A stretch of 64,000 bases of DNA from positions 62,001 through 126,000 of the forward strand of contig CACHOJ010000002.1 in assembly GCA_902581405.1 (NCBI GenBank), given 5' to 3'. Numbering within the stretch: position 1 is the first letter of the stretch; each line of letters starts with the position of its first letter. Below the pieces are notes generated by a model. The model did not search any database. It was not told the origin of the DNA and saw only the letters and a program-made list of their open reading frames with translations. The translations under genes were made by a program, and so were the position numbers. Shown in pieces: positions 1 to 64,000 of this stretch. This DNA is from an uncultured Pelagibacteraceae bacterium (lineage in GTDB: Bacteria; Pseudomonadota; Alphaproteobacteria; Pelagibacterales; Pelagibacteraceae).

Positions 1-367
1 TTGTATAAAAATCAAAAGTATCATTCTCGAATGGCAACTTTTCTGCCTCTGCCACAACCCATTTTATGTTTTTATACTTTCTTAATCTTTTTTTACCTTT
101 TTCGATCATTTTCTTATTCGAATCTGAAGATGTAATTTCTCCATTCTTATCTGTATAGTCTAAAAATAATTTTCCCAGATCACCAGTGCCGCAAGCAACA
201 TCTAAATACTTTTTGTTTTTAGCTGGATTCATCCAATTCATAAGGTTTTTTTTCCAAATTCTATGAATTCCAAATGACATAAAATCATTCATCAAATCAT
301 ATTTATCGTAAACTTTATTAAATACGCCCTCGACGAGACCTGTTTTATTTTGAAGATTTTGTTGCAT
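1..367 (-). CDS. ubiE: UbiE C-methyltransferase (N-terminal part, cut by window edge)
   Basis: This is the N-terminal part (about 122 codons) of the SAM-dependent C-methyltransferase of ubiquinone synthesis; the gene runs off the left edge. Reading the minus strand from the ATG at 367 gives MQQNLQNKTGLVEGVF, then the family stretch YDLMNDFMSFGIHRIWK, then SAM motif I DVACGTGDLG. The YDxMNDxMSxGxHRxWK block is specific to UbiE/COQ5 rather than to general methyltransferases. The gene is divergent from mutM across 33 bp, so their promoters must share that gap or reach into coding sequence. Coq7, in the same pathway, is encoded about 10 kb away. The identity is secure; the catalytic C-terminal half cannot be checked here. 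Confidence 0.93.
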   Translation of the reverse strand, partial: MQQNLQNKTGLVEGVFNKVYDKYDLMNDFMSFGIHRIWKKNLMNWMNPAKNKKYLDVACGTGDLGKLFLDYTDKNGEITSSDSNKKMIEKGKKRLRKYKNIKWVVAEAEKLPFENDTFDFYT

Positions 368-400
368 ATAAATTATATTAAAACATTAATATAGTATGAA

Positions 401-1267
401 ATGCCTGAATTACCAGAAGTAGAAATCATCAAACAATCTTTGAATAAGAGTATTACAGGAAAGATTATTAAAGACATATTAATAAAAAATAGGAATTTGC
501 GGTTTAAGATCCCAAAAAATTTTGAAAAAAATATATTAAAAAAAAAAATTACTAAAGTAGATAGATTTTCAAAATACTTAATACTAAAATTTGAGGATAG
601 TTCTAATTTAATGATTCATCTTGGAATGTCAGGAACTATTCATTTAATCAGTAAATTCAGAAAAAAAAATTCTATAACAAATACTAGTTTTTATCATTCT
701 CCATTGTTACCCAAAAAGCATAATCATGTAGAAATGAAAATTGATAACTTTAAATTAATTTATAATGACCCAAGAAGATTTGGTTATTTTTCTTATTTTA
801 AAAGTGATGAACAAATAAATAATGTTTTTAAAAAATATGGGCCAGAGCCCTTCGACCCATTATTTAATAAAAACTATATTTTTAATTATTTCAAAAATAA
901 AAAAAAAAATATTAAAAATTTTTTGATTGATCAGAATTTTGTTTCTGGAATTGGTAATATTTATGCTAGTGAAATATTATTCCTGTGCAATATTTTACCA
1001 TCAAAAGAAGTAAGTTTGCTTACCTTAAATGATTGTCAAAAGATTTCTCATTTTTCAAAATTAATTTTAAAAAAAGCAATAGATAAAGGTGGCTCTAGCA
1101 TAAGAGATTTTAAAAATATAAGTGGAAATCAGGGTTCTTTCCAAAAAAATTTTAATGTTTATCAAAGAGAAAATAAAAATTGTTTAAAATATGGTTGCAA
1201 AGGCAGAATATACAAAAAAATTATTTCGAATAGATCAAGTTTTTTTTGTAATTTATGTCAAAAATGA
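401..1267 (+). CDS. mutM: Formamidopyrimidine-DNA glycosylase (Fpg/MutM)
   Basis: A base-excision repair enzyme that removes 8-oxoguanine and formamidopyrimidines and nicks the abasic site. The 288-residue protein starts MPELPEVE, where Pro2 (the N-terminal residue after Met removal) is the family nucleophile and the following Glu is also catalytic. NFVSGIGNIYASEILF in the middle is the helix-two-turn-helix region. The C-terminus carries a four-Cys zinc finger (C-x4-C near CLKYGC and C-x2-C in FFCNLCQK). Length is normal for the family (about 270-290). It lies between ubiE and rpsT, an arrangement common in alphaproteobacteria. The start is fixed by the invariant PELPEVE N-terminus. No oddities were seen. 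Confidence 0.96.
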   Translation: MPELPEVEIIKQSLNKSITGKIIKDILIKNRNLRFKIPKNFEKNILKKKITKVDRFSKYLILKFEDSSNLMIHLGMSGTIHLISKFRKKNSITNTSFYHSPLLPKKHNHVEMKIDNFKLIYNDPRRFGYFSYFKSDEQINNVFKKYGPEPFDPLFNKNYIFNYFKNKKKNIKNFLIDQNFVSGIGNIYASEILFLCNILPSKEVSLLTLNDCQKISHFSKLILKKAIDKGGSSIRDFKNISGNQGSFQKNFNVYQRENKNCLKYGCKGRIYKKIISNRSSFFCNLCQK

Positions 1268-1318
1268 AAAAATTAATTTATTGACCCAATCATTATCTGA
1301 AGATATACACTCACGCTA

Positions 1319-1579
1319 ATGGCAAATACTAAATCAGCAATAAAACGAACTAGAAAAATAAAAAGACAAACAACGGTTAATAAGTCTAGAAAAAGTCGCT
1401 TTAAGAACGCTTTAAAAAAAATGAAATCATTAATTGAAAAAAAAGACAAAAAAGAAGCTTTAGCCTTTCTCCCTAAGTTAAATTCAGAATTAATGTCAAT
1501 AGCAAAAACAGGTATTATAAAAAAACAAAATGCCTCAAGAAATGTTTCGAGAATAACTAAAAAAATAAATTCTCTTTAA
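1319..1579 (+). CDS. rpsT: 30S ribosomal protein S20
   Basis: A small basic protein that binds 16S rRNA early in 30S assembly. The 86-residue product begins MANTKSAIKRTRKIKRQ and contains the typical NASRNVSRITKKI C-terminal pattern, where S20 helices contact rRNA. Length matches the family (85-90). The gene sits 51 bp after mutM and 265 bp before dnaA. The rpsT-dnaA neighbourhood is frequent in alphaproteobacteria, which supports the identification. The Lys-rich composition is normal for S20 and is raised by the AT-rich codon use. Confidence 0.96.
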   Translation: MANTKSAIKRTRKIKRQTTVNKSRKSRFKNALKKMKSLIEKKDKKEALAFLPKLNSELMSIAKTGIIKKQNASRNVSRITKKINSL

Positions 1580-1721
1580 CAACTCCCAGTAGGTATATTT
1601 TTTTTTATACAACTTAAACGTACAATTAACCAAGACTTTACTATATCTAAAATTTTTTTGTAAAAAATTACTACATCTAGAAATATAAAAATTATAAATT
1701 TAATTTTCCTACCCCAATAGG

Positions 1722-1815
1722 TTGCAATAATATTTAATTAAAGATTCAATTTAGAATTTATTCAATCATAAATTTTATTTTTTTTATTTTTTGGAAATAA
1801 ACTTATTGCAATAAT
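1722..1815 (+). repeat. Two direct copies of TTGCAATAAT in the rpsT-dnaA gap
   Basis: The 265-bp rpsT-dnaA gap (1580-1844) contains no convincing ORF and is almost entirely A/T. Within it the 10-mer TTGCAATAAT occurs at 1722-1731 and 1806-1815, 84 bp apart, each followed by TTAAT-like sequence. The second copy lies within ATTGCAAT, a perfect 8-bp palindrome. No good match to the DnaA box TTATNCACA was seen. One near-match to a CtrA-type TTAA-N7-TTAA site (TTAACCAAGACTTTA) is at about 1628. The repeats could be regulatory sites for dnaA, but in such AT-rich DNA a chance repeat is quite possible. Confidence 0.3.
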
Positions 1816-1844
1816 TAATCAGAGGTCTTAAGTGGAACTCCTTC

Positions 1845-3260
1845 ATGAAAAATAACTTACACAATAATAAATCCCAAGAAAAAACAATTGATTGGCAACA
1901 GATCAAAATAGAAATGAGAGATAAGTTTGGGAGTGATATTTTTGAAAGCTGGATTAGAAAAATTGAATTAGTTGATGAATTTGAAAATTATATAATATTT
2001 TCAGTTTCAACAAGATTTATAAGAGACTGGATTGTATCTAGATATTTAGACCAAATATTACAGATAATTAAACAATATAAAAAAGAATTAATCAGAATTG
2101 AGTTCACAATTAAAAATAACAAAGATACAGAAATAACTGAAAAAAGTATTATATCTCAAAATCAAAATGAAAATAAAAATGACAATATTTCTTTTATAAA
2201 GGACTCATACCTTCAATATAATAGAATAGATCCAAATAAAAATTTTAAAAACTTCATAACTGGGGAAAGTAATAAGTTAGCATTTGAGGCTTCAAAAAAA
2301 GTTTCAAATGATATTGATCATTATAATCCTTTATATTTATATGGAGGAGTTGGAATGGGTAAAACTCATCTATTAAATGCCATTGGTTTAGAATTAAAAG
2401 AAAAAAATAAAGTGATGTTTATATCGGCAGAAAGATTTATGTACCAGTTTGTTAGATCAATTAAATCTAATGATATGGTAAAGTTTAAAGAATATTTTAG
2501 AAACACTGATATTTTATTAATTGATGATATTCAATTCATGAATGGAAAAGAGGCAATGCAGGAAGAATTCTTTCATACTTTTAATGCTTTGTTAGATAAA
2601 AATTCACAAATTATAATTTCAGCAGATAGACCGCCAAACAAACTTTCAAGAATTCAAGAGCGAATAAAATCTAGATTTTCAGGTGGTTTAGTAGTTGATA
2701 TTCAAAATCCTGATTACGAGCTTAGATATAAAATTATTAAATCTAAAACTGAGGAGATTAAACTTTCTTACTCAAATCAAGTATCTGTATCTGAAGAAAT
2801 TCAAAAATTTATAAGTACGGAAATAAAGACTAGCATAAGAGAATTAGTAGGAGCTTTAAATAGAATTGTCTCCTTTACAAGAATATATAGTAAAGAACCC
2901 AACTTATCAGAGGTTAAAATAGTTTTAAAAGATCTTCTTAATCTTACAGAAAATAAGGTAGATATTGATACAATTCAGACAATAGTATGCAAGTATTATA
3001 AGATTAGTAAAAATGAAATGCTTTCACCTAGAAGATCGAGATATCTTGTTAGACCTAGACAAACAGCAATTTATCTTGCCAAAATGTTAACATCTAAATC
3101 TTTGCCAGAAATTGGTAGATCTTTTTCTAATAGAGATCATACAACTGTTATTCATTCAGTTAAAACAATAGAAAGATTAAGAAAAGAGGACAGCGAGCTA
3201 AACATTAATATCGATAGTTTAAAAAATAAGATTTTGTATAATAAAGAAAATGAAGTTTAG
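1845..3260 (+). CDS. dnaA: Chromosomal replication initiator DnaA
   Basis: An AAA+ ATPase that binds DnaA boxes at oriC and melts the origin. The 471-residue protein has domain I at the N-terminus (WQQIKIEMRDKFGSDIFESWI, about residues 17-37), then a short Asn/Lys-rich linker. The AAA+ core has Walker A GGVGMGKTH near residue 167 and Walker B LLIDDIQF near 224. The C-terminal DNA-binding domain has the DnaA signature RDHTTVIHSVKTIE near 430. All expected motifs are intact. The ATG at 1845 follows the rpsT gap. Its 3' end overlaps dnaN by 11 bp, so the two are probably one transcript with coupled translation. Confidence 0.97.
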   Translation: MKNNLHNNKSQEKTIDWQQIKIEMRDKFGSDIFESWIRKIELVDEFENYIIFSVSTRFIRDWIVSRYLDQILQIIKQYKKELIRIEFTIKNNKDTEITEKSIISQNQNENKNDNISFIKDSYLQYNRIDPNKNFKNFITGESNKLAFEASKKVSNDIDHYNPLYLYGGVGMGKTHLLNAIGLELKEKNKVMFISAERFMYQFVRSIKSNDMVKFKEYFRNTDILLIDDIQFMNGKEAMQEEFFHTFNALLDKNSQIIISADRPPNKLSRIQERIKSRFSGGLVVDIQNPDYELRYKIIKSKTEEIKLSYSNQVSVSEEIQKFISTEIKTSIRELVGALNRIVSFTRIYSKEPNLSEVKIVLKDLLNLTENKVDIDTIQTIVCKYYKISKNEMLSPRRSRYLVRPRQTAIYLAKMLTSKSLPEIGRSFSNRDHTTVIHSVKTIERLRKEDSELNINIDSLKNKILYNKENEV

Positions 3261-4362
3261 CTTAAATCAACAAGATCTTCAAAAATCATTAAATTATTGT
3301 CAAGGTGTCATTGAAAAGAGAAGTACCTTACCTATTCTTTCAAACGTATTATTAGAGGTAAGTAATGGAAAATTAACGATTACAGCTACTGATCTTGACC
3401 TAATTTTCATTCATCAAATCCCAAATGTGGATATAATAGAAGAAGGAAAAACCACTTCAACATCGTCCACTTTATATGACATCGTCAGAAAATTTTCATC
3501 TGGTAGTAAAATAAATTTTTCAAATCCAAGTGAAAATAAATTACATTTAGAATCTGAAAAATCAGTTTTTAATCTCAATTGTATGAGTGCATCAGAATTT
3601 CCTTTAACAGAGGAAAATTTTAATGAAAATGAATTTTCTTTAAATTCAAAAGACTTACTTAAATTACTAAATAAGTGCAAGTTTTCTGTATCAAATGATG
3701 AGACTAGACATTATTTGAGTGGAATTTTTTTTCATCAGACAGAAGTTGATAATAAAATTTTTTTAACAGCTGCCGCCACTGACAGTCATAGAATGTCCAT
3801 ATCAAAGATAAGACTTCAAAATAAAGTACAGTTTGACCAAATAATTTTACCTAAAAAGACAATTTTTCAGCTCTGTTCTTTATTAGAGGATTATGAGGGA
3901 GAGGTAAAAATATCAAATGTAAAATCTAAAATAAAGTTTGAAATCGATAATAGCATATTAATATCTAAGCTTATTGATGGAAAATTTCCTAACTATGTTC
4001 AAGTTATACCCAAAGAAAATCAAAAAAAATTAGAAGTAGATTTAAAATTATTTCTTAATTCTGTAGACAGAGTTGCATCAGTATCGTTGGATAAAAAAGA
4101 TGGAGTTAAATTTAATCTTTCAAAAAATAATCTTGACCTATCTGTTAACAATACAAACAGTGGTGATGGTAAAGAAAGTCTAAGTGTTAAGTTTGACCAT
4201 GAATTAGACATAAGTTTTAACTCAAGATATTTAATTGATGTTGCCTCTCAACTAGATGGAGATAATATTGAGATTTATTTAAAAGACACAGGTTCACCAG
4301 CGCTAATAAGAGATCCTGCTGACTACGATAGTATTTATGTCGTAATGCCAATGAAGGGCTAA
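3250..4362 (+). CDS. dnaN: DNA polymerase III sliding clamp (beta subunit)
   Basis: The ring-shaped processivity clamp that tethers polymerase III to DNA. The 370-residue protein starts MKFSLNQQDLQKSLNYCQGVIEKRSTLPILSN, the standard clamp N-terminus (quoted here only as family pattern: TLPILSNVLLE). It ends with the clamp-typical DYDSIYVVMPM. Length equals the usual 365-375. The ATG lies inside the end of dnaA (11-bp overlap), the usual dnaA-dnaN pair. Many proteobacteria continue with recF-gyrB, but here a converging plsC follows immediately (4-bp overlap) and gyrB is about 42 kb away. Confidence 0.97.
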   Translation: MKFSLNQQDLQKSLNYCQGVIEKRSTLPILSNVLLEVSNGKLTITATDLDLIFIHQIPNVDIIEEGKTTSTSSTLYDIVRKFSSGSKINFSNPSENKLHLESEKSVFNLNCMSASEFPLTEENFNENEFSLNSKDLLKLLNKCKFSVSNDETRHYLSGIFFHQTEVDNKIFLTAAATDSHRMSISKIRLQNKVQFDQIILPKKTIFQLCSLLEDYEGEVKISNVKSKIKFEIDNSILISKLIDGKFPNYVQVIPKENQKKLEVDLKLFLNSVDRVASVSLDKKDGVKFNLSKNNLDLSVNNTNSGDGKESLSVKFDHELDISFNSRYLIDVASQLDGDNIEIYLKDTGSPALIRDPADYDSIYVVMPMKG

Positions 4363-5069
4363 TTCATCGATTTCAGTTCATTATATATTTTATCTTCAAT
4401 AAAAGTTATAAATTCTGTTGAACTCATTCCTGGTCTTACAGGTGGAAGGATTGATATTATTATTGTTTTTTTTGTACTTAATTTTCCACTTTTAGGCCAT
4501 ACAATTCCAGAATTTATTGCAACAGGCTGACAATTTATTTTTAATTCTTCATAAATCCTTCCTACTCCCTTTTTAAAAGGTACAATTTCACTGGGCAAAA
4601 CTCTTGTTCCTTGTGGAAAAATAATTATTGGTCTATTAGAGATTTTTACAAATTTTTTGATTTTATCGATTAATCCAAGATTATCTTTACTAATTTTATT
4701 TCTATTAATAGATATAGAACCTATCTTTTTCAAATACCAACCAAACACTGGAATTTTAATTAATTCATATTTTAGGATAAAAATTGGTGAATTAAAAATT
4801 GTTTGTAAATAAAAGGTTTCAAACATAGATTGATGTGAGCAAGCAATAAAAAATTTTTCATTTCTAATTATATTTTCTTTTCCATGAATAATAATTTTTG
4901 TCTGTAAAAAAAATTGTAAACAAATACCCGACCATCTTCCCATTAATTTTCCACCAAATAAAACTATTCTAGTTGGCATTAATAATGTTGGTAGAAATAA
5001 TATTGATATTATTGAAATACCTAAAAAGAAAAAAAATAGAAATGAATATTTTCTTATCATCTTTTTCAA
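4359..5069 (-). CDS. plsC: 1-acyl-sn-glycerol-3-phosphate acyltransferase (PlsC family)
   Basis: An inner-membrane enzyme that adds the second acyl chain to lysophosphatidate to form phosphatidate. The 236-residue protein has an N-terminal hydrophobic segment (about residues 8-30), motif I as SHQSMFETFY near 95, and motif III as FPQGTR near 153. Motif I has the form H-x4-E instead of the more common H-x4-D, and motif III has Gln where FPEGTR is usual. Motif IV-like INSGIVWP follows. It is the last gene of the minus-strand argH-lptM-lysA-plsC run and begins 3 bp after lysA. The general function is secure; substrate preference is not readable. Confidence 0.88.
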   Translation of the reverse strand: MKKMIRKYSFLFFFFLGISIISILFLPTLLMPTRIVLFGGKLMGRWSGICLQFFLQTKIIIHGKENIIRNEKFFIACSHQSMFETFYLQTIFNSPIFILKYELIKIPVFGWYLKKIGSISINRNKISKDNLGLIDKIKKFVKISNRPIIIFPQGTRVLPSEIVPFKKGVGRIYEELKINCQPVAINSGIVWPKSGKLSTKKTIIISILPPVRPGMSSTEFITFIEDKIYNELKSMN

Positions 5070-5072
5070 AAA

Positions 5073-6287
5073 CTAAATTAAATCTTCTAGTTTTTGTCTT
5101 TTTTTTATTACATTAATTTTAGACCCTTTTATCAATATTTCAGCTGGTTTTGGTCTTATGTTATAATTTGAACTCAATGATGAACCATAGGCTCCAACAT
5201 CACAAATAATAATATAATCATTTTCATTTAATTTTTGAAACTTATTTGTCGTCAAAAATTTATCTGTTGTTTCACAAATAGGACCAACAAAATCATAGCT
5301 TTTATGAGTCATTTTTTTTGTTTTTTTTAATGGTATAATCCTATGTTCTGCACCATACAATGCAGGCCTCATAAAATCGTTCATTGCTGCATCCATTATG
5401 ACAAAATCTTTTTTTGAGCTTTCTTTTATATAAATAATTTTTGAAATTAATATTCCACTATCACCTATTATTGATCTTCCAGGCTCAAAGATAATTTTAG
5501 CTTTATTTTTTTTTAAAAATTTGTTTATTATTTGGTTGTATTTTTTAAAATCAAATTTTTTATTATCTTTATTGTAGTCAATTCCCATTCCACCACCAAG
5601 ATCTATATACTCAAATTTAAAATCCATTTTTTTAATTAATTTATCTAATACGTTAAGCATTTTTTGATAAGGTTTGTGATCAAGAATTTGACTACCAATA
5701 TGAACGCTTAAACACTTCAAATTCAAAAATTTTGAGTTTTTAATATATTTTGAAACCTCAATAAATATTTTCTCATTAATTCCAAATTTATTTTCTTTCT
5801 TACCTGTTGAAATTTGTTTAAGCGTTTTTGCATCAGTGTTTGGATTTAATCTAATACCAATATCTACTTTTTTCTTTTTTGATCTTGCAATAGCTTCAAC
5901 CACTAAAATTTCACTTCTTGACTCACAATTAATCAATAAAATATTTTTATCAATTGCATAAAGTAGTTCTGATTTAGTTTTACCTACACCAGAAAATACA
6001 ATTTTTTTTGGATTCACTCCAGCCTTTAGAGCAATCATCAACTCTCCTTTAGAAACGACATCAGCACCTAAACCATTATTTTTAATTTCCTTCAGTATTT
6101 CTAAATTAGAATTTGATTTTGTTGAAAAACAAATTATTGGAGAAAAAGATTTGAAACTTTCTTTAAATTTTTTTATGTTTTCTTTTATTCTTTTTTGCGA
6201 GTAACAAAAAATTGGTGTTTCAAATTTTTGTACTACTTTTTTTAGACTACAATTTTCGACAGTAAAAATATTATTGGTATATTTCAT
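5073..6287 (-). CDS. lysA: Diaminopimelate decarboxylase
   Basis: A PLP enzyme catalysing the last step of lysine synthesis, meso-diaminopimelate to L-lysine plus CO2. The 404-residue fold-III protein has the PLP-lysine region ICFSTKSNSN near residue 55, GGGMGID near 232, an EPGR motif near 268 (phosphate/substrate binding), and the catalytic Cys region VGPICETTD near 335. Length is normal (about 415-430, slightly short). Its start overlaps the small LptM-like gene by 17 bp, so the pair is probably translated together. With dapD and dapE near 61-63 kb it gives three lysine-pathway genes in the window. Confidence 0.95.
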   Translation of the reverse strand: MKYTNNIFTVENCSLKKVVQKFETPIFCYSQKRIKENIKKFKESFKSFSPIICFSTKSNSNLEILKEIKNNGLGADVVSKGELMIALKAGVNPKKIVFSGVGKTKSELLYAIDKNILLINCESRSEILVVEAIARSKKKKVDIGIRLNPNTDAKTLKQISTGKKENKFGINEKIFIEVSKYIKNSKFLNLKCLSVHIGSQILDHKPYQKMLNVLDKLIKKMDFKFEYIDLGGGMGIDYNKDNKKFDFKKYNQIINKFLKKNKAKIIFEPGRSIIGDSGILISKIIYIKESSKKDFVIMDAAMNDFMRPALYGAEHRIIPLKKTKKMTHKSYDFVGPICETTDKFLTTNKFQKLNENDYIIICDVGAYGSSLSSNYNIRPKPAEILIKGSKINVIKKRQKLEDLI

Positions 6288-6435
6288 TTTTTTTTAGCAT
6301 TTTAAAAACTTTGTTTGTATCCTTTAAAAACATTGTACTATCGTTTAAAAATGCTTCAAATTTTGGATCATTTTTTCTTCCACAAGAAATTAAAAAAACC
6401 AGACACATAGTAATTAAAAGTAAATTTTTTAACAT
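6271..6435 (-). CDS. lptM: Small LptM (YifL)-type lipoprotein
   Basis: A short ORF of 54 codons between argH and lysA. From the ATG at 6435 it reads MLKNLLLITMCLVFLISC, a signal peptide ending in the lipobox L-I-S-C with lipidated Cys18, followed by GRKNDPKFEAFLND. The CGRK...P start of the mature part resembles the LptM pattern C-G-x-K-G-P. LptM genes next to lysA or dapF are common in proteobacteria, and in E. coli LptM assists oxidation and assembly of the LPS transporter LptDE. It starts 1 bp after argH and overlaps lysA by 17 bp. The lipoprotein call is strong; the LptM name rests on motif plus synteny, and Asn-Asp replaces the usual Gly. Confidence 0.75.
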   Translation of the reverse strand: MLKNLLLITMCLVFLISCGRKNDPKFEAFLNDSTMFLKDTNKVFKMLKKNEIYQ

Positions 6436-6436
6436 A

Positions 6437-7825
6437 TTATTTCTTTTTATAACTTAATATCATCTTCTTTATATTCTCAAAAGAAGTTCCTCCATAAGAA
6501 ACTTTAGAATTTACAGATTTTTTTAGTTCAAACACTTTTAGAACATCAGATGTTAATCCTTTTTCAATTTTGTTAATCTCTTTCATAGATAATTCCGATA
6601 ATTTCTTTTTATTTTTTTCAGCGTAATTTATGATTTTAGCAGTTTGAAGATAAGCTTTTCTGAATGGATAATTTAATTCTCTGACCATGTGATCCGCTAA
6701 GTCAGTTGCAGTTATGTATCCACTTTCTGCAAGTTCAAGCATTCTTTTTTTGTTTGGTGTAAAATTTTTGAGAACATCATTTAATATTATCAAAGAATTT
6801 TTTAATTGGTCGTATGATGTAAATACAATTTCTTTGTCATCTTGCAAATCTTTAAAATAAGACAACGGCAATCCTTTTAATGTTGTTAACATTGAAAAAA
6901 GATTTCCAAAAATTAAACCTGTTTTGCCTCTCAAGTATTCTAATGGATCAGGATTTTTCTTTTGGGGCATAATAGATGAGCCAGTTACAATCTTGTCATT
7001 TAAACTAATAAGTTTAAAAGCATCAGAATTCCAAATTATAAATTCTTCAGCAATTCTTGAAATATGAACGGCGCATGCAGAACATGAATAAAGAAAATCA
7101 ATTACAAAATCTCTATCAGATACAGTATCAATTGAATTTTTTGTTGGTCTTTCAAAGCCCAATTTTTTAGTAGTATAAAACCTATCAATTTTGAATGAAG
7201 TACCAGTTAAAGCAGCTACACCTAGTGGATTTTCATTGATACTATCTAAATTGTTTTCAAATCTTTTTTTATCTCTAATAAACATTTCTACATAAGCCAT
7301 CAAATAATGTGCAAAAGAAACTGGTTGTGCATTTTTAAGATGTGTAAAACCTGGCATAATTGTTTCAACATTTTTTTCTGCTTTTTTTAAAATATTTTTA
7401 GTTATTGAATCTATATTTTTAATAATTTCTTTATTTGCTTTTTTTAGCCAAATTTTAAAATCAGTTACAACTTGGTCATTTCTTGATCTTGCAGTATGGA
7501 TATATCCAGCATCTTCACCTATAAGTTCAAAAAGTCTACTTTCTATATTCATATGAATATCTTCAAGTTTATCATTAAAAATAAATTTCTTCTTTACGAT
7601 TTCATTTCTAATTCTATTAAGTCCCCAAATAATCTTGCTTTTTATTTTGAAATTTATAATTTTTTGTTTGAATAGCATCTCAACATGCACAATTGATGCT
7701 TCAATATCTTCTTTAAATAATCTTTTATCTATTGAGAGGGATCCGCCAACTTTTTTAAATAGATTTGTTGAATTTTTCTTTATTCTTGTATTCCAAATTG
7801 GCAGATTGTTTTTATTTTTTCCCAT
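6437..7825 (-). CDS. argH: Argininosuccinate lyase
   Basis: The final enzyme of arginine synthesis, splitting argininosuccinate into arginine and fumarate. The 462-residue protein shows the fumarase/aspartase superfamily signature GSSIMPQKKNPD near residue 280 (catalytic Ser loop), TARSRNDQV near 112 and GFTHLKNAQP near 160 (the family GYTHLQxAQP). Length is typical (about 460). It is the first gene of the minus-strand argH-lptM-lysA-plsC run. Its ATG is 23 bp from the divergent tlpA-like gene, leaving very little promoter space. argB, from the same pathway, is at the right edge of the window. Confidence 0.96.
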   Translation of the reverse strand: MGKNKNNLPIWNTRIKKNSTNLFKKVGGSLSIDKRLFKEDIEASIVHVEMLFKQKIINFKIKSKIIWGLNRIRNEIVKKKFIFNDKLEDIHMNIESRLFELIGEDAGYIHTARSRNDQVVTDFKIWLKKANKEIIKNIDSITKNILKKAEKNVETIMPGFTHLKNAQPVSFAHYLMAYVEMFIRDKKRFENNLDSINENPLGVAALTGTSFKIDRFYTTKKLGFERPTKNSIDTVSDRDFVIDFLYSCSACAVHISRIAEEFIIWNSDAFKLISLNDKIVTGSSIMPQKKNPDPLEYLRGKTGLIFGNLFSMLTTLKGLPLSYFKDLQDDKEIVFTSYDQLKNSLIILNDVLKNFTPNKKRMLELAESGYITATDLADHMVRELNYPFRKAYLQTAKIINYAEKNKKKLSELSMKEINKIEKGLTSDVLKVFELKKSVNSKVSYGGTSFENIKKMILSYKKK

Positions 7826-7848
7826 GATATTTAATTATCTTAATTTAT

Positions 7849-8379
7849 ATGAAAACCATTTTTTTTAATTTTCTTATTATAATATTTTACTTAATATCAT
7901 CTAGCGCCTTATATTCAATAGAACCTCCAGAAATTAAGAATCTTATAGTACATAAAGATAAGAAAAAAATTGAAAATATAGAGTTTATCAAATCTGAAAA
8001 TCAAAAAGTAAGTTTAGATTCTTATAAATCTAACCCACTAATAATAAATTTCTGGGCGACTTGGTGTGCTCCCTGTAAAAAAGAAATGCCCTCTTTGGAT
8101 AAATTAAAAACTTTAAGAGAATTTAATAATATTAATATTATTCCAATAAATATCGGCGGAGACAAATATGAAAAATCAAAAAAATTTTTTAATGAACTTA
8201 ATATAATCAATCTTGAAATATTTACAGGATCTGGTCCAGAGTTTTCGCAGCTATTTAAACTTCGAGGATTACCAACAACAATACTAATTGATAGAAATGG
8301 TTTTGAAGTTGGAAGAATAGTTGGTTATATTGACTTTAATGAGCAATCATTGATCGATTGGATATCAAAAAATTTATGA
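7849..8379 (+). CDS. tlpA: TlpA/ResA-like periplasmic thioredoxin
   Basis: A secreted or membrane-anchored thiol-disulfide protein of 176 residues. An N-terminal hydrophobic stretch (about residues 3-22) is a signal peptide or anchor. The thioredoxin fold follows with active site WATWCAPCKKEMP (CAPC) near residue 70 and the cis-proline loop RGLPTTILID near 143. The family reduces disulfides in the periplasm, often for cytochrome c maturation; the exact partner cannot be read here. The TGA stop overlaps the ATG of the following esterase (ATGA). In many alphaproteobacteria tlpA is divergent from argH and precedes lysA, so the context fits. Confidence 0.87.
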   Translation: MKTIFFNFLIIIFYLISSSALYSIEPPEIKNLIVHKDKKKIENIEFIKSENQKVSLDSYKSNPLIINFWATWCAPCKKEMPSLDKLKTLREFNNINIIPINIGGDKYEKSKKFFNELNIINLEIFTGSGPEFSQLFKLRGLPTTILIDRNGFEVGRIVGYIDFNEQSLIDWISKNL

Positions 8380-9032
8380 ATTTTTCTTTAAATACAATAA
8401 TTATAAAACCTGAAAATAATGAGGAAATAAAAAATGCAATAATTTTACTTCATGGGTATGGAGGTGATGGTAAGGATATTAGTATGCTAACTTTAAATTG
8501 GAAAAGATTTTTAAAAAACACAGTTTTTTTGTGTCCAGATGCTCCAGAAAGATGCAGTGTAAATCCATCAGGCTATCAATGGTTTGATTTAAATACAGAA
8601 GATTCAGAATATATACTCAATGAATCTAAAAAGGCAGAAAATATTTTAATAAATTATATTTCAGAGGTTAGAAATTATTTTAATCTAGAATATTCAGAGA
8701 TATGCTTATCAGGATTCAGTCAGGGATGTATGATGTCTTTGAATGTTGGTCTTACATCACTTGAAGAATTTAGCTGTATAGTTGGGTTCTCTGGCAAAAT
8801 TATAGATATGAAAGATCTTTCTGCTAGAATAAAAAATAAAACTAATATTTTAATGATACATGGTGAAAATGATACGATTGTTCCCCCGGATAATTTACTT
8901 GAAGCTGAAGATTTTTTTATAAGAAAAAAAGTTAAAATTGAAACATTGATGATCAAAAAATGTGATCATCACATACCTATGGAAGCATCAAGTGCGGCAT
9001 TAAATTTTATAAGAAAAAAATTACCAAGTTAA
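8376..9032 (+). CDS. Phospholipase/carboxylesterase-type alpha/beta hydrolase
   Basis: A cytosolic serine hydrolase of about 218 residues in the phospholipase/carboxylesterase family (YpfH/acyl-protein-thioesterase-like). It contains the oxyanion region LLHGYGGDG near residue 24, the nucleophile elbow GFSQG near 114, the catalytic Asp region HGENDTIVP near 170, and the His in KCDHHIPMEA near 200. I chose the ATG at 8376 because it forms an ATGA overlap with the preceding tlpA stop; a TTG six codons upstream is possible but less likely. Small acyl esters are the expected substrates, with the exact one unknown. Confidence 0.83.
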   Translation: MNFSLNTIIIKPENNEEIKNAIILLHGYGGDGKDISMLTLNWKRFLKNTVFLCPDAPERCSVNPSGYQWFDLNTEDSEYILNESKKAENILINYISEVRNYFNLEYSEICLSGFSQGCMMSLNVGLTSLEEFSCIVGFSGKIIDMKDLSARIKNKTNILMIHGENDTIVPPDNLLEAEDFFIRKKVKIETLMIKKCDHHIPMEASSAALNFIRKKLPS

Positions 9033-9078
9033 TAAATAATAAATATCAAATTAGTAATATTGATAAAAAATATATTTA

Positions 9079-9663
9079 ATGTATGTTTTGTTTATGATTG
9101 AATTGTCTGATCAAAATATTTCATTAGAAAAGTGCCCAGCATTAGTTTTAAATGCAGATTATAGACCTTTAAGTTATTATCCACTTTCATTGTGGAGCTG
9201 GCAGGACTCTATAAAATCTGTTTTTTTAGATAGAGTTTCAATTGTTAGTTACTATGATAGACAAGTTAGAAGTCCTTCTTTTAGCATGAAACTCCCAAGT
9301 GTAATTGCACTGAAATCTTACATTCGACCACAATCTAATCCTAACTTTACCAGGTTTAATGTATTTTTAAGAGATAAATTTAGTTGTCAATATTGTGGTA
9401 GTAAGAATGAATTAACTTTTGATCACTTACTACCTAGATCAAAAGGTGGAAAAACTGATTGGGACAATGTTGTAACAGCTTGCTCAGCTTGTAATATTAA
9501 AAAAGGTGGAAGACTTATAAAAGACTCAGGTATGACGCTTAACCAGTGGCCTTTCCAACCCACAACAGAAGACCTACATAAAAATGGAAAGAATTTTCCA
9601 CCAAATTTTTTGCATAAAAGTTGGATGGATTATTTGTACTGGGATGTCGAACTTGAACCTTGA
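9079..9663 (+). CDS. HNH endonuclease-domain protein
   Basis: A 194-residue protein whose C-terminal half is a zinc-bound HNH domain: CQYCG near 117, LTFDHLLPRSKGG near 128, the Asn in DWDNVVTAC, and the second Cys pair CSACNIKKGG. The N-terminal half (ALVLNADYRPLSYYPLSLWS) is a conserved region of a widespread, probably housekeeping proteobacterial HNH family, not a restriction enzyme. No partner methylase or mobile element is near. An alternative ATG at 9094 (MIELSDQ) would shorten it by five residues. It abuts the converging coq7 with no gap. Nuclease activity is inferred from motifs; its cellular role is unknown. Confidence 0.82.
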   Translation: MYVLFMIELSDQNISLEKCPALVLNADYRPLSYYPLSLWSWQDSIKSVFLDRVSIVSYYDRQVRSPSFSMKLPSVIALKSYIRPQSNPNFTRFNVFLRDKFSCQYCGSKNELTFDHLLPRSKGGKTDWDNVVTACSACNIKKGGRLIKDSGMTLNQWPFQPTTEDLHKNGKNFPPNFLHKSWMDYLYWDVELEP

Positions 9664-10197
9664 TTAAATTTTTTCCGAAATCTTGATAGCAATCTTGGAA
9701 CCAGTTTTAATTATCTTATCCATAATTGAATAAAAACCTTTTTTTGTGGCACCTTCCTCATAAGCTATATCTTTATGATCTAATTCATCTTGTCTGAATT
9801 TAATAATTTTATTTTTTAACTCTCTCTCATCGATTTCGATTTGATCAATCTGATTTTTATAATGTTCATCAATTACTTCTTCAACAGATGCTGTACACAG
9901 CATAGCCGCCTTTTTGCCAAGTATTGTTGAACCAAATCCAAGACCTAGGCCAAGTAAATCCCATAATGGTAATAATTTTGTTGGTTTTATATTTCTTTTT
10001 TCTATTTCATTTTCAAAGAAATTCGAGTGCTCTTCTTCATGTTTTTTCATCTCTGTTATAGTTTTTTTTAAATTTTCATCATTTATTAGTGTTTTTAAGG
10101 CAAGCAGCTGACCTTCATATATTTTAATAGCACCTCTTTCACCAGCGTGATCTACTCTAATAAATTCTTCTAATTTTTTTTTATTAGTTTTTTTCAT
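9664..10197 (-). CDS. coq7: Demethoxyubiquinone hydroxylase (COQ7)
   Basis: A di-iron, membrane-associated monooxygenase that hydroxylates demethoxyubiquinone late in ubiquinone synthesis. The 177-residue protein has the ferritin-like metal pattern: E in RVDHAGERGAIKIYEGQ, E-x2-H in KKHEEEHSNF, E and E-x2-H around SVEEVIDEHY, and ELDHKDIA. The hydrophobic GLGLGFGSTILGKKAAM stretch fits membrane association. It overlaps the upstream dsbB by 14 bp and ends the yqaA-dsbB-coq7 run. Presence of ubiE in the same window agrees with aerobic ubiquinone-based respiration. Confidence 0.93.
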   Translation of the reverse strand: MKKTNKKKLEEFIRVDHAGERGAIKIYEGQLLALKTLINDENLKKTITEMKKHEEEHSNFFENEIEKRNIKPTKLLPLWDLLGLGLGFGSTILGKKAAMLCTASVEEVIDEHYKNQIDQIEIDERELKNKIIKFRQDELDHKDIAYEEGATKKGFYSIMDKIIKTGSKIAIKISEKI

Positions 10198-10663
10198 AAC
10201 TTAGTGTTCTAATTGAAATAATAACGATTAAAATTGATAAAATGGTATTAATTGCCGCGAGTGAAACTCCTAAAATCTTAAAAGTCGCATCTTTACAATT
10301 AACTGGCATGTTTTTACCAAGAGTTTCAAGTAATTCTTTTTTATTCAACTGATCCAATGAGTTATTTGTACAACTTGATAGCTCATCAAAAAAGCTATTC
10401 TCTATTCCAAAGTGATACCCAGAAACAATTGAACTTAATGTAAATACTATTATTAAAATTATTAAAATATTATCGTTTTTATAATAGTTAAATCCAATAA
10501 AGCTTATAAATATCGCAGCTAAGTAAGGAATTCTTTGGTAAATACATAACTTACATGGCTTATATTCTAGAATAAACTCTATGTATAAAGCTGAAAGAAT
10601 AGAACTGGCTGAAATTAGAAGAATAATCAAATAAAAATTTTTTCGACTTGGAAATAAGTTCAT
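10184..10663 (-). CDS. dsbB: Disulfide bond formation protein B family
   Basis: An inner-membrane protein of 159 residues that passes electrons from DsbA-type oxidases to quinone. Four hydrophobic helices are visible (about 8-30, 45-60, 66-84, 128-152). The first periplasmic loop has the CxxC motif CKLC within KPCKLCIYQRIPY. The second loop has a second Cys pair (SSCTNN and VNCKD), the other redox site of the family. YQRIPY matches the conserved Arg next to the CxxC used for quinone. It lies between yqaA and coq7, overlapping coq7 by 14 bp. No dsbA is present in this window. Confidence 0.88.
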   Translation of the reverse strand: MNLFPSRKNFYLIILLISASSILSALYIEFILEYKPCKLCIYQRIPYLAAIFISFIGFNYYKNDNILIILIIVFTLSSIVSGYHFGIENSFFDELSSCTNNSLDQLNKKELLETLGKNMPVNCKDATFKILGVSLAAINTILSILIVIISIRTLSYEKN

Positions 10664-10665
10664 AT

Positions 10666-11274
10666 TTAATTAATAAAATTATTTAAGAATTTATAAATAA
10701 AAAAAGCAAAACCAATTAATATTATAGATAAAATAAGAGAAAATTTTAATAATTTTTTTTTAATAATTTTTTTCATTGTTGGTCCAAAATTTCCGATTAG
10801 AAAAGCAATTAAAAAAAAACGAGACCCTCTAGTTATTAGGCAAATTATTACGAAATAAAATAAATTAAAATGAATAAATCCACTTGTAATTGTTAAAAGT
10901 TTAAATGGAACAGGCGAAAACCCAGCAATTGCTAGTAGAGTAATCCAGGCAATAACCCCCCCTTCTGATGAAACTTTATCTTTTAAAAATGAGGCATCAT
11001 CTACACCATAAATTTCGAATATTCTTAATCCTATCTCGTTAAAAAATACATACCCAATGAAATACCCAAGACATGCTCCTAAAAGAGATCCTAATGTAGC
11101 GATTAAACCAATTCTCAGCCACTCTTGTTTTCGAGCAATTGTCATCGGAATTATAAGCACATCAGGTGGTATTGGAAATATAAAGCTTTCAATAAAGGAT
11201 ATAAATCCTAAAATAGATTTAGATTTTTTATGACCTGCAAGTTTAATAGTCTTGTTGTATACATCTTTAAACAT
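10666..11274 (-). CDS. yqaA: YqaA/DedA-family membrane protein
   Basis: A 202-residue integral membrane protein of the DedA (SNARE-associated) superfamily, YqaA branch. It has the family entrance sequence FIESFIFPIPPDVLIIPM, a glycine-rich helix (GSLLGACLGYFIGY), and GFSPVPFKLLTITSG, the second half-repeat with its Pro. DedA relatives act in membrane lipid flipping and envelope homeostasis; the YqaA branch has no firmly known substrate. I chose the ATG at 11274; an in-frame TTG at 11325 would add 17 residues. The gene heads the minus-strand yqaA-dsbB-coq7 run and is divergent from tRNA-Leu. Confidence 0.84.
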   Translation of the reverse strand: MFKDVYNKTIKLAGHKKSKSILGFISFIESFIFPIPPDVLIIPMTIARKQEWLRIGLIATLGSLLGACLGYFIGYVFFNEIGLRIFEIYGVDDASFLKDKVSSEGGVIAWITLLAIAGFSPVPFKLLTITSGFIHFNLFYFVIICLITRGSRFFLIAFLIGNFGPTMKKIIKKKLLKFSLILSIILIGFAFFIYKFLNNFIN

Positions 11275-11331
11275 ATTTTCTTTTAATATATTAAATGATT
11301 TAATACTATTAGTTAAATTATGCAAAGATTT

Positions 11332-11418
11332 GGGCGAATGGCGGAACTGGTAGACGCGTTGGACTCAAAATCCAATAGTAGCAATACTGTGAGAGTTCGA
11401 TTCTCTCTTTGCCCACCA
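11332..11418 (+). tRNA. tRNA-Leu (CAA anticodon)
   Basis: An 87-nt class II tRNA. The acceptor arm GGGCGAA pairs with TTTGCCC (one G-U), followed by discriminator A and an encoded CCA. The anticodon stem is TTGGA/TCCAA with loop CTCAAAA, giving anticodon CAA, which reads UUG. The long variable arm (GTAGCAATACTGT region) is typical of Leu tRNAs, and the T-arm reads GAGAGTTCGATTCTCTC. It lies 57 bp from the divergent yqaA start and 7 bp before the acyl-CoA synthetase gene, so the two may share a transcript. Confidence 0.95.
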
Positions 11419-11425
11419 GAAATTT

Positions 11426-13126
11426 ATGAATACAGAAAAAGTTAATAATCTTGTAGAATTATTTTTTGAAAATTATCAAAAACAAAATAAAAATAATAAA
11501 CTTCTTATATCTTTAAAAGATCAAAATAATCAATTTACTTGGAAAGAAACTTTTCATTCTATAAAAAAAGTTTCATCTGAAATAAAAAAATATATTAAAA
11601 AAGGTGATAGATGTTTGTTAATATCTGAAAATAGGCCAGAATGGTTTATTACTGATCTTTCTATAATGACATCAGCTGGGATAACTGTTCCAGCATATAC
11701 TACTTATGCAGAACGTGATTATGAATATATTATCAATGATTGTGCCCCAGAATTAATTTTTGTTTCTAATCAAGAACAATTCAACAAAGTAAAAAATATA
11801 ATAATTAAAAACAAATTTATAAAAAAAATATTTTCATTTGAAAAATTAGATATAGATAAAAATAAATATATTAATTTAAAAGAGTTACTTTTAAATTTAG
11901 ACCATGATGATGGGCATTTTCCTAAGTTAGATTTAAAAAGAACAGATCCAGCATGTATTATTTATACTTCCGGCACACAAGGAAATCCTAAAGGAGTGAT
12001 TTTAAGTCATGGTGGTATTTTAAATAATTGTGAAGGTGCTTTAGATATTTTGAAACCTTTAATTACAAATCAAACTAGATTCTTAACTTGGTTACCTCTT
12101 TCACATTCTTACGAACATACTGTGCAATTTGTACAAATTAGTATTGGAGCCAAAGTATTCTATGCTGAAAGTATAGAAAAGCTAATTAAAAATATGAATG
12201 ATTGCAAACCTCAATTGATGACAGCCGTCCCTCGTTTTTATCAAAATTTATATCAAAAAATAAATGCTAGTTTTAATAAAGCAACAGGGCTTAGAAAAAA
12301 ATTGATCTATAAAATGTTAGAACTTGGAAAGAAGAAAATATTAAAACAAAATTTATCATTTTTAGAAAAAATGATTGATAACTTGTTAGATAGGATTGTA
12401 AGAAAAAAAATAAAATCTCAATTTGGAAGTGAACTCAAAACATTTGTTTCGGGTGGTGGGGCACTTGATAAAGATGTTGGAGTTTTCCTGAATGCAATAG
12501 GTCTTCCTACTCTACAAGGATATGGATTAACTGAAACCTCACCAGTAGTCAGCTGTAACCCAATACATGATATTAGAGTTGAGACTGTAGGCCCACCTTT
12601 TAAGGGTAACAATGTAAAAATAGCTGAGGATGGAGAGATTTTAGTTAAAGGTGAAAATGTTATGTTAGGTTATTGGAATAACGAGGAAGAAACTAAAAAA
12701 GTCCTCAAAGATGGTTGGCTATACACAGGGGACATTGGAGTTTTTGAAAATGGTTATTTAAAAATCACTGATAGAAAAAAGGATATTTTAATTACTCCAG
12801 GTGGAGATAATATTTCACCTGTTAAAATAGAAAATGAGTTATCCAATTCAAATTTAATTGATCAGTCAATCGTTTACGGAGATAATAAACCGTATTTAGT
12901 GGCTTTATTAGTTTTATCTGAAGAAAATTTAAATGTCACTAAAGATCAAATAGAAAAAGAAATAAATAAAATAAATCAAAACCTTTCAAAAATAGAACAA
13001 ATAAAAAAATTTTTTACAATTGACGAAAAATTTTCAATTGAAAATGGAATGCTAACTCCAACTTTAAAACTTAAAAGATATAAAATAGTTACAAAATATA
13101 AAAATCAATTTGAAAAACTTTATTAA
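11426..13126 (+). CDS. Long-chain fatty-acid-CoA ligase (AMP-forming)
   Basis: A 566-residue acyl-adenylate enzyme that activates fatty acids to acyl-CoA with ATP. The AMP-binding P-loop reads YTSGTQGNPKGVILSHGG near residue 180. The acyl-CoA synthetase motif is GYGLTETSP near 367 and the hinge region is YTGDIGVFENGYLKITDRKKD near 432-452. The C-terminal domain contains a Lys in KLKRYKI rather than a standard PxTxxGK motif. LTWLPLSHSYEH marks the long-chain (FAA1-like, COG1022) branch. It follows tRNA-Leu by 7 bp. It is shorter than the roughly 600-650 residues of many FAA1-like enzymes. Chain-length preference is unknown. Confidence 0.88.
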   Translation: MNTEKVNNLVELFFENYQKQNKNNKLLISLKDQNNQFTWKETFHSIKKVSSEIKKYIKKGDRCLLISENRPEWFITDLSIMTSAGITVPAYTTYAERDYEYIINDCAPELIFVSNQEQFNKVKNIIIKNKFIKKIFSFEKLDIDKNKYINLKELLLNLDHDDGHFPKLDLKRTDPACIIYTSGTQGNPKGVILSHGGILNNCEGALDILKPLITNQTRFLTWLPLSHSYEHTVQFVQISIGAKVFYAESIEKLIKNMNDCKPQLMTAVPRFYQNLYQKINASFNKATGLRKKLIYKMLELGKKKILKQNLSFLEKMIDNLLDRIVRKKIKSQFGSELKTFVSGGGALDKDVGVFLNAIGLPTLQGYGLTETSPVVSCNPIHDIRVETVGPPFKGNNVKIAEDGEILVKGENVMLGYWNNEEETKKVLKDGWLYTGDIGVFENGYLKITDRKKDILITPGGDNISPVKIENELSNSNLIDQSIVYGDNKPYLVALLVLSEENLNVTKDQIEKEINKINQNLSKIEQIKKFFTIDEKFSIENGMLTPTLKLKRYKIVTKYKNQFEKLY

Positions 13127-13236
13127 AAAGTTTTGATAAAACACTTTATTAATAGCGATTTATTTAACTTTTTTAATTATTAAAAAAAAAATTAAAAAAA
13201 AATTATTTTTAAAATTTTTTTCAAAAAATTATATGT

Positions 13237-13266
13237 TTGACATAACTGAGCAAAAAAAATAAAAAT
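13237..13266 (+). promoter_or_regulatory. Sigma-70-type promoter of the Lys-rich micro-protein gene
   Basis: A perfect -35 hexamer TTGACA lies at 13237-13242, followed by 17 bp and a -10-like TAAAAA/TAAAAT at 13260-13266. The predicted transcription start, near 13273, falls just before a leader hairpin, so the mRNA would begin with that stem. A consensus -35 stands out in this A/T-rich, promoter-poor sequence. The -10 element is imperfect, so the exact start is uncertain. Confidence 0.6.
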
Positions 13267-13274
13267 TAGTAATT

Positions 13275-13295
13275 AACGAATCATAAAGATTCGTT
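13275..13295 (+). promoter_or_regulatory. 5' leader stem-loop before the Lys-rich micro-protein
   Basis: AACGAATC (13275-13282) and GATTCGTT (13288-13295) form a perfect 8-bp stem with loop ATAAA. It lies at the predicted 5' end of the transcript, about 10 nt before the Shine-Dalgarno AGGGAG (13305-13310), which is 6 nt from the ATG. A 5'-terminal stem is a known way to protect an abundant mRNA from degradation; that role is inferred. It has no T-run and is not a terminator. Confidence 0.6.
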
Positions 13296-13316
13296 TATAA
13301 AAAAAGGGAGCTAAAG

Positions 13317-13400
13317 ATGGCTAAAAGAAGAAAAAAAGCTGCTAAAAAGAAAACTAAGAAGAAAGCTAAGAAGAAAGCTAAGAAGAAAAAAAGAAGATAG
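13317..13400 (+). CDS. 27-residue Lys/Arg-rich micro-protein, histone-H1-tail-like
   Basis: A very short but well-framed gene: ATG at 13317, 27 codons, TAG at 13400. The product starts MAKRRKKAAKKK, continues in KKA-type repeats and ends KKKKRR. Sixteen of 27 residues are Lys and four are Arg, the rest being Ala, one Thr and Met, with no acidic or aromatic residue. Support for a real gene is unusually complete: consensus -35, a leader hairpin, the clear Shine-Dalgarno AGGGAG at 6-nt spacing, and an intrinsic terminator after it. The composition suggests nucleic-acid binding like histone H1 tails. The function is unknown, and I know no named family for it. It converges on carD, which also has a Lys-rich tail. 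Confidence 0.75.
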   Translation: MAKRRKKAAKKKTKKKAKKKAKKKKRR

Positions 13401-13422
13401 TTTAGTATTCTTTTTAACTGAT

Positions 13423-13462
13423 AACGCTTCTCATGGCGCTTGCGTGGGAAGCGTTTTTTTTT
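13423..13462 (+). terminator. Rho-independent terminator of the Lys-rich micro-protein unit
   Basis: AACGCTTCTCA (13423-13433) pairs with TGGGAAGCGTT (13445-13455) over 11 bp with one G-U. It is followed by seven more T (13456-13462). It is one of very few strong intrinsic terminators in this window. The T-run overlaps the carD stop codon by two bases. In the carD direction the hairpin is not followed by a T-run, so it appears to act for the plus strand only. Confidence 0.88.
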
Positions 13463-14294
13463 ACTCTGATATTTCTTGATTTGTTAATTCACTAGAAGCG
13501 GATTCTTCCTCAATTTTTTGTGCTTGTTTTTCTAGGTTTCGCTTTAAAGCTTTATCAAGTTTTTTTTGTGCATCCTCTAGACTCGATCCCATCACAATCT
13601 GAAATTCAGTTAGTAGTCTGTCGTAAGCTTTTTCAAACAACTGTCTTTCACTGTAAGACTGATCTATCATAATATCATCACCTTTATTAAGATCTCTTAC
13701 TACTTCAGCTAATTCATAAATTTTACCAGATGAAATCTTTGTCTCATATTCTTGAGCTCTTCTACTCCACATTGATCTTTTAATTTTTGGTTTACTTTTT
13801 AAAATACTCACGCATTTATTTATTTGATTTATCGTTGCAAGTGGTCTCAAATGAGATTGTTTATTTACTGGCACCATTCCATTAGCTTTATCTTTCTCAA
13901 ATTTTAAAACATATGTTTCAACATCAATTCCACCAATATTTATTTTTTTTGTCTCTGTTATTTGCCCCACACCATGTTTTGGGTAGACAACATAATCTTT
14001 TACTTTAAATAGTCTTTTTTCTGTATCCTGTTTTTTTACTTTTTTAATTTCAGGTTTCTGCTCGTTATTTTTAGGAATTCTTAATTGATCAGTCTTGACT
14101 TCAACTTTAACTTTTTCCTTTTTCTTTTGTTCTTTGATAAGTTTCTTTTTTTTTAGTACTTTTGGAACTTTTTTATTTTTGTCGATTTTTGTTGACTTTT
14201 TTACTTTTGTATTTTTTTTTGAAACTTTCTCTTTTTTTTTAACAACATTTTTTGTTTTTTTTTTATTCAAGATTTTCTTTAAAATATTTTTCAT
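13461..14294 (-). CDS. carD: CarD-family RNA polymerase-binding regulator with Lys-rich N-terminal tail
   Basis: CarD proteins bind the RNA polymerase beta subunit through a TRCF-type RID domain and stabilise open promoter complexes. From the ATG at 14294 the protein has about 277 residues. The first 75 or so are mostly Lys (for example [22 protein letters not shown]), then about 20 mixed residues, then the CarD domain starting at [17 protein letters not shown] and the helical part [27 protein letters not shown]. Ordinary CarD proteins start near the RID domain (160-190 aa), so the Lys tail is an extension. A GTG at 14351 could add 19 more residues. The start overlaps the end of fdxA by 32 bp. 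Confidence 0.86.
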
Positions 14295-14592
14295 ATTTAT
14301 TTTCTTCGTCTTTAAACTTTTCGTGATCCTTTGGTGGATCTTTTTTTTCACTTATGTTTGGCCATATATCCGAGTATTTTTTGTTTACTTCTAGCCACTT
14401 ACCATTGTTATCATCATTATCAGATATAATGGCGTCTACTGGACATTCCGGCTCACAAACGCCACAATCTATACACTCATCCGGTTTAATTACAAGCATA
14501 TTTTTTCCCTCATAAAAACAATCCACCGGACATACCTCGACACAATCCATCAATTTACACTTGATGCATTTATCATTTACTAAATATGTCAT
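14263..14592 (-). CDS. fdxA: Seven-iron ferredoxin (FdxA/FdII type)
   Basis: A small soluble electron carrier of 109 residues with one 3Fe-4S and one 4Fe-4S cluster. Cysteines are arranged as [14 protein letters not shown] near residues 9-22 and [12 protein letters not shown] near 40-51, the pattern of alphaproteobacterial FdII. In this family the second Cys of the first set is not a ligand, giving the 3Fe cluster. The C-terminal extension ([16 protein letters not shown]) matches the family. Its ATG overlaps the TerB-like gene stop by 4 bp, and its end overlaps carD; fdxA next to carD is a common alphaproteobacterial arrangement. The redox partner is unknown. Confidence 0.94.
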
Positions 14593-15014
14593 GTTTTTTT
14601 TTGACTAACTTTCTCTTTAATATCACCTACAACTTTTGGATCTAGATAAAGCAAACCAGAAATTCTTCTCATTAAATTCGTTTCATACATATCAGCGTCT
14701 TCATCAGAATAAATAATATCCCATAAAGCCTCTATTATTATTTTTTTATCTTCCTCATTTATATTTTTAATCTCTCTAGTAAAATCAAGAATTTGATTAG
14801 AGTCTTTTTCTTTTTCTTCAGCATCTTGCATTATTTTGTCAATTTCTTCTGGTCCTGCTCCCATTTCTATAATTGCTTCTTTAATAATTTTATTCTCTTT
14901 TTCTGTATAATTTTGATCAATTTTGGCGGAATGAATAAGTAAACATGCAACTGCCATTATTGATGGATGATTATTTTCTTTTTCAGTATCTTCTTTTTTA
15001 AAAATATTAAACAT
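14589..15014 (-). CDS. TerB-like (tellurite-resistance B domain) protein
   Basis: A 141-residue helical, acidic protein that fits the TerB family. [29 protein letters not shown] near the N-terminus and [28 protein letters not shown] near the C-terminus are the two TerB half-repeats; the acidic Asp/Glu clusters probably bind metal (both are family patterns longer than quoted motifs elsewhere, given by position about 18-46 and 92-120). It overlaps the helicase gene by 1 bp and fdxA by 4 bp, so it is co-transcribed. In many alphaproteobacteria a small S4-domain RNA-binding protein gene sits at this place. Function here is unknown, and there is no other tellurite gene nearby. Confidence 0.72.
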
Positions 15015-17497
15015 TATTTTAAGTTAAGTCGAGAAAGAACATTAAATGGATTATCACTATTGTTCTTATTTGTATCTTTTTTAATTAATTTTCTTAATGG
15101 CATATATTTAAAGTGAAGATCATTATTTTTTTCAAAAGTTTTGTAATTCATTTTTTTAATTAATTTCACAAAATTTTCCTTATTACAACCTAACAAATTC
15201 AACATTTCAGGAATTAACTTAATCTCCTTAATTTTGTCTTCTGATTTAGTATTAAAAATCATCAGAAACAACCTTTCCAAAATATCTATCCTTACATACA
15301 AATTTTCAAATTTTTCAAAACCGCACAAGAGCATTAGATTTTTATTTAATATTTTTTTTTCCTCTAAAAAGTTCAATCCAAAAGTTGGTGGTATAAAGTC
15401 GAGATTTTTTTCATTAAAATTTTTCCATAAAAGAATTCTCAATGATACAGAACTTGGTTTAAATAACTTAAATAAAAAAATGTGATATCTTCCAAATTTC
15501 ACACCTAAGTTTCTCAATTTTTTTCTTTCATCTTGATCGAGTTTTTTTAAATAATTAAAAACCTCATCTCTTTTAACAACTCCATTATTCTCGTAGAGAT
15601 GATATGCCAAAGCTCTTAATTCTGAATTATTATCTTGAACATTTTTTAAATCTATTAAACTTTTTAACTCTGTTTCAATTTTGTTATTTATCCATTGAAG
15701 TAAGTAAGAATTTAGTCTTGATTTTTCACTATTCTCAATCATTTCGTCTATAGTCAATTGAATTTGTGGATTTAGATAATCAGAACCTGGAACTAATTTA
15801 GCTATTTGGTTATTATTCCAATAAATTTTAAAATCATCTTTAAGTTCAATCAATCCAGTATCTATAATCTGTGTTATTCTCTTTATAAGTTCTGGAACAA
15901 CATTTTGTCTTGCTGCTTTTTTTAATGATTTTACATCAGCATCCAATGTATCAACCTTTAAGTCCAATTCTAATCTTAGGCCTCTTAAACGACCAATATA
16001 CTGTTCATTAATCATTACTTTTTCGTCGTTAACAATCTCAGTTTCAAAAACTATATCTTGTTTTAAACCTCTAGCTAAAACACTTGCCCTTTTATCAATA
16101 AATGTTTTGGTTAATTCTTCATGAAGCCTATCAGATAGTTTGTCTTCAAGATTTTTAGTTCTTTCTATCCAATAATCTTGATTTTCAACCCAATTAGATT
16201 TGTTTGAAACATATGCCCATGTTCTAACATTGGCAATCCTATTTGATAAAGAGTCTACATTTCCATCTAATTTATCTAACAAAGACAGTTGTTCTTTCAT
16301 ATAGTGGTTAGGAACTCTTTTACTGTCATTTGTTAAAAAATTGAAAATCTTACTTACAACATCAAAATGATGACCATAAGTTTTCTTCACAAAATCTGGA
16401 ATTTGACAGCATTCCCAGAGTATTTGTAATATGTCAGTATCATCTTTTATTTCTATATTCGATGCTTCTTTCAAAAAATATTTTAATACCTTTTCATCTT
16501 GGCATTCGCTTACTCTTTTAAGCCAGTCTTTTTGGGGTCTTTCATCTAAAGATTTTAACAATGAAACTTTATTATTAAAATTTAATTTTGAGTTTCTCCA
16601 AAAGATAGTTTGTATATCTGGAAAGCTGTGATTTTGTAATGCTTCAATTTCCTCAGGTCCTACTTCTTTACATTCTCCTGTTGTACCAAATATACCATCG
16701 TTTAAGTATCTTCCTGCTCTTCCAGCTATTTGTCCAATTTCAGAGATATTTAAATTTCTTAATTTTTTACCATCAAATTTTTTTAAATTTGAAAAAAAAA
16801 CATTATCCAAATCCATATTAATTCCCATTCCAATTGCATCAGTCGCAACTAAATAATCAACATCACCAGATTGATACAAATTTACCTGAGCGTTTCTTGT
16901 TTTGGGACTAAGAGAACCCATTACAATCGCTGCTCCACCTTTTTGACGTCTAATTAATTCTGCTATTGCATAGACTTCTTCAGTAGAAAAGGCTATGACA
17001 GCACTTTTTCTCTCTATTCTTGAAATTTTTTTATGACCACCAAATGATAATTTTGATAGTCGTTCTCTATTTTTAAATTCAATATCATCATCAAGTTTTT
17101 GAATAATATTTTTTATGGAATTTGATCCCATGAACATAGTAAGTTTCTCACCTCTCATATGTAACAATCTATCAGTGAAAATATGACCTCTCTCGTGATC
17201 ACTACACATTTGTATTTCATCTATACCAACAAATTCTAAACTTTTGTCTAACGGCATAGACTCCACAGTGCACAGAAAATACTTTGCATTTATTGGAATA
17301 ATTTTTTCTTCACCTGTAATTAAAGCAACAATTGATGGGTCAACTTTTGTAATGATTTTGTCATACACTTCTCTTGCCAAAAGCCTTAATGGAAAACCAA
17401 TCATTCCCGAGTTAAAAGAAAGCATAGTTTCTATTGCTAAGAAGGTTTTCCCAGTGTTTGTAGGTCCAAGAACTGCTGTGATTTTATTTTTTGTCAT
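15014..17497 (-). CDS. SUV3-like superfamily 2 RNA helicase
   Basis: An 827-residue ATP-dependent helicase related to the mitochondrial degradosome helicase SUV3. It has Walker A GPTNTGKTFLAIE near residue 10, motif II as GIDEIQMC near 91, LLATDAIGMGIN-type motif V (VATDAIGMGINMD) near 225, and motif VI QIAGRAGRY near 258. The long C-terminal half is helical and typical of the alphaproteobacterial homologues. I chose the ATG at 17497 (MTKNKITAVLGP); a TTG ten codons upstream is also in frame. It leads the helicase-TerB-fdxA-carD run with 1-4 bp overlaps up to fdxA. A role in RNA turnover is inferred from the family. Confidence 0.88.
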   Translation of the reverse strand: MTKNKITAVLGPTNTGKTFLAIETMLSFNSGMIGFPLRLLAREVYDKIITKVDPSIVALITGEEKIIPINAKYFLCTVESMPLDKSLEFVGIDEIQMCSDHERGHIFTDRLLHMRGEKLTMFMGSNSIKNIIQKLDDDIEFKNRERLSKLSFGGHKKISRIERKSAVIAFSTEEVYAIAELIRRQKGGAAIVMGSLSPKTRNAQVNLYQSGDVDYLVATDAIGMGINMDLDNVFFSNLKKFDGKKLRNLNISEIGQIAGRAGRYLNDGIFGTTGECKEVGPEEIEALQNHSFPDIQTIFWRNSKLNFNNKVSLLKSLDERPQKDWLKRVSECQDEKVLKYFLKEASNIEIKDDTDILQILWECCQIPDFVKKTYGHHFDVVSKIFNFLTNDSKRVPNHYMKEQLSLLDKLDGNVDSLSNRIANVRTWAYVSNKSNWVENQDYWIERTKNLEDKLSDRLHEELTKTFIDKRASVLARGLKQDIVFETEIVNDEKVMINEQYIGRLRGLRLELDLKVDTLDADVKSLKKAARQNVVPELIKRITQIIDTGLIELKDDFKIYWNNNQIAKLVPGSDYLNPQIQLTIDEMIENSEKSRLNSYLLQWINNKIETELKSLIDLKNVQDNNSELRALAYHLYENNGVVKRDEVFNYLKKLDQDERKKLRNLGVKFGRYHIFLFKLFKPSSVSLRILLWKNFNEKNLDFIPPTFGLNFLEEKKILNKNLMLLCGFEKFENLYVRIDILERLFLMIFNTKSEDKIKEIKLIPEMLNLLGCNKENFVKLIKKMNYKTFEKNNDLHFKYMPLRKLIKKDTNKNNSDNPFNVLSRLNLK

Positions 17498-17658
17498 TTC
17501 TAGTTTTGGTGTGATTTTTTTTAGCAATACTATATATTGTTACTCCTAAAGAACAAAAATGGGTTAAAACTAGTCCGAATCATTGAGGAAAAAGTTCTCA
17601 TTTTTATTATTTAATGTTTTAAGGTTATCATAATTTCAAAAAATTAAATATATTTTTT

Positions 17659-19617
17659 ATGTCTCAGAAACTGTGGGAAGCCGATTCTAAAACAAAATCA
17701 AAATCAAATTTGTTTGAGTTTGAGAAATATTTAACAAATAAATTTAATTATAAGTCTTATAAAAATTATAAAAAAATATTTAATTGGACAATCAAAAACC
17801 CAAAGCTATTTTGGTCTTCAGTTTGGGAATACGCAAACATTAAAGGTATAAAAAATGATAAATTTTATTTTCCAAAAGAAATTATCAAAAGCAAATTTCT
17901 AATAAAATCAAGATTAAATTATGCAGAGAATTTATTATCAAAAAATGACAATACAAAAGCCATTACTTTTATAAGTGAAAATGGTTACAGAGAAGAGAAG
18001 TCTTGGAAAGAATTAAATAATAATACTTTTAAACTCATTAATTTCTTTAGAGAAAATAGAATTTCAGAAAAAGACAGAGTAGCCGCATATACTGCAAATC
18101 AAATTGAGACAGTTGAGGGTTTTTTGGCAACTAGCGCAATAGGAGCTATATGGTCATCATGTTCTCCAGATTTTGGAACGCAAGGAGTAATAGAAAGATT
18201 TTCTCAAATTAAACCAAAACTTTTAATCATCACTGATAGATATTATTATAATGGTAAAGAAATAAATATTATTGAAAGATTGCCGGCTATTCTTAAAAAA
18301 ATTAAATCTATTAAAACTGTAATCATTACTAATTATCCAGGTAAAAAAAATTTAAAACATAAAAAGCTAAAAGGTACGAAAATTTTTTACTACAACAAGT
18401 TGAAAAATAAAAAAGAAAAAGAATTTTCATTTAAAAAATTTGATTTTGATAAAGAATTAGCAATTTTATATTCAAGTGGAACAACAGGTAAACCAAAGTG
18501 CATATGTCATAGAGCTGGAGGTGTTTTGCTACAACATTTAAAAGAACATAAACTTCATTGTAATGTAAAACCAGGTGATAATGTGTTTTATTTCACCACT
18601 TGTGGATGGATGATGTGGAATTGGTTAATGACTTTTTTAGCATCAAAAGCGTCTATTGTTCTTTTTGATGGTTTCCCAATGCATAAAAGAAGCGATTTAC
18701 TTTTTAAAATAGCCGAGAAAGAAAAAATTTCTCTGTTTGGCATAAGTGCAAAATATATTGACCAGTTAAAAAAATTAAATTTAAATATAAAGACTAAGTA
18801 TAAACTTAAATATCTTAAAACTATTTGTTCTACTGGATCACCATTATCTCCTGATGGTTTTGATTATGTTTATAAAAATATAAAAAAAAATGTTCATTTG
18901 GCCTCTATTGCAGGTGGTACAGACCTCGTTTCATGCTTTGTGTTAGGAAATATTTACTCTCCTGTTTATAGAGGGCAAATTCAGAATAATGGATTAGGAA
19001 TGAACACAGATGTTTTTTCCGAAAAAGGAAAGTCGTTAATTAATAGAAAAGGAGAATTAGTTTGTAAATCAGCATTTCCATCAATGCCAATTTATTTTTG
19101 GAATGATAAAAATGATAAAAAATATAAGTCCGCATATTTTAAGAAATATAAAAATGTTTGGCACCATGGAGATTATGCAGAGAGAAAATCTAATGGTGGA
19201 TATATCATTTATGGAAGATCAGATGCAACACTTAATCCTGGGGGTGCCAGATTAGGTACTGCTGAGATATATTCTGTTGTTGATAAATTTAATGAAGTAA
19301 AAGAATCTATAGTTGTTGGGCAGCAGTGGGATAATGATGTGAGAATTATTTTATTCGTAGTTTTAAAAACCCCAAAAACACTTAGTGAAAAATTAATTTT
19401 AAAATTAAAAAAAGCTGTTCGTCTAAACGCATCCCCACGTCATGTACCAAAAAAAATTATTGAGGTCTCAGATATTCCAAGAACAAAAAATGGAAAGATA
19501 GTTGAGCTTGCGGTTAAAAATATTATTGAGGGGCACAATATAAAAAATATTCAAGCATTAATAAATCCTTTAATTTTAGAAGAATATAAAAATATAGAAG
19601 AACTTAAGAAACCATAA
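17659..19617 (+). CDS. Acetoacetyl-CoA synthetase
   Basis: A 652-residue AMP-forming ligase that activates acetoacetate to acetoacetyl-CoA in the cytosol. The AMP-binding loop is YSSGTTGKPKCICHRAGG near 273. FYFTTCGWMMWNWL near 310 and YGRSDATLNPGGARLGT near 520 are diagnostic for acetoacetate-CoA ligases over acetyl-CoA synthetases. The C-terminal catalytic Lys is in PRTKNGKIVE near 620. Length matches AACS (about 650). The 131-bp gap to the divergent helicase holds no ORF. A TAXI-type solute-binding protein follows after 76 bp, suggesting but not proving linked use of an oxo-acid substrate. Confidence 0.92.
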   Translation: MSQKLWEADSKTKSKSNLFEFEKYLTNKFNYKSYKNYKKIFNWTIKNPKLFWSSVWEYANIKGIKNDKFYFPKEIIKSKFLIKSRLNYAENLLSKNDNTKAITFISENGYREEKSWKELNNNTFKLINFFRENRISEKDRVAAYTANQIETVEGFLATSAIGAIWSSCSPDFGTQGVIERFSQIKPKLLIITDRYYYNGKEINIIERLPAILKKIKSIKTVIITNYPGKKNLKHKKLKGTKIFYYNKLKNKKEKEFSFKKFDFDKELAILYSSGTTGKPKCICHRAGGVLLQHLKEHKLHCNVKPGDNVFYFTTCGWMMWNWLMTFLASKASIVLFDGFPMHKRSDLLFKIAEKEKISLFGISAKYIDQLKKLNLNIKTKYKLKYLKTICSTGSPLSPDGFDYVYKNIKKNVHLASIAGGTDLVSCFVLGNIYSPVYRGQIQNNGLGMNTDVFSEKGKSLINRKGELVCKSAFPSMPIYFWNDKNDKKYKSAYFKKYKNVWHHGDYAERKSNGGYIIYGRSDATLNPGGARLGTAEIYSVVDKFNEVKESIVVGQQWDNDVRIILFVVLKTPKTLSEKLILKLKKAVRLNASPRHVPKKIIEVSDIPRTKNGKIVELAVKNIIEGHNIKNIQALINPLILEEYKNIEELKKP

Positions 19618-19693
19618 TTACATTTAAATTTATATAGACAATAATATTTGATTGTTATTAAATAGTAATATTAACTAATAGATTGGAGAAAAT

Positions 19694-20701
19694 ATGTTTA
19701 AAAATTTATTTAAAAGTTCTCTATTGATTTTATTCTTGATGATTGGTTTGTCAGGAAAATCATTTGCACAAGAACTTAAATTTTTTACGATTGGTACGGG
19801 CGGTACTGCTTACACTTATTATCCAGTTGGAGGTATGATTGCTAATGCAATTTCAAAGCCACCAGGATCTAGAGAGTGTGGAAAAGGTGGAAGCTGCGGA
19901 GTACCAAATTTAATAGCATCAGCGGTTTCATCAAGAGGATCGGTTGATAATGTAAATGCAATAATCTCTGGATTAAGAAACTCAGGTTTTGCACAATCAG
20001 ATGTTGCTTACTGGGCATATACTGGTACTGGAACAATGGAAGGAAAAGAACCTGCAAAAGATTTAAGAACTATTGCAGCTCTTTTTCAAGAGCATATACA
20101 TTTAGTAGCCCTTAAAAAAAGCAATATCAATTCAGTAAAAGACTTAAAAGGAAAAAGAGTTTCACTAGATGAACCTGGATCTGGAACATATGTTGATGCA
20201 AAGTTAATATTAGAGTCTAATGGATTAAGCACAAGCGATGTTAAGGCTGAGGCATTGAAAGGTAAAGCTGCAACAGATGCTTTAAGAAACGGTAAAGTTG
20301 ATGCGATTTTTGTTGTTGCAGGTTATCCAACTGGTGCAATCGTAGAACTAGCATCTGCAGTTGATATAAAATTAGTTCCAATTGATGGTGCTGGAGCAAA
20401 AGCACTAACTTCAAAATATGGTTTCTTCTCAGAAAGCCCAATTCCTTCAGGAACATATGAAGGTGTTGATCAAGTTAATACTGTAGCAGTAGGTGCTCAA
20501 TGGTTTACATCAGCTAAAGAGGATAGTGAATTAATTTACCAAATTACTAAAGCTTTATGGAATAAGGAGTCTAGAAAGCTTATGGACGTTGGTCATGCTA
20601 AGGGAAAAACTATAACACCTGACACAGCTCTTTCTGGAGTAGGTGTACCATTACATCCTGGTGCGGAAAAGTTCTATAAAGAAGCAGGACTTTTAAATTA
20701 A
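19694..20701 (+). CDS. TAXI-family TRAP transporter solute-binding protein
   Basis: A periplasmic binding protein of 335 residues that delivers an organic anion to the TRAP permease encoded next. The Sec signal peptide covers about residues 1-25, with cleavage after SFA (SFAQE). Mature features of the TAXI group are TIGTGGTAYTYYPVGGMIA, RECGKGGSCGVPN with a likely disulfide, and DLRTIAALFQEHIHLV. A clear Shine-Dalgarno GGAG lies 5 nt before the ATG, rare in this window and in keeping with the high abundance of binding proteins in oligotrophs. The substrate is unknown; glutamate and other carboxylates are known for some relatives. Confidence 0.92.
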   Translation: MFKNLFKSSLLILFLMIGLSGKSFAQELKFFTIGTGGTAYTYYPVGGMIANAISKPPGSRECGKGGSCGVPNLIASAVSSRGSVDNVNAIISGLRNSGFAQSDVAYWAYTGTGTMEGKEPAKDLRTIAALFQEHIHLVALKKSNINSVKDLKGKRVSLDEPGSGTYVDAKLILESNGLSTSDVKAEALKGKAATDALRNGKVDAIFVVAGYPTGAIVELASAVDIKLVPIDGAGAKALTSKYGFFSESPIPSGTYEGVDQVNTVAVGAQWFTSAKEDSELIYQITKALWNKESRKLMDVGHAKGKTITPDTALSGVGVPLHPGAEKFYKEAGLLN

Positions 20702-20717
20702 ATCTTAAAAATCAATT

Positions 20718-20744
20718 TGCCCTAGATCAATTAGATCTAGGGCA
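20718..20744 (+). promoter_or_regulatory. Strong hairpin between binding protein and permease genes
   Basis: TGCCCTAGATC (20718-20728) and GATCTAGGGCA (20734-20744) form a perfect 11-bp stem with loop AATTA. It fills nearly the whole 48-bp gap between the TAXI binding-protein stop and the permease ATG at 20750. There is no T-run after it, so full termination is unlikely. The position suggests a partial attenuator or a 3' stabiliser that leaves more binding-protein mRNA than permease mRNA, and it could also mask ribosome access to the permease start. Confidence 0.8.
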
Positions 20745-20749
20745 TTATT

Positions 20750-22735
20750 ATGTCTCAATTTAATATTTCACCAGATGAAGTTGCAAAACTTGAAGATAAA
20801 TTTGAGATAAAAAGTAATGAAAGAAAGTTAAAAAATTTCTTAAAAAAATTGACCTTTGTTGCTCTGGTTACAATGTCAATTTACCATTTTTATGCTTCAG
20901 GATTTGGAACTATAAGAGATATTCTTCATAGAGGTATTCATATTTCTTTTGTTGTTGGTCTTGTATTTTTATTTTACGGATGGAAAAGTTTTGAAGATAA
21001 ACAATCTAAAAATAAAGTTCCCATAATAGACATTTTTTTTTCTATATTAGTTGTTGTAACCGCACTTTATTTGCCATTATTGCCCCCAGAAATATTAGCT
21101 AGCAGAGTCGGAAATCCTTCCAACACCGAAGTTATTATGGGTTCAATTCTTATTATTTTAACATTAGAGGCTGCAAGAAGATCAATAGGATACACACTAC
21201 CATTAATTTGCATAATATTTATGATTTTTGCACTTTATGGTCCTATTTTTCCTGGGGCTTTAAAACATGGTGGTAGTAGTTGGGCTGGTTTTGTAAATCA
21301 TATTTATATAACCAATCAAGGAATTTATGGAATTGCTGTGGGAGTCATGGCTCAATATGTATTTTTATTTATTCTATTTGGTGTCCTTGCAACAAGAATA
21401 GGTTTAGGTCAATTATTTATTGATTTAGCGATGGTAATAGCTGGAAGATACTCTGGAGGACCAGCAAAAGTTGCAATTTTTTCCTCAGCTTTTCTTGGAA
21501 CTATATCTGGCTCTTCAATTGCAAACACAGTCACAACTGGTTCTCTTACAATTCCAGCAATGAAAAAAGTTGGTTACCCTTCACATTTTTCTGGTGCCGT
21601 TGAAGCCACAGCTTCTACTGGAGGACAAATAACTCCACCTATTTTAGGAGCTGCAGCTTTTATCATGGTTGAATATTTAGAATTACCCCTAAGAGATATT
21701 TTGGCGGCAGCATTAATTCCTGCCTTACTTCATTATTTTGGAATTTTTGTAATGGTTCATTTAGAGGCAAAAAAATTAGGTCTGAGAGGTTTAAATGAAA
21801 GTGAAGTTCCAAAATTTTTTAAAATAATAAGAGATAATTGGCTAGCAATTGTTCCTTTAATTTTACTAGTATATTTAATTTTGATTGGTCGGACTCCAGA
21901 TTACGCCGCAGTAAATGGTATCATTGCTTGTGTAGTCATTGGATTTATAAGGAAAAAAAATAGACTAACTTTAAATGATTTATTTAATTGTCTAGCAAGA
22001 GGTGCAAAAAATACTTTAGCAGTTGGGGCAGCTGCTACTTCAATAGGTATAATAGTTGGTGTAGTTACATTAACAGGAGTCGGATTTAGATTAGGATATG
22101 TAGTAATACAAACAGCGGGAGATATTGGTGGCTTCTTCTTAAATTTTTTACCATTTAATTATTTTACACTTCAAGATTTGACGTTATTTTTTTCTTTAAT
22201 ATTAATTGCAATATCATGCATATTCATGGGTACAGGAGTTCCAACAACTGCAACTTATATAATTCTTGTTGCTGTTGCAGCGCCCGCTCTTGCTCAATTA
22301 CAAATTGAACCAATAGTTTCGCATTTTTTTGTTTTTTATTATGGAGTTTTAGCAGACATAACTCCGCCAGTTGCTCTTGCAGCATACGCTGCAGCGGGTA
22401 TAGCTGGATCAAATCCATTTACTACTGGTAACACGGCTTTTAGATTAGGTATCGCAAAAGCGCTTGTGCCCTTTGTGTTCGTCTATTCACCATCATTATT
22501 ATTGGTTGCGCAAGGATTTAACTTCTATGACTTCTTTGTAACTTTAATATCTGCAATGATTGGTATTGGATTAATTGGAATTGGTTTCACAGGATATTTG
22601 TTTAAATCAGTATCAACTTTTCAAAGATGGTATCTTGGAATTATTTCATTATTATTTATTGCACCAGGTTTAAGTTCATCAATTATTGGCTTAATTTTAG
22701 TTTTGCCAGTTTTTGTGTTTCAAATAAAAAAATAA
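20750..22735 (+). CDS. TRAP transporter fused 4TM/12TM permease (TAXI type)
   Basis: A 661-residue inner-membrane protein combining the small DctQ-like and large DctM-like TRAP subunits in one chain. The N-terminal third has about four hydrophobic helices. The DctM part has the conserved FLGTISGSSIANTVTTGSLT near residue 250-268, followed by ATASTGGQITPPILGAAAF and later GVPTTATYIILV and DITPPVALAAYAAA, the repeated core elements of the family. It would use the sodium gradient to import a substrate captured by the preceding TAXI protein. It starts 6 nt after the hairpin, with no separate Shine-Dalgarno visible. Confidence 0.92.
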   Translation: MSQFNISPDEVAKLEDKFEIKSNERKLKNFLKKLTFVALVTMSIYHFYASGFGTIRDILHRGIHISFVVGLVFLFYGWKSFEDKQSKNKVPIIDIFFSILVVVTALYLPLLPPEILASRVGNPSNTEVIMGSILIILTLEAARRSIGYTLPLICIIFMIFALYGPIFPGALKHGGSSWAGFVNHIYITNQGIYGIAVGVMAQYVFLFILFGVLATRIGLGQLFIDLAMVIAGRYSGGPAKVAIFSSAFLGTISGSSIANTVTTGSLTIPAMKKVGYPSHFSGAVEATASTGGQITPPILGAAAFIMVEYLELPLRDILAAALIPALLHYFGIFVMVHLEAKKLGLRGLNESEVPKFFKIIRDNWLAIVPLILLVYLILIGRTPDYAAVNGIIACVVIGFIRKKNRLTLNDLFNCLARGAKNTLAVGAAATSIGIIVGVVTLTGVGFRLGYVVIQTAGDIGGFFLNFLPFNYFTLQDLTLFFSLILIAISCIFMGTGVPTTATYIILVAVAAPALAQLQIEPIVSHFFVFYYGVLADITPPVALAAYAAAGIAGSNPFTTGNTAFRLGIAKALVPFVFVYSPSLLLVAQGFNFYDFFVTLISAMIGIGLIGIGFTGYLFKSVSTFQRWYLGIISLLFIAPGLSSSIIGLILVLPVFVFQIKK

Positions 22736-22738
22736 AAT

Positions 22739-23161
22739 TTATCCACCTAAGCCAGCATTTGGAAGTGGTCTTCTTAAAATTTTCCAAATTCCAACTGCAC
22801 TTGCAACAAGTTTGGTTTTGCACTTTAGTTTACAATTAATGAATACCATTGATTTAGTAACTTTTTGAATTTCAACTATTCCTAATAATTCATCTCCCAA
22901 GTTAGATGGAGCAATAAATTTAATATCCAACGATATAGTTACACAAGGTTTGTTGCCACTTGCTTTGTGACAAGCAGTTCCTGCTCCAGCATCAATTATT
23001 GTGCATATATAACCACCATGGGTTATCCCAGCTTTATTTAAATGTGTTTCTTTTATTTTTGTTTTAAACTCAAATTTTTTTTTGCTTATAGATCTAAATA
23101 ACAAACCACCATTATGTTTCATGTAACTTGGTTTATTACTTAATTGTTCAAATTTTTTCAT
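22739..23161 (-). CDS. PaaI-type hotdog-fold thioesterase
   Basis: A small acyl-CoA thioesterase-like protein of 140 residues from the ATG at 23161 (MKKFEQLSNK). A TTG at 23206 would add 15 residues that do not look like the family. The hotdog signature is HLNKAGITHGGYICTIIDAG, where HGG and the following Asp are the active-site region, and FIAPSNLGDELLG forms the later strand. It probably hydrolyses an aromatic or short acyl-CoA; the substrate is unknown. It converges on the TRAP permease with a 3-bp gap and lies about 100 bp from tRNA-Arg on the same strand. Confidence 0.82.
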   Translation of the reverse strand: MKKFEQLSNKPSYMKHNGGLLFRSISKKKFEFKTKIKETHLNKAGITHGGYICTIIDAGAGTACHKASGNKPCVTISLDIKFIAPSNLGDELLGIVEIQKVTKSMVFINCKLKCKTKLVASAVGIWKILRRPLPNAGLGG

Positions 23162-23258
23162 TAAAGGATTATTGCCATAATTAATATAAATAACAAAACC
23201 AAACAAAAGAAATATATTACAGATTTTTCAAGTGATATTTTCATTTATCCTTTCGTTT

Positions 23259-23335
23259 TGGTGCGCCTGCTAGGAGTTGAACCCAGAACCTCCTGGTCCG
23301 TAGCCAAGCGCTCTATCCAATTGAGCTACAGGCGC
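23259..23335 (-). tRNA. tRNA-Arg (ACG anticodon)
   Basis: A 77-nt tRNA on the minus strand. The acceptor GCGCCTG pairs perfectly with CAGGCGC, followed by discriminator A and an encoded CCA (23261-23259). The D-arm is AGCTCAATTGGATAGAGC. The anticodon stem CTTGG/CCAGG holds loop CTACGGA, giving anticodon ACG, normally deaminated to ICG for CGN codons. The T-loop is GGTTCAACTCC-like. It stands alone between the thioesterase and pyruvate dehydrogenase genes. Confidence 0.95.
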
Positions 23336-23412
23336 AATTTGTACAGTTTTTATACATAATTAATAATGTAAATTATTTTTTTAGCAAATATTGATATATA
23401 TATAATAAAAAA

Positions 23413-26400
23413 ATGAATTTAGATTTATTAGTTCCAGATATTGGAGATTTTGAAAACGTTGAAATAATTGAAGTGCTTGTAAAAAAGGGCGATAAAATCA
23501 ACAAAAATGACCCCGTCGTAACACTGGAGAGCGATAAATCGAGTGTTGAAGTACCATCAAATTATGAGGGTACAGTAGAAAATATAAAAGTTAAAATTGG
23601 TGACAAAGTTTCAAAAGGTGATTTGATATTATCACTATCTTCAGACAATAAGGATGAAGAGGAAAAAAATACTAAAACTTTAAGTGATAAAATCCCACCT
23701 TCAACAGAGAAGTTAATTGAGGAAGCTGAAACTGCTACAAAGCCTGATATCAAAGCTGAAACAAAAATTGTTGAGCCAAAACAGATCAAACAAACTAGAC
23801 TAATAAATGAAGTTAAGATGGTTAGTAGTAATGATGATATCGATCCTGTTGAAACAAAAGAATGGCTAGACTCTTTAAGCGCAGTTCTACAAAATGATGG
23901 TTCAGAAAGAGCACATTTTTTAATAAAACAATTAATTGATCAATCCTATAAAGCCGGATCAAAAATTCCTCATACTCAAACTACTCCATACGTAAATACT
24001 ATACCTCCTGAGGAAGAAAAAAGATCTCCTGGAGATCAAAATATAGAACGTAAGTTAAGATCATTAATAAGATGGAATGCTGCAGCCATGGTAGTGAGAG
24101 CAAATAAAAAATATCCTGAACTTGGTGGGCACATTGGAACATTTGCATCTGCAGCAACATTATATGATGTTGGAATGAATCATTTTTGGAGAGCAAAAAA
24201 TAATAAATTTGGAGGTGATCTAGTATATTTTCAAGGTCATAGTGCACCTGGTATGTATGCGAGGGCTTTTCTTGAAGGAAGATTAAATGAAAAACAATTA
24301 GATAGATTTAGACAAGAGGTAAAAACAGGTGGGCTTTCATCGTATCCTCATCCTTGGCTAATGCCTAGTTTCTGGCAGTTCCCAACTGTTTCAATGGGTA
24401 TTGGTCCAATGTTAGCAATATATCAAGCAAGATTTATGAAATATCTTATTAATAGAGGATTAATTAAAGACGAAGGAAGAAAAGTCTGGGCATTTCTAGG
24501 TGATGGAGAAATGGATGAGCCCGAGTCTCTTGGTGCAATAGGGTTAGCAGCTCGTGAAAATTTAGACAATTTAATATTCGTTGTTAACTGCAATTTACAA
24601 AGATTAGATGGTCCAGTTAGAGGAAATGGAAAAATAATTCAAGAATTAGAGGGAATTTTTAGAGGTGCAGGTTGGAATGTTTTAAAAGTTATTTGGGGTT
24701 CTTATTGGGATACTCTTTTAGCAAATGATAAGACAGGACATTTAGTAAAAATTATGAATGAGACCGTGGATGGTGAATATCAAGCTTTTAAGGCAAGAAA
24801 TGGACTTTATGTTAGAGAGAAGTTTTTTGGCAAATATCCTGAAACAACTGAATTAGTTTCATCGATGTCCGATACTGATATTTGGCGATTAAATAGAGGA
24901 GGTCATGATCCTCATAAAGTTTATGCTGCTTATGATAAAGCGGTCAACCACAAAGGAAGTCCCACAGTTATTATTGCTAAAACGATTAAAGGTTATGGTA
25001 TGGGAAAAAGTGGAGAAAGTGTAAATACTACTCACCAGCAAAAAAAATTAGATGTAGATGATTTGATGTATTACAGGGATAGATTTGATGTTCCTTTAAC
25101 AGATGCCCAAGTCAAAAATATTGAATATTTCAAACCAGACGAAAATTCAGAAGAAATAAAATATTTAAAAAAGAGAAGGATAGAATTGGGTGGTTTTATT
25201 CCAGAAAGAACATCGTACTCAAAACCAATTAAAGCTCCAAGTAAAGATATTTTTGATTTTATGAAGACTTCTACTGGTGAAAAAGAAATGTCTACAACAA
25301 TGGCACTAGTCAGAATGCTAACTAATCTTTTAAGAGATAAAAATGTTGCTCCTAAATTAGTTCCAATTATTCCAGACGAAGCTAGAACTTTTGGAATGGA
25401 AGGTTTCTTTCAAAAAATAGGAATTTATGCTCATGAAGGTCAAAAGTATGAGCCTGAAGATTCTGCGCAACTTTCTTCTTACAGAGAAGAAAAAAGTGGT
25501 CAAGTATTAGAAGAAGGAATTACAGAGGCAGGATCTATGTCATCTTGGATTGCTGCAGGTACTGCTTACACTAATCATGACATTGAAATGATACCAATTT
25601 ATCTTTTCTACTCTATGTTTGGCTTTCAAAGAATTGGAGATTTTGCTTGGGCAGCCGGCGATAGCCAGGCAAGAGGTTTTTTAATTGGCGCAACAGCAGG
25701 AAGAACAACTCTTGCAGGAGAGGGGCTTCAACATCAAGATGGTCATAGTCATTTACTCGCATCTACAATTCCAAACTGTATATCTTACGATCCAACGTTC
25801 CATTATGAATTAGCCGTGATTTTCAGAGAAGGTTTAAGAAGAATGCATGAAAAAAATGAAAATATTTTTTACTATATTACTACAATGAATGAAAATTATT
25901 CTCATCCTGAAATGCCAAAAGATTGTGAAGATGGAATTTTAAAGGGAATGTATAAGATAAAAGAGTCATCAAGTTCAAAAGAAGCTAAGATTCAATTGTT
26001 GGGATCTGGAACAATACTTAGAGAAATGATGGACGCATCAGATATACTCAAAAAAGAATATCAGGTAGACAGTGAAGTTTGGAGTGTTACAAGTTTCAAC
26101 GAGTTAAGAAAAAATGGAATAGAAGTTGAGAGACAAAACTTATTAAACCCCTCAGAAACAAATAAAAAATCGTATATAGAGGAGTGCTTGGGAAAACAGC
26201 AAGGACCTATCCTTGCAGCTACTGATTATATGAGAATTAATGCAGATCAAATAAGATCTTTCACGAAAAAAAGCTTTTATTCTCTTGGTACAGACGGATA
26301 TGGAAGAAGCGATACAAGAAAAAATTTAAGAAGTTTTTTTGAAGTAGATAAAGAACATATAGTTGCCTACAGCCTTAGTGTTTTAGCCAAAGAGCAACTC

Positions 26401-26478
26401 ATCACTTCAAAGTATGCTGAAGATGCCATAAAAAAGTATAATATTGATAAAAATAAAACTATGCCAACAAAAATGTAA
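23413..26478 (+). CDS. aceE: Pyruvate dehydrogenase E1 (homodimeric type) with N-terminal lipoyl domain
   Basis: A 1021-residue fusion. Residues 1-75 or so are a complete biotinyl/lipoyl domain: LVPDIGDFENVEIIEV with the lipoyl-accepting Lys42 in ESDKSSVEVP. An acidic Lys/Glu/Thr linker follows to about 138. The rest (about 885 residues) matches the whole AceE-type thiamine-diphosphate E1: ETKEWLDSL, HIGTFASAATLY, GDGEMDEPESLG...N as the ThDP/Mg motif, and QHQDGHSHL-type sequence near 775. E1 decarboxylates pyruvate and reductively acetylates a lipoyl group. E. coli AceE (about 887 aa) has no lipoyl domain. The E2 gene starts on the next base and lacks lipoyl domains. Confidence 0.95.
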   Translation: MNLDLLVPDIGDFENVEIIEVLVKKGDKINKNDPVVTLESDKSSVEVPSNYEGTVENIKVKIGDKVSKGDLILSLSSDNKDEEEKNTKTLSDKIPPSTEKLIEEAETATKPDIKAETKIVEPKQIKQTRLINEVKMVSSNDDIDPVETKEWLDSLSAVLQNDGSERAHFLIKQLIDQSYKAGSKIPHTQTTPYVNTIPPEEEKRSPGDQNIERKLRSLIRWNAAAMVVRANKKYPELGGHIGTFASAATLYDVGMNHFWRAKNNKFGGDLVYFQGHSAPGMYARAFLEGRLNEKQLDRFRQEVKTGGLSSYPHPWLMPSFWQFPTVSMGIGPMLAIYQARFMKYLINRGLIKDEGRKVWAFLGDGEMDEPESLGAIGLAARENLDNLIFVVNCNLQRLDGPVRGNGKIIQELEGIFRGAGWNVLKVIWGSYWDTLLANDKTGHLVKIMNETVDGEYQAFKARNGLYVREKFFGKYPETTELVSSMSDTDIWRLNRGGHDPHKVYAAYDKAVNHKGSPTVIIAKTIKGYGMGKSGESVNTTHQQKKLDVDDLMYYRDRFDVPLTDAQVKNIEYFKPDENSEEIKYLKKRRIELGGFIPERTSYSKPIKAPSKDIFDFMKTSTGEKEMSTTMALVRMLTNLLRDKNVAPKLVPIIPDEARTFGMEGFFQKIGIYAHEGQKYEPEDSAQLSSYREEKSGQVLEEGITEAGSMSSWIAAGTAYTNHDIEMIPIYLFYSMFGFQRIGDFAWAAGDSQARGFLIGATAGRTTLAGEGLQHQDGHSHLLASTIPNCISYDPTFHYELAVIFREGLRRMHEKNENIFYYITTMNENYSHPEMPKDCEDGILKGMYKIKESSSSKEAKIQLLGSGTILREMMDASDILKKEYQVDSEVWSVTSFNELRKNGIEVERQNLLNPSETNKKSYIEECLGKQQGPILAATDYMRINADQIRSFTKKSFYSLGTDGYGRSDTRKNLRSFFEVDKEHIVAYSLSVLAKEQLITSKYAEDAIKKYNIDKNKTMPTKM

Positions 26479-27405
26479 ATGTCTGATCAATCCATCAAAA
26501 CATCTGCAAGTCCAAAAGTTAGGAAGTTTGCAAGAGAATTAGGTGTTGATATAAATAAAGTTAAAGGTTCAGCAAGATTAGGTAGAATTATAGAAAAAGA
26601 TTTAAAAGAATTTGTATCATCTAAAATTAATCAAACATATGATCCAAAAGATAGTAAAAATGAAAAAGTAATCAAAAGCGAATACCAACATTCAGATTTT
26701 GGAGAAATTGAAATTAAAGATATCCCTAGAGTAAAAAAAATTGCTGCACCCCATTTAGTCAACTCTTGGACCAACATTCCACATGTAACAAATCATGACG
26801 AAGCTGATATCACTGAGATGGAAGAGTTTAGAAGTTCACTTAAAGATAATTACTCCGGAGAAAAAATAAAAATTACTCCACTAGCATTTATTATAAAAGC
26901 ATTGGTAATATCACTAAAAAAATTTCCATCTTTCAATTCATCAATTGATGATATTGAAAATGGTAAAATTACATTTAAAAAGTATTTTCACATCGGCATC
27001 GCAGTTGATACCCAACATGGACTTATGGTTCCCAAGATTAGAGACGCCAATCAAAAAGATATAAAAGAGTTAAGTAAGGACTTAAAAAAAGTAAGTGATG
27101 ATTGCAGAAATTTAAAAATTGATAAAAAAGAATTTTTTGGAGGATCAATTACTATTACTAGTTTAGGTGGAATTGGTGGATCATTCTTTACACCAATAAT
27201 TAATTTTCCTGAAGTTGCCATCCTTGGAATTGGCAGAAGCTACAAAAAACAGGTATTTATAGATGGAAAATTTGTTCCAAGAACTATGTTACCTTTATCA
27301 CTCTCATATGATCATCGAATTATAGACGGAGCTGAGGCTGCAAAATTTAATAATGAATTAAAAGATAATTTAGGAGCAAATTTTGCTTACAACCTAAGTA
27401 AATGA
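26479..27405 (+). CDS. aceF: Dihydrolipoyl acetyltransferase E2 without lipoyl domain
   Basis: The acetyltransferase core of the pyruvate dehydrogenase complex, 308 residues. It begins directly with the peripheral subunit-binding domain (SPKVRKFARELGVDINKVKG, about residues 11-30, then RLGRIIEKDLKEF). After a short linker comes the catalytic CoA-acyltransferase domain with PHVTNHDEADITEME and the active-site SYDHRIIDGAEAAKF near 282. No lipoyl domain precedes the binding domain, whereas normal E2 proteins have one to three. The ATG abuts the aceE stop (TAAATG) and its end overlaps the next gene by 4 bp. The missing domain is found on E1 instead. E3 is not in the window. Confidence 0.93.
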   Translation: MSDQSIKTSASPKVRKFARELGVDINKVKGSARLGRIIEKDLKEFVSSKINQTYDPKDSKNEKVIKSEYQHSDFGEIEIKDIPRVKKIAAPHLVNSWTNIPHVTNHDEADITEMEEFRSSLKDNYSGEKIKITPLAFIIKALVISLKKFPSFNSSIDDIENGKITFKKYFHIGIAVDTQHGLMVPKIRDANQKDIKELSKDLKKVSDDCRNLKIDKKEFFGGSITITSLGGIGGSFFTPIINFPEVAILGIGRSYKKQVFIDGKFVPRTMLPLSLSYDHRIIDGAEAAKFNNELKDNLGANFAYNLSK

Positions 27406-28502
27406 TTACAAAAATTGATATATTACCAGATGATCTTCAAGTCCATTTTAGTGGAGAAAACTCAGAAATTTTTCCTAATATTTGGTTGAGAGATCATGCA
27501 AAAGATGAGCAAAATTGGGATAAAAGGTCTAGTCAAAGAAAGACTTTTACAGCATCTTTAGATCTAAATTTAAAAATAAAAAACGCTGAAATATTAGAAA
27601 ATGGCAAATATTTGAGCATTGCTTGGCCTGATCTAGAAAAGCCAGTCCAATATTCATTTGAATTTCTAATCAATAACAAAATAGATAAAAAAAGAGAAAC
27701 AAAATCAAAATTAAAAATTTGGGGATCAAATGAAATTCACCAAGAGATATTTGTAGATTATAATTCTATCTTATCAAATGATGGATTTAAAAACTTTTTA
27801 AAAAGTCTACATACTTATGGTTTTTTAGTAATTAAAAATTGCGAAACAAACTTAAAATGTGTTGAAAAAATTGCTAATAAAATTGGATATGTAAGAAATT
27901 CTATATTCGGAGGACTGTGGAGTTTTGAGTCTGACGAAAATAAGGCTGACAGCGCTTATACTCAAGAAGAGTTAAGACCACATACAGATTCGACATATAG
28001 TAATGATGCTCCAGGGTTACAATTATTATTATGTTGTGATTATGATGCTAAGGGTGGTGACTCAATTATGGTTGATGGATTAAAGATTGCTAAAACAATC
28101 AAAAAAGAAGATCCACAAATGTATGATTTGCTTACAAAAATAAATGTAAAGGGCAATTACATTGGTGATGGAGTTTTTCTAGAAGCTGAAAGACCAATAT
28201 TTAAATTAAATAAAAATAAAGAAATTACTCAAGTGAGTTTTAACAATTACGATCGAGCACCGTTTAGATTTGAAAAGGATTTAACTTTAAAGTTTTATGA
28301 AGCTATTAAAAAATTTGATCTACTTGCTAATAATAAAGACTACCAATGGAGACATATACTAAAACCTGGAGAGCTTTTAATATTTAATAATTGGCGAATA
28401 CTTCATGGAAGAGGATCATTTAGTGGAGTAAGAAAAATGTCTGGATGTTATATTAACAAAGAAGATTTTGATAGTTCTTGTAAGATGAACGGAATAAATT
28501 AA
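27402..28502 (+). CDS. Gamma-butyrobetaine hydroxylase-like 2-oxoglutarate dioxygenase
   Basis: A 366-residue Fe(II)/2-oxoglutarate oxygenase. The N-terminal GBBH-like (DUF971) domain contains FPNIWLRDHAKDEQNWDKRS near residue 24. The C-terminal TauD-type domain has the iron ligands HTD in LRPHTDSTYSNDAPGLQLL near 195 and the distal His and Arg in RILHGRGSF near 348. The two-domain order is that of gamma-butyrobetaine and trimethyllysine hydroxylases of carnitine synthesis. Which substrate is used, or whether another quaternary amine is, cannot be read. It overlaps the E2 gene by 4 bp (ATGA), so it is translated with pyruvate dehydrogenase. Confidence 0.85.
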   Translation: MITKIDILPDDLQVHFSGENSEIFPNIWLRDHAKDEQNWDKRSSQRKTFTASLDLNLKIKNAEILENGKYLSIAWPDLEKPVQYSFEFLINNKIDKKRETKSKLKIWGSNEIHQEIFVDYNSILSNDGFKNFLKSLHTYGFLVIKNCETNLKCVEKIANKIGYVRNSIFGGLWSFESDENKADSAYTQEELRPHTDSTYSNDAPGLQLLLCCDYDAKGGDSIMVDGLKIAKTIKKEDPQMYDLLTKINVKGNYIGDGVFLEAERPIFKLNKNKEITQVSFNNYDRAPFRFEKDLTLKFYEAIKKFDLLANNKDYQWRHILKPGELLIFNNWRILHGRGSFSGVRKMSGCYINKEDFDSSCKMNGIN

Positions 28503-28524
28503 TTTAATAATTTAATTTAATAAA

Positions 28525-29409
28525 ATGACAAAATCTCTTTCTATGATCTGCGCACTAGTTACAACTTTTATCTGGGGTACAGCTTTTATTGCACAAGATA
28601 CAGGTATGGATCATATTGGTCCTTTAACATTTAATTCAGCAAGATTTGTTGTAGGATTTTTAACTATTTTACCGCTAGCGTTACTTATTGAGAGGAAGAA
28701 AATTAAGCTAGAGATACTCTCAAAATCAAAACTATTTATAAAGTATTTAGTTTTTATGGGAGTTTCACTTTTTTTAGGAACTTTTTTACAACAAGCCGCC
28801 CTTCAATACACAAATATTGCAAATGCAGCGTTTTTTACGGTATTTTATGTTCCCATAGTTCCAATTTTATTATTTTTTATTTATTCAAAAAAAGTACATT
28901 GGAGTATTTGGCCTGCAATTGGTCTTTGTGTTTTAGGTGTATATCTCTTAAGTGATTTTTCTAATTCAGAAATAATGTTAGGTGATGGTTTAGTTATTTT
29001 ATGTTCCGTATTTTGGGCATTGCACATAATTTTTGCAGGTAAATTCATGGAAGAATTTGATATTCCAATGTTCTATGCAGCATTACAGGCTTTATTTGTG
29101 GCAACGCTCTCAATAATTTTTTCATATGCATTTGAGGAAATTAATATTTCTAAAATTTTATTGGAAAGTAGTTCAATACTTTATGCTGGCGCATTATCAG
29201 GTGGAATTGCCTTTACATTGCAAATGTTTGCTCAAAAAAATATAGAAGAGGCACCTGCTGCAATTATTTATTCTTTAGAAGGTGTATTTGCAGCAATTGC
29301 TGGATGGATAATTCTTAATCAATTTTTAACCACAAATAACATGATTGGATGTTTTTTAATATTAGTCGCCGTAATTTCTTCTCAAATCTCTCCGAGCACT
29401 AAAACTTAA
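28525..29409 (+). CDS. EamA/DMT-superfamily permease
   Basis: A 294-residue inner-membrane protein with about ten hydrophobic helices in two EamA repeats. The first repeat starts LVTTFIWGTAFIAQDTG, and the second includes LCSVFWALHIIFAGKFME and EEAPAAIIYSLEGVFAAIAGW, the typical Glu-containing helix of the family. Members export amino acids, nucleosides or other small metabolites, or take up metabolites; the substrate here is unknown. It follows the dioxygenase by 22 bp and overlaps the converging uppP by 4 bp. It may export or import a product of its neighbours, but there is no direct evidence. Confidence 0.86.
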   Translation: MTKSLSMICALVTTFIWGTAFIAQDTGMDHIGPLTFNSARFVVGFLTILPLALLIERKKIKLEILSKSKLFIKYLVFMGVSLFLGTFLQQAALQYTNIANAAFFTVFYVPIVPILLFFIYSKKVHWSIWPAIGLCVLGVYLLSDFSNSEIMLGDGLVILCSVFWALHIIFAGKFMEEFDIPMFYAALQALFVATLSIIFSYAFEEINISKILLESSSILYAGALSGGIAFTLQMFAQKNIEEAPAAIIYSLEGVFAAIAGWIILNQFLTTNNMIGCFLILVAVISSQISPSTKT

Positions 29410-30173
29410 GAATATGCAATTACAAAAAGAATTAATGCAAGAAATGTTCTATAATAAACAAAAAGGTTTAAATTAAAACTTCTTACATAAATCAAAAAAT
29501 ATTTTATTGTCAAATAAGAAACAATAAACGATAATAGGACTGCAAATATAAACAAAATATTCATATCGACATTAGTGTTAATAATATCTTTCATGCTTAG
29601 TACACTTGCTCCAGCTAATGCAGGTATGGATAAGTAAAATGATATTTTAGAAGAATCTACTCTATCAAAATTTAAAAATCTTGATGCAGTAATTATAATT
29701 CCAGATCTACTAACTCCAGGTATAATAGCCAATACTTGAAAAATACCTATTATTAAAATATTTTTAAGATTTAAATTATTATTAATTTTATTTTTTATTG
29801 TAGATCTGTCAGCAATAAACAATAATATTCCAAATATTAATGTAGTCCAAGCTATTACTTTTAAATTTCTTAAATTTTCAATTAAACCGGATGAATAAAA
29901 AAAGTAGCCAAAAATAATTAATGGAATTGATCCTAAAACTATCAAAAGGAATAAAGATTTATTCTTAGTAATATTTATTAAATCTTTTCTAAAATAAAAA
30001 ATAATTGCTAAAAGCGACCCTAGATGAAGGCTTATATCTAGTTGAAGTGAGCTAATATTAAAATTAGAAATTTTTGAAATGATAATGAGATGAGCAGATG
30101 AACTTACGGGGATAAATTCGGTAAATCCTTGTATGAATGCTAATATTGATGCTTCTATATATTTTGAAATCAT
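29406..30173 (-). CDS. uppP: Undecaprenyl-diphosphatase (BacA/UppP)
   Basis: An integral membrane phosphatase that converts undecaprenyl diphosphate to the monophosphate so the lipid carrier can be reused in peptidoglycan and LPS synthesis. The 255-residue protein carries the two family motifs: GFTEFIPVSSSAHLIII near residue 16 (catalytic Glu and Ser) and IPGVSRSG near 152. Six to eight hydrophobic helices follow. Length is typical (250-275). It is divergent from gltD across a 177-bp gap. Confidence 0.94.
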   Translation of the reverse strand: MISKYIEASILAFIQGFTEFIPVSSSAHLIIISKISNFNISSLQLDISLHLGSLLAIIFYFRKDLINITKNKSLFLLIVLGSIPLIIFGYFFYSSGLIENLRNLKVIAWTTLIFGILLFIADRSTIKNKINNNLNLKNILIIGIFQVLAIIPGVSRSGIIITASRFLNFDRVDSSKISFYLSIPALAGASVLSMKDIINTNVDMNILFIFAVLLSFIVSYLTIKYFLIYVRSFNLNLFVYYRTFLALILFVIAYS

Positions 30174-30227
30174 TTGAGAATTGAATAGATAGTTAAAAGA
30201 TTACTTAAATAAGGCAATTACTATTAC

Positions 30228-30242
30228 GCATAGCTACTATGC
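30228..30242 (+). promoter_or_regulatory. Short inverted repeat in the uppP-gltD intergenic region
   Basis: GCATAG (30228-30233) and CTATGC (30237-30242) form a perfect 6-bp inverted repeat around CTA, a possible operator in the 177-bp divergent gap between uppP and gltD. Downstream, a -10-like TATACT lies at 30308-30313, about 38 bp before the gltD ATG, with no good -35 partner. The rest of the gap contains no ORF that looks real. No known binding-site consensus was matched. Confidence 0.35.
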
Positions 30243-30350
30243 AAATTTCAAAAAAATAAGAAAAAGTAGGATTTTTTGAAAATATATGTCATAATGTATT
30301 ACCTAGTTATACTTTATAGATATTTGAAATTCGTATATAAGCCGACTCCA

Positions 30351-31784
30351 ATGTCTAATAAAATGCTTCAATTCGTAGATATAGGTCAACAAAATCCACC
30401 TAAAAGAGATAAATCAAAAAGAAAAGAGGATTTTGGCGAGATATATCAAGAATTTATTCATGATAGAGCTAAAGAACAATCTAGCAGATGCTCACAGTGT
30501 GGGGTTCCTTTTTGTCAGGTTCATTGTCCTTTGAGCAACAATATTCCAGATTGGTTAAAACTCACTGCGGAGGGAAGGTATGAAGAAGCATATCACTTAT
30601 CTCAAAGCACAAATAATATGCCAGAAGTATGTGGAAGAATTTGCCCTCAAGACAGACTATGCGAGGGGAATTGTGTAATCGAACAGTCAGGGCATGGCAC
30701 TGTTACTATAGGTTCAATTGAAAAATATCTAACTGACAAAGCATGGGAAAATGGATGGGTAAAACCAATAAAAGTAAAAATTGAAAATGAACAAAGTATC
30801 GGGATTGTAGGTGCAGGACCAGCAGGGTTAGCCTGTGGAGAAGAACTTAGAAAAAAAGGATATCAAGTAACAATATACGACAGATATGATAGGGCTGGTG
30901 GATTACTCATTTATGGAATTCCAAACTTTAAACTAGAGAAACATGTAGTTGAAAGAAGAATTAAACTTTTAAAAGAAGGAGGAATAAAATTTGTAAACAA
31001 TTTTGAAGTTGGTAAAGACTCTACATTTAAAGAACTACAATCCAAACATGATGCAATCTTAATTTCTACGGGTGTCTACAAACCAAGAGAAGTAAATTTA
31101 CCAGGAAATGACCTAAGTAATATTTTTCCTGCAATGGAATTTCTAACAGCATCAAATAAAAAAGGCTTGGGAGATAAAGTTGAGATATTTGATAATGGTA
31201 CACTTAATGCTGAAGGAAAAGATGTTGTTGTTATTGGTGGAGGAGACACAGCAATGGATTGTGTAAGGACATCAGTTCGACAAAAAGCTAAGTCTGTAAA
31301 ATGTTTATACAGAAGAGATAGAGAAAATATGCCTGGATCTGCTAGAGAAGTAGGAAATGCAGAGGAAGAAGGTGTTGAATTTATTTGGTTGAGTAATCCA
31401 AAAGAATTTAAAGGATCTAATAAAGTTAAGAGTATTATAGTGGATAAAATGAAATTAACTGACCCTGATGAGAGTGGAAGAAGAAAACCAGTTGTAGAAG
31501 AAAATTCAGAATTTGAAATAAAAGCAGATTTAGTGATTAAGTCTCTAGGATTTGATCCAGAGGACTTACCTATTCTTTTCCAAGAGCCAAGATTAAAAGT
31601 TTCACAATGGGGAACTATTAAGGCTGACTTTGATACCTTAGAAACAAGTATTCCTGGTGTATTCGCTGCAGGAGATATTGTCCGAGGTGCATCATTAGTT
31701 GTGTGGGCTATTAAAGATGGAAGAGATGCAGCAACTTCAATCGAAAGTTTTCTTCAATCAAAACAAAAAATGAAAGTTGCATAA
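30351..31784 (+). CDS. gltD: Glutamate synthase (NADPH) small subunit
   Basis: The flavoprotein of GOGAT that passes electrons from NADPH to the large subunit. The protein has 477 residues from the ATG at 30351 (MSNKMLQFVDIG). N-terminal cysteines for 4Fe-4S clusters are CSQCGVPFCQVHCPLSNN and CGRICPQDRLCEGNC. The FAD GxGxxG is IGIVGAGPAGLACGEEL near 145, the NADPH-binding VVVIGGGDTAMDCVR is near 290, and the FAD-closing VFAAGDIVRG is near 440. An upstream TTG at 30276 extends the frame, but those 25 residues are not family-like. The stop overlaps the gltB start by one base. The order gltD-gltB is reversed relative to the common gltB-gltD. Confidence 0.95.
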   Translation: MSNKMLQFVDIGQQNPPKRDKSKRKEDFGEIYQEFIHDRAKEQSSRCSQCGVPFCQVHCPLSNNIPDWLKLTAEGRYEEAYHLSQSTNNMPEVCGRICPQDRLCEGNCVIEQSGHGTVTIGSIEKYLTDKAWENGWVKPIKVKIENEQSIGIVGAGPAGLACGEELRKKGYQVTIYDRYDRAGGLLIYGIPNFKLEKHVVERRIKLLKEGGIKFVNNFEVGKDSTFKELQSKHDAILISTGVYKPREVNLPGNDLSNIFPAMEFLTASNKKGLGDKVEIFDNGTLNAEGKDVVVIGGGDTAMDCVRTSVRQKAKSVKCLYRRDRENMPGSAREVGNAEEEGVEFIWLSNPKEFKGSNKVKSIIVDKMKLTDPDESGRRKPVVEENSEFEIKADLVIKSLGFDPEDLPILFQEPRLKVSQWGTIKADFDTLETSIPGVFAAGDIVRGASLVVWAIKDGRDAATSIESFLQSKQKMKVA

Positions 31785-34700
31785 TGGATATCCAAAAAAA
31801 AAATCGTGAATTATTAAAAAAAAATCATGTTTATGATGAGAAAATGGAACATGATGCATGTGGAGTAGGTCTTGTAGCTTCAACTGAGGGTCTAAAATCA
31901 AGAAAAGTAGTCGAATATGGAATTGAAGCTTTAAAAGCTGTTTGGCACAGGGGCGCTATCGACGCCGATGGAAAAACAGGTGATGGAGCAGGAATACATA
32001 TTGAGATACCAAAAGATTTTTTTGCAGAGAAAATAGAAATTACTGGACATAAACACGATAATTCAGATTTATGTGTAGGAATGATCTTTCTTCCGAGGAA
32101 CGATTTTGGTGGTCAAGAGCAATGTAGAACAATAGTAGAGAGCGAACTTACAAAAAAGAATTTTAATATATATGGATGGAGACAAGTACCAGTTGATCCA
32201 TCTGTGCTTGGTGAAAAAGCTGAATTAACAAGACCTGAAATTGCACAAGTTTTGTTTACTCATAATGATAAATCAATTGTTGGCAAAGATTTAGAGAGAA
32301 TACTATACGAGACAAGAAGAAAAATTGAAAAAGAAGCTTTAAAAAACCAATTAAATAATTTTTATATTTGCTCATTTAGTTCAAGATCAATTATTTATAA
32401 AGGAATGTTTCTTGCAGAAGCTTTGTCAGACTTTTATACAGATTTAAAAGATGAACGTTTTATTTCAAGATATGCAATTTTTCATCAGAGGTTTTCAACT
32501 AATACAGCACCAAGCTGGGATTTAGCTCAACCGTTTAGAGCTATCGCTCATAATGGTGAAATAAATACACTTAAAGGTAACGTTAATTGGATGAATATAC
32601 ACCAAGAAGAAATGTTCAGTCCATTATTTGATGATATGGAAAATTTGAAACCAGTTATTCCAGCTGGAAATTCTGACTCTGCATCATTAGACAATGTTTT
32701 TGAATTATTAAATATTTCTGGTCATTCAGCACCTTTAGCAAAACTTATGTTAATTCCGGATGCTTGGTCTAAAAAAAGTAAAGTTTTGCCAAAAGATCAT
32801 CAACAGTTGTTTAATTTTTTAAATAGTACCATGGAACCTTGGGATGGGCCAGCTGCTGTTGCAGCGACAGATAATGAGTGGGTAATTGTTGGGAGTGACA
32901 GAAATGGTCTAAGACCATTAAGATATACTGTTACAAGAGACAAACTTTTGTTCGCGGGATCTGAAACAGGTATGATTAATTTAAATGAAAAAAAAATTGT
33001 TTCGAAAGGAAGACTTGGCCCTGGTGAAATATTGGGTGTTAGAATTGAAAAAGGAAAAGTTTATACGAATAATGCAATTAAGAATTATTTAGCAAAAGAA
33101 TTTAAAAAGTTTAACAACCAGATCATTGATCTTGATAAAAAATTTCCAATAGAAAATGAAAAAAACCAGTATTCAGGTTCTGATTTAAAAAAAATACAAC
33201 ACTGTTTTGGCTATAGCCTTGAGGATTTAGAACTAATCCTTCATCCTATGGCTGAAGATGCCAAAGAAGCAACTGGATCCATGGGTGATGATACACCTCT
33301 TGCTGTATTATCTGACAAATATAGGCCTCTTTACCATTTTTTTAAACAGAACTTTAGTCAAGTAACAAATCCTCCAATTGACTCTTTAAGAGAAAATAAG
33401 GTTATGAGTTTAAAAACTAGGTTTGGAAATCTCGGCAATATTCTTGATTTTTCAGATCTTACTGAGGAAAACATTTATGTTTTAGACAGTCCTATTCTCT
33501 CAAACAATCAGTTTGAAAAATTTGTAAAGTACTTTGGTGATAATTATAGAATTTTAAATTGTATTTTTGACAAAGAAGAAACACTTGAAAGTTCAATTAA
33601 TAAATTAAAAAGGGATGCAGAGAAAGCAGTCAGAGAAGGTGTAACACAACTTATTTTGTCAGATAAAAATATATCCGAAACAAAACTGCCAATGCCAATG
33701 CTTTTATGTATTGGAGCAATAAATACTCATTTAATAAAATTAGGACTAAGAGGATATGTTTCTATCAATATTCAAACAGGAGATGCTCTTGATACACACT
33801 CATTTGCTACGCTTATAGGTGTTGGAGCAACAACTGTAAATCCTTATCTTGCATTCGATAGTTTATTTCAAAGATACTCTAAAAAACTTTTTGGAAAATT
33901 TTCTTTTGATGAGTGTGTCAGTAGGTATATAAAATCTGTAAATTTTGGCCTGTTAAAAATAATGTCAAAGATGGGTATTTCTGTTTTAAGTTCTTATAGA
34001 GGAGGATGTAATTTTGAAACTGTAGGACTAAGTAGAACAATTGTTAAAGATTATTTCCCAGGGGTAATATCTAAAATTTCTGGAATTGGATTAAGTGGTA
34101 TAGAAAAAAAGATAAGAGGTATACATAAGGATGCTTTTGACATTCATTCCAATATTTTACCCATAGGAGGAATTTATAGATATAGAAAAAATGGAGAAAC
34201 TCACCAATATCAAGGAAAATTAATTCATCTTTTGCAAGCTGCAGTTGGATCAAATTCTTATGATACTTATAAAAAATACACAAAAGGAATTTACGGTTTA
34301 AAACCAATTAATTTAAGAGATTTAATTGACTTTAAAAATCAAGTGGCAATTGCAATTGACGAAGTCGAGTCAATAAGTGAAATTATGAAAAGATTTGGAA
34401 GTGGAAGTATGTCTCATGGTGCTTTATCAAAAGAAGCTCATGAAACACTTGCTATGGGTATGAATAGGATAAAGGGTGCTTCTTGTAGTGGCGAAGGTGG
34501 AGAAGATGAAAATAGATTTAAAGTTTTAGAAAATGGAGATAGCGCTAATTCAAGAGTAAAACAAATAGCATCTGCAAGATTTGGAGTAACTATAAATTAT
34601 TTAAATAATTGTAATGAAATTGAAATTAAAATTGCACAAGGTGCAAAACCTGGTGAAGGGGGTCAATTACCTGGGTTTAAGGTTACTGAAGAAATAGCTA

Positions 34701-36280
34701 AATTAAGACATTCTACTCCAGGAGTGACACTAATTTCACCTCCTCCACATCATGATATTTACTCAATAGAAGATCTCGCACAACTAATTTATGATTTAAA
34801 GCAAATCAATCCTAAGGCTAGAGTTGGTGTAAAATTAGTAGCTTCCTCTGGAATAGGAACTATTGCTGCAGGAGTTGCTAAAGCAAAAGCTGATATCATT
34901 TTAATTTCTGGTCATAATGGTGGAACAGGCGCTACTCCTCAAACAAGCGTTAAATATGTTGGTATTCCATGGGAAATGGGATTAACAGAAGCAAATCAAG
35001 TTTTGACTTTAAATAAACTACGACACCTTGTTACTCTGAGAACTGATGGAGGAATTAAAACTGGAAGAGATGTAGTTATGGCAGCAATGATGGGCGCAGA
35101 AGAGTTTGGTGTAGCTACTACAGCGCTAGTTGCAATGGGATGCATTATGGTAAGACAATGTCACTCTAACACTTGTCCAGTCGGTGTTTGTACTCAAGAT
35201 GATGAACTTAGAAAAAAATTTACTGGTACACCAGACAAGGTAGTGAACTTATTTTCTTTTATAGCGGAAGAAGTAAGAGAAATTCTAGCAAGTTTAGGTT
35301 TTAAGTCTCTTAATGAGGTCATTGGTAGAACTGACTTATTAAGGCAGGTAAGTAAAGGATCACCAAATTTGGATGATTTAGATTTAAATCCTTTATTTGT
35401 ACAAGCTGACCCCGGTAAAAATAAAAGATATTGTCAGAAACCTATAATTAATGAGGTTCCAGATACATTGGATCAAAAAATTTGGCCAGAGGTAGAAAAC
35501 TTAATAGATAATAATTCTCCATTAGATAAAACATATGAAATAAAAAACACTGATAGAGCAGTAGGCACAAGAATCTCTTATCATTTATATAAAAAATTTG
35601 GAAATAATAAATTAGAGGAAAATACTTTTTCACTCAATTTTAAAGGATCGGCTGGACAATCATTTGGGGCATTCGGGATTAAAGGACTTAAATTAATTTT
35701 AAAAGGGGATGCTAATGATTACGTTGCCAAAGGTTTGTCAGGTGCATCTGTAATAGTTAAACTTCCTGAGGAAAGTAATTTGGTCTCAAACGAAAATACT
35801 ATTATAGGAAATACAGTCTTATATGGAGCAACATCGGGAACTTTATTAGCAGCAGGACAAGCGGGTGAAAGATTTGCAGTAAGAAACTCAGGAGCAACTG
35901 CAGTAGTTGAAGGTTGCGACTCAAATGGATGTGAGTATATGACAGGGGGATCGATTGTAATATTAGGTGATGTTGGAGATAATTTTGGAGCAGGTATGAC
36001 AGGTGGAATGGCTTTTGTATATGATCCTAACAATGAATTTCCAAAAAAAGCAAATCCAGAGACAATTATTTGGCAAACACCTGAGACAGAGTTTTGGAAA
36101 AATAATTTAAAGAAATTAGTCTCAAAACATTATCAAGAAACAGAGTCTAATATTTCTAAAAATATACTCGAAAATTTTGATTTGGAGGTAAATAATTTTT
36201 TACAAGTTTGCCCTAAAGAAATGATAGATAAACTTGAAAATCCAATTACTAATAAAAATATTGTTGGTAAAGCTAGTTAA
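31784..36280 (+). CDS. gltB: Glutamate synthase (NADPH) large subunit
   Basis: The catalytic GOGAT subunit, 1498 residues, making two glutamates from glutamine and 2-oxoglutarate. The class II glutaminase domain begins at Cys26 in EHDACGVG; the 25 residues before it are probably a removed propeptide. The central domain and the FMN-binding synthase domain contain KPGEGGQLPG and SGHNGGTGATP. The 3Fe-4S cysteines are in CHSNTCPVGVCTQDD near 1125. The C-terminal right-handed beta-helix (GQSFGAF, GATSGTLLAAGQAGERF) ends the protein. All domains are intact, at normal length (about 1500). It is translationally coupled to gltD. Confidence 0.96.
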   Translation: MDIQKKNRELLKKNHVYDEKMEHDACGVGLVASTEGLKSRKVVEYGIEALKAVWHRGAIDADGKTGDGAGIHIEIPKDFFAEKIEITGHKHDNSDLCVGMIFLPRNDFGGQEQCRTIVESELTKKNFNIYGWRQVPVDPSVLGEKAELTRPEIAQVLFTHNDKSIVGKDLERILYETRRKIEKEALKNQLNNFYICSFSSRSIIYKGMFLAEALSDFYTDLKDERFISRYAIFHQRFSTNTAPSWDLAQPFRAIAHNGEINTLKGNVNWMNIHQEEMFSPLFDDMENLKPVIPAGNSDSASLDNVFELLNISGHSAPLAKLMLIPDAWSKKSKVLPKDHQQLFNFLNSTMEPWDGPAAVAATDNEWVIVGSDRNGLRPLRYTVTRDKLLFAGSETGMINLNEKKIVSKGRLGPGEILGVRIEKGKVYTNNAIKNYLAKEFKKFNNQIIDLDKKFPIENEKNQYSGSDLKKIQHCFGYSLEDLELILHPMAEDAKEATGSMGDDTPLAVLSDKYRPLYHFFKQNFSQVTNPPIDSLRENKVMSLKTRFGNLGNILDFSDLTEENIYVLDSPILSNNQFEKFVKYFGDNYRILNCIFDKEETLESSINKLKRDAEKAVREGVTQLILSDKNISETKLPMPMLLCIGAINTHLIKLGLRGYVSINIQTGDALDTHSFATLIGVGATTVNPYLAFDSLFQRYSKKLFGKFSFDECVSRYIKSVNFGLLKIMSKMGISVLSSYRGGCNFETVGLSRTIVKDYFPGVISKISGIGLSGIEKKIRGIHKDAFDIHSNILPIGGIYRYRKNGETHQYQGKLIHLLQAAVGSNSYDTYKKYTKGIYGLKPINLRDLIDFKNQVAIAIDEVESISEIMKRFGSGSMSHGALSKEAHETLAMGMNRIKGASCSGEGGEDENRFKVLENGDSANSRVKQIASARFGVTINYLNNCNEIEIKIAQGAKPGEGGQLPGFKVTEEIAKLRHSTPGVTLISPPPHHDIYSIEDLAQLIYDLKQINPKARVGVKLVASSGIGTIAAGVAKAKADIILISGHNGGTGATPQTSVKYVGIPWEMGLTEANQVLTLNKLRHLVTLRTDGGIKTGRDVVMAAMMGAEEFGVATTALVAMGCIMVRQCHSNTCPVGVCTQDDELRKKFTGTPDKVVNLFSFIAEEVREILASLGFKSLNEVIGRTDLLRQVSKGSPNLDDLDLNPLFVQADPGKNKRYCQKPIINEVPDTLDQKIWPEVENLIDNNSPLDKTYEIKNTDRAVGTRISYHLYKKFGNNKLEENTFSLNFKGSAGQSFGAFGIKGLKLILKGDANDYVAKGLSGASVIVKLPEESNLVSNENTIIGNTVLYGATSGTLLAAGQAGERFAVRNSGATAVVEGCDSNGCEYMTGGSIVILGDVGDNFGAGMTGGMAFVYDPNNEFPKKANPETIIWQTPETEFWKNNLKKLVSKHYQETESNISKNILENFDLEVNNFLQVCPKEMIDKLENPITNKNIVGKAS

Positions 36281-37034
36281 CTTTTTTAATTATTTTTTGT
36301 AGTTCTTTACAAATTATACTTAAATTTTTGCTTGAGGAGAGACTATGATCTCCATTCTTTATTATTAAAAGCTTTTTATCTGCTTTAGGAAAAGTTTTTA
36401 AAACCATTCTTGAGTATTTTACAGGTACTACCTCATCTTTTTGTCCGTGAACCATTGTGACAGGTATGGTATTATTTAACTTTTTATTAAGGACTTTATT
36501 AGTAGCTTTTTTTCCATCAAAAATAAGCTGTTTAGTAATTAAGTATTCATAGTCACCATTTTTAATTTTAGATATTCCTTTTTTGATTATTTCATACTTT
36601 GTCTTTTTTGGAAATTTTTTCCACATAATTCTTGTAAGAAACTCAGGTGCAGATCCAATACCTAGGAAGCCTTTAATTTGAGAACTAAAATATCTGTGCA
36701 TTATCATCGAAATCCATCCACCCATACTTGAGCCAATTAAAATAAAATCATTTTTTTTTACTATTTTATTAATTGCAGTCTTCGCATCATTTGACCATTT
36801 TGTAATATTACCTTTTGTAAATTCTCCTGATGACCTTCCATGACCAAAATATTCTAATGCTAAAAACCCCAATTTATTTTTAATGCTAAAATTTAAAAAT
36901 CTTTTAGGTTTATCTCCATCTATATCTGATGCAAAACCTGGTAAAAAAACTATGTAGAGATTTTTCTTATAATTATTTGCGATATATCTTAGTTTTTTAT
37001 ATTTAGAAATTCTTAGAAATTTATTTTTTTTCAT
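36273..37034 (-). CDS. Alpha/beta hydrolase (ABHD10-like)
   Basis: A 253-residue serine hydrolase. VFLPGFASDIDGDK near residue 30 resembles the oxyanion region of ABHD10-like esterases. The nucleophile elbow is LIGSSMGGWISM near 100, the acid is in HGQKDEVVP near 196, and the His is in NGDHSLS near 227. The relatives cleave acyl-thioester or ester bonds, and their bacterial roles are mostly unknown. It overlaps the end of gltB by 8 bp on the opposite strand and is 39 bp divergent from the glycosyltransferase. The basic, Lys-rich N-terminus has no signal peptide, so it is probably cytosolic. Confidence 0.8.
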   Translation of the reverse strand: MKKNKFLRISKYKKLRYIANNYKKNLYIVFLPGFASDIDGDKPKRFLNFSIKNKLGFLALEYFGHGRSSGEFTKGNITKWSNDAKTAINKIVKKNDFILIGSSMGGWISMIMHRYFSSQIKGFLGIGSAPEFLTRIMWKKFPKKTKYEIIKKGISKIKNGDYEYLITKQLIFDGKKATNKVLNKKLNNTIPVTMVHGQKDEVVPVKYSRMVLKTFPKADKKLLIIKNGDHSLSSSKNLSIICKELQKIIKKVN

Positions 37035-37073
37035 ATAAAGTATTCATGTTGACTAGGTATATATTATTATCAC

Positions 37074-38228
37074 ATGCAGTCTAAATTAAAAGTACTACAG
37101 GTAATTCCTAAGTTAGGTTATGGTGGCGCAGAAACTGGTTGTTATGATATTGCACATTACTTGCCAGAAAATAATGTTAGATCATATCTAATTACAAGTG
37201 GTGGTGAACTTCTACAATACTTAGACAGAAAAAAAGTCAAACTTATTAGACTTCCTGTTCACTCAAAAAATCCTATACTCATTTTTATTAATTCACTAAT
37301 TATTTCTGCAATTATTTTAATAAATGGGATAAATATTGTTCATGCTAGAAGTAGAGCGCCTGCATGGTCATGTTTAATTGCAACAAAAATTACAAGAAGA
37401 AAGTTTGTTACGACTTTTCATGGAACCTATAATTACAAAAATAAGTTAAAAAAATTTTATAATTCTGTAATGGTTAGATCTGATTTAATTATTGCTGGAT
37501 CTAATTTTATTTTTTCACACATCAAAGAAAATTATGCAGAATATCTAACAGATAAAAAAAAATTACTTTCTATATTTAGAGGTATCAATACAGATTATTT
37601 TGACTCTTCAACAACACTAGAAACTGATGAAGATAAATTATTTAAGTCATGGGATTTGAAAATTGGAAAAAAAATAATTTTATTACCAGGTAGATTAACA
37701 GCTTGGAAAGGCCAAGAAATGTTTTTAGAGGCATTAAGTAAAGTAAATATTCAGTTAGGTAACGATTCATTTATTGCAGTAATTTTAGGTAACGAACAAG
37801 GGCGAGATCTTTATAAAAAAAAATTAATTAGACTTGTTGAACAATACAGACTTACCAAACAAATAAGATTTATTGATCATTGTAAAAATATGCCATTAGC
37901 TTACAAAATATCTGACATAGTTGTCTCCACATCAATTGAACCTGAAGCTTTTGGAAGAGTTGCAGTAGAAGCTCAATCTATGCAAAAATTAATTCTTGCC
38001 AGTAATATTGGTGGATCTAATGAGACAATTATTGATGGAAAGTCTGGACTATTGTTTGAAGCAGGTAATTCCGATGATTTATCAAAAAAAATTATACAAG
38101 TTATGAACTTTGATCCTAATGCACTTTCAAAAATGGGTAATTTTGGAAGAGAAAATGTCGTAAAGAAATTTAATGTTGAAAAAATGTGTTTTTCTACTTA
38201 TTCAGAGTACAAAAAACTATTTAATTAA
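37074..38228 (+). CDS. GT4-family glycosyltransferase
   Basis: A 384-residue retaining glycosyltransferase with the GT-B fold. The N-terminus LQVIPKLGYGGAETGCYDI is the acceptor-domain entry of GT4 enzymes (GGAE). The donor domain includes ILLPGRLTAWKGQEMFLEAL near 205 and the E-x7-E region EPEAFGRVAVEA near 295, followed by GGSNETI. Such enzymes build LPS or exopolysaccharide, but donor and acceptor are unknown and no other sugar genes are adjacent. Its stop overlaps the thrS start by one base, so it may lead the thrS-infC-rpmI-rplT operon. Confidence 0.87.
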   Translation: MQSKLKVLQVIPKLGYGGAETGCYDIAHYLPENNVRSYLITSGGELLQYLDRKKVKLIRLPVHSKNPILIFINSLIISAIILINGINIVHARSRAPAWSCLIATKITRRKFVTTFHGTYNYKNKLKKFYNSVMVRSDLIIAGSNFIFSHIKENYAEYLTDKKKLLSIFRGINTDYFDSSTTLETDEDKLFKSWDLKIGKKIILLPGRLTAWKGQEMFLEALSKVNIQLGNDSFIAVILGNEQGRDLYKKKLIRLVEQYRLTKQIRFIDHCKNMPLAYKISDIVVSTSIEPEAFGRVAVEAQSMQKLILASNIGGSNETIIDGKSGLLFEAGNSDDLSKKIIQVMNFDPNALSKMGNFGRENVVKKFNVEKMCFSTYSEYKKLFN

Positions 38229-40147
38229 TGCCAAATATTACATTACCTGACGGAAAAAAATTAAACTTTGATAAAAGTGTAACAGGTTCAGAGGTTGCAG
38301 AAAAAATAAGTAAATCTCTAGCTAAACAAGCTTTAGTAATGAGCGTAAATGGTGAATTAAAAGATTTATATTCAACAATAGATAAGGATAGTTCAATTAA
38401 AATTTTTACTGCAAAAGATCCTGAGGGATTAGAAGTTATTAGGCATGATACAGCACATATTATGGCAATGGCTGTGCAGGAATTATTTCCAGGAACACAG
38501 GTAACAATTGGTCCGGTTATAGAAAATGGCTTTTATTATGACTTTGCTAGAAAGGAACCTTTTACCAGTGAAGACCTTAAAAAAATTGAAAATAAAATGT
38601 CAGAGATAATTGATAAGGATGTAAAAACTAGAAGGGAAATTTGGGAAAGAGATAAGGCAATATCTCATTTTAAAAAAATTGGAGAAAAATATAAAGCTGA
38701 AATAATTGAAAGTATTCCAAAAAATGAGATGCTTACGGTTTATCATCATGGTGATACATGGCATGATCTATGTAGAGGTCCCCATTTAGAATCTTCTAGT
38801 AAAATTGGTAAAGCATTTAAATTAACAAAAGTATCAGGGGCTTATTGGCGAGGGGATTCTAATAATGAAATGTTGCAAAGAATTTATGGAACTAGCTGGG
38901 CCAATCAAAAAGACCTGGATTTGTATCTTCAAAGAATAGAAGAAGCAGAAAAAAGAGATCATAGAAAAATAGGTAAAGAGATGGATTTGTTTCATTTTAG
39001 AGAAGAAAGTCCTGGCTCTGTATTTTGGCACCAAAAAGGATGGAACTTATTTCAAAAACTTATTTCTTATATGAGAATGAAGCAAGAAACTGCAGGATAC
39101 CAGGAAATAAATACTCCAGAAATATTAGATCGATCACTTTGGGAAAAATCTGGCCACTGGGAAAAATTTGGTGCAAATATGTACACTTCTACTACTCCTG
39201 ATGAAAAAGTTTTTGCTATAAAACCAATGAATTGTCCTGGATGTGTTCAGGTTTTCAATCAAGGTTTAAAAAGTTACAGAGATTTACCACTAAAAATGTC
39301 GGAATTTGGAAAAGTTCATAGATATGAGCCCTCTGGAGCACTTCACGGATTATTGCGTGTTAGAGCATTCACCCAAGATGATGCACATATTTTCTGTACA
39401 GAAGAGCAAATCACAGAAGAATGTTTGAGTGTAACAAATTTAATTTTGGAAATTTATAAAGACCTAGGATTTGAAGATGTAATTTTGAAATATTCTGATC
39501 GACCAGACTTAAGAGTTGGGGATGATAAAGTTTGGGATAAATCTGAAGCAGCATTATTGGAAGCTATAAAGGCAACAAAATTAGAATACTCTGTAAACAA
39601 GGGTGAAGGCGCTTTTTATGGTCCTAAAATAGAATTTGTTTTAAGAGATGCAATTGGAAGAGATTGGCAATGTGGAACTTTGCAGGTTGATCTTAATTTA
39701 CCAGGTAGATTAGGTGCATCGTTTGTAGATAGAGACGGAAACAAAAAAGTACCTGTCATGCTACACAGAGCTTTATTTGGGTCATTAGAAAGATTTATAG
39801 GAATTTTAATTGAAAATTATTCTGGAAAATTACCGTTTTGGCTTTGTCCAGTCCAAACTATAGTTATACCTATTTCAAGTGATTTTGATGAATACGCAAA
39901 ACAAGTAAACAATGAGTTAAAAAAAGTTGGTTTAAGTTCTGAAGTTGATTTAAAAAATCATAATTTAAATTATAAAATTAGAGAACATTCATTAACTAAA
40001 GTCCCAATGCTACTAATATGTGGAAAAAAAGAAGTTGACAGCAACACGGTAACTATTAGAAGATTGGATTCTAAAAAACAGGAAACTATGGAATTAAAAG
40101 AATTCTTAAAAAAATATTCTGCTCTTAACAAAGCACCTTCAATCTAA
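38228..40147 (+). CDS. thrS: Threonyl-tRNA synthetase
   Basis: A class II aminoacyl-tRNA synthetase of 639 residues, cytosolic. It contains the N-terminal TGS domain (residues 1-61, ITLPDGKKLNFDKSVTGSEV), the second additional/editing domain with HDTAHIMAMAVQELFP and the zinc-like HHGDTWHDLCRGPH, and the class II core. Catalytic zinc ligands lie in KPMNCPGCVQVF near 333 and in HRALFGSLERFIG near 513, followed by the anticodon-binding domain. Length is standard (640). ATG overlaps the glycosyltransferase stop (TAATG). infC follows with no gap. Confidence 0.97.
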   Translation: MPNITLPDGKKLNFDKSVTGSEVAEKISKSLAKQALVMSVNGELKDLYSTIDKDSSIKIFTAKDPEGLEVIRHDTAHIMAMAVQELFPGTQVTIGPVIENGFYYDFARKEPFTSEDLKKIENKMSEIIDKDVKTRREIWERDKAISHFKKIGEKYKAEIIESIPKNEMLTVYHHGDTWHDLCRGPHLESSSKIGKAFKLTKVSGAYWRGDSNNEMLQRIYGTSWANQKDLDLYLQRIEEAEKRDHRKIGKEMDLFHFREESPGSVFWHQKGWNLFQKLISYMRMKQETAGYQEINTPEILDRSLWEKSGHWEKFGANMYTSTTPDEKVFAIKPMNCPGCVQVFNQGLKSYRDLPLKMSEFGKVHRYEPSGALHGLLRVRAFTQDDAHIFCTEEQITEECLSVTNLILEIYKDLGFEDVILKYSDRPDLRVGDDKVWDKSEAALLEAIKATKLEYSVNKGEGAFYGPKIEFVLRDAIGRDWQCGTLQVDLNLPGRLGASFVDRDGNKKVPVMLHRALFGSLERFIGILIENYSGKLPFWLCPVQTIVIPISSDFDEYAKQVNNELKKVGLSSEVDLKNHNLNYKIREHSLTKVPMLLICGKKEVDSNTVTIRRLDSKKQETMELKEFLKKYSALNKAPSI

Positions 40148-40693
40148 GTGGCAGATTTTAAACAAAACTATTTTCAGAAAAGAACTAGGCCAAAAGGACC
40201 TAGAACTAACCAAAGGATAACTTCTCAAGATGTTCAAGTTATCGCAAGCGACGGAGATAACTTAGGTATTCTAAATTTACAAGATGCAATTAGTAGAGCA
40301 AAAGATCAAGGTTTAGATTTAATTGAAATTGCTCCAAATGCAAAGCCTCCAGTTTGCAAAATAATGGATATGGGGAAATATAAATATGATGCTCAAAAAA
40401 AAGCAAATAAAGCAAAGAAAAAGCAAAAAAAGATTGAGTTAAAAGAAATTAAGTTAAGACCTGTTACAGAAGTACATGATTATACTTTTAAAATAAAAAA
40501 TGCCCAAAAATTTATAGCTAAAGGAGATAAAGTAAAATTTACAATAAGATTTAAAGGGAGAGAGTTACAGCATTCAAGCTTAGGAAATGAGTTAATGGAT
40601 AAGATTAAACAAGATATGGAGACTGTTGGACGAGTTGAGCTTCAACCCAAGTTTGATGGTAAACAAATGATTATGGTTATCCAGCCTTTATAA
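40148..40693 (+). CDS. infC: Translation initiation factor IF-3 (GTG start)
   Basis: IF-3 binds the 30S subunit, prevents premature 50S joining and checks start-codon choice. The 181-residue protein has the N-domain (NQRITSQDVQVIASDGDNLGI, roughly residues 16-36) and C-domain (EIKLRPVTEVHDYTFKIKNA near 100). The start is a GTG directly after the thrS TAA; no in-frame ATG fits before the N-domain. IF-3 genes often use unusual starts (AUU in E. coli), because IF-3 rejects poor starts and so can regulate itself; GTG is a weaker version. Linked to thrS, rpmI and rplT as usual. Confidence 0.96.
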   Translation: MADFKQNYFQKRTRPKGPRTNQRITSQDVQVIASDGDNLGILNLQDAISRAKDQGLDLIEIAPNAKPPVCKIMDMGKYKYDAQKKANKAKKKQKKIELKEIKLRPVTEVHDYTFKIKNAQKFIAKGDKVKFTIRFKGRELQHSSLGNELMDKIKQDMETVGRVELQPKFDGKQMIMVIQPL

Positions 40694-40747
40694 GCCATAT
40701 TTCTGGTTGTAAAGTAATATTAATATTTGTATAACCCCACAAAAATT

Positions 40748-40954
40748 ATGCCAAAATTAAAAACAAAAAGTTCAGCAAAAAAAAGATTTAAAATATCAGC
40801 TAGAGGCAAAGTAATAACAGCTCAAGCTGGTAAGAGACATGGTATGATTAAGAGAACTAATTCACAGATAAGAAAACAAAGAGGTACTACGGTGATGTCT
40901 AAACAAGATGGTAAGATTGTAAAATCTTATATGCCGTATAACCTAAGAGGATAG
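40748..40954 (+). CDS. rpmI: 50S ribosomal protein L35
   Basis: A small basic 50S protein of 68 residues, starting [15 protein letters not shown], the invariant L35 N-terminus, and ending MPYNLRG. I chose the ATG at 40748; a TTG at 40727 would add seven non-family residues. The 54-bp gap after infC holds no ORF and has no recognisable L20-binding pseudoknot that I could establish. rplT follows after one base, and the end of this gene supplies GAGG as its Shine-Dalgarno. Confidence 0.96.
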
Positions 40955-40955
40955 T

Positions 40956-41312
40956 ATGGCTAGAGTAAAAAGAGGTGTAACAAGTAGAGCTAAACACAAA
41001 AAGGTATTAAAAGCTGTTAAAGGTCAGTGGGGTAGAAGAAAAAATACTATACGAGTCGCTAGACAGGCAATGGAAAAGGCTATGCAGTACGCCTATAGAG
41101 ATCGAAGAAATAAAAAAAGAGACTTTAAATCAATTTGGATACAAAGAATTAATGCTGGAGTTAGATCTGAAGGTTTAACTTATTCTAAATTTATTAACGG
41201 TCTTAGTAAGACAGGTATTAAAATAGACAGAAAAATACTCGCTGAAATAGCCTACGATAATCCAGAAGCATTCAAAACCATAGTTAAAAAAGCTCAAGCA
41301 GCATTAAATTAA
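40956..41312 (+). CDS. rplT: 50S ribosomal protein L20
   Basis: A 118-residue rRNA-binding protein required early in 50S assembly. It begins [19 protein letters not shown], the family start, and contains [20 protein letters not shown] near 46. Length is normal (117-119). It is one base after rpmI, with AGAGG before the ATG. In other bacteria L20 represses its own operon by binding mRNA; no such site was established here. pheS follows after 43 bp. Confidence 0.97.
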
Positions 41313-41355
41313 TTTTCATTGTTGTTTTTCTAGAGTTAACAAATATTCTACGAAT

Positions 41356-42423
41356 ATGTCCGATATAAAAAAAATTAGAGATGAGTATTTAATAAAATTA
41401 GATAACAATTTAGATACTGAAAGTGTAAATCAAATAAAAACAGAATTGTTTGGTAAAAATGGACAAATTTCTAATTCTTTTAAAACATTAGGCTCATTAC
41501 CCAATGATGAGAGAAAAAAATTTGCATCTGAATTAAACTCAATAAAAGATGAATTACAAGAAAAAATAAATTCCAAACTTCAAGAAATTGAAATTAAAGA
41601 GATTAACTCTAAACTTGAGAATGAAAAATTAGATGTAACTTTACCTGAGAGAGAAATAAAACAAGGAAAAATACATCCTGTCTCACAAGTTATCGATGAG
41701 ATATCCTCAATATTTTCTGAAATTGGCTTTAGTGTAGAAGAAGGTCCAGATGTAGAGAATGAGCATTATAATTTTACTGCATTAAATACTCCTGATAATC
41801 ATCCAGCAAGAGATATGCATGACACTTTTTATTTAGATAATAATAAAGAAATATTATTAAGAACTCATACATCTCCTGTACAAGTTAGAACGATGTTGAA
41901 TGGAAAACCTCCATTTAAGATTATAGCTCCTGGAAGAACATATAGATCTGATAGTGATCAAACACATTCACCAATGTTTCATCAAGTTGAGGGACTTCAT
42001 ATTGATAAAGATATAAATATGGGTCATTTAAAAGGCTGTTTGAACTACTTTATAAAATCATTTTTTGAAGTTGATAAAATTAAAATGAGATTTAGACCCA
42101 GTCATTTTCCTTTTACTGAACCATCAGCAGAAGTTGACATTGGTTATGAGTTAAAGGATGGAAAAATAGTTATTGGTGAGGGGGATAAATGGCTAGAAAT
42201 TCTTGGATGTGGAATGGTACATCCAAATGTCTTAAAAAATGTAAATGTAAATCCAGATAAATACCAAGGTTATGCTTTTGGTATTGGTATTGATAGACTT
42301 GGAATGTTAAAATATGGCATAAATGATCTAAGAGCTTTTTTTGAGACTGACTATAGATGGCTCAATCACTTTGGTTTTGATCCGTTGGATGTTCCATCAA
42401 ATTATAGAGGTCTAAGCAGATGA
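41356..42423 (+). CDS. pheS: Phenylalanyl-tRNA synthetase alpha subunit
   Basis: The catalytic subunit of the alpha2-beta2 enzyme, 355 residues. An N-terminal coiled-coil arm (about residues 1-90) that contacts tRNA precedes the class II core: motif 2 in [20 protein letters not shown] near 195 and motif 3 in [12 protein letters not shown]-like [15 protein letters not shown] near 312. [12 protein letters not shown] is the motif-1-adjacent region. Its end overlaps pheT by 4 bp (ATGA-type coupling), so the subunits are made together. Confidence 0.97.
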
Positions 42424-44828
42424 AATTTACAATGAGTTGGTTAAAAGAACATCTTGAGACCAAGCATAAAGATACTCAGATTATTGATAAATTGACAGAT
42501 GTTGGACTTGAAGTTGAGAGCTTTGAAAATATTAGCTCTGATTTTGATAATTTTAAAGTGGCAAAAATTATAAATGCTGAACAACATCCAAATGCAGATA
42601 GACTTAGGGTATGTGATGTTGATATAGGACAACAAAATATTGTTAAAGTTGTTTGTGGAGCACCAAACGCTAAAAAAGATCTTTTGACTGTTTATGCTGG
42701 TCCTGGATCAGTAATTCCAAAAAATAATATGAAACTTACAATCAGTAAGATTAGAGGTGTAACTTCGTATGGGATGCTATGTTCAGAGTCAGAATTAAAA
42801 TTATCAGATGAAAGTGAGGGAATAACAGAGCTAAAACCAGGCAAATATTCCGACAAAATAGGTAAAAATTTTTTTAAACACAATACTGAAAAAGTTGTTG
42901 ATTTATCAATAACTCCAAATCGACCTGACTGTTTAGGAGTTAGAGGGATAGCCAGAGATTTAGCTGCAGCAGGAGCTGGTAAATTAAAAAATATTTCTCA
43001 TAAAAAAATCAATAATGGCGGATCCCAAAATATAAAAGTTTCAATTGTCAAAGATAAAAACCAAGGTTGTACAATATTTGGAAGTTGTCTCATAAAAGGC
43101 GTAACGAATAAAGAAAGCCCAAAATGGTTGAAAGAAAAAATTGAATCTCTTGGTCAAAAACCAATTTCAGCAATTGTAGATATAACTAATTATGTAATGT
43201 TAGATTTAAATAGACCTCTACATGCATATGATGCAGATAAAATTGATAAAGAAATTATAGTAAGAAATTCAAAAAAAGGCGAAACCTTTGAAGCACTGGA
43301 CAATAAGGAATATAAATTAGATGATGGTATGTGTGTTATATCTGATAAATCTGGCGTCTTAGGCTTAGGAGGAGTAATTGGAGGAACACGATCTGGCACT
43401 GAATTAAAAACCAAAAATATTTTATTGGAGTCTGCATACTTTATTCCAAGATCAATAAGAAAAACTTCAAAATTACTTAACATAGATACCGATGCTAAAT
43501 TTAGATTTGAAAGAGGAATTGACCCTCAATCAATAGAGACAGGTTTAATAAAAGCTTCTCGATTAATATCAGAAATTTGTGGAGGAAAGATAAGTAAATT
43601 TGATATTCAAAAAATTAAACAATATAAAAACTCAGAAATTAAATTTAATATCTCGCTATTCGAAAAAATAACAGGTTTTAAAGTTAAAGAAAATGAAATC
43701 ATTAAAATTTTGAACAATCTAGGTTTCAAAGTTTCCAAAAAAAAATCAGAATTAAACCTAAGTGTTCCTTCTTGGAGGCCTGACATAAGTCAACCGATAG
43801 ATATAGTTGAAGAAGTTGTTAGAATTAAAGGATATGAAAATATTGAAACTATAGAACCAAAGAAAAATAGATTAAAAGACACATTAAACAAACAACAAAA
43901 ACTTTTTCATTTTTTACAACGTTCTGTAGCATCAAAAGGTTATTTAGAGACTATTACTTGGTCATTCACAGATGCAAGAATAAATAATCTTTTTAGAGAA
44001 AATTTAAAAGAAGTTAAAATAGTAAATCCTATAAGTTCAGATTTAAATGTATTAAGAAATTCAATTTTTTCAAACTTAGTCTTTTATTTAAAGAAAAATT
44101 TAGACAGAGGATTTAAAGATATTTCGCTCTTCGAGATTGGACCAATTTTTAAAAATAACCAGCCTGGAGAACAGTTAACGATAATAGGTGCAATAAAATC
44201 AGGGAAAATTTCAAGATTAAATTGGAATGAAAAAGAGAGATCAGTTGATATTTTTGATGTGAAAAAAGATTTAATTCAAACATTAATGGAAGCTGGATAT
44301 GATAAACAAAGTTTTTTCATAAGAGATAAATCTCCCACTTACTATCACCCAGGAAAATCTGGTTCACTTTATCTAGATAAGGATGATATTGATCCTGTTG
44401 CATATTTTGGAGAACTACATCCAAATATTGTAAAGAGGCTAGATATAAAAACTGAAGGAGTAGTTGGTTTTGAAATCTATCTCGATTATTTAAAAGATAA
44501 TAAAATAAAATTAAAGGATCAAAAGACCAATTTTGAATATTCGGACTATCAAAAATCAGAGAGAGATTTTGCTTTTGTAGTAGATAAAAATTACAAAGCA
44601 CAGGATTTAATTGAAATCATATCATCAATTGATAAAAATCTAATAAGATCAATTAAAATTTTTGATATTTATGAAGGTGAAAATATTCCAGATGGAAAAA
44701 AATCGATAGCTCTTAATGTTACAATTCAATCATCTGAAAAAACATTAGAAGAAAATGATCTTGAAAAAATTAATAAATTAATTATTTCAACTGTTGAGTC
44801 TAAGTCAGGCGCGAAAATTAGATCCTAA
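42420..44828 (+). CDS. pheT: Phenylalanyl-tRNA synthetase beta subunit
   Basis: The editing and tRNA-binding subunit, 802 residues. In order it has the N-terminal tRNA-binding (OB) domain with [15 protein letters not shown] near 60, the B3/B4 editing domain with [11 protein letters not shown] and GGVIGG near 310, the B5 domain near 400-475 ([15 protein letters not shown]), the catalytic-like core, and the C-terminal ferredoxin-fold anticodon-binding domain ([17 protein letters not shown] near 705). Length is typical (about 800). The lepA ATG begins on the base after its stop. Confidence 0.97.
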
Positions 44829-46640
44829 ATGTCCACTGAAATTGATAACATAAGAAACTTTGCAATTATTGCACATATTGATCATGGTAAATCCACAATA
44901 GCAGATAGAATAATACATAGATGTGGTGGATTAACAGATAGAGAAATGAAAGCTCAAGTCCTTGACTCAATGGACATTGAAAGAGAGAGAGGTATAACAA
45001 TTAAAGCTCAAACAGTTAAATTAAATTACAAGTCAAAAAGTGGAAAAAATTATATTTTAAATATTATAGATACTCCTGGACATGTTGACTTTAGTTATGA
45101 AGTTAGCAGGTCTTTGTATGCCTGTGAAGGATCAATATTAATTGTAGATAGCACACAAGGTGTAGAGGCCCAAACTTTAGCAAATGTCTATCAAGCATTA
45201 GATATTAACCATGAAATTATTCCAGTTTTAAATAAAATTGATTTACCTGCATCTGATATAGATAGAACAAATAAACAAATTGAAGACGTTATTGGAATAG
45301 ATACTTCAAACGCTGTACCATGTTCAGGTAAAACAGGTGAGGGCATTGATGAAATTTTGGAGCAAATTATTCAAAGACTACCTGGACCCAGAGGTGAAAA
45401 AGATGAAAAATTAAAGTGTTTATTAGTAGACAGCTGGTATGACAGTTATCTTGGAGTAGTAATTTTAGTAAGAGTAATTGATGGGAAAATAAAAAATAAT
45501 ATGAAAATTAAAATGATGTCTTCTAATAAAGAGTATTTTGTTGAAAAAGTTGGTGTTTTTACGCCAAAACCAAAGGATATTGACGAACTTAATTCAGGAG
45601 AAATTGGTTTTATAACAACTGGAATAAAAGTTTTATCTGAAACAAAGGTTGGAGATACAATTTGTGATGCTTCAAAACCATTAATAGAGATACTTCCAGG
45701 CTTTAAACCAAGTAAGCCAGTAGTTTTTTGTGGTTTGTTTCCTGTAGATAGTTCTGAATATCAAAAACTAAAAGATGGTTTGGCTAAACTCAAATTGAAT
45801 GACTCTAGTTTTTCTTTTGAGGCCGAGTCTTCCTCCGCATTAGGCTTGGGTTTTAGATGTGGTTTTTTGGGTTTGTTACATTTAGAAATTGTTACAGAGA
45901 GACTTGAAAGAGAATTTGATATTAACTTACTTACTACAACTCCAGGTGTAGTTTATAAAATCCATTTGAACAATGGTGAAGTAAAAGATTTGCAGAATCC
46001 ATCGAGTTTACCGGATCCAACTTTGATAAAATTTATTGAAGAACCATGGATTAAAGCTACAATTATTACTCCAGATCAGTTTCTTGGACCAATAATAAAA
46101 ATATGCCAAGATAAAAGAGGAATTCAAACTAATTTAAGTTACTCAGGCAATAGAGCAGTTGTAAATTATGAATTACCATTAAATGAAGTAGTGTTTGATT
46201 TTAATGACAGATTAAAATCTATGACAAGTGGTTATGCTAGTTTTGATTATGAAATAATAGGACATAGAGAAGGGGATCTTGTTAAAATGAGTATACTAGT
46301 AAATAGTGAACCTGTGGATGCCTTAGCAATGATGATTCACAAAGACTTTGCTCAAAAAACTGGTAGGGAGGTTTGTGAAAAATTAAAAGACTTAATTCCC
46401 AGGCATAATTTTATGATACCAGTTCAAGCAGCTATAGGAGGAAAGATTATTGCAAGAGAGACAATTAAAGGTTTTAAAAAGGATGTATTAACAAAAATCC
46501 ATGGTGGCGGAGCTGTTGACAGAAAAAGAAAATTACTTGAAAAACAGAAAAAAGGTAAAGCTAGAGCTAAACAATTTGGGAGAGTTGAGATACCACAAGA
46601 AGCTTTTATAGGTGTACTTAAAATATCTAAGGAAAAATAA
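44829..46640 (+). CDS. lepA: Elongation factor 4 (LepA)
   Basis: A ribosomal GTPase of 603 residues that acts on stalled or misassembled translation complexes. The G domain has G1 [13 protein letters not shown] near 15, G2 with [12 protein letters not shown]3 DTPGHVDF near 81, G4 NKID near 136 and G5 CSGKTG. Domains II, III, the EF4-specific [16 protein letters not shown] region near 337, and the C-terminal LepA domain ([21 protein letters not shown]-like, ending near 595) are all present. It directly follows pheT and is only one base from tRNA-Ser. Confidence 0.97.
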
Positions 46641-46641
46641 T

Positions 46642-46731
46642 GGAGAGGTGGCCGAGTGGTTGAAGGCGCACGCTTGGAAAGCGTGTATAGGGGAAACTCT
46701 ATCATGGGTTCGAATCCCATTCTCTCCGCCA
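46642..46731 (+). tRNA. tRNA-Ser (GGA anticodon)
   Basis: A 90-nt class II tRNA. The acceptor GGAGAGG pairs with TCTCTCC (one G-U), followed by discriminator G and an encoded CCA. The anticodon stem CACGC/GCGTG holds loop TTGGAAA, giving anticodon GGA for UCU/UCC. The long variable arm (TATAGGGGAAACTCTATCA) is typical of serine. It starts one base after the lepA stop, so it probably lies on the end of the same transcript and is released by processing. The 171 bp between it and gyrB hold only very short ORFs of doubtful meaning. Confidence 0.95.
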
Positions 46732-46896
46732 TTAATTATTAATCCAAAAATGGCTTTTATTCAAAAAAATCGAAAAATAGAAAATTTTTTTAAAAAATCT
46801 AATATAATCGTTGAAAATACTAACTAATTTAAGCTCATGGTCTTAAGAGATTTTATTAAAAAATTCAAAAATGGTATAAAAGATTATTCCTTATAA

Positions 46897-48960
<2,064 letters not shown>

Positions 48961-48963
48961 TTA

Positions 48964-50241
48964 ATGGAGTTAATCAGTAATTCCAAATCATCACATCTAA
49001 ACAAAATTACATATGTCAATTTAAGATGGATCGGTGTAATAGGTCAATTTATTACTATAAATGTCGTCGCATTCTTATTAAAATTTGAATTCAATTTTTT
49101 ACTAGCAAATATTATAGTTTTAGTAGGTGCTTTAAGTAATATTTTCTTATTTTATTTTTTTAAAAAAAATCAATTACAAGAAAAAATATCCCTTACTTTT
49201 CTTATCATTGATATTTTACAACTAAGTATTTTACTTTATTTAACAGGTGGTATTATAAATCCATTCTCAATATTCTTGATTATACCAAGTATATTTGCCT
49301 CAAGCAGCTTAAGTATTAGAACAAATATTTTAATAATAATTTTAACAATATTTTCAATTATTTTACTTACTTTTTATCATCAAGAATTACCTTCACCATT
49401 AAATGAATATATTTTTAATAATTACTATTATTATTCTGTGCCTTTAGCTTTAATTATTGCGCTCCTTTTCCTGAGTTTTTTTGCTTTAACATTTGGAAAT
49501 GAGTCAAAGGTTAGAAAGGATGCATTAGATAAAATTCAGGAAGTTATTTCTAAAGAGCACGAATTGGTATCTTTAGGTGGGCAAGCTGCAGCAGCTGCCC
49601 ATTCATTAGGCACTCCATTATCTACTATTAAGATTATATCTCAAGACTTGTACAATAATTTTAAAAATAATAGAGACCTTAAAAAAGATATTGAATTACT
49701 TGTTAGCCAAGTTGATAGATGCAATGAAATATTAAAAAGGTTATCTTTAAATCCTGTAGTTGAAGATGATTTTATAGATAAAAATATAAGTTTGTATGAT
49801 TATATAAAAGAAATAGTTAATTCTTTTAAAGAGATATCAGATAAAAATTTTATTATTAATATAGAGCAAGATTATAATTCATTTGAAATTCCAAAATCGA
49901 TTGAAGTAGTTTATGGGATAAGAAATTTTATTGGAAATGCCAATAAATTTTCAAAAAAAAATATTTTCATATCGATAACTAGCGACAGTGAAAATTCAAT
50001 AATATCGATAGAAGATGATGGATCAGGTTTTCCTAAAGATATACTTACAAAGATTGGAGAGCCATATATTAAGTCACTTCAATCTAAAAATAAGTCCAGA
50101 GCAGGACTTGGACTTGGAATATTCATAGGAAAAACTTTGTTAGAAAGAAATAAAGCTAAACTTTTAATTAGAAACTCAGAAACAAGAGGTGGTGCTGAAA
50201 TCAAAATTGAATGGTCAAATAAAGATTTAAAAAGTATTTAG
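48964..50241 (+). CDS. regB: RegB/PrrB-type redox sensor histidine kinase
   Basis: A membrane histidine kinase of 425 residues. About six hydrophobic helices fill residues 18-180. The quinone-sensing loop GGIINPF (95-101) matches the RegB pattern GGxxNPF. The H-box is [16 protein letters not shown] with His213, and a Cys occurs in VDRCNEIL at 253, 40 residues later, the same spacing as His225 and Cys265 of Rhodobacter RegB. ATPase boxes are [12 protein letters not shown] (N), IEDDGSGFP (G1) and [11 protein letters not shown] (G2). Ser follows the His where Glu is usual. It starts 3 bp after gyrB; no RegA partner is in the window. Confidence 0.86.
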
Positions 50242-52031
50242 TGCAGTTTTTTGTTTTCAAAAAGACCGCTCAATTGATCAATCATTACGTCACCTAGTTC
50301 TTGTACATCTGAAATTTTTATAGCTTTTTTATAATATCTAGATACGTCATGGCCAATACCAATTGCTAATATTTCAATTTCACTATTGGTTTCAATAAAC
50401 TTAACAATTTTTTTTAAGTTTTTTTCTAAGAAATCGCCTGAATTTACTGATAAAGTTGAATCATCTACAGGTGCTCCATCAGAAATAACCATTAATATTT
50501 TTCTTTCCTCTCTTCTTTTTTTAAGTCTATTAAATGCCCATGTAATAGCTTCTCCATCTATATTTTCTTTTAACAATCCCTCTTTTAACATTAATCCCAA
50601 ATTCTTTTTTGATTGTCTCCAATGCGAGTCGGCGCTTTTATAAATGATGTGTCTAAGATCATTTAGTCTTCCAGGGTTTTTTATTTTTCCTAATTTATTC
50701 CATTCTTGTCGACTTTTTCCACCTTTCCAATTTTTTGTTGTAAATCCAAGTATCTCTACTTTGACTGAACATCTCTCTAAGGTTCTAGATAAAATATCAG
50801 CACAAATAGCTGCTATAGTTATTGGCCTTCCTCTCATTGAACCAGAGTTATCAATTAATAATGTCACTATAGTATCTTTAAAGTCTAAATCTTTTTCTTT
50901 TTTAAATGATAATGAATTGTATGGGTCAATAATAATTCTTGGTAACTTAGAACTATCTAATAATCCTTCTTCAAGATCAAATTCCCATGACCGATTTTGT
51001 TTTGCCATTAATTGTCTTTGTAATTTGTTCGCTAATTTTGTAATTAAATCTTGAAAGCTAGTAAGTTGCTGGTCTAAATTTTTTCTGAGTTTTTGAATTT
51101 CCTCAGCAGTTTCTAAACTTTCAGCTTTGGCGATTTCGTCAAACTCTTTAGTAAAAATTTTATATTCTTTATCACTTATACCTAAACTCTTTTTTTGGAT
51201 CACATTTTCTGAGTCCATATCATCGTTATTCTCATTGGCAAGTTGATCATCAAGTCTAAACTCATTAACATCATCCTCACTATCCATACCCTGCGTGATA
51301 TTTTCATCCTCACTTGACTTGCTAGACTGTTCATTGTTTTCATCCTCATTGTTATTTGGATTATTTTGATCTTGGGCATCATCTTTTTCATCATTTTCTT
51401 TTTCGGTGGTGTCATCATTTTCAAATATATCCATACTTTCTAAAATTTCTGAAAATTTATTATTATAAACCTCTTGATTTTCTAGATTTTCTTTTAAAAA
51501 TTTCAAATGATTACCTATGGACTTATTAAAATCATTCTCCCAAAATTGAAGAATTTCTTTATTTCCAGGACTTAATTCCAGATTAAAAAACTTGTTTGTC
51601 ATATAAATTTCAAAAGCATCAATTATATTTGTGTCTTCTTTTTTTGTTGTCTTTTTTTGCTCAAGAGATTGGAGTCTATATTTATAATTATCTTTAAAAT
51701 TTTTTAAAATTCCTTTTAACATTTCTGAACCTAGTAACTCATATCTTACTTTTTCTGAAAATTGATAAAGGGTTCTACAAGATGGATTTTTTGGATTATT
51801 TTTGGCTAGTAATTTTTTATCTGAAAACCTCTTTTTCAAAGCGTCAGAGTCTGTCTCGGCTCTTAGTTTTTTAAACTGATTTTTATCAGTAATATTATCT
51901 ATTTCCCCAACGCTATAAATTTTTTCCTCTTTTTTCTTATTTCTATCTACTTTATAATCATCAGAGATAACTCTGTAAGTTGATTGTAGTGCTTGTTTGA
52001 ATTTTTCTTTTATACCATCTTCTTTATTCAT
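50238..52031 (-). CDS. cobT: CobT-like VWA protein (cobaltochelatase subunit family)
   Basis: A 597-residue protein of the CobT family. The N-terminal helical part ([19 protein letters not shown]) is followed by [13 protein letters not shown], a long Asp/Glu/Asn-rich low-complexity stretch (about residues 200-275), then a VWA domain with the MIDAS motif [13 protein letters not shown] near 390 and later [12 protein letters not shown]. In aerobic B12 makers CobT and CobS form the AAA+/VWA motor that works with CobN to insert cobalt. No cobN or other B12 gene is here, so a chelatase role is unproven. It starts at the last base of cobS and overlaps regB by 4 bp. Confidence 0.88.
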
Positions 52032-53005
52032 TAAACTTGAATATTAATCATTGACTCTGGTAGTTCTTCACCAAAACATCTTTGATAATATTCAGAAATA
52101 GTATTTTTCTCTGCATCGTCGCATTTGTTCAAAAATGTAACCCTAAATGCATATCCAATATCTTTGAAAATTTCTGAATTTTCAGCCCAATGCAAGACTG
52201 TTCTTGGACTCATTACTGTCGATATATCTCCAGCCATAAATCCTTTTCTAGTTAGTGAAGCTACTTTTATCATGTTTGATACTTGTTCTTTTCCTTTAGA
52301 ATTGTTTAAATTTTTATTTTTACCTAGTATTATTTCCATCTCTTTTTCCAAACTAAGATAGTTTAATGTAGATACGATATTCCATCTATCCATCTGACCT
52401 TGATTTATCTGCTGAGTTCCATGATATAAACCTGTTGTATCTCCTAGACCTACAGTATTCGTTGTTGCAAATAGCCTAAAAAACTTATTTTGTTTAATGA
52501 CTTTATTTTTATCTAACAATGTAAAACTTCCCTCTGACTCAAGCACTCTCTGAATAACAAACATTACATCTGGTCTTCCAGCATCATATTCGTCAAAAAC
52601 TAATGCTACAGGGTTTTGAATTGACCAGGGAAGAATGCCCTCTTTAAATTCAGTTACTTGTTTACCCTCTTTTATCACAATGGAGTCTTTTCCAATTAAA
52701 TCAATTCTGCTCACATGACTATCAAGATTAATTCTTATACAGGGCCAGTTTAATCTAGCAGCTATCTGTTCAATATGAGTTGATTTTCCTGTACCATGAT
52801 ACCCCTGTATCAGAACTCTTTTGTTAAAAGAGAAACCAGACAAAATAGCCAATGTTGTATCCTTATCAAACTTATATGTTTTATCTATCTCTGGCACATA
52901 TTCACTTGATTTAGAAAATGCATCCACTTCCATATCACTTTCAATACCAAAGGTTTGTTTAATAGATAATTTAATATCTGGGGTATGGTTAATATTTGGT
53001 GTCAA
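52031..53005 (-). CDS. cobS: CobS-like AAA+ ATPase (cobaltochelatase subunit family)
   Basis: A 324-residue AAA+ ATPase. Walker A is [13 protein letters not shown] near residue 70, Walker [17 protein letters not shown] near 132, and sensor-1 region [20 protein letters not shown] near 180. The N-terminus [17 protein letters not shown] is the CobS family start. CobS partners CobT as a chelatase or remodelling motor. Its ATG is inside the end of the dnaJ-like gene (17-bp overlap), and its last base is the first of cobT, so all three are one unit. The bolA/dnaJ/cobS/cobT arrangement is common in alphaproteobacteria, including some where CobN is absent. Confidence 0.91.
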
Positions 53006-53522
53006 TTTTCTCCTTATATGTATTTTTTAATTGAGTATAAGCTAAAGTAATTACTTTTAGCTTGTCTTCAAATTTTTTATTTCCAGCATTCATATCAGGG
53101 TGAAATTTTTTGACAAGTTTTTTAAATTTTTCTTGAACTTTCTCCCATTTTAATCCGACACTAATTCCTAATATATTAAAGGCTTTTATATCATTGTTGT
53201 TAAATTTAAACTTATTCATGTTATTAAAATCATTATTGAATTTGAACTTATCCATTTCATCTTTTAAAGCATTACTCCACAAAACTTTAAAAAAATTGTC
53301 CGAGGAACTAAAGCTTTGTGTTGGTTTATGCCAAGTCATGTCTGAACGTAAAAATTCAACTATTTGTTGATCACTCATACCTCTAAAATAGTTCCAGTTT
53401 TTATTAAATTCTTTTATGTGATTTAAACACAATAATCTGTAATCTTTACTATTATCTCTTTCTTTAGGGGCTTTATACAAGCCCTCGTCAGAACAATTAT
53501 TCCAATCACAAATATTTTTCAT
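52989..53522 (-). CDS. DnaJ-domain (J-domain) protein next to cobS
   Basis: A 177-residue protein with a C-terminal J-domain: LGISVGLKWEKVQEKFKKL then VKKFHPDMNAG with the HPD motif near residue 150, which stimulates DnaK-type chaperones. The N-terminal part (CDWNNCSDEGLYKAPK, then LLCLNHIKEFNKNWNYF) contains Cys pairs and aromatic residues typical of the alphaproteobacterial proteins at this locus. It is not the general DnaJ, lacking the Gly/Phe and zinc regions. It overlaps cobS by 17 bp. Its ATG is only 20 bp from the divergent bolA ATG, inside a perfect inverted repeat. The client is unknown; CobS/CobT is a natural guess. Confidence 0.87.
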   Translation of the reverse strand: MKNICDWNNCSDEGLYKAPKERDNSKDYRLLCLNHIKEFNKNWNYFRGMSDQQIVEFLRSDMTWHKPTQSFSSSDNFFKVLWSNALKDEMDKFKFNNDFNNMNKFKFNNNDIKAFNILGISVGLKWEKVQEKFKKLVKKFHPDMNAGNKKFEDKLKVITLAYTQLKNTYKEKIDTKY

Positions 53523-53545
53523 AGTATATAGTAGTTTATACTATG
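53520..53545. promoter_or_regulatory. Palindrome spanning both start codons of dnaJ-like and bolA genes
   Basis: CATAGTATA (53520-53528) and TATACTATG (53537-53545) form a perfect 9-bp inverted repeat with an 8-bp spacer. The outer triplets are the start codons of the two divergent genes. Possible -10 elements lie in the middle: TATAGT on the plus strand (53527-53532) and TATAAA on the minus strand (53540-53535). Either would give leaders of only a few bases. A shared symmetrical operator or a pair of leaderless promoters are the two readings. Confidence 0.6.
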
Positions 53546-53803
53546 AAAATTAATGAGCTTATCAAAATTATCGAAAAAAAGATTTTGTCGCAGGATTGTA
53601 TTTCAAAGGTTAAGATAGAGGATAAGTCACTTTTGCATAAAAATCATAAATCGAATGAAAAAGGAAAATTTCATATTTTGCTGTTAATTGAATCAGCTGA
53701 ATTAAAAAAAAAAAGTAAATTAAATTCTACAAGATTTATCTACAAAATTTTAGATAACGAATTAAAAAATAATATTCATTCATTACAGATTAAACTACTT
53801 TAA
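53543..53803 (+). CDS. bolA: BolA-family protein
   Basis: An 86-residue BolA-fold protein. The N-terminal helix INELIKIIEKKIL is followed by strands KVKIEDKS, the conserved H in LLHKNHKS, and GKFHILLLIES, which ends the family signature; the C-terminal helix (TRFIYKILDNELKNNIHSLQI) carries the IHxLxI ending. BolA proteins bind glutaredoxins and shared 2Fe-2S clusters and influence morphology and iron balance. The gene is divergent from the J-domain gene and overlaps the end of aroB by 9 bp. bolA beside this dnaJ is an alphaproteobacterial neighbourhood. Confidence 0.85.
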   Translation: MKINELIKIIEKKILSQDCISKVKIEDKSLLHKNHKSNEKGKFHILLLIESAELKKKSKLNSTRFIYKILDNELKNNIHSLQIKLL

Positions 53804-54898
53804 ACTGTTAAAAATATATCTCTTTAAAATTAAAGGATTGATCTGAAAGTCTATTTGTATTTTACCAAAATTTTTAATTAATACTAAATTAATACTCTCA
53901 GAATTGTTTTTTTTATCGATTTTCATAAAATTTAAAATTTTATCAGTATCTTTTTTTTTAAAAAGACTATTTATTTTTGCTTTCAAACCAATTCTATTTA
54001 TATGGTTTATGATAATATTTAACTGTTCTTTTGAAAGAATTCCACGTTGAAGACTAAATTCTGCTGCACTTTTTATACCTAAAATAACGGCTTCACCATG
54101 ATTTAGTTTTTTAGAAAAACCTAGCGTTGACTCATAAGCATGCGCAAAGGTGTGACCTAAATTTAATACTTTTCTGAAATTTTTTTCATCTACATCTTTT
54201 TCCACTACGGTTTTCTTCAAATTACAAGCTTCTAAAATAGAATTTTCAATAAAGGGTGATTTTAATTTTAAAATTTTTTCTAAGTTTTTATCAAGATATA
54301 CAAAATTTCGATAACTATCTATAATGCTACTTTTTAATATTTCAGCATATCCACAAATAATTTCTCTTTTAGGCAAAGAATTTAAAATATTAATATCTGA
54401 TACAACTAGATCTGGTTGATAAAAACTACCAACTAAATTTTTTCCATATTTATTATTTATGCCTGTTTTTCCACCTATTGATGAATCTACTTGTGAGAGT
54501 AAAGTTGTTGGAATATTTATAAATTTTAAACCTCTTTTAAAAGTACTTGATGCAAATCCAACTATATCTCCAATTATCCCTCCACCAAAAGAAATAACAC
54601 AATCTGATCTGTTAAATCTTCTTTCAAATAAAATTTTATGAATTTTTTCAATTGTTATATAATTTTTATTTTTTTCTGACGGTACTAATTGAATTTTAAA
54701 TATTTTTTTAGATTTGAGTTTTGTATACAACGTTTTTTTAAAAATATTTGGAATATTCTTGTCTGTAACAACTAAGCATTTTTCGAAAGTTATATTTCTA
54801 TCTTTAAAAATTTTATCTATCTTATTTACTAAGCCTCTTCCTATAAGAATTGAGTAATTTTTGGTATTTGTTTTTATATTTATTTTATTTATTTTCAT
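53795..54898 (-). CDS. aroB: 3-Dehydroquinate synthase
   Basis: The second enzyme of the shikimate pathway, converting DAHP to 3-dehydroquinate with NAD and a metal. The 367-residue protein shows the NAD-binding SFGGGIIGDIVGFASSTFKRG near 103, the substrate region PTTLLSQVDSSIGGKTGIN near 130 and metal ligands in CGYAEILKSSII (Glu), LGHTFAHAYES (His) and LNHGEAVILG (His). All catalytic motifs are intact at normal length. Its start overlaps aroK by 14 bp, forming the widespread aroK-aroB pair. Confidence 0.96.
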   Translation of the reverse strand: MKINKINIKTNTKNYSILIGRGLVNKIDKIFKDRNITFEKCLVVTDKNIPNIFKKTLYTKLKSKKIFKIQLVPSEKNKNYITIEKIHKILFERRFNRSDCVISFGGGIIGDIVGFASSTFKRGLKFINIPTTLLSQVDSSIGGKTGINNKYGKNLVGSFYQPDLVVSDINILNSLPKREIICGYAEILKSSIIDSYRNFVYLDKNLEKILKLKSPFIENSILEACNLKKTVVEKDVDEKNFRKVLNLGHTFAHAYESTLGFSKKLNHGEAVILGIKSAAEFSLQRGILSKEQLNIIINHINRIGLKAKINSLFKKKDTDKILNFMKIDKKNNSESINLVLIKNFGKIQIDFQINPLILKRYIFNSLK

Positions 54899-55397
54899 AA
54901 ATATCTAATATCCTATTTATAATTTGATCTTTATCTAATTTATCACAATTTATTTTATAGTTCGACAATTCGTAAATTTTTGATCTTTCTTTGATTAAAC
55001 TATTTATTTTATCTTTAGTGAGTTTAATAACAACTGGTCTTTTTTTACTTTTGTATATTCTATTTATAATTGTTTCATTCTTCCAATTAAGCCAAAAGGA
55101 TAAGCATGTTTTCTGACATAATTTTCTTATGGATGAATTAATAAACCCTCCACCTCCTAAAGAAATTACATTATTTTCAGATTTAAGATATTTTAAGGAA
55201 ATTTTTTCTTCAATTTTTCTAAAATATTTTTCTCCATTTTTTTTAAAAATATCTGAAATACTTAATGACTCAACTTCCTCAATCTTTCGATCAATATCTA
55301 TAAAACTGACGTTTAATTTTTTTGATAAAATTTTACCAATAGAGGATTTACCAGATCCCATCATCCCGATTAATACAATGTTTTTTTTTGATTTCAT
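54885..55397 (-). CDS. aroK: Shikimate kinase
   Basis: Phosphorylates shikimate with ATP. The 170-residue NMP-kinase-like protein has the P-loop GMMGSGKSSIGKIL near residue 10, the shikimate-binding DIDRKIE near 36 and FRKIEEK near 60, GGGGF near 81, and a lid region KKRPVV near 118. Length is normal (170-190). It is the first gene of the aroK-aroB pair and is divergent from the small membrane-protein gene across 55 bp. Confidence 0.95.
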   Translation of the reverse strand: MKSKKNIVLIGMMGSGKSSIGKILSKKLNVSFIDIDRKIEEVESLSISDIFKKNGEKYFRKIEEKISLKYLKSENNVISLGGGGFINSSIRKLCQKTCLSFWLNWKNETIINRIYKSKKRPVVIKLTKDKINSLIKERSKIYELSNYKINCDKLDKDQIINRILDIYENK

Positions 55398-55452
55398 GAG
55401 TTTCTATATTGAAAAAACACAAATATGTCTTATTTTGAAATTATTAAATTAT

Positions 55453-55635
55453 ATGCAATTTACAAAAAATACAAGTAAAGGCAAATTCTTAAGTTTAGGT
55501 TTTGTTTTTAAAATTTTAATAGTCATTTTTATAATTATACTTGGCTTTATTTTAATTAATCGGATTAATTTGCCTGCACCAGTTAAACAAATTGAAAAAA
55601 TCTTACCAAATGAAAATTTCAAAACAATTAAGTAA
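55453..55635 (+). CDS. Small single-helix membrane protein, unknown function
   Basis: A 60-residue protein of unknown function. From the ATG at 55453 it reads MQFTKNTSKGKFLSLG, then one strongly hydrophobic helix VFKILIVIFIIILGFILI (about residues 19-36), then a short polar tail INRINLPAPVKQIEKIL. The Lys-rich N-terminus before the helix suggests an N-in anchor with the tail in the periplasm. A longer in-frame start at 55396 overlaps the aroK start and is unlikely. Its end overlaps the next gene, a secreted protein, by 26 bp, which implies joint translation and possibly a joint envelope role. Confidence 0.68.
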   Translation: MQFTKNTSKGKFLSLGFVFKILIVIFIIILGFILINRINLPAPVKQIEKILPNENFKTIK

Positions 55636-57346
55636 GATTTTAATTTTTACATTTTTTATTTTATTAGTTCAATATGCTAAGGCCCAGGAAATAAAAGAGA
55701 TTTGGTCTGAGATACAAAAAAAAAATATATCCAATAATGAGTCAGATAATAATGATGATAGCACAAATGTCGTAAATCAAGTTGAAGGCGTTAAAGTAAA
55801 ACTTTCTGATGAAAATATTCTAGTAGATCAAAATTTAGAAAACTCTAATATATTGTTGTCTGGATTATTTGACCCTGATGACAACGATTTGAAACTTGAT
55901 ATGTGGTCAAAAACAGATGGATCAGTAATAAAAAAGCAGCTTGAAAGTATAAAATCTAAAAATTTGTCAAGTTTTTCTGAGAGATTGATGGATGTAGCAT
56001 TATTAACAAACTCTTATATTCCAAATCAAAATTTCTCTCAGGATGAATTCGAAAGTTATACCATTGATCATCTAATTAAAAAAAAAGATTTTAATTTAGT
56101 CGAGCAGTTCATACAAAAAAATTCATCGATAAAAGATAAAGAAAGACTTATAAAACATGTGGCTGATTACTATTTGTCGTTAAACAAAATAGAAAATTCA
56201 TGCTCTGCTATTAACAGTTTAAGTATTATAAAAGATGAATACTTAATGTACTACAAAATATACTGTTTAATTATCCAGGATAAAAAAAATGAGGCACAAT
56301 TATTGTTTGATCTTAACTCTGAGACAGACACTTTAGATAATTTTTTTGTTCAAAAGTTTGAAGTGCTAATGGGATATCAGGATAACAATTATATATTATC
56401 TGATAAAAATGTTCTCTATTTCCACTTATCTCACAAAACAGATAAAAAATTAATATATTATCCTTCTATAGAGTCTAAAGAATTTATTTGGAAATATTTA
56501 TCTAACTCTAATTTGCTTAAAAATTTAAATGATTTCAATCTTAGTGATATTGACCAGGTAAAGTTTCTAGAAAAAGCAACTAGTGAAGGTATTTTTGAAG
56601 AAAAGGACTTATTGAATTTGTACAAAAAATTTCAATTTGAGATTGATGACTTAATTAATTTTGAGAAAGTATATAAAAATCTACCAGACTATAAGGGAAG
56701 AGCTTTGCTCTATCAGAGATTTCTGCTTACAGATAATGTTGAAAAAAAACTTTTATTGTTATCAAAATTGAATAGTTCTTTTGAAAAATCAAATTTTAGA
56801 AGATCATTTGACGATGAGTTGTCTAAATTATTAAAAAAAATGGATAAAGAGGAAATTCCCTCAAAATTTTCTACTTTTTACCAAAAAAACCTAATAACTG
56901 AAGCAAACAAAAAAAATAAAATTAAGTTTAATGATGAAGTATTCCATCAGTCAAAAGTGTTAAATTATTTTTTGAATAAGAATAGCCTAACCAAAACCCA
57001 AAAAATGACTGACAATTTATTATCGAAAATGAAAAAAGATAAAGACTATTCTTTCAACTTTAAAGATATAGTTTTGTTGCAATCTCTTAGATCGGATGGA
57101 ATTGAGATAGGTGAAATCGATGAACTCTCTCAATATAAACCTGATTTAAATCCTGAATTAGATAAAATGATCGATAATAATGAATCGGGCATGATATTAT
57201 TAAAACTAGTTGAAATTATTGGCGAAAAAGAATTAGATGAATTAAATAGTCGATCGTTGAATTTTGTAATCGAAATTATGAATAGAACAAAATTAATTAG
57301 TTTGAGAAACGAACTATTATTGGAAATTCTTCCATTAAAAGTTTAA
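55610..57346 (+). CDS. Secreted helical-repeat-like protein of unknown function
   Basis: I do not recognise a named family. From the ATG at 55610 (MKISKQLSKILIF) the 578-residue product has a signal peptide with a hydrophobic core (about 9-22) and likely cleavage after AKA (QYAKAQE). An Asn/Asp-rich stretch follows, then mainly helical sequence throughout with patterns such as LIKHVADYYLSLNKIENSC that recall TPR-like solenoids. A TTG six codons upstream is also in frame. It overlaps the small membrane protein and is followed by def after 15 bp. Envelope location is well supported; function is unknown. Confidence 0.75.
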   Translation: MKISKQLSKILIFTFFILLVQYAKAQEIKEIWSEIQKKNISNNESDNNDDSTNVVNQVEGVKVKLSDENILVDQNLENSNILLSGLFDPDDNDLKLDMWSKTDGSVIKKQLESIKSKNLSSFSERLMDVALLTNSYIPNQNFSQDEFESYTIDHLIKKKDFNLVEQFIQKNSSIKDKERLIKHVADYYLSLNKIENSCSAINSLSIIKDEYLMYYKIYCLIIQDKKNEAQLLFDLNSETDTLDNFFVQKFEVLMGYQDNNYILSDKNVLYFHLSHKTDKKLIYYPSIESKEFIWKYLSNSNLLKNLNDFNLSDIDQVKFLEKATSEGIFEEKDLLNLYKKFQFEIDDLINFEKVYKNLPDYKGRALLYQRFLLTDNVEKKLLLLSKLNSSFEKSNFRRSFDDELSKLLKKMDKEEIPSKFSTFYQKNLITEANKKNKIKFNDEVFHQSKVLNYFLNKNSLTKTQKMTDNLLSKMKKDKDYSFNFKDIVLLQSLRSDGIEIGEIDELSQYKPDLNPELDKMIDNNESGMILLKLVEIIGEKELDELNSRSLNFVIEIMNRTKLISLRNELLLEILPLKV

Positions 57347-57361
57347 AGTGCTTTTTTAATC

Positions 57362-57883
57362 ATGACAATAAGAACTATTATAACGGAACCAAACGAGATT
57401 TTAAGACAAGTTTCAAAACCAGTGCTAAAAGTTGGTAATGAAGAAAGAAAGCTGATGGATGACATGTTGCAAACAATGTATGCAGCTAACGGCATTGGTT
57501 TAGCAGCAATCCAAATAGGAATTCCAAAGAGAATAATAGTTATGGATATTTCAAAGGATGGTAAAAAAAATCCACTGTTTTTTGTTAATCCAATAATAAA
57601 AAAAAAAGACAAAGAAAAAACAACATATGAAGAAGGGTGTTTGTCCGTACCTAATTATTTTGCTGAAGTTGATAGACCTAAATATTGTGAAGTAGAATAT
57701 TTAGATTACAGCGGAGAAAGTAAAGTTTTAAAAGCTGATGGACTTCTTGCAACTTGTATACAACATGAAATGGATCATCTAGAAGGGATACTTTTCATAG
57801 ATTATTTATCTAAATTAAAAAAAACAATGATTGTCAAAAAATTATCAAAGAAAAAAAAAAATCCTGATCGTATAATTGTTTAA
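57362..57883 (+). CDS. def: Peptide deformylase
   Basis: A metalloenzyme that removes the formyl group from new protein N-termini. The 173-residue protein has all three motifs: GIGLAAIQIG near residue 43 (GxGLAAxQ), EGCLSVP near 91 with the Cys ligand, and QHEMDHLEG near 134 with the two His ligands and catalytic Glu. Length is normal. It shares its last base with the fmt start, and def-fmt-truA form one run, so addition and removal of the formyl group are encoded together. Confidence 0.97.
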   Translation: MTIRTIITEPNEILRQVSKPVLKVGNEERKLMDDMLQTMYAANGIGLAAIQIGIPKRIIVMDISKDGKKNPLFFVNPIIKKKDKEKTTYEEGCLSVPNYFAEVDRPKYCEVEYLDYSGESKVLKADGLLATCIQHEMDHLEGILFIDYLSKLKKTMIVKKLSKKKKNPDRIIV

Positions 57884-58803
57884 TGAGCAAAAAAATTGCT
57901 TTTTTGGGTACACCCAGTATTTCAGGTCAGATATTGAAATCATTGTACCAAAACGGTTTTAACATTGAAATTGTATATACTCAGCCACCTGTTGCATCAA
58001 ATAGGGGACATAAATTAAATAAATCTCCAGTTCATATCATGGCTGAAATATTGAATATTCCAGTTAGAACTCCAATAAAATTAGATAATCTTGAGGAAAA
58101 AAAATTTATAAAAAGTAAAAATATTGATTTAGGTGTAGTTGTTGCATATGGCCAAATTTTAAAAAAAGATATTTTGGCACTGCCAAAATTTGGATGGATA
58201 AACATTCATTATTCACTTCTACCAAAATTACGAGGCGCAGCTCCAATCCAAAGGGCCATTATGAATAATGAGAATATAACAGGGATTTCAATTATGAAGA
58301 TGGATGAGGGTTTAGACACAGGTCCAATTTGCAATCAATATCCGATAAATATATTAGATAATGAAAATAGTGAGGATTTGTCTAAAAGATTGAGCAATTT
58401 AGCTTCTGAAAAGATTTTAGAAAATATTGATAATATTTTTGAAAATAGAGCTTTATTCAAAGATCAAGATCATAGTCAATCTACATATGCAAAAAAAATC
58501 AAAAAAGAAGAAGGTAAAATAATTTGGCAAGAAAATAATAAAAAGATTATAGGAAAAATAAATGGTTTATATCCCAATCCAGGTGGATGGTTTGAGTTTC
58601 AAGGAGAAAGATATAAAATCCATAAAGCTGAATTATCAATTAACACAGGAAAAGCAGGCTATGTTTTGTCGGATAATTTAGAAATTGGTTGTGGTGAAAA
58701 TTCTATTAAAATTATCGAAATTCAAAGACAAGGGAAAAAAGTCCAAAAAACTGGGGAGTTTTTGCTAGGGAGTCAAATTAAGAAGGGCACCAATTTGAAT
58801 TAG
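57883..58803 (+). CDS. fmt: Methionyl-tRNA formyltransferase
   Basis: Formylates initiator Met-tRNA using 10-formyl-tetrahydrofolate. The 306-residue protein has the N-terminal formyltransferase domain with IAFLGTPSISGQILKSL, the catalytic region NIHYSLLPKLRGAAPIQRAI near 107 (Asn and His) and MDEGLDTGPI near 142 (Asp). The C-terminal OB-fold has NGLYPNPGGWFEF near 225. Length is typical (310). The start codon overlaps the def stop by one base (TAATG), and truA follows after 2 bp. Confidence 0.97.
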   Translation: MSKKIAFLGTPSISGQILKSLYQNGFNIEIVYTQPPVASNRGHKLNKSPVHIMAEILNIPVRTPIKLDNLEEKKFIKSKNIDLGVVVAYGQILKKDILALPKFGWINIHYSLLPKLRGAAPIQRAIMNNENITGISIMKMDEGLDTGPICNQYPINILDNENSEDLSKRLSNLASEKILENIDNIFENRALFKDQDHSQSTYAKKIKKEEGKIIWQENNKKIIGKINGLYPNPGGWFEFQGERYKIHKAELSINTGKAGYVLSDNLEIGCGENSIKIIEIQRQGKKVQKTGEFLLGSQIKKGTNLN

Positions 58804-58805
58804 AT

Positions 58806-59546
58806 ATGTTTCGTTATCAAATTTTAATTGAGTATGTCGGCAGCTCTTTTATGGGATGGCAAGTTCAAAAAAAAGGCAAAACCATTCAAGGATTAATTCA
58901 AAAAGAGATTTCAAAACTTCTAGATGAAAAAATAATTGTTACTGGTTCTGGAAGAACAGATGCTGGCGTTCATGCTATTGAACAATCTGCACATTTTGAC
59001 TGCATGAATAAAATTAAAAATTTGAAAAAGTTTTTAAATTCTATTAATTATTTTCTAAATAAAAATGAAATAGCTATTTTGAAAATTAAAAAACAAAATT
59101 TAAATTTTCACGCACGCTTTTCAGCAAAAGAAAGAGTTTATAAGTATATTATTTATAATCAAACAACCAAGCCCGTTATTCAAAATAATCGAGGATGGTT
59201 TGTTATAAAAAAACTTGATTTTGAAAGTATGAAAATGGGAGCAAAAAAATTAATTGGGACTCATGATTTTTCGTCATTTAGAGCTTCGGGATGTAATGCA
59301 AAAAGTCCTATTAAATTTATGAAATTAGTAAAAATAAAAAAATTAAAAACTAAAATTGAATTTGAATTTAGATCACAATCATTTTTAAAACAGCAAGTAA
59401 GGTCGATGGTAGGTTGTTTGAAATTTATTGGGGAAAAAAAATGGTCTATTAAAAAATTTGTGAATGTTATAAAGTCAAAGAATAGAAAATTATGTGCTCC
59501 TCCCGCACCTGCTCAGGGATTATATTTAGTAAAAGTTAAATACTAA
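58806..59546 (+). CDS. truA: tRNA pseudouridine synthase A
   Basis: Makes pseudouridine at positions 38-40 of the tRNA anticodon arm. The 246-residue protein starts MFRYQILIEYVGSSFMGWQ and has the catalytic Asp in GSGRTDAGVHA near 51, FHARFSAKERVYKY near 99, and the C-terminal FLKQQVRSMVG near 197. Length is normal. It ends the def-fmt-truA run and overlaps the converging SET gene by 4 bp. In many alphaproteobacteria dapE comes next; here two extra genes on the other strand lie between. Confidence 0.96.
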   Translation: MFRYQILIEYVGSSFMGWQVQKKGKTIQGLIQKEISKLLDEKIIVTGSGRTDAGVHAIEQSAHFDCMNKIKNLKKFLNSINYFLNKNEIAILKIKKQNLNFHARFSAKERVYKYIIYNQTTKPVIQNNRGWFVIKKLDFESMKMGAKKLIGTHDFSSFRASGCNAKSPIKFMKLVKIKKLKTKIEFEFRSQSFLKQQVRSMVGCLKFIGEKKWSIKKFVNVIKSKNRKLCAPPAPAQGLYLVKVKY

Positions 59547-60016
59547 TTTTTTTTATTACTCATTGCGAATTTTCTGTTAATTCTCCACCTAGACTCTGCT
59601 CTTACAATATAGCCACAACAATTTTTTGATTTACATTTACAAGGAAATTGCTTGTAATCTTTATCATACCCAAAACCATAGTCACAAGTCAGTTCCTCAC
59701 CTTTTTTTATATCTTTAATTGCTTTAACCCATATCTTAAGCCCTTTACCATCATAATCGCAATTATTTTCACAAGAATGATTTATTAGTCCAGCTGTATT
59801 CCATGGAAAGTCTCCATCAAGATCATATTTTTTATTCACAGTAAATAAATATATTGGTTTACTATTATCGTATTTATCGGACTCTTCTGTTTGTTTCTTT
59901 GTAATTAATTTACCAATATAATCTATTATCTTCTCACCCTCTTTTATATCCCGTGTAGCGTAAAGTCCTTTACCTTTTTTATCTATATCTGACTTTTTAA
60001 TTTTGTATGGTTTCAT
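59543..60016 (-). CDS. SET-domain protein, putative lysine methyltransferase
   Basis: A 157-residue protein that is almost only a SET domain. It shows KGKGLYATRDIKEGEKI (SAM-site entry, about residues 14-30), GLINHSCENNC with NHSC at 79-82, EELTCDYGFGY near 107-117, and a post-SET Cys set (C126, C128, C133, C134 in CKCKSKNCC), which in eukaryotic enzymes binds zinc and closes the active site. The fold methylates lysine on proteins using SAM; the target here is unknown. The Lys/Arg-rich C-terminus is notable. The next gene upstream on the same strand is the HDAC-family gene (31 bp), suggesting co-expression. Confidence 0.84.
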   Translation of the reverse strand: MKPYKIKKSDIDKKGKGLYATRDIKEGEKIIDYIGKLITKKQTEESDKYDNSKPIYLFTVNKKYDLDGDFPWNTAGLINHSCENNCDYDGKGLKIWVKAIKDIKKGEELTCDYGFGYDKDYKQFPCKCKSKNCCGYIVRAESRWRINRKFAMSNKKN

Positions 60017-60047
60017 ATTTCTTTACTTATTATTTAGAAAAAATTTA

Positions 60048-60977
60048 TCAATTAAATTCTATTAATGCATCAACATGTCGTTTAGTACTGCTTTGTAATG
60101 CTTTTAAATCGTAGCCTCCTTCAAGAATTGAAACTACTCTTCCTTTACAAAAAGACTTTGAACACTCTAAGGTTCTTTTAGTAATTTTGTAAAAATCTTC
60201 TGAACTTAGCATAAGTTGTGCTAAAGGATCATCAATATGCGCATCAAAACCCGCAGAAAACAATAGAAATTCTGGTTTGAATGTCTTTAATTTATTTAAA
60301 ACTATTTCGTAGGCATTTAAATATTCTTCAGACGTCGTCCCAGCTTTTAATGGAATATTTAAAACATTATCAAAATTTCCCTTTTCTTTTTCCGAACCTG
60401 AACCTGGGTAGTATGGATATTGGTGAGTTGAAATATATAAAACTTTTTCGTTATCGTAGAAAATATTTTGTGTTCCATTACCATGGTGAACATCGAAATC
60501 AATTATAGCAATTTTATTGTATTTATATTTTTCAATTAAATAATTTGCACCAACAGCTACATTATTATAAATACAAAATCCCATAGCTTTATCTTTTTCA
60601 GCATGATGACCAGGTGGTCTGACAGCACAAAATGCATTATTATATTCTTTATTTTCTACTCCATCTATTGCTGCAATTATTGAGCCTACTGCATCTTTTG
60701 TTGCATCTTTACTTCCAGGAGAAATGATTGTATCTCCGTCTAAAAATACTAAACCTTTTTTAGGAAATGACTTTTCTACTTGGTTAACGTAATCCTCAGA
60801 ATGAGTTTTATTAATAAGGGATAAATTAAATTTTGCTGGTTTTTTCCATATAAGATTTTTGTCATCTATTTTTTTAAAATTCTCAATTACTGCAGTAACC
60901 CTGTCAATTTTTTCTGGATGACCATCTCCAGTGTCATGATTTTTATAGGTATCTGATATTATAAGGCCAGTCTTCAC
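60048..60977 (-). CDS. Histone-deacetylase-family amidohydrolase
   Basis: A 309-residue zinc deacetylase of the HDAC/acetylpolyamine amidohydrolase superfamily. Catalytic His pair in RPPGHHAEKDKAMGFCIYNN near 119, zinc ligands in IDFDVHHGNGTQ near 158 (Asp and His) and FSAGFDAHIDDPL near 243 (Asp), and the closing LEGGYDL near 290 are all intact. Bacterial members deacetylate polyamines or proteins; the substrate cannot be told here. Its ATG overlaps the dapE stop by 4 bp, so it is downstream in the argB-dapD-dapE unit and is followed by the SET gene. Confidence 0.9.
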   Translation of the reverse strand: MKTGLIISDTYKNHDTGDGHPEKIDRVTAVIENFKKIDDKNLIWKKPAKFNLSLINKTHSEDYVNQVEKSFPKKGLVFLDGDTIISPGSKDATKDAVGSIIAAIDGVENKEYNNAFCAVRPPGHHAEKDKAMGFCIYNNVAVGANYLIEKYKYNKIAIIDFDVHHGNGTQNIFYDNEKVLYISTHQYPYYPGSGSEKEKGNFDNVLNIPLKAGTTSEEYLNAYEIVLNKLKTFKPEFLLFSAGFDAHIDDPLAQLMLSSEDFYKITKRTLECSKSFCKGRVVSILEGGYDLKALQSSTKRHVDALIEFN

Positions 60978-62131
60978 TTAAAATAATGTTTTAAAATATT
61001 TAAATAAATTAAGCTTAATTTTTTCAAATCGGTCAATGAAACTGCTTCATCAACTTTATGCATTGTTTTTCCAACTAAGCCAAATTCTAGACACGGAGCA
61101 ATTTTTCTTATAAATCTAGCATCTGAGGTACCACCAGTTGTTGACAGTTTTGGTTTTATTTTGGTTATTTCTTTTATAATTTTTTGTATCATAAAAGTCG
61201 TATGATTTGGCTTTGTGAGAAAAGCCTCTCCTGAAACAGCATAATCAATTTTATATTTAGATTTAGTTTTATTGCAGACTTTTTTCAAAATCTTTTCGAT
61301 TTTATTTTTAATTGAATTTGAAGTATGCTTATTATTAAATCTTATATTAAATGTAGCATAAGCAATACCAGGAATAACATTATCAGCAGTATTATGTATA
61401 TTAATCTTTGTGATTTCCAGGTTTGTAGGCTGAAAATCTTTTGTACCTTTATCAAATTTTATATCTTTAAGTTCCTTTAGTATTTTTACAACAGTTGTAG
61501 AAGGGTTGTTTGCTCTATGAGGATAAGCTACATGCCCTTGTACACCAGTAATTGTTAATCGACCAGTCATGCTACCTCTTCGCCCAATTTTTATCATTTC
61601 TCCCAATTTATTTGGATTTGTTGGCTCTCCAACTAAGCAAAAATCTATTTTTTCTTTTCTCTTTTTTAAGTAATCAACAACTTTTTTAGTTCCATTAATA
61701 GCAACACCTTCCTCGTCTCCAGTAATCAAAAGACTTACAGATCCCTTAAACCCTCTATTTTTTTGAGTAAAAATACTAACAGCAGACACAAATGCAGCAA
61801 TTGAGCTTTTCATATCATTTGCTCCTCTACCAATTAAATGACCTTTCTTAATTGATGGTTTAAATGGGTTAACCGTCCAATCATATAAATTTCCAGCAGG
61901 GACAACATCTAGATGTCCTGCATAACAAAAATTAGGACCTTTATTTCCCAATCTTGCATATAGGTTTTTAACTGGTTCACTTCCTTTTTCTTTAAACTCA
62001 AGAATTTTAGTTTTAAACCCAAGTTTTTTTAGCTTCCTTTCCAGAAATTTCATAACTCCTGCATCTTTAGGAGTTACAGTTGGAAATCTAATTAGCTCCT
62101 TTGCTAATTGTAATTCATTTATAATTGCCAT
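60974..62131 (-). CDS. dapE: Succinyl-diaminopimelate desuccinylase
   Basis: A dinuclear-zinc M20-type hydrolase releasing L,L-diaminopimelate from its N-succinyl form. The 385-residue protein has FCYAGHLDVVPAGN near 67 (His ligand), IGRGANDMKSSIAAF near 97 (bridging Asp), LLITGDEEGVAINGT near 130 (catalytic and ligand Glu), EPTNPNKLGEMIKIGRRG near 165, and LSTTGGTSDARFI near 340 with the final ligand His later (TMHKVDE). It follows dapD by 5 bp and overlaps the HDAC-family gene by 4 bp. Confidence 0.96.
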   Translation of the reverse strand: MAIINELQLAKELIRFPTVTPKDAGVMKFLERKLKKLGFKTKILEFKEKGSEPVKNLYARLGNKGPNFCYAGHLDVVPAGNLYDWTVNPFKPSIKKGHLIGRGANDMKSSIAAFVSAVSIFTQKNRGFKGSVSLLITGDEEGVAINGTKKVVDYLKKRKEKIDFCLVGEPTNPNKLGEMIKIGRRGSMTGRLTITGVQGHVAYPHRANNPSTTVVKILKELKDIKFDKGTKDFQPTNLEITKINIHNTADNVIPGIAYATFNIRFNNKHTSNSIKNKIEKILKKVCNKTKSKYKIDYAVSGEAFLTKPNHTTFMIQKIIKEITKIKPKLSTTGGTSDARFIRKIAPCLEFGLVGKTMHKVDEAVSLTDLKKLSLIYLNILKHYFK

Positions 62132-62136
62132 TTAAA

Positions 62137-62964
62137 TTATTCTCTCAAGAGATCGTTAATAGAAGTTTTTGATCTGGTTTTCTCATCAACTTGTTTGATT
62201 ATTACTGCACAATACAGAGAGGGTGCAGATGAATTATTTTTATCTGGAAGTGAACCTGGAACCACAACTGAATAAGGAGGAATTTTTCCGTAAGTAATTT
62301 CACCAGTTTTTCTATTAACAATTTTTGTAGATTGTCCAATGTACATTCCCATACTTAGAACAGATCCTTCTCCTACAATTACACCCTCTACAACTTCAGA
62401 CATTGCGCCCAAAAAAACATTATCTTCTATAATTGTCGGAAGTGCTTGTGCAGGTTCTAATACACCACCCACACCTGATCCTGCAGAGATATGGCAATTT
62501 TTTCCTATTTGGCTGCAGCTTCCTGCTCTTGCAAATGTATCAATCATTGTACCTTCATCAATATATGCACCGATATTAACGTAGCATGGCATTAAAACTG
62601 CATTTTTGCCTACGAAACTTCCTTTCCTTACTGGAGAGTTAGGTACCATTCTAAAACCAGCCTTTTCATGATCTTCTTTTGTCCATCCTGCTGTTTTACC
62701 TTTAAGTAAATGCGATTTATCATACCAACTACTGTAAGGACCATTCAAATTTTCCATAGGATACAATCTGAAACTCAACATGATTGCTTTTTTTAAATGT
62801 TGATGAGTTACCCACTCACCATTTATTTTCTCAGCCACTCTCGATCTACCACTATCTAAATCATCGATAACTTGATTTATTGTATCTTTAAGAGACTGTT
62901 CAGATGACGGGTTTACTTGATCTCTATTTTCCCAAGCATCATTTATAATATTTTCTATACTCAT
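62137..62964 (-). CDS. dapD: Tetrahydrodipicolinate N-succinyltransferase
   Basis: Transfers succinyl from succinyl-CoA to tetrahydrodipicolinate in lysine/diaminopimelate synthesis. The 275-residue protein has a helical N-terminal domain ([13 protein letters not shown]) and a C-terminal left-handed beta-helix of hexapeptide repeats ([21 protein letters not shown], then [15 protein letters not shown] and [16 protein letters not shown]). Length is standard (274-284). It lies between the HAD nucleotidase and dapE with 5-7 bp gaps, the usual alphaproteobacterial order. Confidence 0.97.
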
Positions 62965-62971
62965 AATTTTA

Positions 62972-63631
62972 CTAGTTTTTTAATAACCTTATTTCTTTTA
63001 AAAATAAAGAGAGATTTTCTATTTTGTAGTCAATATATTCTTTGTTAGATTCCTTTTTTCCCCAATACTCGTTATTGATTAACCAAACTGTTGTAGCCCC
63101 TCTTTCTTTTCCAATTGACAAATTTTTTGCAATATCCTCAATATAAATCGTCTCTTTTGGATTAATATCAAATTTCTTAACCATTAAATCGAATGCTTTT
63201 GCGGCTGGTTTTGGATGATAATCAGCATCAACAATATCAAATACATCATCAAATAAGTCATATATACCTAAGTGCGTAGTAATATTTTTAACATGTTCCT
63301 TGCTTCCATTTGTAAAAACAAATTTTCTTAGATCTAATTTTTTTATTTCTTCTCTTAAAACAATGTCTTTCTCCATGAAAGATAGATCAATATCATGAAC
63401 AAATTGTAAAAATTCTGTTGGGGGAATATCATGGTGTATCATTAATCCGTTCAGACTTGTGTTATATTTATGAAAATAATTGGTTTGGAGCTCTTTTGCT
63501 TCTTTTAAATCAATCTTTAACTTTTTTGAAATATACTGAGTCATTCTTTTGCTTACTTGACCAAATACTGCCTCTAGATCTTGATAAAGAACACCGTCAC
63601 AATCGAATAAGATATTTTTTATGTGCTTCAT
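62972..63631 (-). CDS. HAD-superfamily pyrimidine 5'-nucleotidase-like hydrolase
   Basis: A 219-residue haloacid-dehalogenase-type phosphatase. Motif I is [11 protein letters not shown] near residue 9 (both Asp), motif [12 protein letters not shown] near 105, Lys in KPAAKAF near 140, and motif [14 protein letters not shown] near 160. The helical cap region with [12 protein letters not shown] resembles the SDT1-like pyrimidine 5'-nucleotidase group, usual at this position next to argB in alphaproteobacteria. Nucleotide monophosphates are the likely substrate class. It overlaps argB by 4 bp. Confidence 0.83.
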
Positions 63632-64000
63632 CTTCTTATTAATGTTCCAGCACCTTTATCTGAAAATAATTCGAACAAAATTGAATGTTTTTTTCTTCCA
63701 TCTATGATTCCTACTCCTGTAACCCCGTTCATTACTGCATCAAGGCATGTATTTATTTTGGGTATCATGCCCTCTGTGATTGTTTCATTATTAATCATTT
63801 CTAAAATTTCAGAAGAGCTTATCTCTTCGATAAGCTTTTTTTCTTTATTTAAAACTCCTTCCACATTAGTCATTAATAATAATCTTCTGCATTTTAAAGA
63901 TTTTGCTATAGCTCCCGCAGCTGTGTCTCCATTAATATTATATGTTTGATTATTTTTTCCCAGACCTAAAGGAGATATAATTGGTACTGCATTTATTTTG
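63628..64000 (-). CDS. argB: N-acetylglutamate kinase (C-terminal part, cut by window edge)
   Basis: The C-terminal 123 or so residues of the kinase that phosphorylates N-acetylglutamate in arginine synthesis. Visible are IISPLGLGKNNQTYNINGD (ending in the conserved Asn-x-Asp), TAAGAIAKSL, LLLMTNVEGVLN near the nucleotide site, and ITEGMIPKINTCLDAVMNGV with the conserved Lys. The N-terminal glycine-rich part lies beyond the right edge. It leads the minus-strand run argB-HAD-dapD-dapE-HDAC-SET as far as can be seen. Intact in the visible part. Confidence 0.95.
   Translation of the reverse strand, partial: KINAVPIISPLGLGKNNQTYNINGDTAAGAIAKSLKCRRLLLMTNVEGVLNKEKKLIEEISSSEILEMINNETITEGMIPKINTCLDAVMNGVTGVGIIDGRKKHSILFELFSDKGAGTLIRR

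Follow-up and report, generated by a model that had tools for sequence, protein, structure and literature searches.

The 64,000-nucleotide stretch of Pelagibacteraceae DNA analysed here (the window) very probably encodes a pyruvate dehydrogenase (PDH) complex with the swinging lipoyl arm on E1 instead of E2, the E2 arm having been lost repeatedly after a single gain on E1. In the textbook PDH complex, the swinging lipoyl arm is on E2, as in the classic substrate-channelling model. The gene content supports, at the level of the genome, an arm on E1 and on neither E2 nor E3. The initial annotation had noticed a lipoyl domain with Lys42 ahead of a complete AceE-type E1 and an adjacent E2 without such a domain, and both observations were borne out by profile searches. 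The features are as follows:

23413..26478, + strand: E1 gene, encoding a lipoyl domain, a linker and an AceE-type homodimeric pyruvate dehydrogenase E1, 1021 aa (open reading frame and domain profiles)
23428..23634, + strand: N-terminal lipoyl domain of E1, aa 6-74 (PF00364, E 1.6e-19; PDB relatives)
23536..23538, + strand: codon of Lys42, the predicted lipoylation site in ESDKSS (invariant in the E1 alignment, 160/160)
23647..23832, + strand: E1 linker, about aa 79-140, from the lipoyl domain to the E1 body, predicted to be mostly disordered (pLDDT; alignment variability)
23698..23733, + strand: short conserved predicted helix within the E1 linker, about aa 96-107 (alignment; linker list; AlphaFold helix 96-107)
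23833..23958, + strand: E1 N-terminal segment, aa 141-182 (matches the 49-residue E1 chain of PDB 9h1n)
26479..27405, + strand: E2 gene, encoding a lipoyl-less dihydrolipoyl acetyltransferase, 308 aa (open reading frame and domain profiles)
26506..26604, + strand: peripheral subunit-binding domain of E2, aa 10-42 (PF02817, E3_binding, 45 bits)
26716..27372, + strand: catalytic acetyltransferase domain of E2, aa 80-298, with DHRIIDG (PF00198, 2-oxoacid_dh, E 1.7e-76 for the protein)

The N-terminal domain of E1 belongs to the lipoyl domains by its Biotin_lipoyl profile score (PF00364, 69.9 bits against a cut-off of 22.1) and by the lysine in its DK turn, which the alignment places at residue 42. 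The aceE profile TIGR00759 covers aa 139-1019 with 1440.8 bits, far above its curated cut-off of 859.9, and assigns the remainder of the protein to the AceE type; the exception model AKGDH_not_PDH scored 1294.5 bits, under its cut-off of 1408.3. Family and E2 neighbour together point to pyruvate dehydrogenase activity. The lipoyl region of E1 is AceF-like (TIGR01348, 94.2 bits), and E2 lipoyl domains as well as 1gjx are among its structural relatives in the PDB. Among relatives, the lipoyl lysine is kept in all 160 first E1 lipoyl domains, and within the window clade the domain evolves under purifying selection (dN/dS 0.018 for 33 of 36 pairs, which are non-independent). The AlphaFold model of E1 is poor (mean pLDDT 55.9, shallow alignment) and was used for the strand order and the disordered linker only; pLDDT falls below 50 at aa 79-97 and 109-142, and the linker is variable in the E1 alignment of relatives.

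A profile search of the whole 308-aa E2 detected PF02817 and PF00198 only and no lipoyl domain. Because the E2 ATG immediately follows the E1 stop codon without a gap and the open frame comprises 308 codons and no more, there is no space for a hidden lipoyl domain, and one upstream of the E2 start is excluded. TIGR01348 aligns from its position 283 to 580, so that the binding and catalytic domains of an AceF-type E2 are present and the one to three N-terminal lipoyl domains of that type are missing; the scores stay below the curated cut-offs of both TIGR01348 (334 < 552) and NF008814 (313 < 722). The protein starts with MSDQSIKT, which resembles MSDQEIKV of a full E2, and continues with SASPKVRK. 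In the E2 alignment, the N-termini vary among lineages without an E2 lipoyl domain.

As the initial annotation had proposed, lipoyl-aceE fusions and lipoyl-less E2s were searched for among relatives, and both recur in Pelagibacteraceae. The E1 lipoyl domain is present in 132 of 134 E1 loci of the family, one of the other two being frame-split and one cut by a contig end. One lipoyl domain on E1 and one on E2 were found in 100 of these loci, and 25 have an E2 without the domain; an intact E1 lacking it beside a lipoyl-bearing E2 was found in none of the 134. A further 35 contigs from the family gave the same picture (E1 lipoyl domain in 33/35, the remaining two cut by contig ends; lipoyl-less E2 in 11/35). 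The window-type E1/E2 pair occurs in nine other genomes with 95-99% identity for E1 and 88-97% for E2; in one of them, G185, the lipoyl domain and E1 are in separate frames. None of 59 fully read E1 loci outside the family has the domain on E1. The E1 search matched 11 of 385 genomes at the class level, six of them outside Pelagibacteraceae, and 161 of 398 at the phylum level, where the alignments of the matches listed from outside the family start at query residue 107 or later. Since a separate lipoyl piece could escape the phylum search, the DNA upstream of 20 non-family E1s among the matches listed was examined with the window E1 as a positive control, and none of the 20 has a lipoyl domain there (open frames of 942 to 1654 aa).

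The initial annotation had left room for a separate full-length E2 of this complex and for a lipoyl domain on E3; neither was found in the window's genome, which is 78% complete in 33 contigs. It encodes two E2s, none besides the window E2 for this complex, and a single E3 (Lpd, 464 aa) beside sucB, in which no lipoyl domain was detected; TIGR01350 matches Lpd from residue 4 on, which places it outside the lipoyl-bearing E3 class, as the AceE type of E1 places the complex outside the E1-beta-lipoyl class. PF00364 gave three matches over the cut-off (E1, SucB and the biotin carrier protein) and two more far under it. The third match is excluded as a stand-alone lipoyl protein in this genome by its EAMKTM biotin-type site and its position beside an AccC-like frame; among the NCBIfam models, BCCP scores best (100.7 bits, under the cut-off of 115.2). 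Three frames match E1_dh over the cut-off: SucA (978 aa) and two of 639 and 665 aa, whose length and weak score suggest DXS and transketolase; a 283-aa frame is under the cut-off. For the attachment of lipoate, lipB and lipA each score over the cut-off in 11 of 14 genomes. Neither was found over the cut-off in the window's 78% complete genome, lipB was not found in G144 and G074, and lipA was not found in G170 and G056; close relatives have each gene.

Nine relatives with a lipoyl-less E2 (G170, G146, G056, G144, G088, G169, G121, G074 and G017) are 90-99% complete, including G017 at 99%, G074 at 96%, G088 at 95% and G121 at 94%. In all nine, just one further frame matches as an E2, with 441-451 aa and the length and lipoyl match of a SucB, and a single frame matches as an E3, with 470-478 aa and no PF00364 match. 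Judged by frame length, G170, G144, G088, G169, G121, G074 and G017 have the same three PF00364 matches as the window's genome, the biotin-carrier-like one being assigned by frame length only. G146 and G056 each have one additional borderline 447-aa match barely above the cut-off and one under it, as well as a frame resembling E1-alpha (329 and 322 aa, respectively).

These data bear on whether the sequence missing from the genome hides an E2, an E3 or a stand-alone protein with a lipoyl domain for this complex. The incompleteness of the window's genome and the additional matches and E1-alpha-like frames of G146 and G056 would be compatible with such a gene. However, in the more complete relatives every PF00364 match over the cut-off is that of E1, SucB-like or biotin-carrier-like, and no more than two E2s and one E3 were found, which makes this explanation very unlikely. 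It is hardly credible that the arrangement is an artefact of assembly or gene calling, with a misjoined E1 and a truncated E2, as the split frames of G185 might suggest, because the E1 lipoyl domain and the lipoyl-less E2 recur in many separate assemblies, in both the 134 loci and the 35 further contigs.

Another possibility is that the E1 lipoyl domain is accessory or regulatory and that the working arm of PDH is supplied by the SucB of 2-oxoglutarate dehydrogenase, the two enzymes forming a hybrid complex. Besides E1, only SucB was found to carry a lipoyl-type domain in the window's genome, and a PDH/ODH hybrid complex is described for C. glutamicum in an excerpt of PMC7568260. We consider this unlikely, as the E1 lipoyl region resembles that of AceF, its lysine is invariant, the domain is under purifying selection, and SucA is encoded in a frame of its own, 978 aa long here and 955-998 aa across 16 genomes, instead of as the actinobacterial E2-E1 fusion.

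The initial annotation had read the arrangement as a transfer of the arm from E2 to E1. In this genome the arm is indeed on E1 only; the single move does not hold, given the 100 loci with the domain on both subunits and the probable repeated loss from E2. On the E1 tree, a single gain suffices for the E1 lipoyl domain, and the E2 lipoyl state requires about nine changes, at least seven of them forced by supported branches, in counts that do not separate loss from gain. Judged from the sequences, a lipoyl domain was probably copied to E1 once and then deleted from E2 repeatedly; the loci indicate that the E2 copy is lost in several lineages, the window's among them, and not in one single move. 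A domain of the E2 type would have joined E1 once in Pelagibacteraceae, and the E2 copy may have become dispensable once two arms existed, leading to independent deletions in several lineages. In a tree of 121 lipoyl domains, the E1 and E2 domains of the family group together, apart from outside E2 and E3-like domains (SH-aLRT 98). This tree (73 columns) is poorly resolved, and neither the E1 nor the E2 domains come out as a single clean clade; E2 may therefore have regained a domain, or the two subunits may have exchanged theirs. A longer E1 linker as compensation for the loss of the E2 arm was rejected: the distance from the lysine to the E1 segment differs in the expected direction (median 100 without the E2 domain, n=33, versus 89, n=126; five rows skipped), with a non-significant kinship-corrected result (median p 0.25, range 0.125-1).

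We think it likely that the E1-borne lipoyl domain is the sole swinging arm, that it receives its charge on the E1 dimer to which it belongs and is held at the interface of E1 and the E2 binding domain, and that its single gain acted as a ratchet, with the E2 arm lost at least seven times. Lys42 would be lipoylated by LipB/LipA, and the E1 active site would acetylate the arm borne by its own dimer. PDB 9h1n holds an E1 chain that aligns with aa 141-182 of the window E1 and a second chain that aligns with the window E2 binding domain, and an excerpt of PMC6270654 states that the N-terminal region of E. coli E1 interacts mainly with the E2 peripheral subunit-binding domain. Because E1 retains the segment that binds this domain in E. 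coli, the pivot of the arm would hardly be shifted. The segment would dock on the E2 subunit-binding domain and anchor the arm approximately where a normal E2, with its order of lipoyl domain, linker and binding domain, has it, so that the arm could still reach the E2 catalytic domain and a neighbouring E3, which would be common to PDH and 2-oxoglutarate dehydrogenase. The count of arms would equal that of bound E1 chains. If this is true, arm number tracks the occupancy of E1, and E1 on its own should undergo reductive self-acetylation.

Literature searches on SAR11, the lipoyl domain and pyruvate dehydrogenase found nothing, and phrase searches brought up no recognisable AceE-type E1 with a lipoyl domain, in a literature that is mostly open access; publications on Pelagibacter and lipoyl, by their titles and the beginnings of their abstracts, included none on a relocated arm. 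SAR11 is among the most abundant bacterial groups in the ocean (PMC10030771, in excerpt), and in members of it central carbon metabolism appears to operate with the PDH arm on E1. Pelagibacteraceae include natural intermediates, with an arm on both subunits, on E1 only or two on E1, and form a ready series for testing how much the attachment point and number of arms matter.

Among known systems, the window resembles the E. coli AceE/AceF PDH in its AceE-type E1 (PDB 1l8a, 1148 bits), in the catalytic and binding domains of its E2 (7b9k) and in an E1 N-terminal segment meeting the E2 binding domain. The E. coli E2 has three lipoyl domains (PMC8421416, in excerpt) and its E1 none, whereas the window E1 has one and the window E2 none. 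The Neisseria P64K-type PDH, with lipoyl domains on E2 and E3 (PDB 5u25 is such an E3), is similar in having an additional lipoyl domain on a peripheral enzyme. Outside the family, 16 of 45 loci have a frame of 560-640 aa with one N-terminal lipoyl domain, a putative E3; in those 45 loci, E2 was found in 39, each with a lipoyl domain, and E1 lacks it, in contrast to the window. The heterotetrameric PDH of Zymomonas mobilis likewise has a lipoyl domain at the N terminus of an E1 chain, but that E1 is of the alpha2beta2 type and the window E1 of the AceE type; the window E1 lipoyl region matches NF008854 (E1-beta with a lipoyl domain) weakly, at 22 bits and far under the cut-off. The E2 of Z. 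mobilis keeps a lipoyl domain. The E1-beta domain of Zymomonas is cited in PMC7873978, an excerpt of which also reports that the PDH of Mycoplasma hyopneumoniae has its lipoyl domain on PdhD (E3), not on E2, and that Lys42 of PdhD was shown to be lipoylated. A PDH with the lipoyl domain off E2 already has a precedent, and the new element is the AceE-type E1, for which the initial annotation knew no described case of a complete transfer. The window E2 aligns end to end with NF008815, a 308-position model of lipoyl-less E2 (3-299, 199 bits, under the cut-off of 378). M. hyopneumoniae and the window share a lipoyl domain off E2 and differ in that the arm is on E3 there and on E1 here.

The initial annotation held that the swinging lipoyl domain (the arm) of this pyruvate dehydrogenase (PDH) had moved from the acetyltransferase, E2, to an AceE-type E1. 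Open reading frames (ORFs) and profile searches bear this out: a lipoyl domain precedes a complete AceE in E1, and E2 has only a binding and a catalytic domain.

Features of the E1-E2 locus in the window
23413-26478, + strand, E1 ORF, 1021 aa (ORF reading)
aa 6-74 of E1, + strand, lipoyl domain (profile search)
aa 139-1019 of E1, + strand, complete AceE (profile search)
26479-27405, + strand, E2 ORF, 308 aa (ORF reading)
aa 10-42 of E2, + strand, binding domain (profile search)
aa 80-298 of E2, + strand, catalytic domain (profile search)

A lipoyl domain masked by a miscalled E2 start is ruled out, because the E2 ATG directly abuts the E1 stop codon and the open frame of E2 has only 308 codons. 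Downstream, a TauD-type dioxygenase (27402-28502) overlaps E2 by ATGA and scores 276.4, above the trimethyllysine dioxygenase cut-off of 268.3. Its homologue lies 3' of E2 in 7 of the 35 named relatives (L280-L284, L294, L295), and most others have a DMT-transporter homologue directly 3' of E2.

A separate lipoyl-bearing E2 was sought in the window's genome (1.12 Mb, 33 contigs, 78% complete), where the only E2 catalytic domains found are those of the window E2 and SucB. The lipoyl profile PF00364 has three matches over cut-off there: E1, SucB (448 aa, scoring 572 bits with NF004309) and, adjoining an AccC-like frame, a biotin carrier protein. Two further matches lie far under the cut-off. The sole dihydrolipoyl dehydrogenase (E3) of this genome, which the initial annotation had singled out for inspection, is 464 aa long, lies directly downstream of sucB and carries no lipoyl domain. 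Because this genome is incomplete, we examined nine relatives with a lipoyl-less E2. Judged by frame length, six of the window clade (G170, G144, G088, G169, G121, G074) and G017, which is near-complete (99%), show these three PF00364 matches and none beyond them over cut-off. G146 and G056 each have an added borderline match of 447 aa (about 22-23 bits against a cut-off of 22.1), another under cut-off, and an E1-alpha-like frame. Of 14 genomes checked for the lipoyl-making enzymes, 11 have lipB and 11 have lipA over cut-off. The searches found neither in the window's own genome (78% complete), no lipB in G144 or G074 and no lipA in G170 or G056; we read these gaps as genome incompleteness, since sister genomes fill each.

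Both the lipoyl-aceE fusion and the lipoyl-less E2, which were to be looked for across Pelagibacterales, recur in Pelagibacteraceae (134 genomes, 35 named contigs). E1 matches occur in 135 of the 197 genomes of the order, all in family f1, identified as Pelagibacteraceae through named hits, and none in family f2, where G002 and G004 have a single E2 match each (415 and 428 aa) and a single E1_dh match each of SucA length. We classified 134 of the 135, leaving out G140, for which the place of the match was not listed. One lipoyl domain on each subunit is the arrangement in 100 of the 134, and one on E1 with none on E2 in 24; the E1/E2 numbers are 2/1 in four, 1/2 in three and 2/2 in one. In G185 (L017) E2 lacks the domain and that of E1 lies in a separate 102-aa frame, which could be either a sequencing error or a genuine split; in G156 E1 is cut by the contig end and E2 has one domain. 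The E2 3' end is cut in G194, G161, G164, G032 and G166, a truncation that would not conceal an N-terminal domain. Among the 35 named contigs, five of which have an E1 core identical to one of these genomes, the E1 domain is present in 33 (one partial at a contig end), the other two being cut by contig ends, and E2 is lipoyl-less in 11. Two tandem lipoyl domains occur on E1 in five genomes (L247, L251, L252, L253, L254; G097, G032, G158, G007, G001). Some Pelagibacteraceae (L255, L256, L257, L258) have a second AceE-like E1 of 887-902 aa without a lipoyl domain, and no E2 was found beside it in the DNA read; L257 exceeds the aceE cut-off and falls short of that of the AKGDH exception model.

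Outside the family, no lipoyl domain was found in the E1 frame of 45 named loci (L315-L359) or of 14 loci that the class and phylum searches gave (L265-L279, with L271 left out as a Pelagibacteraceae paralogue), nor upstream of E1 in 20 stretches with long open frames among the remaining phylum matches listed. This survey covers the matches listed; the named search had at least 589 relatives, of which the best 80 are included. A fusion elsewhere is therefore possible.

On a tree of 179 E1 bodies, 15 from outside the family and all stripped of the lipoyl part, Pelagibacteraceae form one clade, and therefore one gain on E1 suffices. The E2 state requires nine changes on this tree and again nine on a 52-row IQ-TREE, at least seven of them forced by supported branches, counts that do not separate loss from regain. 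The E2s found outside the family all carry the domain (39/39 in named loci, 13/13 in others). The window E2 starts MSDQSIKT, matching the first residues of full E2 (MSDQEIKV), and continues SASPKVRK; other lipoyl-less lineages start with MSKKDLLKIVPASPK, MTLDDNTFLMPASPK, MNEKKRVPASPK or MSQIIHASPK, among others, and these N-termini look like separate in-frame deletions. For both reasons we read the changes as probable losses of the E2 domain. A longer stretch between the lipoyl lysine and the E1 segment in lineages without an E2 arm is a tendency only, not significant after kinship correction. The family's E1 and E2 lipoyl domains split off together from outside ones (support 98); since they do not separate cleanly from each other in the lipoyl-domain tree, we only infer that the donor of the E1 domain lay within the complex.

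The lipoyl lysine is conserved in all first (160/160) and second (5/5) E1 domains and in all first E2 domains (130/130). It is absent from the second E2 domains (0/4; L247, L248, L249, L250 of G097, G109, G054, G009), replaced by E in three and N in one; judged by its sequence, this is a pseudo-lipoyl domain that the arm has retained. In the window clade, where E2 has no arm that could serve as a back-up, dN/dS (33 of 36 pairs after the divergence filter, pairs not independent) is 0.018 for the E1 lipoyl domain (dS 0.9), 0.016 for the E1 core and 0.062 for the E2 catalytic part. The E1 domain gives 0.06 in the G017 clade (11 of 28 pairs), and the 100 genomes with one domain per subunit give 0.129 for E1 and 0.142 for E2, with dS saturated. 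In a poor AlphaFold model of E1 (mean pLDDT 55.9), strands 34-39 and 44-48 flank Lys42, the predicted lipoylation site, and most of the linker is disordered. Within this otherwise variable linker a short conserved segment, IPPSTEKLIEEAE in the window (23698-23733), is predicted to be helical; it is shared by many members of the window's genus and found in some other genera.

PDB 9h1n contains an E1 chain of 49 residues and an E2 chain of 66. Residues 6-47 of the former align with residues 141-182 of the window E1, and the latter matches the binding domain in the window E2; PDB 4qoy likewise contains both counterparts. The main contact of the N-terminal region of E. coli E1 is the E2 binding domain, according to excerpts of PMC6270654. 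An ordinary E2 runs from lipoyl domains through the binding domain to the catalytic domain with flexible linkers between (PMC8421416, in excerpt), whereas the window E1 runs from lipoyl domain through linker to a segment predicted to dock on that same E2 binding domain. Relocation to E1 would thus leave the pivot of the arm almost unmoved, which would explain why the move was tolerated. Arms would be present only at bound E1, each dimer supplying two, and one E1 dimer could carry out the first acetyl transfer within itself.

In keeping with the initial annotation, which knew of no described case of complete transfer with an AceE-type E1, we found no description of a lipoyl domain on such an E1, or of an E1 bearing the only arm, in the open-access literature searched, mostly by listings. 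What is already known, as far as excerpts of PMC7873978 go, is a PDH lipoyl domain on E3 or on the E1 of Z. mobilis, the latter cited there as PdhA in the text and E1-beta in the cited title. The E3 case is M. hyopneumoniae PdhD, with Lys42 shown to be lipoylated (PMC7873978, same excerpts). The lipoyl domain of the M. hyopneumoniae PDH is reported to lie on E3, in contrast to that of the window, which lies on E1.
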